Of a DNA stretch of 38,768 nucleotides, positions 1 through 38,768 are shown in pieces (position 1 is the first letter of the stretch; each line of letters opens with the position of its first letter). The translations under genes were made by a program, and so were the position numbers. Origin of the DNA: Deltaproteobacteria bacterium (GTDB taxonomy: Bacteria > Desulfobacterota > Syntrophia > Syntrophales > UBA8958); assembly GCA_029553375.1 (NCBI GenBank), contig JAKPCH010000015.1, positions 1 to 38,768 of the forward strand, written 5' to 3'. The notes beneath the pieces were generated by a model that ran no database searches, was not told the origin of the DNA, and was given only the letters and a program-made list of their open reading frames with translations.

Positions 1-118
1 TCCCCGCCAGTTCCGCCAGGAATTCCTCCTGATAACCCTCGAAGCGGCCCGAGTCGTCCCTCTTGAATACCCGCCGGGGGACCTCCCCGAGGAGCAGGTC
101 TTTTAACAAGTCCTCCAT
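1..118 (-). CDS. unknown protein, N-terminal fragment cut by window edge
   Basis: A leftward reading frame opens at ATG (complement of 116-118) and stays open for 39 codons to the edge of the window. The peptide starts MEDLLKDLLLGEVPRR and continues as a charged, soluble sequence without a signal peptide. A G-rich ribosome-binding stretch lies about 7 nt upstream of the ATG. I do not recognise the family. It is divergent from the hybrid kinase at 277. Calling it coding rests only on the open frame, the Shine-Dalgarno-like sequence and the dense gene packing around it. Confidence 0.45.
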   Translation of the reverse strand, partial: MEDLLKDLLLGEVPRRVFKRDDSGRFEGYQEEFLAELAG

Positions 119-190
119 GAATCAACCCCCGTTCCCCCCTTATTTGTCGGAGACTGTTATTGCCAGGGGAGGACCATGTAGTCAACTCTT

Positions 191-220
191 TTGACGATTT
201 CTCCGAAAAGACACAAATAA
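191..220 (+). promoter_or_regulatory. weak candidate promoter for the hybrid kinase
   Basis: TTGACG at 191-196 is followed after 18 bp by the A/T-rich hexamer AAATAA at 215-220, a poor -10 match. It lies in the 158-bp divergent gap between the fragment at 1-118 and the kinase at 277. Only the -35 match is good. Confidence 0.22.
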
Positions 221-276
221 ACCTTGCCCCGAAAAGGAGGGAGGGATAAAATCGCCGCAAAAACGAGGGAGAACCC

Positions 277-3200
277 ATGAATTCCAAGGAACGTCGCCTC
301 ACCGGCGCCGCGGTCGCTTCCCTGCTCCTCGTGGCCCTGGCGGGGTATCTGTTGACGGCTCATCTGAGCCGCTATGTCCGTCAGGGGGTCCTTAGGGAGA
401 ACGCCACCATCCTGTCCGTCCTCGCGGCCCACCTGGACACGGAATTCAAGACCCTCAGGGGAGCCGCCCAAACCCTCGCCTCCGACCCCCGGATGTCCCG
501 TTTGCTCCAATCCCCCTCGCCCCGCCTCACGAAAGAGGCCGAGGAGCTCACCGTATTCACGAACCGCGCCGTTCACGCCTCCGTGACCTACCTCCTCGAC
601 CGGCGGGGGATCGCCGTCATCTCCTCCAACCGGAACGCCCCAGACAGCTTCGTGGGCCAGTTTTACGGCTTTCGTCCCTATTTCACCGAGGCCCGCAAGG
701 GAAACCCGACGGACTATTTCGCCCTGGGCGTGACCTCGAGGAAAAAGGGTTTCTACACCAGCGCCCCCGTCCGGAGCCCCGCCGGCAACGTCGTGGGCGT
801 CCTGGTCATAAAGAAGGACCTTGACGAGACGGAGGCCTTTCTGGGGCGATACGAGAACTGCTTCTTCCTCGATCCCAACGGTATCGTCTTCCTCTCCGGC
901 CGCCGCGACCTGGACCTGCGGGCCCTTTGGCCCCTGACGGAAGAGAAGCGCCGAGGGCTGATCCAATCCCTCCAGTTCGGCCCCGGCCCCTTCGAACCCC
1001 TTCTTTCGGCACCCCCCAAAGACGGGGAGACCTTGTCCCTGGACGGGGATGCCTTCGTCGCCTCCCGACGGCCCTATGGAAATGACGGCTGGTCCCTGAT
1101 GGTCCTTTCGTCCGCCGCCCCGGTCGCCTTCGTCCGCATGGTGGGCGCAGCGGCGACACTTCTCATCGCCCTCCTGGTGGGGGGGCTCTTCGCCTTCGTC
1201 TTCCACCGGGAGAGGACGTCCAACCTCGTGAGGACGAGCGAGGAGCGCTTCAAACAGCTCACGGAGAATTCCCGGGACTGGATATGGGAGGTGGATCGGG
1301 AGGCCAGATTCACCTACTCGAGCTGCGCCGTGACGGATATCCTGGGCTATCCCGTCACCGACGTCATAGGGAGACCCTACACGGACTTCATCGTTCCCGA
1401 AGACCGGGACGAGGTGGCGCAACGCGTCGCGGAGATCATCCGCCAAGGGGTGACGGTGCGGCGTAACCGCAACCGCTATACTCACAGGGACGGCCACGAG
1501 GTCATCCTGGAGGTCTCCGGTCTCCCCGCCAGGGACCCCCGGGGCGTCCTCATAGGGTATAGAGGCCTCGCCCGGGACGTCACGAGACAGATCCGCCTCA
1601 TGGAGGCCCTGAAGGAGAGCGAAAACAGCTTCCGGGTCATGACGGAGGCGGCCCAGGACGGGGTCGTCATCATGGACGACGAGGGGAGGATCACCTACTG
1701 GAACAGGGCGGCGGAGAAGATCTTCGGGTATTCACGGGACGAGGCCATGGGAAAGGACCTCCATGAGCTGCTGGCCCCCGAGAGATACCGTCAGGACCAC
1801 TACCGGGCCCTCCCGGCCTTCCGCGAGCGGGGCGAGGGCGCCGCCGTGGGCAAGACCCTGGAACTTTACGCCCTGAGAAAGGACGGGACGGAATTCCCCG
1901 TCGAGCTTTCCCTTTCCGCCGTCCGCCTCAAAAACCGCTGGACCGCCGTGGGGATCGTCCGGGACGTGACGGAGCGCAAGAAGACCGAGGAGGATCTCCA
2001 AAAGGCCAAAAGGGAGGCCGAGGAGGCCAGCCGGGCCAAGAGCGAATTCTTGGCCAGCATGAGCCACGAGATCAGGACCCCCATGAACGCCATCATCGGC
2101 ATGGCCGACCTCCTCGCGGAGACCCCCCTGACGGCGGATCAGGAGAAATACGTCTCCGTCCTCAAGAACGCCGGCGAACACCTCCTGAACCTCATCAACG
2201 AGATCCTGGACCTCTCCAAGGTGGAGGCGGGCCGTCTCGACCTCGAGAAGGCCGCCTTCTCCCTCAGCGACCTCGTGGAACGGACCTGCGAGGAGATGGC
2301 CGTCCGCTCCCACGGCAAGGGGCTGGAGCTCACCTGCCGCATAGACCCCTCCCTGCCCGCCTTCGTGGAGGGTGACCCCGTGCGGTTGAAGCAGGTCCTC
2401 GTGAACCTCCTGGGCAACGCCTTGAAGTTCACGGAGCGGGGCGGGATACACGTCGAGGTCTGCCCCGCGGCAGGCGAAGGGGCCTCCAGCGGGGAGGCGA
2501 CGGTCCTCTTCGTCGTGAGGGACACGGGCATCGGCATCCCCAGGGAGAAACAGGGGCTCATCTTCGAGAAGTTCACCCAGGTCGACTCCTCCACCACCCG
2601 CCGCTACGGCGGCACGGGACTGGGGTTGGCCATCGTCAAGAACTTCGTGGAGGCCATGGGCGGCACCGTCACCCTCGAGAGCGAAGAGGGAAAGGGCAGC
2701 ACCTTCACCCTGCGCATCCCCTTCCCCGTCCGGGAGGGGAAGGAGGAGGCGGCACCGGAAACCCCCTGGGACATCCGGGGACTCCGCGTCGCCGTGGCGG
2801 ACGACAACGAGATCAACCGCCTGATCCTCGAGGAGACCCTGGCGATCTGGGGCCTGGAGGTGACGGCCCTGGGGGCCGGCGGGCAACTCATCGCCGAGAT
2901 GAAGGAGGCCCACAGGCAGGGCCGCCCCTTCCACCTTGCCATCATCGACTATCAGATGCCGGACATGGACGGCCTGGAGACGGCCCGGCGGATCCGGGAA
3001 GAGGAGGGGATCGCCGACACGCCCATCATCCTCCTCTCCTCGGGGTTCCAGAGGCGGGACCGGGAGACGATGGAGCGTCTCCGGATCTCCGGCAACCTCC
3101 TCAAGCCGGTGAAGAGGACGGAGCTGAAGGAGGCCATCACGGCCGCCACGCGGTGCGAGGTCCCCCAGGCCGCCGCCCCCGCCCCGGCCCCGCCCCAGGC

Positions 3201-3648
3201 GGAGACCCCGCCGGCGGCCGTCCCCCCCCTGAGGATCCTTCTGGCGGAGGACAACGAGGACAACCGCCTCCTCGTCTGGACCTACTTCAAGGGGACGCCC
3301 CACCGGATCGACATGGCCGAGGACGGCCAGGAGGCCCTGGAGAGGTTCCGGGAAAACCGGTACGACCTCGTCCTCATGGACATGCAGATGCCCGTCATGG
3401 ACGGTTATGAGGCGACGAGGGCGATCCGCGCCTGGGAGAGGGAACAGGGGAGACCGAGGACCCCCGTCCTCGCCCTCACGGCCCACGCCCTGAAGGAGGA
3501 CGAGGGGAAGAGCCTCGCGGCGGGCTGCGACGGCCACCTGACGAAACCCATCAAGAAGCGGGAGCTCCTGGCGGCCGTCGAAAGATGGACGAGGGGCGGA
3601 GCGGCCGTCAGCGGTGGTGGGGACGCAGGAGATCCGCCACGGTCTTGA
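277..3648 (+). CDS. membrane hybrid histidine kinase: sensor, PAS, PAS, HisKA, HATPase, REC, REC
   Basis: This is a predicted inner-membrane hybrid sensor kinase of 1123 aa. TM1 is near residues 9-28 and TM2 near 287-310. They enclose a periplasmic domain of about 255 aa whose segment [10 protein letters not shown]...YFALG resembles dCache/DctB-type sensors. Two PAS domains follow (about 318-440 and 448-568), then HisKA with [10 protein letters not shown] and phospho-acceptor His597, and an HATPase_c domain with N box GNALKF, DTGIGIP and GGTGLGLAI. Two receiver domains close the protein, with phospho-acceptors Asp891 ([11 protein letters not shown]) and Asp1035 ([11 protein letters not shown]), joined by an Ala/Pro-rich linker near 960-985. 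No HPt domain or DNA-binding output is present, so phosphotransfer must use a separate HPt or act through the receivers. The start has GAGGGAG just upstream. Its 3' end overlaps the converging DUF4301 gene by 41 nt. The ligand is unknown. Confidence 0.95.
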
Positions 3649-5140
3649 CGGGGTTGAAGGTCAGGAGGGGAACCTCGACGAAGACGGTCAGCCAGCGGGC
3701 CATGGAGCCGTTCCAGAGGCCGGGGTGTTCCAGGACCTTGATGTCCCTCCCCCGCTCCGACTTGACGGTGACGGAGGCCGTCTTCGGGTCGACGAACCGC
3801 CGGAGATCGAAAGGGATACCCCGGAAATCCCGGACGGCGCAGACGAGGTCCACGGGGTTGAAGTGGGTGGCCCGCTCCCAGATGGTCCGCTGGGCCGGGT
3901 CGCCGCCGTCGATCTGGGACTCCTCGACGATCTGACGGCTCACCTTTCCGTCTTCCCCCCGCACCCAGAAAGGACCGCCGCCCGGCTCCCCCTCGTTCCT
4001 GACGACGCCGCAGACCCGCAGGGGGCGGTCGAGGAGGGCGAAGAGAAACTCCCGGCGTCCCTCCCGTCCGCGACTTCTCAGGTCTTCGGGCAGGTCCAGG
4101 GCCAGGTCCCGACGGCAGAAGTTCTCGATCCCCTCCAGTTCCCCTTCCCCCACGCCGGGGGCGGAAAGGGCCATGAGGCAAGAGAAGATCCTCTCCTGGA
4201 GACCCACGAGGAGACCGCCGATGACCTTCTGCCAGCGCACCCTCAGGTCCTTGAGGCGGTCGGGGGCGACGTTGTCGATGTTCTTGAGAAAGACGATATC
4301 CCCTTGAAGGTCGTTGAGGTTCTTCAAGAGGGAACCGTGGCCCCCGGGGCGCAGGAGGAGACGCCCGTCCTCGGTCGTGACGGGCCGCCCCCCGAGATCG
4401 GCGGCGACGGTGTTCGTGGCCGGGTCCTGAACGGAGAGACCCAGGAGGTACTTGACGCCGTATTCCTCCTCGTAGCGCCCCTTGACGGCCTCCAGGAAGG
4501 CGGCGACGTCCTTACGGTGCTCCGGGGAGACGGTGAAGTGGACCCGGCAACGGCCGCCGGCGTCCCGGACGGTGAGGGCCGCCTCCGCCAGGTGTTCCTC
4601 CAGGGCGGTCCGGGCGTTGTCACCACAGCGGTGAAAGGCGATCAGGGCCTTGGGGAGGTTCCCGTAATTCAGGCCCCCGGGGGCGAGGATGTAGCGGAGG
4701 ACCTCTTCGTGGCGCCCGTTGGCGAGGAGACCGTCCAGGTCCTCCCCCGCGGCGGCGACGCGTCTCCTCAATTCCTCGAAGAAGGGGTAGAGGGGCAGGG
4801 TGGCGGTAAAACCGTCCGGGTCCTCCGGCCGACCCGCCTCCAGGTAACGGAACCAGTCCCTAAACATGCGGCTCGCCGCGCCCGAGGCGGGGACGAACCT
4901 CGTCATCCTCCCCCGGGCCGCCGCCTCGTCGTGACGGGCGATCAGGGCCTCCTCGTCGCCCTCCGCCACGGTCACGATCCCGTCACCGACCGTGCAGGGA
5001 CGGTCGAGCCTCACAAAGGGCACCCCCTCGACCAGGAGACGCAGCTGGGCCTCGACCTCCCGGGGGTCCAGGCCCGCCGCCCCGATAAGGTCAAGGTGAA
5101 GGCCCTCCACAAGGAGGCCCCTCCTGTCACCCTCACCCAT
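3608..5140 (-). CDS. DUF4301 family protein
   Basis: A 510-aa soluble protein with no signal peptide or membrane segment. The N-terminal motifs [22 protein letters not shown] and the later [15 protein letters not shown] and [14 protein letters not shown] fit DUF4301, a family without an established activity. The Gly/Ser-rich PASGAASRM loop looks like a phosphate- or nucleotide-binding loop, but that is inference. It is the last gene of the leftward signalling operon: its start overlaps the end of the HD-GYP gene by 8 nt, so it is probably translated by coupling. Its 3' end runs 41 nt into the converging hybrid kinase gene. Nothing in the sequence ties it mechanistically to signalling. Confidence 0.85.
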
Positions 5141-6545
5141 CGAGACGGTACCCCTTTTCCCTGAAGAGCCTCAGGCAGGCCTCGACGGCGGCCCCGTCAT
5201 AGAGGATACCCTTCTTCCTTTCGATCTCGTCCAGGGCCGCCTCGATCCCGAGGGGGGGTCGGTAGGGGCGGAAGCTGCTCATGGCCTCCACGACGTCCGC
5301 CACGGCCAGGATGCGGGACTCCAGCAGGGTCTCGTCACCCCTGAGGCCCCGGGGGTAGCCGCTGCCGTCGAGACGTTCGTGGTGCTCATAGACGATCTCC
5401 GCCACGGGGTAGTCGAAGGGGACGTCCTTGAGGATCCGATAGCCGCTTTCGCAATGGGTCTTGATGAGGGCGAACTCCGTCTCCGTCAGGCGCGTGGGTT
5501 TGGCCAGGATCTCCGAGGGGACGGCGATCTTGCCCAGGTCGTGGATCTCCGCCGCCAGGGACAAACCGTGGACGACGGTCTCGGGCAGGTCCATCTCCCG
5601 GGCGATGTCCACCGCCAGTTTTGCCGTCCGGCGCTGGTGACCCGCCGTGTAGGGATCCCTGACCTCCACGGCCGCTGTGATGGCCAGGATGGTGCCTTCG
5701 AGGGCCCTCTGGAGACGCTCGTTGAGTCTCATCAGCTCCGCCCGGTGGCGTGTCCTCTCCGTGACGTCCCTCCCTACGGACTGGAACTCCGTCAGACGCC
5801 CCTCGGGGTCGAAGAGGGGCGTGTCTGTCCAGTAAAAAATCCTCTCTTCACCGCCGGTGATGAAGACGCGGTGCTCGTAGGTGAAGCGGCGGGGGTTTTC
5901 GACCAGGTCGCGGTACCGCGCCGCCACCTCTTCCCGTTCCCCGGGCGGGACAAAATCGAGCCACCGCCGCCGCCCGACTTCCCCCGGTCCCAGTCCGAAG
6001 AGATCGAGGTACGTCCGGTTGGCGAACGTGAGGGTCGTATCGGGGAGCCACCGGCAGACGGGGTCCTCGAGGGCCTCCACCACGGCCCGGTAGCGGGCCT
6101 CGCTGTCCATGAGGGCCTTCAGGGCCGCCGCCCGTTCCCTCCTCATCTTCCCCTGCTCCAGGGCGGCGGTCACGGCGGGCCCGAGGCGTTTCATACGTTC
6201 CTTGATGACGTAGTCCCACGCCCCGGCCTTCATACACTCCACGGCCGTTTCCTCGTTCATGGAACCCGTGAGGATGATGAAGGGCGTGTCGGGCAGGGCC
6301 TCCTGAGCGAGCCTCATGGCCGTCATGCCGTCGAAACCGGGGAGGACGTAGTCGGAGATGATGATGTCGGGTTTGAAGGCCCCCAGGGCGGCGATGTAAT
6401 CAACGCGGTTGTCGCAGTGGTGCCACACGCACCCCGGCAGGACCTTCTCCACCTCCCGCCGGCAAAGTTCCGCGTCCGCCGCGAGATCCTCCAACAGGAG
6501 GATCCGCACGGGGACTGAATCGTTCTCTCTCTTCCCGGAATCCAT
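5133..6545 (-). CDS. response regulator with PAS and HD-GYP domain, predicted c-di-GMP phosphodiesterase
   Basis: A 470-aa cytoplasmic protein. Residues 12-130 form a receiver domain with Asp65 in IIISDYVLPGFDG as phospho-acceptor. A PAS domain follows (about 148-270). The C-terminal HD-GYP domain (about 290-465) carries His335-Asp336 in EIHDLGK, the paired His of YEHHERLDGSGYPRG and GYP at 396-398. HD-GYP proteins with these residues hydrolyse c-di-GMP, so phosphorylation presumably controls turnover of the messenger. The ATG has GAGGGG 8 nt upstream. The gene lies 24 nt after the Rcp1-like regulator and overlaps the DUF4301 gene by 8 nt. The same operon contains a GGDEF protein, so synthesis and breakdown appear linked. 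Confidence 0.92.
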   Translation of the reverse strand: MDSGKRENDSVPVRILLLEDLAADAELCRREVEKVLPGCVWHHCDNRVDYIAALGAFKPDIIISDYVLPGFDGMTAMRLAQEALPDTPFIILTGSMNEETAVECMKAGAWDYVIKERMKRLGPAVTAALEQGKMRRERAAALKALMDSEARYRAVVEALEDPVCRWLPDTTLTFANRTYLDLFGLGPGEVGRRRWLDFVPPGEREEVAARYRDLVENPRRFTYEHRVFITGGEERIFYWTDTPLFDPEGRLTEFQSVGRDVTERTRHRAELMRLNERLQRALEGTILAITAAVEVRDPYTAGHQRRTAKLAVDIAREMDLPETVVHGLSLAAEIHDLGKIAVPSEILAKPTRLTETEFALIKTHCESGYRILKDVPFDYPVAEIVYEHHERLDGSGYPRGLRGDETLLESRILAVADVVEAMSSFRPYRPPLGIEAALDEIERKKGILYDGAAVEACLRLFREKGYRLDG

Positions 6546-6569
6546 ATCGGTCCCCTCGCGTCTTTCCCC

Positions 6570-7019
6570 TCAGAGGCCCCACACCTCATTGGTGTGGACC
6601 CAGTAGTGGGCCACATCCACCACGGCGGCCATGAAGGCGTCGAAATCGACGGGTTTGACCACATAGCTGTTGGCCCCGAGGCGGTAGGCCTCCCTGAGGT
6701 CCCGCTCCTCCCGGGAGGAGGTCAGGACGACGACGGGGATACGCCGGAGCCGGTCGTCCTTCTTCACGATCCCCAAGACCTCCAAACCGTTCAGGCGGGG
6801 GAGTTTGAGATCCAAGAGAACCGCCTTCGGTTGACGTCCCGTGTCCCTCCCCTCATAGGCACCCCGCCCGTAGAGGTAGTCCAGGGCCAGGACACCGTCC
6901 TCCACGACGTGATAGGAGACCTTGATGCCCCGGCGCCTCCACGCCCGCAGCATCAACTCCACGTCGTGGGGGTTGTCCTCGACGATCAAAAGGTCCGTGA
7001 ACTCGAGATATCCGGACAT
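6570..7019 (-). CDS. single-domain response regulator, Rcp1/CheY-like
   Basis: A 149-aa stand-alone receiver domain. The acidic pair Glu14-Asp15 (IVEDNPHD), phospho-acceptor Asp70 (LLDLKLPRLNG), the switch Ser/Thr in VVLTSSREE and the Lys of YVVKPVDF are all present. The loop LYGRGAYEGRDTGRQPK before the Asp and the tail are typical of the Rcp1 subgroup that pairs with phytochrome-type kinases. It has no output domain, so it acts by protein-protein contact or as a phosphate shuttle. A strong GAGGAGG lies before the ATG. It starts 24 nt downstream of the PAS kinase, which has the kinase subtype usually found with Rcp1 regulators and is the likely partner. Confidence 0.92.
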   Translation of the reverse strand: MSGYLEFTDLLIVEDNPHDVELMLRAWRRRGIKVSYHVVEDGVLALDYLYGRGAYEGRDTGRQPKAVLLDLKLPRLNGLEVLGIVKKDDRLRRIPVVVLTSSREERDLREAYRLGANSYVVKPVDFDAFMAAVVDVAHYWVHTNEVWGL

Positions 7020-7043
7020 CTCGCCCTCCTCTTGTCCCCGTTA

Positions 7044-9071
7044 TCAACCGCCCCGGAGGGTGAAAAAGAAGACGGCCCCCTCACCCGGCCGCCCCTCCGC
7101 CCAGAGGCGACCCCCGTGACGCTCCACGATGCGTTTGACGATCGCCAGGCCGACCCCCGTGCCCTCGAACTCCCCCGGCCGGTGCAGACGTTCGAAGACC
7201 TGAAACAGCCGCCCCGCATGGGCCATGTCGAAACCGCAGCCGTTGTCCCGAACGAAATAGACCTCCCCTTCTCCTTCCCGTCGGCATCCGATCTCGATCC
7301 GGGGCCGATCCACGGTGCGACTGAACTTCACGGCGTTGCCGATGAGGTTGACCCAGACCTGCCGCAGGAGCACCGGGTCCCCTTCCGCCGGGGGGAGGGC
7401 TTCGAGGCGGAACTCGACGCGGTCCCGCCCCTCTCCGGGGACGATCTCCTCGTATGCCTGCCGGGCCAGGGCCGCCATGTCCACAGGCACCCGCCTGAGG
7501 ACCGCCCGCCCCACCCGGGAGAGAGCGAGGAGGGCGTCGATGAGCCTCCCCATCCCGGCGACGGCCTCGCCGATGACCCTGCAGATCCGTCTTCCTTCCT
7601 CGTCGAGTCGGGGGCCGTAGTCCTCCTCGAGGATCGCGCTGTAGCCGGCGATGGCCCGCAGGGGCGCCCGGAGGTCGTGGGAGACGCTGTAGGTGAAGGC
7701 CTCGAGCTCCCTGTTGGCCTCGGCGAGGGCCGCCGTCCTTTCCTCCACCCGCCTCTCCAGTTCGGCGTTCAGGCGCCTGACCTCTTCCTCGACCTCCTTG
7801 ATGCGGGTGATGTCCTGCTTCGCCCCCCAGATCCTCAGGAGCCTCCCCCCCTCGAGGTTCCCGACGAGGCTGTTGAGAAAATACCGTATCCCGCCGTCTT
7901 TGGTCAACTCCTTCGTCTCCACGCCCGAGACCCGGTAACCGCCCGTGATGAAATCCCTCAGGTACAGGACGTTCTGAGGGGCGAGGCGGGGGAAGACCTG
8001 GCCGATGCGAAAACCCGTCATCTCCCGCGGGTCTTGATAACCGTGGCTGACGGCGAAATTGAGGTTGCACTCCGCCACGACCGCCTCTTCGTAGAGGCGG
8101 TTGACCTGTTCCTCCACGGGGAGGGAGGTATCGAGGGGCCCGTGCTCGAGCTCGAAGAGACAGATGGCCTCCGAGGACTGTTTCACGAAGGCCTCGTACC
8201 TTTCCTTGCTGAGGCGCAGGGCCTCCTCCACCCGCTTGCGCTCCGTGATGTCCCTCAGGATGACGTGGATGGCCCTCCGTTCATCGAAAGGGAAGGGAAC
8301 CGCCGCCGCTTCCACCTCCACCGTCGTCCCGTCCAGGCGGCGGATCCTCTCCTCCATGACGGGCACGGCCCCCCTCCTCTCCCTCAGCGCCTCGATGCGG
8401 ACGGCGACGACCCTATGCTGGTCCTCGGGGAAGAGGTCATAGATCGACCTCCCGATGATCTCCTCGGGGCGGGAGGCCCCGAACAGTCTCAGGGCGGCGG
8501 GGTTGGCGTAAACCACCCGGTCGTCGAGATTCACAACGATGGCGTCGGGGGCGTTCTCGACGAGGCTCCGATAGCGTTCCTCCCGGCGGCGCAATTCCTC
8601 CTCCGCCGCTCTTCTCTCCTCTTCCAGGCGCTCGGTGAGGAAACGCTCATACTCCAGGGCCGGGGCCACGTCCTGGAGAAGGCAGAGGGCGCCCTCCACT
8701 TCGCCGGTCCCGGCGACGACGGGCAGGAAGCGCCCTATCTGCCGGGATGGCCGGAGGAAGGGGACGATGGTCTCGTGGAGAACGGGTGACATGACGCGGG
8801 GTTTACCCTCCGCCAGGACGGCCCGGCACGTCGCGAGGGTCCTCTGGGCAATCCCCGGCAGGACCTCTTCCAGTCTCCGGCCCAGGACCGTCGCCGCGGG
8901 CAGGCCGGTTCGATCCTCCAGCCAGCGGTTCCAGAGTCGAACCCTCCCTTCAAGATCGAGGGCGAAGATGCCGAAATCGCCCTCCTCCAGGAGGGTATCG
9001 AGATAGGCGAGCATCCTTCGTTCGCCTGCGGCGGGGCGACCATCCCTTCCCTTGGGGGGGGTCTGGGTCAT
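7044..9071 (-). CDS. soluble PAS-domain histidine kinase (phytochrome-type kinase core)
   Basis: A 675-aa protein without predicted membrane segments. Three PAS-like regions are visible: about 20-130, 195-310 (ENAPDAIVVNLDDRVVYANP) and 325-430. A coiled coil rich in Glu/Arg lies near 430-455. The HisKA motif VSHDLRAPLRAIAGYS places the phospho-acceptor at His465. The HATPase domain has N box NLIGNAVKFS, DNGCGFD and GTGVGLAIVKRI. Kinases of this subtype commonly pair with Rcp1-like regulators such as the next gene. Its ATG overlaps the TGA of the REC-CheC gene (ATGA), so the two are translationally coupled. No GAF/PHY chromophore domain is present, so light sensing is not indicated. Confidence 0.93.
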   Translation of the reverse strand: MTQTPPKGRDGRPAAGERRMLAYLDTLLEEGDFGIFALDLEGRVRLWNRWLEDRTGLPAATVLGRRLEEVLPGIAQRTLATCRAVLAEGKPRVMSPVLHETIVPFLRPSRQIGRFLPVVAGTGEVEGALCLLQDVAPALEYERFLTERLEEERRAAEEELRRREERYRSLVENAPDAIVVNLDDRVVYANPAALRLFGASRPEEIIGRSIYDLFPEDQHRVVAVRIEALRERRGAVPVMEERIRRLDGTTVEVEAAAVPFPFDERRAIHVILRDITERKRVEEALRLSKERYEAFVKQSSEAICLFELEHGPLDTSLPVEEQVNRLYEEAVVAECNLNFAVSHGYQDPREMTGFRIGQVFPRLAPQNVLYLRDFITGGYRVSGVETKELTKDGGIRYFLNSLVGNLEGGRLLRIWGAKQDITRIKEVEEEVRRLNAELERRVEERTAALAEANRELEAFTYSVSHDLRAPLRAIAGYSAILEEDYGPRLDEEGRRICRVIGEAVAGMGRLIDALLALSRVGRAVLRRVPVDMAALARQAYEEIVPGEGRDRVEFRLEALPPAEGDPVLLRQVWVNLIGNAVKFSRTVDRPRIEIGCRREGEGEVYFVRDNGCGFDMAHAGRLFQVFERLHRPGEFEGTGVGLAIVKRIVERHGGRLWAEGRPGEGAVFFFTLRGG

Positions 9072-10030
9072 TTCTTCAGTCCGTCCAGGAGGATCTCCAC
9101 GTCCTCGCCCGGCATGAGGAGGATAAGGTGGCTCACCAGCTCCGCCTCGCCGACGGAGAGGCGGCTCACGAGGACGAAGGCCCCCGCCCCGTCGGGCACC
9201 GTCTCCGTCAATACCTTCGCCTCCTCATCACCCGTCTCGGCGAGGGCGAGGACGGGCAGGCCGATCCGGAGGCGCGTCCCGAGGCGATCGGCGAGGATGG
9301 CGATGGCGGCGTTGAGGACGATGTTGCCCATCTCCGTGAGGACGGACTGCTCCTCCGAGGAGAGGCGCCCCGAACCCTTGTGGATGTCCGCCAGGGTGGC
9401 GAGGAGAAAGGACGCCTGCCCTTCGGAGAAGACCATGGCCGCCACCCCGTTGACGAGACCGGCGAAGCGTTGGCGGATCGCCACCCCCACCTCTGGTATC
9501 TCCGCGCGGAAGAATTCCCCCAGTTCCTCGGCCCTCATCATCCGGACCTCCGGGACCATGAGGCGGACCCGGCGGCGGAGGAGGACGCCCAGGGCCTCGG
9601 CCGCCTGGCCCATGGCGATGTTCATGATCTCGCAGAAGGCGTCCAGCTCCTCGGGGGTCAGGTCCCTAAAACCCGTCTCCTGAAGCGCCTTCTCCACCGC
9701 CGCCAGGAGGACCTCGTCCGGCGCCGTCTTGGAGACGAAGGCCTTCACTCCCAGGGCCAAGACCTCCTCCCGCGTCTCCCGCTGGACGTCGGCGGAGGAG
9801 ACGACCACGGGCAGGTGAGGGCGGAGCCCCCGCAGACGCTCGATCAATTCCACACCTCCCATCCCGGGCATGAGGAGATCCACCGTGACGAGATCCACCC
9901 TTTCCCCCTGGAGCGCCCTCAAGGCATCTTCCCCGTCCCTCGCCTCTTTGACCTCATAGCCCGCCCCCGTCAGGACCGAGACGATCCTCCGGCGGGCGTA
10001 GGCGGAATCGTCCACCACCAGAATCTTCAT
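9068..10030 (-). CDS. receiver domain fused to CheC-type phosphatase domain
   Basis: A 320-aa protein. Residues 1-118 are a CheY-like receiver (VVDDSA, phospho-acceptor Asp51 in VDLLMPGMGG, Lys101). Residues 125-315 match the CheC/CheX/FliY fold. Both halves carry the CheC active-site pattern E-x2-N-x22-P: Glu134/Asn137/Pro160 and Glu233/Asn236/Pro259. In known CheC proteins this pattern dephosphorylates CheY-P. The fusion could therefore act on receivers encoded alongside it, or its own receiver could control the phosphatase; both are inference. A GAGGTGAGG Shine-Dalgarno precedes the ATG. It begins 4 nt after the GGDEF chimera and ends in an ATGA overlap with the PAS kinase. No flagellar or che genes are nearby. 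Confidence 0.9.
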   Translation of the reverse strand: MKILVVDDSAYARRRIVSVLTGAGYEVKEARDGEDALRALQGERVDLVTVDLLMPGMGGVELIERLRGLRPHLPVVVSSADVQRETREEVLALGVKAFVSKTAPDEVLLAAVEKALQETGFRDLTPEELDAFCEIMNIAMGQAAEALGVLLRRRVRLMVPEVRMMRAEELGEFFRAEIPEVGVAIRQRFAGLVNGVAAMVFSEGQASFLLATLADIHKGSGRLSSEEQSVLTEMGNIVLNAAIAILADRLGTRLRIGLPVLALAETGDEEAKVLTETVPDGAGAFVLVSRLSVGEAELVSHLILLMPGEDVEILLDGLKK

Positions 10031-10034
10031 GGCC

Positions 10035-10844
10035 TCACCTCACCGATCCCTGCCGCCCGCCGTAACCCCTGACGATCGCGGCGGCGTCTCTGACCTTTTT
10101 TCCCTTCTCGAAATACATGAGCTGGTCCGCCCGCCGTAGGAGGGACTCGAGATCCTCGCCCCCCCTTGGGTCAACGAATACCGTACCTATACTGAGGCTC
10201 AGGACGTAGGGCCGCCCGCCGTCTTCGTTGAACCGCGCCACGGCCTCGCGGAGGTGGTCCGCGATGACGGCCCCCGCCTCGGGACCCGTGTCGAGGGCCA
10301 GGACGGCGAACTCGTCACCACCCATACGCCCCTGGATGTCGGAGTCCCGAAACGCCCCCCTGATGATGTCGGCGGCGTCCCTGATGGCCCTGTCCCCTTC
10401 TTCGTGGCCCAGGATGTCGTTGACCCACTTGAGGCCGTCCAGATCCACGAAAACCGCCGTGTGACCCCGGCCGGTCCGCCCCGCCGCCTTGAGCTGCTGC
10501 CCTGCCAGGGTGAGAAACCCGCGGCGGTTGTAGAGACCCGTCAGCTCGTCCGTGAGGGACACGGAGACGAGGCGGTCCTCGGCCTGGCGGCGGAAGACGG
10601 CCAGGGCGTAGAGGTCCGCCAGGCGCGTGACGAGCTTCAGATCCTCCTCCGTGTAACCCTTTTCCTTGTTCGCCACGGCCACCTGGCCCATGAGGCGCCC
10701 CTCGAAGAGGGCCGGGGCGGAGAGGAAATTCGCGATCGGGGGGTGTCCCTCCGGGATGCCTCCCGCCCGGGCGTCGAGGAGGGCCTTCATCCCCGCCCGG
10801 AAGAGGGCATGATCGTCGGCGAGAAGGACCCTAAGAGGTTTCAA
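10035..10844 (-). CDS. chimeric REC-remnant / GAF-remnant / GGDEF diguanylate cyclase
   Basis: A 269-aa protein started by TTG (complement of 10842-10844) with GGGGGAGAGG upstream; it overlaps the kinase gene by 14 nt. Residues 1-25 (LRVLLADDHALFRAGMKALL) are the beginning of a NarL/LuxR-type receiver. The rest of that receiver, including its phospho-Asp, is missing. Residues 26-90 are only the C-terminal half of a GAF domain. Residues 96-255 are a GGDEF domain with an intact GGDEF at 175-179 and an inhibitory-site RxxD (Arg166-Asp169) five residues before it, so c-di-GMP synthesis with product inhibition is plausible. The simplest reading is an in-frame deletion that joined a response-regulator gene to a downstream GAF-GGDEF gene. 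Confidence 0.85.
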   Translation of the reverse strand: MKPLRVLLADDHALFRAGMKALLDARAGGIPEGHPPIANFLSAPALFEGRLMGQVAVANKEKGYTEEDLKLVTRLADLYALAVFRRQAEDRLVSVSLTDELTGLYNRRGFLTLAGQQLKAAGRTGRGHTAVFVDLDGLKWVNDILGHEEGDRAIRDAADIIRGAFRDSDIQGRMGGDEFAVLALDTGPEAGAVIADHLREAVARFNEDGGRPYVLSLSIGTVFVDPRGGEDLESLLRRADQLMYFEKGKKVRDAAAIVRGYGGRQGSVR

Positions 10845-11985
10845 GGTCCTCTCCCCCTTCCCCCACGGCCTTTTCTTGGAAGTCGAAGACGATCTCCAGG
10901 CGACACCCCTTGCCGGCGGCGGCCTCGACGTGAAAGGCGCCGCCCGCGCTGACGATCCTCTCCTGCATCCCCAAAAGCCCCAGGTGCCCCCCCCTGACGG
11001 CCTTCGTCCGGGCGTCCAAGAGGTCGAAACCGACCCCGTCGTCCTCCACGGTAAGGACGAGGCGCCGGGGGGCCTGGTTCAGGGACACCTCGCATCGGCG
11101 GGCCCCTGAGTGTTTGATAACGTTCGTTAGGGCCTCCTGAACCACGCGGAAGCAGGCCGTCTCCACGTCGGGGGGCAGGCGCTTGCCCGTCGTGACGGCG
11201 GAAAAACGGGTCTCGATACCGGCGTCGCGCATCCGGTAGTCCACGAACCAGCGGAGGGCCGCCGCCAGGCCCAGGTCGTCGAGTATGGACGGTCTCAGGT
11301 CGTGGGAGATGCGGCGGATCTGGTCCAGGACCTGACCGAGGGCGGCGATGGTACGGTCGAGGAGGACCTGCTGCGTCTCGAGATCGGGGCAGCGGCTCAA
11401 TTGCTGGAGGTTCACCTTGATGATGGAGAGGGTTTGGCCGACCTGATCGTGGAGCTCCCGGGCGATCTTCCTCCGCTCCGCCTCTTGGATCTCCATCAGT
11501 TGGAGGGAGAGGGCCCTCATCCCCTCCTCGCCATCCCCCTCCCGTTCCGAGACCCCCTCCCCCGGCAGGGCCGTCATGTCCCGGGCGTCGCAGACCACGG
11601 CCTCCACCTCCCCCGACGGGGAGACGACGGGGGTGAGGATATACTCATAACGGCGCACCCCTTCCAGGGTGGGGAAATCCGTATAGGCCGTCAGGGGTCG
11701 GCGGGTCTCCATGACCCGCCGGAGGTTGTCCGCGAAGGTCTCCATGATGTCCCGGGGGAATCCCAGTTCCCGCCAGTGCCGCCCCATCATGTCGGCGGGC
11801 TTCAAGCCCAAGGCCGCCGCGCCGGCGGCGTTGGCGAAGAGGTAGCGGCCGGAGGGGTCGAACATGTAGATGTGGTCCGCCGAGGTCATCAGGACCTTCC
11901 CCAACAGACTCGCCTCCGCCGCCAGGGTCCCGTTGACCATCAGACGGCCCCGCTTCACCCTTTCGTCAGACGATCCGTCTTCCAT
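10831..11985 (-). CDS. soluble PAS / HisKA_3 histidine kinase (NarX/DegS type)
   Basis: A 384-aa protein with no membrane segment. A PAS domain (about 28-140) precedes a HisKA_3 dimerisation domain with RKIARELHDQVGQTL, phospho-acceptor His179. The HATPase domain has VVQEALTNVIKHS, DDGVGFD and GLLGMQER. Kinases of this class normally pair with a NarL/LuxR-family regulator in the next gene. Here the next gene keeps only the first 25 residues of such a regulator, so the cognate partner seems lost. GAGGGG lies 9 nt before the ATG and a reasonable promoter lies just upstream (12007-12034). It is the first gene of the leftward signalling operon. Confidence 0.92.
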   Translation of the reverse strand: MEDGSSDERVKRGRLMVNGTLAAEASLLGKVLMTSADHIYMFDPSGRYLFANAAGAAALGLKPADMMGRHWRELGFPRDIMETFADNLRRVMETRRPLTAYTDFPTLEGVRRYEYILTPVVSPSGEVEAVVCDARDMTALPGEGVSEREGDGEEGMRALSLQLMEIQEAERRKIARELHDQVGQTLSIIKVNLQQLSRCPDLETQQVLLDRTIAALGQVLDQIRRISHDLRPSILDDLGLAAALRWFVDYRMRDAGIETRFSAVTTGKRLPPDVETACFRVVQEALTNVIKHSGARRCEVSLNQAPRRLVLTVEDDGVGFDLLDARTKAVRGGHLGLLGMQERIVSAGGAFHVEAAAGKGCRLEIVFDFQEKAVGEGGEDLETS

Positions 11986-12006
11986 GGCATGACACCCCTC
12001 GGGACC

Positions 12007-12034
12007 AGGATAACTTAAAAGCCGGGATTTTCAA
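12007..12034 (-). promoter_or_regulatory. candidate sigma-70 promoter of the signalling operon
   Basis: On the minus strand TTGAAA (12029-12034) is followed after 16 bp by TATCCT (12007-12012). It sits 22-49 nt upstream of the kinase start at 11985, between that gene and the small basic ORF. Confidence 0.42.
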
Positions 12035-12062
12035 GCCCCTTGTTCGTTCGGGACAGGCTTTT
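12017..12062. repeat. 7-bp inverted repeat flanking a 32-nt loop
   Basis: AAAAGCC at 12017-12023 and GGCTTTT at 12056-12062 form a perfect 7-bp inverted repeat. It follows the small basic ORF and overlaps the candidate promoter of the signalling operon. It could be a weak terminator for the upstream unit or a regulator site. The loop is long, so the structure is uncertain. Confidence 0.3.
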
Positions 12063-12072
12063 GGCCGGGATC

Positions 12073-12195
12073 TCACCGCGTCTTGCGGGGCCGCGGCCCG
12101 CGTCGCCCCTTCAGGACGTCTTTCCCCAGGTTTCTTCTGCGGCGCAGGAGACGGGAGATGTCCTTCTGCCTCCGTGTCGGTACCTGTTTGGCCAT
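12073..12195 (-). CDS. 40-aa highly basic small protein
   Basis: A short frame begins at ATG (complement of 12193-12195) and ends with TGA at 12073. The peptide begins MAKQVPTRRQKDIS and has a core of RLLRRRR, then KGRRGPRPRKTR at the C terminus. About 18 of 40 residues are Arg or Lys, with only two acidic residues. GAGGGG lies 8 nt upstream of the ATG, a good ribosome-binding site. It fills most of the gap between the TolC-like gene (52 nt upstream on the same strand) and the signalling operon. The composition suits an RNA- or ribosome-binding peptide, but I recognise no family and assign no function. The start, the Shine-Dalgarno and the compact reading frame support real coding. Confidence 0.55.
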   Translation of the reverse strand: MAKQVPTRRQKDISRLLRRRRNLGKDVLKGRRGPRPRKTR

Positions 12196-12247
12196 CAAAG
12201 CATCCCCTCACGATCGGTCGCCCAAGGGAGGAAAGACCGGGACCCCC

Positions 12248-13570
12248 TCAGAGACCCGCCTCCTTGAGAAGGGTCCCCGTCGCCCTCTTGAGCCTCATGA
12301 TCGAAATCTGCCGGGAATAGCAGGCGGCCGTCAGCTGCCGTTCCGCCGACAAGAGGAGGGTGTTGGCGTCCATGACGTCGATGCCGTTGGCCAGTCCGAA
12401 CTCGAACTGCCGCGAGACGTCCCGGTAGTTGTCCCTGGCGAAGGCGACCTGGTCCTCCAGGGCCTTGATGACGGCCCGCTGGTTCTCCAGTTCCGTGAAG
12501 GCCGTCTCCACCTCGATGCGGACCGTCTTCTTCAGGTCCTCGAGACGCAACCGGGCCTGTTTTTCCCTGATCCGGGCCTCCCTCACCTCCGCGGCCCTCA
12601 AGCCCCCCTCGAAGAAGGGGAAGTTCAGGGCCGCCTGGGCGTAAACACTCTCCCGATTCAAGGTCCCCGAGTAGGGGTCCTGATCCGCGCGTCCGTAAAC
12701 GCCCGACACGGATAGGACGGGCCAGTAACCGCCCTGGGCGACCCGGACGGCGTCCCCGGCCATCTTCACCTCGAGTTCGAGACTCGCCACCTCCGTCCTG
12801 TTCGCCATGGCCGTCTGCACGTAGGTCTCGAGGGGCACGCCGGGACGATCCTCCTTCATTTCCTCCCTGAGGTCGAACCCCTCCCCGATGCCGACGAGAC
12901 GGGCCAGGTAGGCCCGGGACAGCTCGAGGGCGTTTTTGGCCCTGATCCTCTCCGAACGGGCGCCCGACAACTCCCCGTCGGCCCGGAGGAGGACCGTCCT
13001 CGTCACCTCGCCCACCTTGAGACGCTTCAGGGCGGCGTCCCGGTACACCTCCAGGCGGCGGAGGTTGGCCTCGGCAACGTCGAGGAGCTTTCCCGCCCGG
13101 AGGGTGTCGTAGTAGGCCATGGCCACGGCCGTGAGATACTCCTCCTTCTGGGTGGAGAGATCCGTCCTCGTCTTGTCGACATTTTCCTTGGCGAGGAGGA
13201 AATCCCGGATCTCCCGGCCGTCGATGGTCAGGGACTGGTCGAGGCGCACCCCCCAGGCGGCGGCGTTGTCGGGCTGGATGAGGGTGCCGGGGATGGTGAA
13301 GGCCCCGACCTTCGTGTCCGGGGCGTACTTCTTTTCCGTGAAGTCGGCGTAGTTTCCGTAGGCCGTCAGGCGGGGCATGAGGAGGGAGCGCTTCTTGTCC
13401 TTGCCGGCCGCGGCGAGGGCCACGTTCTCCTCGGCGATGCGGATCCTCTCCGCCTGCTGGAGGGCCCTCTGGAAGAGGTCCTTGAGGCCGTAGGTCTCGG
13501 CCCCGGCCCCCCCCGCCGCCAGGCAGAGGACGGCCGCCGCCAGGATGATCGCTCTTGTCAGCTCAGACAC
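12248..13570 (-). CDS. TolC-family outer-membrane efflux protein
   Basis: About 440 aa from the preferred GTG start (complement of 13568-13570). That start gives a clean signal peptide (LTRAIILAAAVLCLAAGGAGAE), and GGAGGGGGAGGAG lies directly upstream. An upstream in-frame ATG at 13654 would add 28 unlikely residues. The mature protein has two related halves with long helices (for example EENVALAAAGKDKKRSLLMPRL and ESVYAQAALNFPFFEGG), as in TolC trimeric channels. The likely role is the outer-membrane exit duct of a tripartite exporter or type I secretion system. No adaptor or inner-membrane pump is next to it, so it may serve a distant pump. Confidence 0.9.
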   Translation of the reverse strand: MSELTRAIILAAAVLCLAAGGAGAETYGLKDLFQRALQQAERIRIAEENVALAAAGKDKKRSLLMPRLTAYGNYADFTEKKYAPDTKVGAFTIPGTLIQPDNAAAWGVRLDQSLTIDGREIRDFLLAKENVDKTRTDLSTQKEEYLTAVAMAYYDTLRAGKLLDVAEANLRRLEVYRDAALKRLKVGEVTRTVLLRADGELSGARSERIRAKNALELSRAYLARLVGIGEGFDLREEMKEDRPGVPLETYVQTAMANRTEVASLELEVKMAGDAVRVAQGGYWPVLSVSGVYGRADQDPYSGTLNRESVYAQAALNFPFFEGGLRAAEVREARIREKQARLRLEDLKKTVRIEVETAFTELENQRAVIKALEDQVAFARDNYRDVSRQFEFGLANGIDVMDANTLLLSAERQLTAACYSRQISIMRLKRATGTLLKEAGL

Positions 13571-13647
13571 CTCCTCCCCCTCCTTCTCCCGCATAACATG
13601 ACCGGCGGGGAGGCCCGTCGGCCCTTCCCCGCGGGACGTCCGTTCCC

Positions 13648-13674
13648 ATGACAAAACCGGGTTTTTCTTGTCAA
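13648..13674 (-). promoter_or_regulatory. candidate promoter of the tolC-like gene
   Basis: A perfect TTGACA (13669-13674) on the minus strand is followed after a short 15-bp spacer by TGTCAT (13648-13653). It lies between the HAMP gene stop and the tolC-like gene and overlaps the imperfect palindrome at 13649-13673. Confidence 0.33.
13649..13673. repeat. imperfect inverted repeat over the tolC-like promoter
   Basis: Arms TGAC-AAAACC and GGTTTT-(TCTT)-GTCA surround a single central base, with a 4-nt insertion in one arm. The repeat coincides with the TTGACA box. It could be a repressor operator, or a weak hairpin ending the HAMP gene transcript. There is no T-tract on either side typical of a strong terminator. 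Confidence 0.35.
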
Positions 13675-13678
13675 GGCC

Positions 13679-14284
13679 TTATTGGTTTTCCGGACCCTCC
13701 TGGGACGTCCGGAAACGGGAGAGGACCCGTCCGAGTTCCTCGATCTCTCCCCTCAGCCTTGCCAGGTCCGCGGCGGACTCTTCCCCCATTCCCCCCCGGC
13801 CGGCGAGGGCGGCGGCGTCCCTTTCTATCCGCCCGTGGAGGTCCTTGACGGCCGAGATCATCCGGGAAAGGTCGTTGACCATGGCGTTGATCCGTTCGCT
13901 CTCCTTCCTCAGGTAGTCGCCCTGGCGGAGGTGGACGGTCCTCGTGAAGTCCCCCTCCCCCACCCGGCGGAAGGTGTGGCTGAAGTTGATGAGGGGGCCG
14001 CAGATGCGGTGGGTGATGACGACGAGATGGAGGAGGTACAGGACGATGATGACGCCGGCGGCGGGGACGACCCGCTTCGCCGTGAAGATGAAGAGGAGGG
14101 CCGCATGGCGTCTCACCTCCACGCTCTGGGACCAGTCCATTTCCCGCACCACGGGAATCAGCATGATGACCACCACCACGGTCACCACGGCGACCATGTA
14201 GATCAGACCGTAGACGATCACCCTCACCTGGAGATCCCGGTCGATGAGGTAATTCAAGAGGCTCCTTTTGTGGCCTTGACTCAT
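13679..14284 (-). CDS. two-TM HAMP-domain protein without output domain
   Basis: The 201-aa protein starts MSQGHKRSLLNYL at an ATG overlapping the pilin gene stop (ATGA). TM1 is near 21-47. A short Trp-containing loop with charged residues follows, then a long hydrophobic segment near 61-91, and a HAMP-like region (GPLINFSHTFRRVGEGDF) at about 96-140. The C-terminal 60 residues are helical and coiled-coil-like, with no kinase, cyclase or methyl-accepting signature. Similar stand-alone HAMP proteins are often labelled chemotaxis-receptor-like. The strict coupling with the pilin-like gene suggests joint function, perhaps membrane anchoring or sensing of the pilin; this is inference. A longer open frame extends upstream only because of the frameshifted end of ade. 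Confidence 0.85.
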   Translation of the reverse strand: MSQGHKRSLLNYLIDRDLQVRVIVYGLIYMVAVVTVVVVIMLIPVVREMDWSQSVEVRRHAALLFIFTAKRVVPAAGVIIVLYLLHLVVITHRICGPLINFSHTFRRVGEGDFTRTVHLRQGDYLRKESERINAMVNDLSRMISAVKDLHGRIERDAAALAGRGGMGEESAADLARLRGEIEELGRVLSRFRTSQEGPENQ

Positions 14285-14718
14285 GATCCCTTCTCCCTCT
14301 TCGTCATCTCGCCCGTCGAGAAATCGTAGACAAAAACCTTGCTCGCCGAAGGGTGCGTCGCCTCCGCCCGGAAGGGTGGAGGCCCGGCAGGCGAGGCGCC
14401 GTCCCCCGAGACGATGGTGATCCTCACCCCGGCAGAGGGGGCGTAGCGGAGGTCCTCCCTCCTGAGGGTCCCCTTCTCCCCTTCCCCGCCTTCCATGTAG
14501 TCCCCCTCCGTACCCAGGTATCTCCCCCTCTCCGCCCGGTAGATCTCCTCGGCCTTGGCGAAAGACACGAGATCCTGGTGGACCGTGATGTCGTAGGCCT
14601 TGGTCAGATAATAGCGCATGCCGATAAAACCGACGGCGGCCAGGGCGGCGAGGATGATCACCACGAATAAGACTTCGATGAGGGTAAAGGCCCTCCGGTT
14701 TCGTCCCCTCCCTTTCAT
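14281..14718 (-). CDS. type IV pilin-like prepilin (orphan)
   Basis: A 145-aa class III signal-peptide protein. The basic leader MKGRGRNRRA is followed by FTLIEVLFVVIILAALAAVG, the N-methylation/hydrophobic helix with Glu at mature position 5. Residue -1 is Ala rather than the usual Gly; prepilin peptidases can tolerate Ala. The globular part (VHQDLVSFAKAEEIYRAERG...) resembles type II/IV pseudopilins and has no Cys pair. It would be processed by PilD and inserted in the inner membrane. No pil or gsp assembly genes are nearby. Its TGA overlaps the ATG of the HAMP gene, and ade ends just upstream. It may be a minor pilin, a pseudopilin or a sensory adaptor. Confidence 0.88.
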   Translation of the reverse strand: MKGRGRNRRAFTLIEVLFVVIILAALAAVGFIGMRYYLTKAYDITVHQDLVSFAKAEEIYRAERGRYLGTEGDYMEGGEGEKGTLRREDLRYAPSAGVRITIVSGDGASPAGPPPFRAEATHPSASKVFVYDFSTGEMTKREKGS

Positions 14719-14738
14719 GGAATGATCCCCATACCTTT

Positions 14739-16492
14739 TTATCCTTCAGGCCCTCGGGACCGTCCCGGCCCCCCCCCCCTTCCTCGAAAAGGGAAACGAA
14801 GGCGAACTTCCCCACGTCCACCAGACCGCGATCCGTGATCTTCAACTCCGGGACGACGGGGAGGGCCAGGAAGGAGAGGCACATGAAGGGCTCGTCGAGG
14901 GGGCAACCCAAACCGGCGGCGGCCCCGCGGAGTTCCTCCCAGCCCGCCGCCACCTCCTCCAGGGGCAGGTCCGACATGAGGCCGCCGACGGGGAGGGGGA
15001 GGCGGGCCGTCACGTGTCCCGGGAGGGCGACGACCAGCCCTCCCTTCATGGCCTCCACCTCCTTGGCGGCGGTGAGCATGCTCTCGTCGTCGGCGCCGAC
15101 GCAGACGATATTGTGCGAATCGTGGGCGACGGAAGAGGCCAGGGCCCCCCGCCGGAGGCCGAAGCCCCTGACGAAACCCACGGCTATGTTCCCCGTCCCG
15201 CGGTGCCTCTCGATGACGGCGATCTTGAGGACGTCCCGCCCGGTGTCGGAGGCGACGAGACCGTCCCTGAGGCGGGGTTCGAGAAAGACCGCCTTCGTCA
15301 GTATCTGGCCCGGCACCAGTTCCATGACCCGGACCCGCCCGGGCCGGGCAGGGACGGCAAAGGCGCCGACACCGTAGGGTCTGACGTTCATCACAGACAT
15401 ACCTGGGGGTGGAGGGGCGGGATCGGGCCTAAAGAGGGCCTCCCCTTCCCGGGCCACCTCCCTTCCCCCCTTGTAGACCGCCACGACCCGCAAGGGATCG
15501 AGGGAGGACAAAACGACCAGGTCCGCCCGGCATCCCGGGGCGACGGCACCCCGGTCCGTCAGACCGAAGTGCCTCGCCGTGTTGACGGTCACCATGGCGA
15601 TGGCGCTCACGGGGTCGAGACCGGCGCCGATCGCCCGTCTCAAGAGGGCGTCGAGGTGGCCGTTGCGGAGGATCTCATGGGGGTGGAGGTCGTCGGTGAC
15701 GAAACTGCAGCGGCTGAGTGTGGCGGGGGTGACGAGGGGGAGGAGTTCGTCGAGGTTCTTGGCCTGGGTCCCCTCCCGGATGAAGATGTGCATCCCCAGG
15801 CGGAGCTTCTCGCGGGCCTCTTCGAGACGGGTGCACTCGTGATCGGAACCGATCCCCGCCGCGATGTAGGCGTTGAGGTCCCGTCCTGACAGGAGGGGGG
15901 CGTGGCCGTCCCTCGGCCGCCGGGAGAAGGCCATGATCTTCTCGAGGACGGCCTCGACGGCATAGACGACGCCGGGGAAGTTCATCATCTCTCCCAAACC
16001 CAGGACCCTCTCCTCGCCGGCGAAGGAGGAGAGGTCGGCGGCCGTCATGGCCGCCCCGGCCGTTTCGAGGTCCGTGGCGGGGACGCAGGAGGGGAGCATG
16101 AAGAAGAAATCCACGCCGAGGCCCTCCGTCGCGGCGATGAGGTAACGGATCCCTTCCCTTCCCAGGACGTTGGCCAACTCGTGGGGATCCGCCACCACGG
16201 CCGTCGTCCCGTGGGGCGAAACGGCCCGGGCGAGCTGGGGCGGCGTCAGGAGGGAACTCTCGATGTGGAAGTGGCCGTCGATGAAACCGGGAGCCAAGTA
16301 CAGACCTTCCAGGTCTTTGACGACGGGCCCGTCGTATCGCCCCACACCGGCGATGAGACCGTCGCAGACGGCCACGTCGGCCTCCAGGATCTCCCCCGAC
16401 AGGACGTTAACCACCCGGGCGTTTTTCAGGACGAGATCGGCGGGGGCGACCCCCCTGGCGACACCGATGAGACGTTTCAGCCCCGCCGTCAT
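14739..16492 (-). CDS. ade: adenine deaminase, 3' end disturbed by an 11-G tract
   Basis: The protein is about 575-585 aa and matches the AdeC-type adenine deaminase (adenine to hypoxanthine plus ammonia; binuclear metal amidohydrolase). The metal motif GFIDGHFHIESS (His74, His76), TTAVVADPHELANV and the C-terminal ASSVAHDSHNIVCVG with PLPVGGLMSD are present. The normal end KITDRGLVDVGKFAFVSLF is reached near 14795. Then an 11-nt G run (14769-14779 as C on the plus strand) occurs. As read, the frame runs on out of register through the pilin gene. One more G would stop at TAA (14739-14741) and one fewer at TGA (14746-14748). A length error or slippage is likely. The ATG lies 6 nt after the K+ channel gene. 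Confidence 0.88.
14769..14779. repeat. 11-nt homopolymer (poly-C on plus, poly-G in ade mRNA)
   Basis: Eleven consecutive C on the plus strand lie within the last codons of ade. Of the tract lengths 10, 11 and 12, only 11 leaves ade without a nearby stop. Tracts of this length are prone to sequencing error and polymerase slippage. Confidence 0.9.
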
Positions 16493-16498
16493 ATCCCT

Positions 16499-17494
16499 CT
16501 ATTCCCCCCCGAGGGCCCGCGCCAGGCCCCTCATCTTATCGTTCTCCCCCAGGGCGATGAGTTTGTCACCCCTGTCGATGACATACCCCGCCTGGGGGTT
16601 GAAGACCATCTGCCCCGTCACCTTTTTCACCGCCACGATGATGAGGCCGAAACGCTGGCGGATCTCCGCCTTCTCCAGGGTGAGGCCCGCCAGGGGTGAG
16701 CCCTCGCCGACGCTGATCTCCTCCATGCGGAGATCGAGGCTCTGGCGATCCGTGGTTATCTCGATGAAATCGAGCATGGCCGGTCTCAGGATGGCCATGG
16801 CCATCCGCATGCCCCCCAGGAGGTAGGGCGAGATGACCCTGTCCGCCCCCGCCCGGAGGAGACGATGTTCCGAAGCCTGCTCCTCGGAGCGGGAAAGGAC
16901 GAAGATACGGGGGTTCAGCTCCTTGGCCGTGAGGATCACGTAAAGGTTCTGGGCGTCCGTGGGGAGGACGCACACGACCCCCCGGGCGCGGTCGATCCCC
17001 GCCGCCATGAGGCTCCTGTCATCCACGGCGTCCCCCTGATGACAGAGATAACCCCGTTGCTCCAGATCCCTCACCACCTCGCCGTTCTTCTCGATGATGA
17101 CGAAAGGCACCCGCTCCTGGGCCAGCTCCCTCGCGATGAGGCCGCCGATCCGGCCGCACCCGCAGATGATGAAATGGTCCTTCAATTTTTCGATCATCTT
17201 TCTCTGCCTCCCCCTCCCCAGGACGAACATGACCTGTTTCTCCACCATCGTCTCGGCAAGGGTCACGATGGCGTAGAACATCGTCCCCACCCCGAAGACG
17301 ATGAGCATCAGGACCTCGATCTTCCCCTCGCGGGTCATGGGGTACATATCCCCGTAACCTACCGTGGACAGGGTGACGAAGGTGAAGTACAGGGAATCGA
17401 AATAACTCCACCCCTCGATGACGTGAAAGGCAAAGGCCCCCACGAACACGATGAAGGCCAGGATGGCGAAGGCGATGAGGAGGTGCCTGCTCAC
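16499..17494 (-). CDS. two-TM potassium channel with RCK (TrkA-N/TrkA-C) domains
   Basis: A 331-aa inner-membrane protein started by GTG (complement of 17492-17494), which overlaps the TGA of the patatin gene (GTGA). TM1 (about 4-25), a pore helix, the K+ selectivity filter TVGYGD (44-49) and TM2 (about 60-82) form an Ion_trans_2 module. A cytoplasmic TrkA-N/RCK domain follows with the Rossmann motif CGCGRIGG (111-118), then a TrkA-C domain (about 240-331). The architecture is that of MthK-like ligand-gated K+ channels, with nucleotide or divalent ions as possible ligands. A longer open frame upstream is out of register with the patatin gene and is not real. The TAG stop is 6 nt from the ade start. 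Confidence 0.92.
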   Translation of the reverse strand: MSRHLLIAFAILAFIVFVGAFAFHVIEGWSYFDSLYFTFVTLSTVGYGDMYPMTREGKIEVLMLIVFGVGTMFYAIVTLAETMVEKQVMFVLGRGRQRKMIEKLKDHFIICGCGRIGGLIARELAQERVPFVIIEKNGEVVRDLEQRGYLCHQGDAVDDRSLMAAGIDRARGVVCVLPTDAQNLYVILTAKELNPRIFVLSRSEEQASEHRLLRAGADRVISPYLLGGMRMAMAILRPAMLDFIEITTDRQSLDLRMEEISVGEGSPLAGLTLEKAEIRQRFGLIIVAVKKVTGQMVFNPQAGYVIDRGDKLIALGENDKMRGLARALGGE

Positions 17495-18435
17495 CGGCTG
17501 CCCAAAAGATCCTTCAACAGGGGCATGGACAGCTTCGCCGCCCGGTATCCCTCCTCGATGGACTCCTCCGCCCGATTGAACTCCAACAGGCCGATATGGG
17601 CCAGATGGGGGGTGATGAGGATGTCCGGGGGGTGGGAGGCGAGGCGCTGTCTCGTGATCTGGTCCTGCATGATATAGACGCTCTTGGCCATGACCTGGAT
17701 CAAGGAGGGCCCCCGTTCGGGCCTTTCCTGGATGAAGCGGCGGAAAAGGGTCACCTGGCGGGCCTTGATCCGGCCGTTGATCAGATTGGCCAGACGCCTC
17801 GGCATGGTGACTTCGCTTTTTCCCGCCCTGTCCTCCCGGGTCAGGAAACGGCGGCCCATGATGTCGGAGTTGAGGTTGACGGCGATGACGATGTCGGCCC
17901 CGAGGTGGCGGCAGAGGCTCACGGGCACGGGGTTCACCAGCCCCCCGTCCACCAGCCAGGTCCCGTTCTTCCCGTAGGGCGTCAGGATCCCGGGCATGGA
18001 GATGCTGGCGCGGACGGCGTTCATCAAGGAACCCCGCTGGAGCCACACCTCCCGGCCGGTGTTGAGTTCCGCCGCGACGGCGGCGAAGGGGATGGGGAGA
18101 TCCTCGATGGCCGGATCGGTCATCCTCTCCCTCAGATAGTTCGTCAGGCGGTCTCCCTCGATGAGGCCCGCCCGCGGGAGGGTCACGTCGAGGTAGCCGA
18201 GGATATCGGGCCAGGTGAGTCCCCGGACCCACCGCTCGAGGGACTCGATGAATCCCGCCGCGAAGACGCCCGCCACCAGGGCCCCCATGGAGGTGCCGGC
18301 ACAGAGGTGAATGGGCACCCCCTCCTCCTCGAGGGCCTTGATGACCCCGATGTGGGACCACCCCCGGGCGGAACCGCTCCCCAGTGCCAGACCGATCTTT
18401 AAGTCCGCCTGCCTCTCCTTTTTCCCCTTCCTCAT
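17491..18435 (-). CDS. patatin-like phospholipase (NTE/RssA family)
   Basis: 314 aa from the preferred ATG (complement of 18433-18435). The frame opens further upstream to 18570, but that part is low-complexity and overlaps the opposite-strand promoter. Motifs, numbered from this ATG: oxyanion loop GSGSARG (19-25), nucleophile elbow GTSMG with Ser49, and the dyad Asp163 in LVDGG. VRASISMPGILTPY precedes the dyad Asp, as in bacterial patatin/RssA proteins. The predicted activity is a cytoplasmic or membrane-associated acyl-ester hydrolase; the substrate is unknown. It is the first gene of the leftward unit patatin / K+ channel / ade / pilin / HAMP and shares a GTGA overlap with the channel. 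Confidence 0.9.
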   Translation of the reverse strand: MRKGKKERQADLKIGLALGSGSARGWSHIGVIKALEEEGVPIHLCAGTSMGALVAGVFAAGFIESLERWVRGLTWPDILGYLDVTLPRAGLIEGDRLTNYLRERMTDPAIEDLPIPFAAVAAELNTGREVWLQRGSLMNAVRASISMPGILTPYGKNGTWLVDGGLVNPVPVSLCRHLGADIVIAVNLNSDIMGRRFLTREDRAGKSEVTMPRRLANLINGRIKARQVTLFRRFIQERPERGPSLIQVMAKSVYIMQDQITRQRLASHPPDILITPHLAHIGLLEFNRAEESIEEGYRAAKLSMPLLKDLLGSR

Positions 18436-18493
18436 CCCCCCATCCCCGCGGCGGCCCCCCAAAAGGAGGGACGGTCCCAAAGGACCTTCGGGC

Positions 18494-18522
18494 TTGACAA
18501 AGCTAACCCCGTTCCTTAGAAA
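18494..18522 (+). promoter_or_regulatory. sigma-70 promoter of the acyl-CoA ligase gene
   Basis: A perfect TTGACA (18494-18499), a 17-bp spacer and TAGAAA (18517-18522, 4 of 6) lie about 95 nt upstream of the acyl-CoA ligase ATG, in the divergent gap with the patatin gene. Confidence 0.6.
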
Positions 18523-18615
18523 AGTCAACAACGGCGGGTCGATCCCCCACGGGGGAGAAGGTGGAGACACGCCCTACGAACGGGCCCGAAGGCCCCAGAA
18601 AGGAGGCGCCGACCC

Positions 18616-20268
18616 ATGATGAACTACCCCCTCCTCCTGAGGACCTTTCTCCTGCGGGCGGCCCGCTACTTCCCCCGCAAGGAGATCTGTTCCGTCTTTC
18701 CCGGCGAGACCTTCCGGTACACCTACGCCGACTACTTCCGCCGCACCTGCCGTCTCGCCAACGCCCTGACCGCCGCGGGCATCGGGAGGGGCGACCGGGT
18801 GGCGAGCCTCTGTCTGAACACCCACCGCCACCTGGAGCTCTATTTCGGCGTCCCCTGCCTGGGGGCGGTCCTCCACACGGTCAATTTCCGCCTCCCCCTC
18901 CATCACCTCGTCCATGTCATCAACCACGCCGAGGACCGCATCCTGTTCGTCGACGAGGAGTTCGTCTTCATCGCCGAGATGATCAAGGACCAGCTCCGAA
19001 CGGTGGAGCGGTACGTGATCCTGACGCAGAACCCCAGATTGCCCGAGACGACCCTCTCACCCGTCCACCACTACGACGACTGGATCGCCTCCCACCCCGA
19101 CGGCTTCGAGTTCCCCGAGGATCTCGACGAGTGGGCCCCCGCCCTCCTCTGTTACACGTCGGCGACGACGGGCGATCCCAAGGGGGTCGTTTACACCCAC
19201 CGGGGGATCGTCCTCCACTCCTTCGCCGTGGGGATCACCCTCGGCGTCCGGGAGGAGGACTGCGTCCTCCACGTGGTCCCCATGTTCCACGCCAACGCCT
19301 GGGGCGCCCCCTTCGGGGCCGTCGCCCTCGGCTGCAAACAGGTCCTCCCGGGACGGGAGGTGATCAACATGGAGGCCCTCTGCCGTACCATCGCCCAGGA
19401 ACGGGTGACCTTCACGGCGGGGGTGCCCACCATCTGGATGATGCTCTACGACTACCTGGAAAAGGGGGGGTGGCACGATTTCTCGTCCCTCAAGTCCGTC
19501 TATTCCGGCGGCGCTCCCTGCCCTTCCTATCTCATGGAGGGCCTCAACGAAAAATACGCCTTCCCCATCTGCAACGCCTACGGGATGACGGAGACGTCCC
19601 CCCTGGCCCTCGCGGCGATCCCCAAGTCGTACCTGAAAGACCGGCCCAAGGAGGAACTCTACGAGCTGAAGAGGAGCGCGGGCCTCCTGGTGCCGGGGCT
19701 GGAGATGAAGATCGTCGACGCCTCCGGCCGGGAGGTGGCGGCCGACGGCAGCCAGTGGGGTGAGATCCTCCTGAGGGGGCCTTGGGTGGCGGGGGAGTAT
19801 TACCGGGATCCCGAGGCCTCGGCCGCCTTCTTCCCCGACGGCTGGCTCCACACGGGGGACGTGGCCACCATCGACGGGGAGGGTTACGTCCGCCTCGTGG
19901 ACCGGACCAAAGACCTGGTGAAGAGCGGGGGGGAATGGATCTCCTCCGTCGATCTGGAGAACGCCCTCATGCTCCATCCCGCCGTGGCCGAGGCGGCCGT
20001 CATCGGCATCCCCCACCCCAAGTGGCAGGAGAGGCCCCTGGGCTGCGTCGTCCTGAAACCGTGCGCCCGGGCCACCCAGGAGGAACTCCGGGCCTTCCTC
20101 GGCGAGAGGGTCAAGGCTCGGTGGTGGATCCCCGACGCCATCGTCTTTCTCGACCAGATCCCGAAGACGAGCGTCGGCAAATTCAGCAAGAAGGACCTGC
20201 GGGCCATGGTGGCCGATGGCCGGATCAAGGTGCCCCGGGGCGCCGGCGACGACGCCCCGCCGCGGTGA
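18616..20268 (+). CDS. AMP-forming acyl-CoA synthetase (medium/long-chain fatty acid type)
   Basis: 550 aa; AAAGGAGG lies at 18599-18606, about 9 nt before the ATG. The adenylate-forming motifs are complete: P-loop-like YTSATTGDPKG (180-190), YGMTE (from Tyr322), TGD (413-415) and the C-terminal catalytic lysine motif PKTSVGKFSKK with Lys522. The enzyme activates a carboxylate through an acyl-AMP and transfers it to CoA. VDRTKDLVKSGGEWIS and VPMFHANAWG are typical of the FadD/AlkK-like fatty acyl-CoA ligase branch. The exact chain length cannot be read from the sequence. It is monocistronic or cotranscribed with sodB (47 nt downstream). No beta-oxidation genes are adjacent. Confidence 0.93.
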   Translation: MMNYPLLLRTFLLRAARYFPRKEICSVFPGETFRYTYADYFRRTCRLANALTAAGIGRGDRVASLCLNTHRHLELYFGVPCLGAVLHTVNFRLPLHHLVHVINHAEDRILFVDEEFVFIAEMIKDQLRTVERYVILTQNPRLPETTLSPVHHYDDWIASHPDGFEFPEDLDEWAPALLCYTSATTGDPKGVVYTHRGIVLHSFAVGITLGVREEDCVLHVVPMFHANAWGAPFGAVALGCKQVLPGREVINMEALCRTIAQERVTFTAGVPTIWMMLYDYLEKGGWHDFSSLKSVYSGGAPCPSYLMEGLNEKYAFPICNAYGMTETSPLALAAIPKSYLKDRPKEELYELKRSAGLLVPGLEMKIVDASGREVAADGSQWGEILLRGPWVAGEYYRDPEASAAFFPDGWLHTGDVATIDGEGYVRLVDRTKDLVKSGGEWISSVDLENALMLHPAVAEAAVIGIPHPKWQERPLGCVVLKPCARATQEELRAFLGERVKARWWIPDAIVFLDQIPKTSVGKFSKKDLRAMVADGRIKVPRGAGDDAPPR

Positions 20269-20315
20269 CCCGCACAGTCTTTTTTGATCGTTTAAGCAAA
20301 GAAAGGAGGTTTTTT

Positions 20316-20912
20316 ATGGCCATCGATCATCCCCCCCTACCCTATCCCAAGGAGGCCCTGGCGCCGGTCATCAGCGCCGCCACTCTGGAGTTCCACTGGG
20401 GAAAACACCACAAGGCCTACGTGGACAACGCCAATCGTCTCCTCGAGGGGACGCCCTGGGCGGAGGCGGCGCCGGAGGCCGTCATGAAGGCCACCTTCGG
20501 CGAGGCGGCTCATGGGGCCATCTTCAATAACGTGGCCCAGGCCTGGAACCACACCTTCTACTGGCACTCCCTCAAGCCCAACGGGGGCGGCAGGCCCACG
20601 GGCCCCGTGGCGGACTTGATAAACGCCGCCTGGGGATCCTACGACGCCTTCGCGGAGGCCCTGAAACAGGCCGGGATCGGCCAGTTCGGCAGCGGCTGGG
20701 CCTGGCTGGTCCTGGACGGGGAGACCCTGAAGGTGACCAGGACCCCCAACGCCGAAAACCCCCTCGTCCACGGCCAGAAACCCCTCCTCACCATCGACGT
20801 TTGGGAACACGCCTATTACCTCGATTATCAGAACCGCCGGCCCGACTACCTGGCGGCGGTCATAGAAAAGCTCCTCAACTGGGACTTTGCGAACGCCAAC
20901 CTCGGCCGATAG
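20316..20912 (+). CDS. sodB: iron superoxide dismutase
   Basis: A 198-aa cytoplasmic Fe/Mn-SOD. The four metal ligands are His27 (EFHWGKHH), His79 (WNHTFYW), Asp161 and His165 (DVWEHAYYLDYQN). Gln75 in VAQAWNHTFYW is the outer-sphere Gln at the position used by Fe-SODs, so iron is the more likely cofactor. The start is fixed by AAAGGAGG (20302-20309), 6 nt before the ATG. It dismutates superoxide to hydrogen peroxide and oxygen. It follows the acyl-CoA ligase by 47 nt and overlaps the likely start of radC by 26 nt. The presence of SOD does not by itself indicate an aerobic lifestyle. Confidence 0.95.
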   Translation: MAIDHPPLPYPKEALAPVISAATLEFHWGKHHKAYVDNANRLLEGTPWAEAAPEAVMKATFGEAAHGAIFNNVAQAWNHTFYWHSLKPNGGGRPTGPVADLINAAWGSYDAFAEALKQAGIGQFGSGWAWLVLDGETLKVTRTPNAENPLVHGQKPLLTIDVWEHAYYLDYQNRRPDYLAAVIEKLLNWDFANANLGR

Positions 20913-21636
20913 GATCCGTGGATACCCCGGGGATAATGGGGTCGGCGCCGGGCCGCCGCCCCATTACCTGGGTCACAGGAAGCGCCTGCGGGACCGGTAC
21001 CTGGCGGGGGGATGGGAGGCCCTCCACGATTACGAGCGGGTCGAACTCCTCCTCACCTACGCCCTCCCCCGCCGGGAGGTCAAACCCCTGGCGAAGGACC
21101 TCCTCGCCCGTTTCGGGGGCCTGAGGGGTCTCCTGGACGCGCCTTACGAAGACCTCACCGCCGTCCCCGGCCTGGGGCCTTACGGGGCCGCCCTCATCCG
21201 CCTCGTCAAGGACCTGGGGGCCGCCTATCTACTCGAGCGGGCCCGGGAGGGTATCCAGATCGCCTGCACCGCCGACTTGATCGCCTACTGCAAGACCGCC
21301 CTGGGGGGGATGAGGGACGAGCGTTTCTACGTCGTCTACCTCGACACGCAGAACCGCCTCATCAGCCTGGACCTCATACAGGAGGGGACGGTCAACCAGG
21401 CCTTCGTCCCGCCCCGCAAGGTCCTGGAGGGGGCCCTCAGGCACAAGGCCTCGGCCATGATCCTCATCCACAACCACCCTTCGGGCCACGTCCGACCCTC
21501 CGAGGCCGACGTCCGCCTCACGCGGGCCGTCTGCGAGGCCGCCTCCACCCTCGAGATCAGGGTCCACGATCACGTCATCGTGGGGGGCAACGACTTCTTC
21601 AGCTTCCGCGAGGAGGGCGTCATGCCCTTTTCTTAA
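20887..21636 (+). CDS. radC: RadC family JAB/MPN-domain protein
   Basis: 249 aa from a TTG start that overlaps the sodB 3' end by 26 nt. No in-frame ATG or GTG lies between there and the conserved region, so the true start is uncertain and coupling to sodB is likely. A helix-hairpin-helix-like N-terminal region (about 28-110, with AVPGLGPYGAALI) precedes the JAMM/MPN domain. The metal-binding motif is HNHPSG...PSEAD with His195, His197 and Asp208. The family was once thought to act in DNA repair, but the activity remains unclear. The stop converges with the M50 protease gene by a 4-nt overlap. Confidence 0.9.
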   Translation: MRTPTSADRIRGYPGDNGVGAGPPPHYLGHRKRLRDRYLAGGWEALHDYERVELLLTYALPRREVKPLAKDLLARFGGLRGLLDAPYEDLTAVPGLGPYGAALIRLVKDLGAAYLLERAREGIQIACTADLIAYCKTALGGMRDERFYVVYLDTQNRLISLDLIQEGTVNQAFVPPRKVLEGALRHKASAMILIHNHPSGHVRPSEADVRLTRAVCEAASTLEIRVHDHVIVGGNDFFSFREEGVMPFS

Positions 21637-22430
21637 AAGGGGGCGGGGGTGAAGGTCAAAACGAAGATGACCATGACGGCCCGGCCGACGGTCTTTCTCC
21701 CCTCGTCGAGGGGTATCCAGTCATAGACCGCCGGGGGGTGGTCGAGACCCATGAGATAGAGCACGAGGGCCCACAGGAGCCAGCCCGACCAGGCGGTGAA
21801 ACCGAGGATCACGACGAGGACGAAGACGGCCCGGGCCAGGATCCGCTGTTTCGTCCCCCAGACGGCGTAGGCCACGTGCCCCCCGTCGAGCTGGCCCACG
21901 GGGAGGAGGTTCAGGGAGGTCACCAGGAGGCCGATCCAACCCGAAAAGGCGATGGGGTGGAGGACGATGTCCGCCTCGGGGGGTAGGGAGCCGAAGACGA
22001 CCCAGGACAGGAGGGAAAAGAGGAGGGATCCCCCCAGGGGTGAACCCTGGGCGCCCATCCTGACCTCGGAGAGGGCGAGGCCCACGAGCACGACGGGCAC
22101 GGCGACAATGAGGCCCGCCACGGGCCCCGCCGCCCCCACATCGAGGAGCATCCGCCGATCGAGTATTCTGGAGCGGATCTTGATGAAGGCCCCGAAGGTG
22201 CCGATGAAAGACGGGGCGGGGATGAAGTAGGGCAGGGTCACGTCGGCGCCGTGACGGCGGGACATGAAGTAGTGTCCGAATTCGTGGGCCCCCAGGATGA
22301 TGAGGAGGGTGAAGGAGAAGGGGATGCCCCGCCAGATGGAGAGGGGCGAATGGAGGAGATCGACACCCTGCTGGAGGGCCCCGGCGATGAGGGTCGTCAG
22401 GAGGGTGAGGATGAAGAGGAGGAGCTGCAC
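21633..22430 (-). CDS. site-2 protease family (M50) membrane metalloprotease
   Basis: 265 aa with about six hydrophobic segments. Zinc motif HEFGH (His49, Glu50, His53) lies in the second membrane segment. The third ligand motif NLLPVGQLDGG (Asn174 to Asp182) lies in a later one. No PDZ domain is inserted, so this is the compact Rhodothermus/Thermus-like subgroup rather than RseP. It would cleave membrane-embedded substrates, typically anti-sigma factors or other membrane regulators. The start is GTG (complement of 22428-22430), with only a weak ribosome-binding site. It lies 67 nt downstream of ihfB and is separated from it by a GC hairpin. Its 3' end overlaps that of radC by 4 nt. Confidence 0.92.
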   Translation of the reverse strand: MQLLLFILTLLTTLIAGALQQGVDLLHSPLSIWRGIPFSFTLLIILGAHEFGHYFMSRRHGADVTLPYFIPAPSFIGTFGAFIKIRSRILDRRMLLDVGAAGPVAGLIVAVPVVLVGLALSEVRMGAQGSPLGGSLLFSLLSWVVFGSLPPEADIVLHPIAFSGWIGLLVTSLNLLPVGQLDGGHVAYAVWGTKQRILARAVFVLVVILGFTAWSGWLLWALVLYLMGLDHPPAVYDWIPLDEGRKTVGRAVMVIFVLTFTPAPF

Positions 22431-22449
22431 CGATTTCAGGTTATGAAAG

Positions 22450-22469
22450 GGGGGGCATGCACGCCCCCC
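22450..22469 (-). terminator. GC hairpin between ihfB and the M50 protease gene
   Basis: A perfect 7-bp stem (GGGGGGC/GCCCCCC) with a 6-nt loop lies 28 nt after the ihfB stop. The following minus-strand sequence has only three T in a row, so it is a weak intrinsic terminator or a transcript-stabilising hairpin. Confidence 0.42.
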
Positions 22470-22497
22470 GGTGGTTCGCTTCAGGGGTGAGAGGGCC

Positions 22498-22779
22498 CTA
22501 CTCGCCCTTGTCCACCCTCTCCTTGAGTTCCTTACCCACCTTGAAAAAGGGGAGTTTCTTGGGGGCGACCTCGATGTTCTTCCCCGTCTTGGGGTTGCGG
22601 CCCGTGTAGGAGTTGTAGCTCCTCACGACGAAACTGCCGAAGCCCCTGATCTCGATCCTCCCCCCCTTCTTCAGTTCCTCCACGAAGCCCTTGAGGATGA
22701 GATTCACCACCTCCGCGGCCTTCTTCTCCGTCAGGTTCTCCCTTCTGCTCAGCTCTTCTATCAATCCGGACTTGTTCAT
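22498..22779 (-). CDS. ihfB: integration host factor subunit beta-like DNA-bending protein
   Basis: 93 aa from the ATG at 22779 (MNKSGLIEELSRRENL), which has GAAGGAGGAG directly upstream. A longer frame to 22824 is not supported. The HU/IHF signature IEIRGFGSFVV followed by TGRNPKTGKNIEVAPKKLPFFKVGKELKERV is complete, including the DNA-intercalating Pro of the RNPKTG arm. The extended N terminus and C-terminal ELKERV favour IHF-beta over HU. IHF bends DNA at promoters, origins and recombination sites. It has its own sigma-70 promoter at 22855-22883 inside the end of rluB. No ihfA is in the window. Confidence 0.93.
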   Translation of the reverse strand: MNKSGLIEELSRRENLTEKKAAEVVNLILKGFVEELKKGGRIEIRGFGSFVVRSYNSYTGRNPKTGKNIEVAPKKLPFFKVGKELKERVDKGE

Positions 22780-22854
22780 GACTCCTCCTTCCGTGATCCC
22801 TGCCTTCCCGCGCGTGCTCGGCAACCGGGCGATATGATATCTGATTTGCGCGGA

Positions 22855-22883
22855 ACTATTATTTATTTCCCCGCCAAAGTCAA
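22855..22883 (-). promoter_or_regulatory. sigma-70 promoter of ihfB, -35 overlapping the rluB stop
   Basis: On the minus strand TTGACT (22878-22883), a 17-bp spacer and AATAGT (22855-22860, 4 of 6). The TGA stop of rluB (22880-22882) lies inside the -35 box. The spacer is unusually A/T-rich for this window. Confidence 0.55.
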
Positions 22884-23605
22884 GGATATTTTTTCCAATA
22901 ATTCATAAGACTTTGCCTCTCCTCGGCCGTGAGGTCCCGGTAGCGGCCCGGTCGCAACGTCCCCAGGCGCACGTCCCCGACGGCGACACGGATGAGGCGC
23001 CGCACGGGATACCCGAGAGTCCTCATGGCCCGCCGTATGACCCGGTTCCGACCCTCCGTGACGGTCATCTCCAGCCACGTCCCCTCGTCCCGCGCCTCCT
23101 TCACCGCCACGGCCCGGGGAACGAAGGGCCCGTCCTCGAGGACCAATCCCCCCGCGAGGGTCTTCAGGTCGCCGCCCGTCACCCTCCCCCCCGCCAGGAC
23201 GAGATAGGTCTTCGGTATCTGGAAGCGGGGGTGCTGGACGCGGAGGGCGAAGTCTCCGTCGTTCGTCATGAGGAGGAGACCCTCGGAGGCGCAGTCGAGG
23301 CGGCCCACGGGAAAGACGCGCTCGGGGACCGCCTTCACCAGGTCGGAGACGGTACGACGCCCGTGGGTGTCCCGGAGGGTCGTCACGAAACCGGCGGGCT
23401 TGTGGAGCATGAGGTAACGCCTCGTCGGCCGGCGGTCGATGACCTTGCCGTCCACGGCGATGAGGTCCGACTCCTCGACGAGGACAACCGGACGCGTCAC
23501 CCTGATGCCGTTGACGGCCACCCGGCCCTCCCGGATCAGGGCCTCCGCCGCCCGGCGGGAGGCGATACCGGCGGCGCTCAACACCTTATGGAGCCGTTCC
23601 GCCAC
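22880..23605 (-). CDS. rluB: 23S rRNA pseudouridine synthase, RluB/RsuA family
   Basis: 241 aa. An N-terminal S4 RNA-binding domain (1-60: RLHKVLSAAGIASRRAAEAL) precedes the RsuA/RluB/E/F catalytic domain. The motif GRLDCASEGLLL provides the catalytic Asp104, and EGRNRVIRRAM and RLIRVAVGDVRLG are typical of RluB-type enzymes. RluB makes pseudouridine near 23S position 2605 (E. coli numbering). Choosing RluB over RsuA rests on the overall motifs and on the scpAB neighbourhood. Its start overlaps the scpB 3' end by 20 nt, so it belongs to the trpS-scpA-scpB-rluB unit. Confidence 0.9.
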   Translation of the reverse strand: MAERLHKVLSAAGIASRRAAEALIREGRVAVNGIRVTRPVVLVEESDLIAVDGKVIDRRPTRRYLMLHKPAGFVTTLRDTHGRRTVSDLVKAVPERVFPVGRLDCASEGLLLMTNDGDFALRVQHPRFQIPKTYLVLAGGRVTGGDLKTLAGGLVLEDGPFVPRAVAVKEARDEGTWLEMTVTEGRNRVIRRAMRTLGYPVRRLIRVAVGDVRLGTLRPGRYRDLTAEERQSLMNYWKKYP

Positions 23606-24143
23606 CTGGTTCCCCCTCGGGGCGGAGGGCCCTCATCTCCTCCAGGGTGGGCAGTTCCGAGAGGTCCTTCAGGTGGAAGACCTCGAGGAACCTCTTCGTC
23701 GTGCCGTAGAGGATGGGCCTGCCGGGCACCTCCTTCCTGCCCACGATCCGGATGAGTTTTCTCTCCAAAAGGCCCTTCAGGACCCCTCCCGCGTCCACCC
23801 CGCGGACGGCGTCGATCTCCGCCTTCGTCACGGGCTGGCGATAGGCCACCACCGCCAGGGTCTCCAGGGCGGCGGCGCTCAGGGCGGGGGGGCGGCCGGC
23901 CCGGTAACGGCGGATCCAGGCGGCCAGGTCGGGCCGGGTGCAGAACTGATACCCCCCGGCGACGCGGCGGATCTCCATCCCCCCCCTCCTTTGGGCGTAC
24001 TCCTCCCTCAAGTCCTCCAGGACGGCCACGATCCCCTGCCTGTCCACCCCCCGTTCCTTGAGGAGCTCCACGAGGCGCTCCGGGGCGACGGGCAGGTCGG
24101 CGGCGAAGAGGACGGCCTCGACGATGGCCCTGATTTCATCCAT
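23586..24143 (-). CDS. scpB: segregation and condensation protein B
   Basis: 185 aa with two winged-helix domains. The N-terminal MDEIRAIVEAVLFAADLPV and the central signature LSAAALETLAVVAYRQPVTKAEIDAVRGV are diagnostic. ScpB dimerises and binds ScpA as the regulatory part of the SMC condensin complex that compacts and segregates the nucleoid. The extra Pro/Gly-rich tail (RPEGEPGGGTAP) is within normal variation. It overlaps scpA by 8 nt and rluB by 20 nt. No smc gene is in the window. Confidence 0.95.
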   Translation of the reverse strand: MDEIRAIVEAVLFAADLPVAPERLVELLKERGVDRQGIVAVLEDLREEYAQRRGGMEIRRVAGGYQFCTRPDLAAWIRRYRAGRPPALSAAALETLAVVAYRQPVTKAEIDAVRGVDAGGVLKGLLERKLIRIVGRKEVPGRPILYGTTKRFLEVFHLKDLSELPTLEEMRALRPEGEPGGGTAP

Positions 24144-24876
24144 GGTCCGCCCCCCCGGACAGGACGACCCGGATCGGGCCGAAGGGCGTGGTCTGAAACG
24201 CCTTGACGGCCCCCATCTTCACAAGCTCCAGCAGGGCGAGGAAGGTGTAGATGACCTTCCGGCGGTCCCTCCCGTCGGGGAACAGGTCGTCGAAGGCCAT
24301 GCCCCCCCGCTGTCTGAGATTGTCCATGATGGTTTCCATGCACCTCTTGAGGGAGAGAAGCTCGCGGTTCACCGTCATGGGGCCCGAAGGGCCGAGGCGG
24401 GCCAGGAGGCGCTGGAAGGCCGCCACGAGATCGAAGAGGTCCATCTCCATCTCCTCTTCCTCCACGGCCCCCCCGGCCGCGACGGCGTCTTCGATCCTCG
24501 CCCCCCGCTTGAAGACGTCCCGCTCCAGGAGGGGGCGCCGCTCCAGGGCGAGGGCCGCCTCCTTGAAGGCCTGGTATTCCCTGAGCTGGGCCACGAGCTC
24601 CTGGCGGGGGTCCTCACCCTCTCCCTCGACGGCCTCCCCCTCGTTCTCCTCGGGGAGAAGCATCCTGGACTTGATGTGGATCAGCGTCGCCGCCAGGACC
24701 AGATACTCCCCCGCCAGGTCCAGGTTGAGAGATTTCATCATCTCGAGATGCTCCAGGTACTGCCGGGTGATGAGGGCGATGGGGATATCGGCGATGTCGA
24801 TCTCGTTCTTGCGGATGAGATAGAGGAGGAGATCCAGAGGTCCCTGGAAGACCTCCAGCTTGACCTCATAGTCCAT
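24136..24876 (-). CDS. scpA: segregation and condensation protein A (kleisin)
   Basis: 246 aa from the ATG at 24876 (MDYEVKLEVFQGPLDLLLYL), which matches the usual ScpA N terminus. A longer open frame to 25023 is a shadow of trpS. KNEIDIADIPI, LAATLIHIKSRMLLP and the C-terminal winged helix (VIYTFLALLELVKMG) complete the kleisin architecture, which bridges SMC heads and ScpB. A central acidic linker (EEEEMEMDLFDL) is visible. Its start lies 11 nt inside the end of trpS and its end overlaps scpB by 8 nt, so all three are coupled. Confidence 0.95.
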   Translation of the reverse strand: MDYEVKLEVFQGPLDLLLYLIRKNEIDIADIPIALITRQYLEHLEMMKSLNLDLAGEYLVLAATLIHIKSRMLLPEENEGEAVEGEGEDPRQELVAQLREYQAFKEAALALERRPLLERDVFKRGARIEDAVAAGGAVEEEEMEMDLFDLVAAFQRLLARLGPSGPMTVNRELLSLKRCMETIMDNLRQRGGMAFDDLFPDGRDRRKVIYTFLALLELVKMGAVKAFQTTPFGPIRVVLSGGADHG

Positions 24877-25876
24877 AACGGATCTTGACGGCCCGCCGGA
24901 CCTCTTCCATGGTCTCCACGGCCACGGCCCGGGCCCGGGCGCCGCCGGCGGCCACGATGTCCCACACCTCCGAGGCGTGTCCCCGGTAGTACTCGAGGCG
25001 CTCGTGAACGGGGGCCATGACACGGGCGACGTTGGCGGACAGGAGCTCCTTGCAGTCCGTGCAGCCGATCCCGGCCCTCCGGCACTCCGTCTCGATCTCC
25101 CTGACCTTTTCCGGCGCCGTGTAGAGCTCGTGGAAGGCGAAGACGTTGCAGATCTCCGGCCTCCCCGGGTCCCGGCGCCGCTGCCGCTGGGGATCGGTGA
25201 ACATGGCCGCGACCTTCTTCTTGAGCACGTCGCCCCGGTCGGCGATGTAGATGGCGTTGTCGTAGGACTTGCTCATCTTGCGGCCGTCGATGCCGAGGAG
25301 CTTCGGCGTCTGGGTCATGAGGGCGACGGGCTCGGGAAAGACGACGCCGTAGAGGTAGTTGAAACGCCTCACGATCTCCCGGGTCAATTCCAGGTGGGGG
25401 AGCTGGTCGGCCCCGACGGGGACGCCGTAGGCCTTGTACATGACGATGTCCGCCGCCTGGAGGACGGGGTAGCCGAGGAAGCCGAAGGTGGAGAGATCCT
25501 TGCTCGCGAGTTCCTCCTTCATCTCCTTGTAGGTCGGGTTCCTCTCGAGCCACGACAGGGGCGTGATCATGGAGAAGAGGACGTATAGTTCCGCGTGTTC
25601 CTTGATGTGGGACTGGATGAAAAGGGTGCTCTTTTCCGGGTCGAGGCCGACGCCCAGCCAGTCCGTCACCATGGACAGGACGTACTCCCCGAGGGTCTCC
25701 GTCTCGGCGTAGTCGCTCGTGAGGGCGTGCCAGTCCGCCACGAAATAGAAGCAGTCGTAACTGCCGTCGTTCTGGAGATCCACCCAGTTTTGGAGGGCGC
25801 CGTGGAGGTTCCCCAGGTGGAGCCTCCCCGTGGGCCTCATGCCGCTCAGTATCCTCTTCCCTGCCACCTTTTCCAC
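24866..25876 (-). CDS. trpS: tryptophanyl-tRNA synthetase
   Basis: 336 aa, class Ic. The HIGH-like motif is TGRLHLGNLHG (HLGN at 20-23) and the KMSKS loop is at 200-204 (GRKMSKSYDNAI). It charges tRNA-Trp using ATP. The frame starts with GTG at 25876. A second GTG three codons later (25867) has a better-placed AGGTGG, so the N terminus could be three residues shorter. A strong promoter (25907-25935) lies just upstream. It is the first gene of the trpS-scpA-scpB-rluB unit and overlaps scpA by 11 nt. Confidence 0.95.
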   Translation of the reverse strand: MEKVAGKRILSGMRPTGRLHLGNLHGALQNWVDLQNDGSYDCFYFVADWHALTSDYAETETLGEYVLSMVTDWLGVGLDPEKSTLFIQSHIKEHAELYVLFSMITPLSWLERNPTYKEMKEELASKDLSTFGFLGYPVLQAADIVMYKAYGVPVGADQLPHLELTREIVRRFNYLYGVVFPEPVALMTQTPKLLGIDGRKMSKSYDNAIYIADRGDVLKKKVAAMFTDPQRQRRRDPGRPEICNVFAFHELYTAPEKVREIETECRRAGIGCTDCKELLSANVARVMAPVHERLEYYRGHASEVWDIVAAGGARARAVAVETMEEVRRAVKIRYGL

Positions 25877-25906
25877 CTCTCGACCAGGATTCGACCGCGG
25901 GCCGGG

Positions 25907-25935
25907 GCTATAACAGATGGGACCGACCCTGTCAA
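25907..25935 (-). promoter_or_regulatory. sigma-70 promoter of trpS-scpA-scpB-rluB, -35 overlapping the mltA stop
   Basis: On the minus strand a perfect TTGACA (25930-25935), a 17-bp spacer and TATAGC (25907-25912, 4 of 6). The TGA stop of mltA (25932-25934) lies inside the -35 box. The start codon of trpS follows about 30 nt after the -10. Confidence 0.65.
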
Positions 25936-27155
25936 CTTCCCTCCCCCCCTTCCCTCTTGCCGACGAGGAAGTAGAGCTCGCCCCTCTCGTTGAGGCTCCC
26001 GGCGACCATCTCCCCCTCCGGTCCGGTCCCGCAGAAGAGGTCCACCCGCCCCGGGCCCTTGATGGCGCCCCCGGCGTCGTGATTGAGGACGAAGCGGGAA
26101 AAGGGCCGCCAGGAGGCGATCTCCCCCCTCTCGTCGAAGAGGGGCTTGTGCAGCCTGACGAGGGCCAAGGCCCCCGGGGGGAAAAGGTCCAGGTCCGTGG
26201 CGATGGAACGGTGGGCCACGACCACCCGCCCCAGGGCCCCCAGGGGGCCCTCCGGGACGACCCGGAAGAAGACGTAGCTCTCGTTGTAGTTCATCAACTC
26301 TTCCCTCGTGGCGGGGTTGTCCTCGAGATAGGCCTTGAGACGGCGATAGCTCTTTTCGTTTTCCCCGAGGAGGCCCCTTTGGACCATCATGCCCGTCAGC
26401 CCCCGGAAGGGGCGGCCGTTGGCGCCGGCGTAACCGACCCTCAGGAGACTCCCGTCGGGGAGGCGCAGGATCCCCGACCCCTGGATGTGGAGGAAGAACA
26501 GGGCCACGGGATCGTCCGTCCAGGCGATCTCCAGGCCCCGCCCGGCGAGGGCCTTCCCCGTGTCTATCTCCCGGCGGCTGTAATGGGGGACCACCTCCCT
26601 TCCCGCGAGGCGTCCCGTGATCCGCTCCCGGCCGTACTTGGGGTTGAAGAGGCCGAGGCGGACCGTCACGGTCTCCGGCGGCACGCCGTAGAGGGGGTAG
26701 CGGAACCGCTCGGTCCGTTCGAGGGAACCGGCCAGGATCGGCTCGAAGTAGCCCGTGAAGATCACCTCGCCCCGCCCGTCCCGCCCCGCGGCGCGGTAGA
26801 AATCGAACCGCTGCCTGATCGCCCGCCGCCGCTCCTCCTCCGACGCCGGCGAGGTCATGATCTCCTTAAAGAGGCGGAGGCCCGAGGCCATCTCTTCACC
26901 GGTGTAACAGACCTCGGGGAGGCAGAAGACCCTTTTGTCGCCCCTTTCGCGGTAGTAGGCGAGGCTTTCGTCGAGGGCCCGCAGGAGGGAGGGGAGATCG
27001 AGATCGTCCGTGAGGTCGGGGGGGGCCTCCACCTTGACCAGGGCCGGGGAGGGGGTGACGGGCGGGACCGCCGGCCTCTCGACGAAACCGGCGCATCCCC
27101 CCAAAGCCAGGACCGTCACGGCGAGGAGGACAGATAAGAGGGGCGGGATCCTCAT
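25932..27155 (-). CDS. mltA: MltA-type membrane-bound lytic murein transglycosylase
   Basis: 407 aa from ATG at 27155, which overlaps the acetyltransferase stop (ATGA). A type II signal peptide with lipobox LALGGC (Cys21) indicates an outer-membrane lipoprotein. The MltA barrel (VIFTGYFEPILAGS, YGVPPETV) is followed by the 3D domain with FVLNHDAGGAIKGPGRVDLF, containing the catalytic and structural Asp residues; IAWTDDPVALFFLHIQGSG is also characteristic. It cleaves peptidoglycan glycan strands to 1,6-anhydromuropeptides. A longer open frame upstream reads the acetyltransferase gene out of register and is not used. Its stop lies in the trpS promoter. Confidence 0.94.
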   Translation of the reverse strand: MRIPPLLSVLLAVTVLALGGCAGFVERPAVPPVTPSPALVKVEAPPDLTDDLDLPSLLRALDESLAYYRERGDKRVFCLPEVCYTGEEMASGLRLFKEIMTSPASEEERRRAIRQRFDFYRAAGRDGRGEVIFTGYFEPILAGSLERTERFRYPLYGVPPETVTVRLGLFNPKYGRERITGRLAGREVVPHYSRREIDTGKALAGRGLEIAWTDDPVALFFLHIQGSGILRLPDGSLLRVGYAGANGRPFRGLTGMMVQRGLLGENEKSYRRLKAYLEDNPATREELMNYNESYVFFRVVPEGPLGALGRVVVAHRSIATDLDLFPPGALALVRLHKPLFDERGEIASWRPFSRFVLNHDAGGAIKGPGRVDLFCGTGPEGEMVAGSLNERGELYFLVGKREGGEGS

Positions 27156-27610
27156 AGCTCGATGATCATCGCCACCTCGTCGCAGTAATCGGGATACTTT
27201 GAGCAGCGGAAGCAGTCCGTCCAGATCTTCTCCGACAGGGCCGAACGATCCACCTCCCGGAAGCCGAGGCGCCGGAAGAAATCGACGCGGAACGTCAGGG
27301 TGAAGATCCTGAACAGTTCCAGGGTGATCGCCTCGGAGATGCAGGCCTCCACCAGGGTCCTGCCGATGCCCCGGAAGCGGTGGCCCTCGTCCACGTAGAG
27401 GGAGCGGATCTCCGCCAGGTTTTCCCAGATGATGCTCATGGCGCAGATGCCCACGATCGCCCCCGTCCCGTCGTCCGTGAAGACGAAAAAATCCCTCAGG
27501 CTCCCGTAGATGTCCATGAGGGAGCGGGGGAGGATCTCCTCCCGGCTCGCCGAGACGTTGATCATCTTGTGGATCGCCTTGACGTCGCCGATGCGGGCCT
27601 TTCTCAGCAT
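27152..27610 (-). CDS. argA: GNAT acetyltransferase, short ArgA-type (N-acetylglutamate synthase-like)
   Basis: 152 aa. The GNAT fold is seen in MLRKARIGDVKAIHKMIN, LAEIRSLYVDEGHRFRGIGRTLVEACI (acetyl-CoA loop) and VDFFRRLGF. The C terminus WTDCFRCSKYPDYCDEVAM has a C-x2-C-x6-C cluster found in the short ArgA-like enzymes of deltaproteobacteria and actinobacteria, which start arginine synthesis by acetylating glutamate without an amino-acid-kinase domain. The assignment rests on this pattern and size; other GNAT substrates are possible. The ATG follows an 8-G run that doubles as Shine-Dalgarno and overlaps the recN 3' end by 7 nt. It overlaps mltA by 4 nt. Confidence 0.75.
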   Translation of the reverse strand: MLRKARIGDVKAIHKMINVSASREEILPRSLMDIYGSLRDFFVFTDDGTGAIVGICAMSIIWENLAEIRSLYVDEGHRFRGIGRTLVEACISEAITLELFRIFTLTFRVDFFRRLGFREVDRSALSEKIWTDCFRCSKYPDYCDEVAMIIEL

Positions 27611-29295
27611 ACCCCCCCCTTCTTTGCCGCCCCCGACAGCATCTCCCGGGCATGGCGCCGGGCCGTCCCCGTCGTCCCCGGACCGGCGAGCATGCGGGCG
27701 ATCTCCTCCACCCGTTCCTCCTCCGTGAGGATCTCGACGCGGGTCGTCGTCCTGTCCCCCTCGGCGGCCTTCGAGACCCGGTAGTGCCGTTCGCCGAAAC
27801 AGGCGATCTGGGGGAGGTGGGTGATGCAGAGGACCTGGTAACGCCGCGCCACCTGCCTCACCTTCTCCCCCACGGCCTCCGCCGTCCCCCCCCCGATGCC
27901 GCTGTCCACCTCGTCGAGGATGATGGTGCCGGCGCTCCCCGTCCCCGCCAGGACGTTCCTGAGGGCGAGGGTCACCCGCGACAGCTCCCCCCCCGAGGCG
28001 ACGCGGCTCAGGGGGCGCGGTTCCTCCCCCGGGTTGGTGGAGAGCCAAAAGGCGACCCTGTCCATCCCCCGGGGCCCGAACGGGGGCTCCTGGCCCTCCC
28101 TTTCCCTGAAGACGACGGCGAAGCGGGCGCCGGCCATGCGCAGGGCGGCGATCTCCCCTTCCACGGCCCCCTCGAGATCCCGGGCCACCCGCCGCCGCTC
28201 CCGGGAGAGGGCCTCGCCCCTCTCCTCGAGGACCCGCCGGGCCCCGGCGAGGCGGTCCCTCACGGCGGCGAGGTCCTCGTCCAGGGCGCCCAGGGCGGCC
28301 AGGTCCCTCTCCATCTCGCGTCTCCGGGCCAAAACGGCCTCGAGATCGGGGCCGTATTTCCGCTTCAGCCGCGACAGCCTCTCCAGGCGGTCGTCGATGA
28401 CCTCCAGCCTCCCGGGGTCGAAGACGAGGCCCCCGCCGTAGTCCCGCAGGGCGAAGGCCGTCTCCTCCAGCTGGTAGTAGATGGAATCAAGCTCCCCCTC
28501 CGTGACGCCGAGGCGGGGGTCGAGGCGGCGGATCTCCCGGACGGCGTCGGACACCGTCTTGAGCCTCTCGAGGACGGCCCCCTCGGACCCGTAGAGGACG
28601 TCGTAGGCCCGGCGGGCCAGGTCGGCCAGGGTCCTGACGTTGACCAGGACGGCCCTCTCTTCCCCGAGGGTTCGGTCCTCGCCCGCGAGGGGGGCCACGG
28701 CGTCGATCTCGGCGATCTGGTGGGCGAGGAGGTCCCGCTCGGCGGATCGGCGGGTCCGCCTCTCCTCCAGGTCGGCGAGGCGCGCCTCCAGGTCCCGGAC
28801 CTCCTCGTAGGACCGGACGTATTCATCCCTCAGGGCGTTCAATCCCCCGTACTCGTCGAGGATGTCGAGGTGGTTCTCCTCCCTCAGGAGGACCTGGTGC
28901 TCGTGCTGTCCGCAGATGGTGACCAGGTTTTCGCTGAGGGCGCAGAGCATCTGGAGGGTGGCCCGGTTGCCGTTGATGTAGATGCGGTTCTTACCCGCCC
29001 GGGTGATGGTCCTCGTCACGACCACCTCCCCCTCGTCCTCCCAACCCCAGGACGCCAGGAGGCGCCGCACCTCCTCGTTGCCCCCCGTGTCGAAGACGGC
29101 CGTCACCGTGGCCGTCTCCTCCCCCGTCCTGATCATGTCCGCCGAGGCCCGGTCGCCGAGGAGGAGGCTGATGGCCCCGACGATGATCGACTTCCCGGCG
29201 CCCGTCTCGCCCGTCAGGACGTTGAGGCCCGCGGAGAAATCCACCTTCAACTCCCTGATGATGGCGAAGTTGCTGATGGCCAGCTCGGTGAGCAC
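27604..29295 (-). CDS. recN: DNA repair protein RecN
   Basis: 563 aa from GTG at 29295 (LTELAISNFAIIREL), the usual RecN N terminus; GAGG lies just upstream. Walker A is GETGAGKS (29-36), followed by LLLGDRASADMIRTG. A long coiled-coil middle (about 150-360) precedes the C-terminal ABC signature SGGELSRV and Walker B IILDEVDSGIGG. RecN is an SMC-like ATPase that gathers broken DNA ends during recombinational repair. An upstream extension to 29331 is unnecessary. It starts 7 nt after the nadK stop and overlaps the acetyltransferase by 7 nt. No LexA-like operator was recognised. Confidence 0.95.
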   Translation of the reverse strand: MLTELAISNFAIIRELKVDFSAGLNVLTGETGAGKSIIVGAISLLLGDRASADMIRTGEETATVTAVFDTGGNEEVRRLLASWGWEDEGEVVVTRTITRAGKNRIYINGNRATLQMLCALSENLVTICGQHEHQVLLREENHLDILDEYGGLNALRDEYVRSYEEVRDLEARLADLEERRTRRSAERDLLAHQIAEIDAVAPLAGEDRTLGEERAVLVNVRTLADLARRAYDVLYGSEGAVLERLKTVSDAVREIRRLDPRLGVTEGELDSIYYQLEETAFALRDYGGGLVFDPGRLEVIDDRLERLSRLKRKYGPDLEAVLARRREMERDLAALGALDEDLAAVRDRLAGARRVLEERGEALSRERRRVARDLEGAVEGEIAALRMAGARFAVVFREREGQEPPFGPRGMDRVAFWLSTNPGEEPRPLSRVASGGELSRVTLALRNVLAGTGSAGTIILDEVDSGIGGGTAEAVGEKVRQVARRYQVLCITHLPQIACFGERHYRVSKAAEGDRTTTRVEILTEEERVEEIARMLAGPGTTGTARRHAREMLSGAAKKGGVC

Positions 29296-29302
29296 GGGGA
29301 CC

Positions 29303-30184
29303 TCACGCCCCCTCCAGGCCCGGCGCCACACCGCCCCAGCCCAGCTTGGAGCGGAGGATCTCCAGGTAATCCCGGTGGGGGGAACAGACGAGGGTGGTGT
29401 AATACGAAGATTTTCTTATATAAATTTTGTCCATGTCCCTCATGTCGAAGGAGACCTGGCCGTCGAGGGTCAAGGTGGCCCCCTCCCCGCGGCTCCTCAG
29501 GACGACGCCGATCTCCACCCGCCCCGGGAGGATGACGGGCCGGTTGGTGAGGGTGTGGGGACAGATGGGGTTGACGATGATCGATTCGTGGTCGGGGAAG
29601 ACGATCGGTCCCCCCGCGGAGAGGGAATAGGCCGTGGAGCCCGTGGGGGTGGCCACGATGAGACCGTCGGCCTTGAAGTTGGTGAGGCAGCGGCCGTCCA
29701 CCGTCGTCTCCAGGTCGATGATCCTCGACAGGTTGCCCCGGTTGATCACGGCGTCGTTGAGGACGGTCCGTTCCCGCCTATCCCCGCCCCGGGTCTCGAG
29801 GACCACGTCGAGCATCATCCTCCTCTCCGTCTGGTAATCCCCCCGGAGGATCACATCGAAGGCCTCGATCATCTCGCCGAGATTGACCTCCGTCAGGTAA
29901 CCGAAGCCCCCCAGATTGATGCCCACGATGGGCGTCGAGGAGAGGCGGGCGGCACGGGCGGTCCTCAGCATCGTCCCGTCCCCCCCGAAGACGGCCAGGA
30001 GTTGGCTCCTCCGGGCGAGTTCCCCGCCGCTGAACCCCTGATCGACCCCCGCCCTGGCGGCAAGCTCCCGGTGGAGGAGGACCTCCACCCCCCGGGAACG
30101 GAGCCAATCCCTCAGATAAAGGGCGTGGGCGGGAGCCTCCTCCTTCGCCGGGTTGGCAATGATACCGATGATTTTTACCGCCAC
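29303..30184 (-). CDS. nadK: NAD kinase (ATP-NAD kinase, PpnK)
   Basis: 293 aa from the preferred GTG at 30184, which has GAGGG 5 nt upstream. The in-frame ATG at 30199 lacks a ribosome-binding site and would lie within a few bases of the predicted transcription start. Motifs: VFGGDGTML (GGDGT at 67-71) and GINLGGFGYLTEV. TLTNRPVILP and the NE/D-like VLNDAVINRG are also present, as is the Gly-rich TPTGSTAYSLSAGGPIV. It phosphorylates NAD to NADP. It leads the leftward unit nadK-recN-argA-mltA and is divergent from the CorC-like gene. Confidence 0.93.
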   Translation of the reverse strand: MAVKIIGIIANPAKEEAPAHALYLRDWLRSRGVEVLLHRELAARAGVDQGFSGGELARRSQLLAVFGGDGTMLRTARAARLSSTPIVGINLGGFGYLTEVNLGEMIEAFDVILRGDYQTERRMMLDVVLETRGGDRRERTVLNDAVINRGNLSRIIDLETTVDGRCLTNFKADGLIVATPTGSTAYSLSAGGPIVFPDHESIIVNPICPHTLTNRPVILPGRVEIGVVLRSRGEGATLTLDGQVSFDMRDMDKIYIRKSSYYTTLVCSPHRDYLEILRSKLGWGGVAPGLEGA

Positions 30185-30212
30185 AGGGTCCCTCGCCATG
30201 GGAGATGGGGGC

Positions 30213-30241
30213 GAGATAACACAAAAAAAAACGGGTGTCCA
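30213..30241 (-). promoter_or_regulatory. candidate promoter of nadK-recN-argA-mltA with T9 spacer
   Basis: TGGACA (30236-30241, 5 of 6), a 17-bp spacer containing nine T, and TATCTC (30213-30218, 3 of 6) on the minus strand. The predicted transcription start would be near 30206. Confidence 0.35.
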
Positions 30242-30259
30242 TCCCCGGCCCCAAATACC

Positions 30260-30286
30260 TTGACCCCCCGGGACGGGCCATATATC
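30260..30286 (+). promoter_or_regulatory. candidate promoter of the CorC-like gene
   Basis: TTGACC (30260-30265) and TATATC (30281-30286) are separated by 15 bp, shorter than optimal. They lie 37 nt upstream of the ATG at 30323, back to back with the nadK promoter. Confidence 0.35.
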
Positions 30287-30322
30287 CTCCCTGGAAGGAC
30301 TAAACGGAGGGGAACGGAACCC

Positions 30323-31645
30323 ATGGAAGAGATGTATCTCGAAGGGGCGATCATCCTGGTCCTCATCTTCGTCAACGGTTTTTTCGCCATGTCGGAGATC
30401 GCCCTCCTGTCGGCCAAGAAGACCAAGCTCGCCCTGCGGATGGAGGAGGGGGACCGCCGGGCCGCCCAGGCCCTCCGCCTCGCCGAGGAACCGGGCCGCT
30501 TCCTCTCGACCATCCAGATCGGCATCACCCTCGTCGGCATCCTGGCGGGGGCCTACGGGGGGGCGACGATCGGGCGGAGCCTGGGGGAGGTCATGGCCGC
30601 CATACCCCCCCTGGCACCCTATCACGAGGCCCTGAGCCTGGGGGTCGTCGTGGTGGTCATCACCGTCCTGTCCATCGTCCTAGGCGAGCTGGTTCCCAAG
30701 CAGATCGCCCTCCGCCACGCCGAGGCCATCGCCTCCAACGTGGCCGTCCCCATCTCCCGCCTGTCTATCGCCGCCTATCCCCTCGTCCGCTTCCTGACCA
30801 TGGCCTCCGAGGCGATCCTCCGCCTCCCCGGCCTCGGGGGCAAGACGCCGCCCCCCGTCACGGAGGAGGAGGTAAAGATCATGATGCGGGAGGGGAGAAA
30901 GGCCGGCATCTTCCACGACATCGAACACGATCTCGTGCAGCGCGTCTTCTCCATCGACAACCTGGGCGTCACGGACATCATGACCCCCCGCCCCGACGTC
31001 ATCTGGCTCGATCCCGACGACGACGGGGAGGAGAACCTGAGGAAGATCAGGGAAAACGCCTTTTCCTATTTCCCCGTGGCCCGGGGGAGCCTCGACGGCC
31101 TTATCGGGGTCGTGGACGTGAAGGACCTTCTGAACAACCGTCTCTGCGACGCCTCCCTGGATCTCGAGGGCCTGGCGAGGAAGCCCGTCATCATCCCCGA
31201 GAGTCTCACGGCCAGCAAGGTCCTGGAACACTTCAAGAAATCCCCTATCCACATGGCCTTCGTCGTGGACGAGTACGGGATCATCCAGGGGCTGGTGACG
31301 GTCACGGACATCCTCGAGGCCCTGGTGGGGGACCTCCCCTCCCTCTCCGCCCCGTCGGACCCCGGGATCTTCCGGCGCAGCGACGGCTCCTGGCTCATCG
31401 ACGGCATGATCCCCCTGGAGAAGGTCAAGGAGACCCTAAATCTCTCCCTCCTCCCCCAAGAGGAGGAGGGGAACTACCATACCCTCGGGGGGATGATCAT
31501 GACGGCCCTCGAGAGGATCCCCGCCGTGGGTGACCGCCTGGAGTGGGACCGTTACCGTTTCGAGGTGGTGGACATGGACGGAAACAGGGTTGACAAGGTC
31601 CTGGTGACGGTAATAGAGGGAGGCTCCCAAGAAAAAGGAGGTTGA
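30323..31645 (+). CDS. CNNM/CorC (HlyC-type) membrane transporter-associated protein
   Basis: 440 aa from ATG at 30323 with CGGAGGGG upstream; another ATG three codons on is possible. An N-terminal DUF21/CNNM membrane domain has about four segments (MEEMYLEGAIILVLIFVNGF start, SEIALLSAKK, VLSIVLGELVPKQIAL). A CBS pair follows (about 205-335, with VTDIMTPRPD and HMAFVVDEYGIIQGLVTVTD). The C-terminal CorC_HlyC domain contains YHTLGGMIM and LEWDRYRFEVVDMDGNRVDKV. Members of this family are implicated in Mg2+/Co2+ efflux; the old hemolysin label is misleading. It ends 2 nt before the ATG of the RdgC-like gene. The name CorC alone would be too narrow, because it includes the DUF21 domain. Confidence 0.93.
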   Translation: MEEMYLEGAIILVLIFVNGFFAMSEIALLSAKKTKLALRMEEGDRRAAQALRLAEEPGRFLSTIQIGITLVGILAGAYGGATIGRSLGEVMAAIPPLAPYHEALSLGVVVVVITVLSIVLGELVPKQIALRHAEAIASNVAVPISRLSIAAYPLVRFLTMASEAILRLPGLGGKTPPPVTEEEVKIMMREGRKAGIFHDIEHDLVQRVFSIDNLGVTDIMTPRPDVIWLDPDDDGEENLRKIRENAFSYFPVARGSLDGLIGVVDVKDLLNNRLCDASLDLEGLARKPVIIPESLTASKVLEHFKKSPIHMAFVVDEYGIIQGLVTVTDILEALVGDLPSLSAPSDPGIFRRSDGSWLIDGMIPLEKVKETLNLSLLPQEEEGNYHTLGGMIMTALERIPAVGDRLEWDRYRFEVVDMDGNRVDKVLVTVIEGGSQEKGG

Positions 31646-31647
31646 TC

Positions 31648-32709
31648 ATGGGTTTTCTCAAAGGCACGGCGACCTTCTCCCGTTTCCGTCTCCCCTCGGG
31701 GGGCGCCGATCTCGACGAGGGGGAGTTCGAGCGGAGGCTCAAGGCCTTCTCCTTCCGGGACTTCTTCCCCCTCGAGGCGGAGCACAACATGGGCTGGACC
31801 TCCCTGGAGGACGTCCTGGACAGCTCCTTCCGCCGCCACCCCCCGACGGTGGGGCCTTTCCGCCTCTTCTGCCTCCGCAAGGACCGGCGCGCCGTGCCCG
31901 CCGCCCTCCTGAAGCTCCGCTGCCTCGAGGCGGAACGCCGCTTCCTCTCCGAGAGGGGGGTCAAGAGGCTCTACCGGAACCAGCGGGATACCATCAGGGA
32001 AGAGGTCCGCCGGGACCTCACGGAGAAGGCCGAGGCCGTCCCCACCTTCACCGACGTCTGCTGGTCCCTCCGGGACGGGATCGTCTATTTCGGCAGTCTC
32101 TCCCCCCGTGAGATGCAGGATTTCGTGGACATGTTCCGCCGCACCTTCGACCTGGAGGCCGTCCTTCTCGATCCCGCCCGGGACCTCCCGCCGGGGGAGG
32201 GCGAGGCGCCTCCCTTCATGCACCGCGATTTCCTCACCTGGCTGTGGTTCAAGGCCCAGGAACGCGACGGGACCGTCGCCATCGACGACACGGAGGAGGT
32301 GGAGGTCCTCTTCGTCCGGCGCCTCGTCCTCGCCTCCGGTGAGGGTGAGTACGCCGAGCAGGTGATCTGCTCGGGACGACACGCCGACCTCAGGGAGGGC
32401 AAGGAGGCCGTCCGCCAGGGCAAGAGGATCAAGGAGGCCCGCCTGCGCCTCACCCGGGACACGGCCCGCTGGGAGTTCACCTACAAGGCCGACACGGCCT
32501 CCTTCTCCGCCATGAAGATCCCCGCCCCCGCCGAGGAGGCCGAGGAGGGGGAAGACGGCGACGGGATGCTCCTGGAGAGGATCTACCTCATGGAGAGGGC
32601 GGCCGTGACCATGGACCTCCTCTTCGGGAGGTTCGCCGCGGTGCGCCTCTCGCCGGCCTGGGAAGAGGAGGCGGCCCGCATGGAGAGGTGGGCCAACCGC
32701 AGCGCGTGA
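31648..32709 (+). CDS. rdgC: RdgC-like recombination-associated protein
   Basis: 353 aa from ATG at 31648, placed 6 nt after AAGGAGG (31635-31641). An in-frame TTG at 31642 is less likely. The N terminus GFLKGTATFSRFRLPSG, the early NMGWTSLEDVLDSSF, and ALLKLRCLEAERRFLSERG resemble the divergent RdgC homologues of deltaproteobacteria. E. coli RdgC is a DNA-encircling dimer that limits RecA loading. DGIVYFGSLSPREMQDFVDMF also fits. The C-terminal half is less conserved and contains an acidic stretch (PAEEAEEGEDGDG). It follows the CorC-like gene by 2 nt and converges on the cupin gene with a 21-nt gap. Confidence 0.7.
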   Translation: MGFLKGTATFSRFRLPSGGADLDEGEFERRLKAFSFRDFFPLEAEHNMGWTSLEDVLDSSFRRHPPTVGPFRLFCLRKDRRAVPAALLKLRCLEAERRFLSERGVKRLYRNQRDTIREEVRRDLTEKAEAVPTFTDVCWSLRDGIVYFGSLSPREMQDFVDMFRRTFDLEAVLLDPARDLPPGEGEAPPFMHRDFLTWLWFKAQERDGTVAIDDTEEVEVLFVRRLVLASGEGEYAEQVICSGRHADLREGKEAVRQGKRIKEARLRLTRDTARWEFTYKADTASFSAMKIPAPAEEAEEGEDGDGMLLERIYLMERAAVTMDLLFGRFAAVRLSPAWEEEAARMERWANRSA

Positions 32710-32730
32710 GAGGGACGCCGGCCGCCTTCC

Positions 32731-33456
32731 CTAAGACCGCCGGAGGGCCTTGTCGTACTCCTCCCGCAGATAGGCGGGCATATCCATGAGGGCGGCCCGT
32801 TCGAGGACGCGCCGGGACCGCTCGTCGCCCAGGGCGGCGAGGGCGCGGACGAGGAGGACCTCCTTCGTCGCCCGCGGGGGATAGACCCTATAGACACGCT
32901 TCTTTTCCGCGTCGAAGAAACGGACGAAACCCCGCCTCCGGGGCCGCCCGTAGACGTTGACGGTGACGGCGGGGTGCGTCTCGTCGTTGATCATGCAGTG
33001 GATACCCTCGTCCCCCGGCAGGACGAAGGTCGTGTCACCCGGCTTCAGGATGTTCTCCGCCGTCTTCTCGAGATCGGCGTACCCCTCCCGCGACCCGTCG
33101 TCCCGGCGGCGGTACTTGACCTCCCTGATGACGCCGGCGCACGTCGAGACGATGCCCCAGGCGCCGTGGTCGTGGATGGCGTCCCGGGTCTCGCCGTCCC
33201 AGAGGTACAGGAAAACCAGAAACTCCCCGTCCGGCTCCCTGTAGAGGGAGATCTCGTTGGGCCACAGGGAGGGTCTCTTACCGCCCAGGAGGGTGCCGTC
33301 CACAAGGGCCTCCTCCGCCACGGCCCTGAACCATTCCGTATCGGCGGCCAGGGCGCCTACCGTCTCCCTGCCGGCGGCGATGACCGCCTCCGTATCCCCG
33401 GCCTCCCCCAGGAGGCGCGAGAAGTCTTCACAGAACTTCTTGAATCGCTCGTTCAT
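32731..33456 (-). CDS. cysteine dioxygenase-like cupin with HEAT-like tail
   Basis: 241 aa, soluble. The cupin core (about 60-175) carries the facial His triad His95 and His97 (AIHDHGAWG) and His153 (DEGIHCMIN), as in the type I cysteine dioxygenase/thiol dioxygenase superfamily, which uses Fe(II). ILKPGDTTFVLPGDEGIH and AVTVNVYG are the second cupin motif. An additional helical tail (about 195-238, KEVLLVRALAALGDERSRRVLE) looks like one HEAT-type repeat pair. The substrate is unknown: thiols are the family precedent, but this subgroup is uncharacterised. It lies 6 nt after the 4Fe-4S protein gene on the same strand and may be part of that unit. Confidence 0.78.
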   Translation of the reverse strand: MNERFKKFCEDFSRLLGEAGDTEAVIAAGRETVGALAADTEWFRAVAEEALVDGTLLGGKRPSLWPNEISLYREPDGEFLVFLYLWDGETRDAIHDHGAWGIVSTCAGVIREVKYRRRDDGSREGYADLEKTAENILKPGDTTFVLPGDEGIHCMINDETHPAVTVNVYGRPRRRGFVRFFDAEKKRVYRVYPPRATKEVLLVRALAALGDERSRRVLERAALMDMPAYLREEYDKALRRS

Positions 33457-33462
33457 AAAGGA

Positions 33463-34296
33463 TTACGCTCCGTCTCTCTCCCCGTCCGGGGCGCCGTGGC
33501 GCCTGATGTGCTCCCAAGACCGGTATTCCCCCGCCTCGGGGTCCCGGGCGAGGGTCTCCCTCTCGGCGAGATAGCGCTTCACGATCCCCCGCTGGGGGTA
33601 CAGTTTCCTGTCCGCCCCGACGGGACAGACCTTCGTGCAGATGCCGCAGGGGTAGACACGCCGCCTCGTGAGCTCCTCCGCCATGTCCATGCAGGCGTCG
33701 CGGCGGAAGTCCCCCACGACCCGGTCCTTCCTGGGGACGATGGCCTCCTTGGGACAGCACCGGACGCAGGTCTCGCACCGGATGCACTGTTCCTTCTCCA
33801 TCACCGGGTCGGGGGGGATCTCCAGGGAGGTGAAGACGGAGACGAAACGCACCCGGGGACCGAAGCGGGGGGTGAGGAGACAGGAGTTCATGCCCACCGT
33901 GCCGAGGCCGGCGTAGTAAGCCGCCCGGACATGACCGAAGGCGGCGGGACGCCTCCGGACGGCCCGGAGGCTCGTGTAGCCGTCCCGGACGAAGAAGGTG
34001 GATGCGTGGCCGCGGCCGTTGAGGAAGCGGGTCAGGTCGTAGGCCAACTCGTCGAGGCGGCGGTTCACGATCCTGTAGTGTTCCAGGTGGAGGACCGAGG
34101 GGGTGGTCTCCACGATGGGGAGGATCATGGCCATGCCCATGACGATGACGGTCCTCGTCCCCGGCCAGATCGAGGCGGGGCGATAGGGGGGCGGGACCTC
34201 GCCCCGCTCGTCCCAGCGGGAGGCGGGGGCGAAACCCACGAGGTCGGCGCCCTTCTCGAGGCAGTAGCGTCGGATCTCCGCGGCCGGATCGTTCAC
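33463..34296 (-). CDS. two [4Fe-4S] cluster protein related to epoxyqueuosine reductase (QueG-like)
   Basis: 277 aa from GTG at 34296, overlapping the Nudix gene stop (GTGA). Two ferredoxin clusters are visible: C171-x2-C174-x2-C177-x3-C181-P (CIRCETCVRCCP) and C217-x2-C220-x3-C224-P (YPCGICTKVCP). The N-terminal part (ADLVGFAPASRW; PGTRTVIVMGMAM; YAGLGTVGMNSCLLTPRFGP) resembles the QueG/reductive-dehalogenase superfamily of corrinoid iron-sulfur reductases. It is shorter than QueG, lacks the HEAT domain and is not a clear epoxyqueuosine reductase, so the substrate is unknown. An upstream extension in the same frame is a shadow of the Nudix gene. Confidence 0.85.
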   Translation of the reverse strand: MNDPAAEIRRYCLEKGADLVGFAPASRWDERGEVPPPYRPASIWPGTRTVIVMGMAMILPIVETTPSVLHLEHYRIVNRRLDELAYDLTRFLNGRGHASTFFVRDGYTSLRAVRRRPAAFGHVRAAYYAGLGTVGMNSCLLTPRFGPRVRFVSVFTSLEIPPDPVMEKEQCIRCETCVRCCPKEAIVPRKDRVVGDFRRDACMDMAEELTRRRVYPCGICTKVCPVGADRKLYPQRGIVKRYLAERETLARDPEAGEYRSWEHIRRHGAPDGERDGA

Positions 34297-34739
34297 CAGA
34301 ACCCCCGCTCCATGCAGTTTTCGATGAAGGGCAACGAACGCCTTTCCTGCCCCTTGAAATAGGCGTAGAGGGTCTTCCCCACGTCGGGGTAGAGGGGAAC
34401 GGTCTTGAGTTGCTCCACGGGCAGCCAGGCCACCTCCAGGGAACGGGTGTTGTCGGGCCTCACCTTCGGCGTCCCGTGGACCTCCAGGGCGTTGAAGATC
34501 ACGTGGAGGGTCTGGGGATGGCGCTTCGAAGGCGGGGCCTCGCCGATCATGATGACCTCCCCCACCTTCACCTTGACGCCCAGCTCGTTGCGCCACTCCT
34601 GGACGATGGCCTCCTTCAGGGGCGTGTCCTTGTCGACGCCGCCGCCCGGGATGGCGAAGACGTCCTTTCCCCCGTAGACGTAGCGCATGCAGAGGACCTC
34701 CCCCGCCTCCTCGTAGACCGCCGAGACACGCACTCTCAT
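34293..34739 (-). CDS. Nudix hydrolase-like protein with degenerate Nudix box
   Basis: 148 aa from ATG at 34739 (MRVRVSAVYEEAGEVLCMRY), with AGGAGGGCAGG upstream. A longer frame to 34784 is unlikely. The Nudix fold is clear (FAIPGGGVDKDTPLKEAIVQ then EWRNELGV). In the canonical box the REUxEE core becomes QEWRNE: the Arg is Gln and the first Glu of the pair is Asn, while two metal-binding Glu remain. It may still hydrolyse a nucleoside diphosphate-linked compound, or only bind one. It is coupled by GTGA to the 4Fe-4S protein gene and is divergent from rlmD. Confidence 0.85.
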   Translation of the reverse strand: MRVRVSAVYEEAGEVLCMRYVYGGKDVFAIPGGGVDKDTPLKEAIVQEWRNELGVKVKVGEVIMIGEAPPSKRHPQTLHVIFNALEVHGTPKVRPDNTRSLEVAWLPVEQLKTVPLYPDVGKTLYAYFKGQERRSLPFIENCMERGFW

Positions 34740-34759
34740 GGGTCCTGCCCTCCTGACGG

Positions 34760-34789
34760 TTGTCTTTACGCCCTCTGATAGCATATGAG
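34760..34789 (+). promoter_or_regulatory. candidate promoter of rlmD
   Basis: TTGTCT (34760-34765), an 18-bp spacer and TATGAG (34784-34789, 4 of 6). It lies in the divergent gap with the Nudix gene, 45 nt before the ATG. Confidence 0.33.
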
Positions 34790-34800
34790 AGAGATTATTT

Positions 34801-34833
34801 CACCCCTCCCGAGGGGGGTGCCGCGGGTTTTTT
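34801..34833 (+). terminator. leader hairpin plus T6 immediately before the rlmD ATG
   Basis: An 8-bp stem (CACCCCTC/GGGGGGTG, one G-T pair) with a CCGA tetraloop at 34801-34820 is followed by CCGCGGG and six T (34828-34833). The T-tract directly abuts the ATG at 34834. It resembles an intrinsic terminator or attenuator, but the 7-nt gap between stem and T-tract is not canonical. Confidence 0.35.
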
Positions 34834-36063
34834 ATGGGAGAAAAGAGACCGCCGGGGGAAAAGAACGTGACCCCGCCTCCCGGGGCGGTCCTCGACGTGG
34901 TCATCGAGGACGTCGCCTTCGGCGGGGACGGGGTCGGCCGCGTGGGGGGGAGGGTGGTCTTCGTCCCCTTCACCGCCCCGGGTGACGAGGTCCGGGTGAC
35001 CGTGGGGGAGATAAAGAAAAGGTACGCCCGGGGGGTCGTGAGGGAGGTCGTCAAGGCCTCGCCCCTGCGCGTCCCCCCCCGGTGCCGCCACTTCACCCGC
35101 TGCGGCGGCTGCTGCTACCAGCACCTGCCCTACGAATTCCAGACCCGCCTCAAGGAGGGACAGGTCCGGGAGATCTTCCGCCGTATCGGCCGTTTCGCGG
35201 CGCCCTCCGTCACCCCTGTCGTCCCCTCACCCCGTCCCTACCACTACCGGGGGAAGGGGGAGTTCGTCGTCTCGCAAGGGCGCGGGGGGAAGGCGACGGT
35301 CGGCCTCCTCCGGCGGGGGAGCCATGAAACGGTGGAGATCGAGCGCTGCGAGATCGTCCATGATTCCATCAACGAGGCCCTCGCCGCCCTGACCCGCCAA
35401 GCGGCGGCCGGGGAAGACCGCCGGCGGCGCCTGACCCTCTGGTCCGTCCCCGAGGGCGCCCCGCCGCCGCCCGTCCCGAGAGACAGGGTGTGGAGGACCT
35501 GCGGCGGCCGGACCTTCCTCGTCCCCCAAAGAGGTTTTTTCCAGAACAACCTCTACCTCGTGGAGGACCTCGTCGCCGTCGTCGGGGACCTCTGCGGCCT
35601 CAAGGGGGAGGAGACGGTCATCGACGCCTACGGCGGGTCGGGCCTCTTCTCCCTCTTCCTCGCCCCGTCCGCCCTCAGGGTGATCGGGATCGAGGCGGAC
35701 CCCGAGGCCTGCTCCTGCGCCCGCCTCAACGTGGAACGGGCGGGCTTGAGGAACGTGGAATGGATCACCGGGGACGCGGGGGAGGTCCTGGGGTTCCTCG
35801 CCCGCCGCCTCGGGGGGGAAAGGGTCTGCCTCGTCCTGGACCCGCCGCGGGGGGGACTGGACCCCCGGGCCTTCTCATCCGTCTGTGCCCTGGAGCCGGC
35901 GAGGATCGTCTACGTCTCCTGCCACCCGGCGACGCAGGCCCGGGACTGCCGTCTCCTCGCCGATGGCGGCTGGCGCCTGGAAGAGGTCGTCCCCCTGGAC
36001 ATGTTCCCCCAGACGGCCCACGTGGAGGCCGTCGCCCTCCTCACGAGAGAGGGGGTCCCCTGA
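34834..36063 (+). CDS. rlmD: 23S rRNA (uracil-C5)-methyltransferase, RlmD/RumA (TrmA) family
   Basis: 409 aa. A TRAM domain (about 16-75, FGGDGVGRVGGRVVFVPFT) is followed by [4Fe-4S] cysteines C84, C90, C93 (CRHFTRCGGCCYQHL) and C172 (ERCEIV). The SAM-dependent methyltransferase domain has GFFQNN, DAYGGSGLFSL and LDPPRGGLDPR. The catalytic nucleophile is Cys363 (YVSCHPATQARD) and the general base Glu398 (AHVEAVALL). It makes m5U in 23S rRNA (or tRNA for related enzymes). The ATG lacks a ribosome-binding site and abuts a T-tract. A GTG 11 codons on (34867) has GGGGGA upstream and may be the real start. Confidence 0.93.
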   Translation: MGEKRPPGEKNVTPPPGAVLDVVIEDVAFGGDGVGRVGGRVVFVPFTAPGDEVRVTVGEIKKRYARGVVREVVKASPLRVPPRCRHFTRCGGCCYQHLPYEFQTRLKEGQVREIFRRIGRFAAPSVTPVVPSPRPYHYRGKGEFVVSQGRGGKATVGLLRRGSHETVEIERCEIVHDSINEALAALTRQAAAGEDRRRRLTLWSVPEGAPPPPVPRDRVWRTCGGRTFLVPQRGFFQNNLYLVEDLVAVVGDLCGLKGEETVIDAYGGSGLFSLFLAPSALRVIGIEADPEACSCARLNVERAGLRNVEWITGDAGEVLGFLARRLGGERVCLVLDPPRGGLDPRAFSSVCALEPARIVYVSCHPATQARDCRLLADGGWRLEEVVPLDMFPQTAHVEAVALLTREGVP

Positions 36064-36075
36064 GGTCCCGGGTCC

Positions 36076-37425
36076 TTAGAAACCCTTAAGGATGGTGGTG
36101 GCGATCTGGAAGTAGATGAGGAGGCCGACGATGTCCATGACGGAGGCGATGAGGGGGTTGCTCGCCACGGCGGGGTCGATGCGGAACCGCTGGAGAACGA
36201 TGGGCAGGACGACGCCGAGGATGCTCGAGACGATGACGATGGCCATCATGGAGAGGGAGACGATGGCGGCGATCTGTGCCCCCCCCTTGATGAGGCCCAG
36301 GATCCAGCTCGCCGCCCCCATGGTCAGGGCGAGGAGGCAGCCGATGACGATCTCCCGAAAGAGGGCGTTGATCCACTGGCGGTCCTTGATGTCCCCCGTC
36401 GCCAGGGCGCGGATCATGAGGGTCGAGGACTGGTTCCCCGTGTTTCCCCCCGTCCCGATGAGGAGGGGGATGAAGAAGGCCAAGGCGATGGCGGAGGAGA
36501 GGGTCTCGGCCCGCCAGGAGATGATGCCCGTCGTGACGACGCTGATGCCCAGCAGGGAGGCGAGCCACACGACGCGCTTCCGGTAGAGGGCCAGGGCGGA
36601 AGATTCCCGGTAGCTCGTCTTCAGGGGCTTGACGGCCGCCGATTTCTGGAAGTCCTCCGTGACCTCCTCGACGGCCACGTCGAAGAGGTCGTCCACGGTG
36701 ATGATCCCGAGCATGACCCCGTCTCCGTCCACGACGGGGAGGGCGATGACGTCGTAGTGCTGGATGGTCTGGACGGCCTTCTCCCGGTCCTCCAGGGGGG
36801 AGATGGTCACGACGTTCGTCTCCATGATCTCCTCGATCCGTTCGTCCGGCCTGGCCAGGATGAGGCGCCGCAGGCCGACGACGCCCAGGAGGTGCCAGTA
36901 GCGGTCCGTGACGTAGATGATGTTGATCGTCTCGCTGTCCAGGCCCTTGCGGCGGATATGATCGAGGGCCTCCTGGACGGTCCACTCCGGTCTCACGGCC
37001 ACGTAATCGGGCGTCATGAGGCGGCCGACGCTCTCGGCGGGGTAACCCAGGAGCTGGAGGGTCTCGCGGCGGTCGTCGGGGGAGAGGAGGGAAACGAGCA
37101 TCTGGATAGACCGGCCCGGGAGGGTCTCGAGGAAGTCCGTCCGATCGTCGGGGGGCATGCCGGCGAGGATGATCTTGATCTCCTCCTCCGTGACGGCCTT
37201 CATGACGTCCTTCTTCATGGTGTCGTCGAGGTAGGAGAAGACCTCGGGGAGGATGTCCCGCGGGAGGAGGCGGAGGAGGACGAGGCGTCGCTCGTCGTCC
37301 AGCTCCTGGAGGAGCTCCGCGATGTCCTGTTCGGGAAACTCGAGGAGGACCTCCCGGAGGGAGTCCCAGTCCTGTTTTGCCAAAAGCTCGTTGATTTCGG
37401 GTCGGAGCAGGTTCAAGGTGGACAT
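36076..37425 (-). CDS. mgtE: MgtE-family magnesium transporter
   Basis: 449 aa from ATG at 37425 (MSTLNLLRPEINELLAKQDW), with GGGAGAGAG upstream. The upstream open frame to 37794 is noncoding leader. The cytoplasmic MgtE_N helical domain (about 5-130) and a CBS pair (about 135-255, SVGRLMTPDYVAV and VDGDGVMLGIITVDDLFDVA) precede a five-TM pore domain (about 285-449). The pore motif LLIGTGGNTGNQSSTLMIRALATG is intact. Mg2+ binding to the N and CBS domains closes the channel in known MgtE proteins. A near-consensus promoter lies 67-95 nt upstream. No M-box riboswitch is recognisable. It converges on rlmD with a 12-nt gap. Confidence 0.95.
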   Translation of the reverse strand: MSTLNLLRPEINELLAKQDWDSLREVLLEFPEQDIAELLQELDDERRLVLLRLLPRDILPEVFSYLDDTMKKDVMKAVTEEEIKIILAGMPPDDRTDFLETLPGRSIQMLVSLLSPDDRRETLQLLGYPAESVGRLMTPDYVAVRPEWTVQEALDHIRRKGLDSETINIIYVTDRYWHLLGVVGLRRLILARPDERIEEIMETNVVTISPLEDREKAVQTIQHYDVIALPVVDGDGVMLGIITVDDLFDVAVEEVTEDFQKSAAVKPLKTSYRESSALALYRKRVVWLASLLGISVVTTGIISWRAETLSSAIALAFFIPLLIGTGGNTGNQSSTLMIRALATGDIKDRQWINALFREIVIGCLLALTMGAASWILGLIKGGAQIAAIVSLSMMAIVIVSSILGVVLPIVLQRFRIDPAVASNPLIASVMDIVGLLIYFQIATTILKGF

Positions 37426-37465
37426 TGGTCTCTCTCCCGAAAAGAAGGGCAGACGCCGATAGGAC

Positions 37466-37487
37466 CGCTCGCGGCTTGCCGCGCGGC
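37466..37487 (-). promoter_or_regulatory. GC hairpin in the mgtE 5' leader
   Basis: The minus-strand leader contains GCGGC-AA-GCCGC flanked by CCGC/GCGG-type complementarity, about 40 nt before the mgtE ATG. It could affect transcript stability or translation. It does not match the M-box. Confidence 0.3.
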
Positions 37488-37491
37488 GTTC

Positions 37492-37520
37492 CTTATAGGC
37501 CCTCGTATGCGGGAAGTCAA
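37492..37520 (-). promoter_or_regulatory. sigma-70 promoter of mgtE
   Basis: TTGACT (37515-37520, 5 of 6), a 17-bp spacer and TATAAG (37492-37497, 5 of 6) on the minus strand, giving a leader of about 60 nt. It is the best match in the window for both boxes together. Confidence 0.65.
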
Positions 37521-37556
37521 GGGTCAAAAGGCGAACCCCAAAGCGGCAGAAAGGAT

Positions 37557-37597
37557 AAAAACAACCGCCGGGCCGCCTCGCCCCCTCTTCCGCCCGG
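37557..37597 (-). terminator. weak hairpin followed by T5, upstream of the mgtE promoter
   Basis: CCGGGC (37592-37597) and GCCCGG (37568-37573) on the minus strand enclose an 18-nt loop, followed after 6 nt by five T (37557-37561). If real, it would end a leftward transcript from the middle of the intergenic region before the mgtE promoter. Confidence 0.28.
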
Positions 37598-37788
37598 TCT
37601 TCTCCGCGCGGGGCCGACGTTGACGAGCCAAGGGCCGGACAAACGGCAAAGGGTCTGGACACAGGCCGGAGCCGGAAAGGCACGCGGCCCGGAGCGCCTT
37701 CGACGGCGAGTGGCCCCGTGGCGGGTAAGTCCCCAAAGACGGCCGGTGTCGTCTTCGCCCCCCTTCGAAAAGGGCGGGTAAAGCGCCT

Positions 37789-37817
37789 TTGCATTCGCCG
37801 CTTTGAGGTGCTATCCT
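37789..37817 (+). promoter_or_regulatory. candidate promoter of the phospholipase C-like gene
   Basis: TTGCAT (37789-37794, 4 of 6), a 17-bp spacer and TATCCT (37812-37817, 4 of 6), ending 20 nt before the ATG at 37838. Its position argues against a start further upstream. Confidence 0.42.
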
Positions 37818-37837
37818 CGCCGGCGGCAGGGGGGAGG

Positions 37838-38629
37838 ATGGCGGCGGCCTATTGGCATTTCCTGATCGGTCTGAAGGTGCTGGAGGGGACCCCGGAAGGG
37901 GAGGACCCCGGGGCGTCCTGTTTCCGCTCCTTTCTGGGGGGTGTCCAGGGTCCCGACGTCTTCTTCTACCCCGGTGGTGAGCGGTCCTTCGGGGAGGTGA
38001 CCCACGGCGAGGGGGCCTTCGCCCTGGCCGAGGCGATGAAGAAGGCGGCCCGGACGCCGCCCGAGGGGGCCTTCGCCGCCGGTTGGCGTCTCCACCTCCT
38101 GGCCGATGACGTGACCCACCCCCTGGTGGATCGCTGGGTCTGCGAACGGTTCCCGCGGCGCTGCGCCTGTGACCCCTCCCGTTACCCCGCGGGGCACCAC
38201 CGCGTGGAGTGGGGGATCGACCTGCTCCTCCTGGGGGACGATCAGGCCGCCGTGCCCCTGACCGCCGCCGCCGGGGCCCTGGGGACGATCGTGCCCCTCC
38301 ACGGCCTCGTCTCCTCTGCCCTCAGCTCCGTCTGCGGCCGCGCCCCCTCGCCGGAGGAGTGGCGGGGGTCCGTGGAGGGTATGATAAAGTACCTCGCGAT
38401 CTTCAGGCGTTCCTGGCGCCTCACGGGTTTCCTGGGTTCGAAGGGGGTTTTGAAAAGGGCCCTTTACGTCTCCCTGGTCCTGCCCCTCGCCCTGGCCGCC
38501 ACCCGGAAAAACCCCCAGCTCGGGGTCTTCATCCCCGTCCCTCCCCCCGGGGACGCGGCGGCCGTCGTCGCGGCCTACACCGCCGAGGCCTGCCGCCTGT
38601 TTCGGGAAAGTGAGAGGCGGTTCGCTTAA
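37838..38629 (+). CDS. zinc-dependent phospholipase C family protein
   Basis: 263 aa from ATG at 37838 (MAAAYWHFLIGLKVLEG), with GGGGGGAGG directly before it. An in-frame extension to 37718 would cross the promoter. The family's zinc-ligand pattern is visible: His7, Asp40 (GPDVFFY), His56 (VTHGEG), His86 and Asp90 (HLLADDVTHPLVDRW), His94, His120/His121 and Glu124 (HHRVEWGIDLL). No signal peptide is present, as in many bacterial members. Phosphodiesterase activity is inferred from the family, and the substrate is unknown. A hydrophobic stretch (about 205-222, LYVSLVLPLALAA) might contact membrane. It is the last gene before the A/T-rich edge of the window. Confidence 0.85.
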   Translation: MAAAYWHFLIGLKVLEGTPEGEDPGASCFRSFLGGVQGPDVFFYPGGERSFGEVTHGEGAFALAEAMKKAARTPPEGAFAAGWRLHLLADDVTHPLVDRWVCERFPRRCACDPSRYPAGHHRVEWGIDLLLLGDDQAAVPLTAAAGALGTIVPLHGLVSSALSSVCGRAPSPEEWRGSVEGMIKYLAIFRRSWRLTGFLGSKGVLKRALYVSLVLPLALAATRKNPQLGVFIPVPPPGDAAAVVAAYTAEACRLFRESERRFA

Positions 38630-38768
38630 CACATAGCTGATATATTTTTTCAATTCATGATCGGAGAGACCTGCCGATTATTAGCGACTAATCAATGTTA
38701 TCATATTGATATCATTGGCGAAGTACTTACTGTGCGGTATTCGTTGGGATATTCGATATATGATTGTA
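38630..38768. other. A/T-rich segment at the right edge
   Basis: Only 49 of 139 bases are G or C, against roughly two-thirds G+C in the preceding DNA. No gene is seen within it. It contains the 25-bp palindrome at 38693-38717 and a TATTCG direct repeat (38739-38744 and 38750-38755). It may be a regulatory region of a gene beyond the edge or the border of acquired DNA. Confidence 0.7.
38693..38717. repeat. near-perfect 25-bp palindrome in the A/T-rich edge
   Basis: CAATG-T-TATCA and TGATA-T-CATTG are symmetrical about the central TAT, with one T-T mismatch per arm. The size and symmetry are typical of a dimeric regulator's operator. No T-tract follows, so a terminator is less likely. Confidence 0.6.

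Follow-up and report, generated by a model that had tools for sequence, protein, structure and literature searches.

The window, the whole 38,768-nucleotide stretch of DNA that we analyzed, carries on its minus strand a 269-codon open reading frame placed between a histidine kinase gene and the gene for a REC-CheX/CheC protein (Table 1). The preliminary description of this DNA, made from its letters alone, had read the open reading frame as an in-frame chimera that begins as a NarL-type receiver and continues as half of a GAF domain and a complete GGDEF domain, and profile and Pfam matches bore out each of these parts. The chimera is present in the sequence itself. Its 269 codons contain no stops and no frameshifts, and GC3 is 0.92 in the GAF part and 0.84 in the GGDEF part, with similar values in the neighboring genes. 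The TTG start, which has GGGGGAGAGG directly 5' of it, overlaps the 3' end of the upstream kinase gene by 14 nt, so that the translational coupling to the kinase proposed earlier is indeed kept. The ATG of the REC-CheX gene lies 4 nt past the stop, and the tight operon spacing is kept on both flanks of the chimera.

Table 1. Features of the chimeric gene and its neighbors (positions in the window)
Feature	Position	Strand	Basis
PAS histidine kinase, 3' flank	7044..9071	-	Pfam; same order in same-family genome G008
REC-CheX/CheC protein, following gene in the operon	9068..10030	-	Pfam; 59% identical to G008 ortholog
Chimeric open reading frame, 269 aa	10035..10844	-	TTG start; as in the preliminary description
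Complete GGDEF domain, residues 97-250	10095..10556	-	Pfam, alignment, AlphaFold
GGDEF catalytic motif, residues 175-179	10308..10322	-	Sequence, alignment
RxxD inhibitory site, R166-D169	10338..10349	-	Sequence; both residues nearly invariant in relatives
C-terminal half of GHPP-type GAF (last beta hairpin and next helix)	10593..10775	-	GAF_2 Pfam match
Junction, codons 24-26, GAC GCC CGG (DAR)	10767..10775	-	Both parental profiles match here
NarL-type receiver N terminus (beta1-alpha1), residues 1-23	10776..10844	-	Receiver profile match
PAS-HisKA_3-HATPase_c histidine kinase, NarX/UhpB-like, full length	10831..11985	-	Pfam PAS_4, HisKA_3, HATPase_c

Domain pieces of the chimeric protein

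A profile made from 22 NarL-type receivers located 3' of relatives of the upstream kinase matched residues 4-26 of the chimera with a score of 17.3 bits, compared to a best score of 10.2 bits for 20,000 shuffles of the protein. No Response_reg match was given by Pfam for the chimeric protein because 23 to 25 residues are too few, and the phosphoacceptor Asp and the remainder of the REC-HTH protein are missing. A second profile, made from 29 intact GAFs, matched residues 24-94 with 94.6 bits, and Pfam GAF_2 matched residues 25-83 (E = 2.9e-10) with only positions 76-135 of its 136-position model. Residues 24-94 are therefore the second half of a GAF domain, of which the first half, with the ligand pocket, is missing; intact relatives, including GAF-GGDEF proteins, carry approximately 110 GAF residues more than the chimera does. 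The GAF piece is at most 58% identical to intact GAFs of other proteins, chiefly kinases. The claim that neither the receiver nor the GAF is complete thus held for both domains.

The NarL profile match ends at residue 26 and the GAF profile match starts at residue 24, which places the meeting point of the parents at codons 24-26, in agreement with the switch near residue 26 that had been described. Near this junction, the consensus in relatives is LL(E/D)A for the NarL-type receivers and DPR(S/A)xG for the GAFs, and the two resemble each other. The preliminary description had also drawn attention to the 9-mer CCCGCCCGG as a possible remnant of a short-homology deletion. It is found at both of the places named (10762-10770 and 10792-10800), where its copies encode Arg-Ala-Gly as residues 16-18 and 26-28. 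We rejected it as the scar of a deletion, as both copies are retained and residues 19-26, which recombination between them would have deleted, are present. The repeat is also at chance level: CCCGCCCGG occurs 9 times on the plus strand of the window, and some direct 9-mer repeat is found in 9.5% of its 110-bp stretches.

The GGDEF domain is matched by Pfam PF00990 at residues 97-248 (model positions 2-156 of 161, E = 5.5e-34), and the match of the protein to TIGR00254 of NCBIfam is above the cut-off. Residues 99-250 keep every invariant position of a 42-sequence alignment, and the R166-D169 pair lies five residues ahead of the GGDEF motif, which is the arrangement of an I-site. The complete domain, the motif, and the conserved residues by which diguanylate cyclases are recognized are thus all in place. 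The fold prediction that had been proposed for the N-terminal region was run with AlphaFold, which gave pLDDT values of about 93-97 for the GGDEF domain and 83-91 for the GAF hairpin and helix, and only 53-65 for residues 1-40. In this model a single continuous helix, residues 66-124, runs into the GGDEF domain. The model is only suggestive of dimerization via this helix. Matches in a structure search with the model were dominated by the GGDEF domain and held little information on residues 1-65.

The chimera falls outside the NarL regulators, the GAF sensors, and the phosphorylatable REC-GGDEF regulators: tests for the defining features of the three classes were negative. The complete receiver with phosphoacceptor Asp and the GerE helix-turn-helix of NarL/FixJ proteins were absent, contig C70 gave no GerE match, and the chimera does not hold the complete GAF fold with ligand pocket.

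Gene order and parental genes in relatives

The upstream kinase, which has partial NCBIfam matches to MctS, UhpB, NarQ, and NarX, now has no intact partner alongside. We compared 47 kinase loci of the order, among which L048 and L193 are the same locus counted twice. The kinase is directly followed by a NarL-type receiver start at 37 of them, in most cases 5-30 nt from where the kinase frame ends; of the others, two are cut off too early to judge. The pairing is seen in relatives more distant than genus level, and two paralogous kinases in the source genome both still have their NarL partner. From the partners at these 37 loci, both paralogues included, the present kinase very probably lost an adjacent NarL-type partner of its own. 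In genome G021, the closest full-length relative of the kinase (37% identity) is not followed by a NarL regulator, and a 62% match in genome G007 is limited to the PAS domain, so that the relatives searched offered no true orthologous locus.

The preliminary description had proposed looking for separate parental genes at this locus in relatives. The NarL regulator was found after the kinase, as just described, but the other parent was not: a GAF-GGDEF gene immediately upstream of REC-CheX was found in no relative. Both flanks of the chimera are sound. Genome G008, from the same family, keeps the order of the window (REC-CheX, 59%; PAS kinase, 51%; receiver, 57%; next gene, 63%), except that an extra substrate-binding-protein gene and a second kinase gene separate the PAS kinase from the receiver (L256 2195-8671 versus window 7044-9071). 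At the end of contig 100 of this genome (L256 95-2201), the fused REC-CheX gene is immediately preceded by separate receiver and CheX genes. These two are related to the REC-CheX protein of the window, so that unfused and fused versions are adjacent.

Within the source genome, searches for the displaced remainder of the NarL regulator (by GerE) and for the first half of the GAF elsewhere returned other genes only, and none of its five clear GerE loci is a partner at the chimera locus. The partial GAFs on contigs C51 and C61 were also considered as the displaced half and were rejected, because they are partial only through the overlap of the two contig ends. These two contigs share their first 141 nt exactly, inside a GAF gene, which makes them neighbors in the genome and k = 141 a probable setting of the assembly.

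A conserved family of the same architecture in related genomes, which the preliminary description had named as a finding that would refute its reading, was looked for and not found. Pattern scanning of one genome per species, with EGHPPIAN and NKEKGYTE among the patterns, recovered GGDEF relatives that all start at residue 37 or later and none reaching residues 1-26. No other chimera was found in whole-protein searches of 41 relatives or in GAF-piece searches of 395 genomes of the phylum. The sole exception to these starting points was an unrelated GAF-GGDEF protein of the source genome, a 32% match from residue 12. A literature search on truncated receivers with GAF-GGDEF returned nothing. 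Since no relative with its architecture was found, the chimera appears to be a singleton that arose by illegitimate deletion.

Probable origin and predicted activity of the fusion

The explanation that we consider probable is that an illegitimate deletion, or an equivalent rearrangement, joined the start of a NarL-type regulator in frame to the second GAF half of a GAF-GGDEF gene. The first parent would have been the response regulator gene formerly 3' of the PAS-HisKA_3 kinase, with approximately its first 24 codons kept, and the second would have been kept from the second half of its GAF onward. We infer that the deletion, most likely a one-off event, was then fixed. With the receiver gene's start and its kinase overlap kept, the chimera would be translated together with the kinase, and with neither a phosphoacceptor Asp nor the ligand-binding half of the GAF, neither phosphotransfer nor the former GAF ligand would switch it any longer. 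The GAF hairpin, the long helix, and the GGDEF domain would most likely dimerize through the helix. The product would then most likely make c-di-GMP whenever expressed, limited by its expression level and by product inhibition at the I-site. The protein is likely a phosphorylation-independent diguanylate cyclase whose translation is coupled to that of the kinase and whose output is held back by product inhibition. It is probably free of its former controls, and the constitutive activity raised in the preliminary description is plausible. A GCN4-WspR GGDEF fusion is reportedly active. The structure of this fusion has been solved (3i5c) and shows that a coiled coil can replace the natural N terminus of a cyclase.

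The same fusion could instead be a dead remnant, a young pseudogene that remains open since the genome is G+C-rich and whose half-GAF protein misfolds or is degraded. Half-GAF proteins may misfold, the receiver fragment and the following loop have pLDDT values of only 53-65, and remnants of this kind occur in the family, such as the G007 PAS that is followed, in a different frame, by the tail of a second kinase. We nevertheless regard a remnant as unlikely, given 269 codons without a stop or frameshift, a codon bias as in the neighbors, intact catalytic and inhibitory residues, and tight operon spacing on both sides. Still lower is the probability that the assembler joined two loci, or dropped a stretch, at the junction. 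This is a 96-contig draft, the sole arguable homology at the junction is very short, and a chimeric read or population variant is possible. However, the exact 141-nt overlap of two contig ends is the mark of a de Bruijn assembly run at k = 141. An assembler of this kind joins loci only where they have much more sequence in common than the few bases at codons 24-26, and a misassembly of this type at the junction is unlikely. The join is moreover in frame and within a contig, both flanks belong to plausible two-component operons, and neither the rest of the NarL regulator nor the other GAF half turned up on any contig searched.

An old internal deletion inside a single REC-GAF-GGDEF response regulator would require only one gene, and receiver-GGDEF proteins are common among the cyclase-domain relatives. 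Yet the receiver start is NarL-type and lies exactly where NarL-type regulators begin after kinases of this family, and a REC-GAF-GGDEF relative with this GAF was not recovered; we hold this origin to be very improbable. Least credible to us is a new small regulatory domain, composed of beta1-alpha1 and the half-GAF hairpin and helix, that would dock on the kinase or another protein, with the kinase regulating the cyclase by contact instead of phosphotransfer.

For the fusion by deletion that we favor, the closest known counterparts are cyclase fusions made by deletion, and the chimera, an in-frame join of two identifiable parents whose pieces are separate in relatives, looks like a natural member of this group. 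To our knowledge, such fusions are known from laboratory evolution and are seldom met in wild genomes. In Pseudomonas fluorescens, three cyclase genes became active when deletions placed them in frame with genes upstream, with promoter capture as part of the cause (Lind et al. 2015, PMC4395868), and a review (PMC10333796) cites Farr et al. (2017) for a PAS-GGDEF protein that changed location through a fusion made by deletion. As in the P. fluorescens wrinkly spreader fusions, the start of an upstream gene is in frame with a cyclase missing N-terminal sequence, and the cyclase would gain new expression and lose old control. In contrast to those fusions, the chimera lies in an environmental-type draft genome, with its event and effect predicted from sequence; its upstream partner is the start of a response regulator, and its own sensor is cut mid-domain.

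The chimera has a receiver-type N terminus, a C-terminal GGDEF domain, and an adjoining histidine kinase, as do PleD/WspR-type REC-GGDEF proteins, but its receiver consists only of beta1-alpha1, cannot be phosphorylated for want of the phosphoacceptor, and is followed by half a GAF. Like GAF-GGDEF sensor cyclases, it has a GAF helix that continues straight into the GGDEF domain, but it lacks the first half of the GAF and its ligand pocket. The overlap of a NarL-type gene start with a HisKA_3 kinase is shared with NarX/NarL-type pairs, whereas the NarL identity of the chimera ends after approximately 24 residues, with no receiver core and no GerE helix-turn-helix. If confirmed by reads, the chimera would be the natural-genome counterpart of the laboratory-evolution cyclase fusions that arise by deletion. 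Such fusions could then persist in nature, and a two-component system would have been rewired into a phosphorylation-independent source of c-di-GMP, with its kinase left without an adjacent partner.

Two other sequence irregularities were observed. At L165 7513-8070 (contig 29 of G007, from the same family), a PAS domain approximately 60-62% identical to that of the window kinase is fused, in a different frame, to the ~60 C-terminal residues of a HisKA kinase, a tail that resembles two intact kinases nearby; this locus is the remnant of a deletion in which the same kinase family took part. In the window, the adenine deaminase gene at 13679-16492 (minus strand) has no stop after its last domain and reads on for 374 further codons, out of frame through the prepilin gene at 14281-14718. 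A run of 11 G (14769-14780) near the end of the deaminase is the likely cause, as both other frames stop soon after it, and this run likely reflects a homopolymer error or slippage-type variation.
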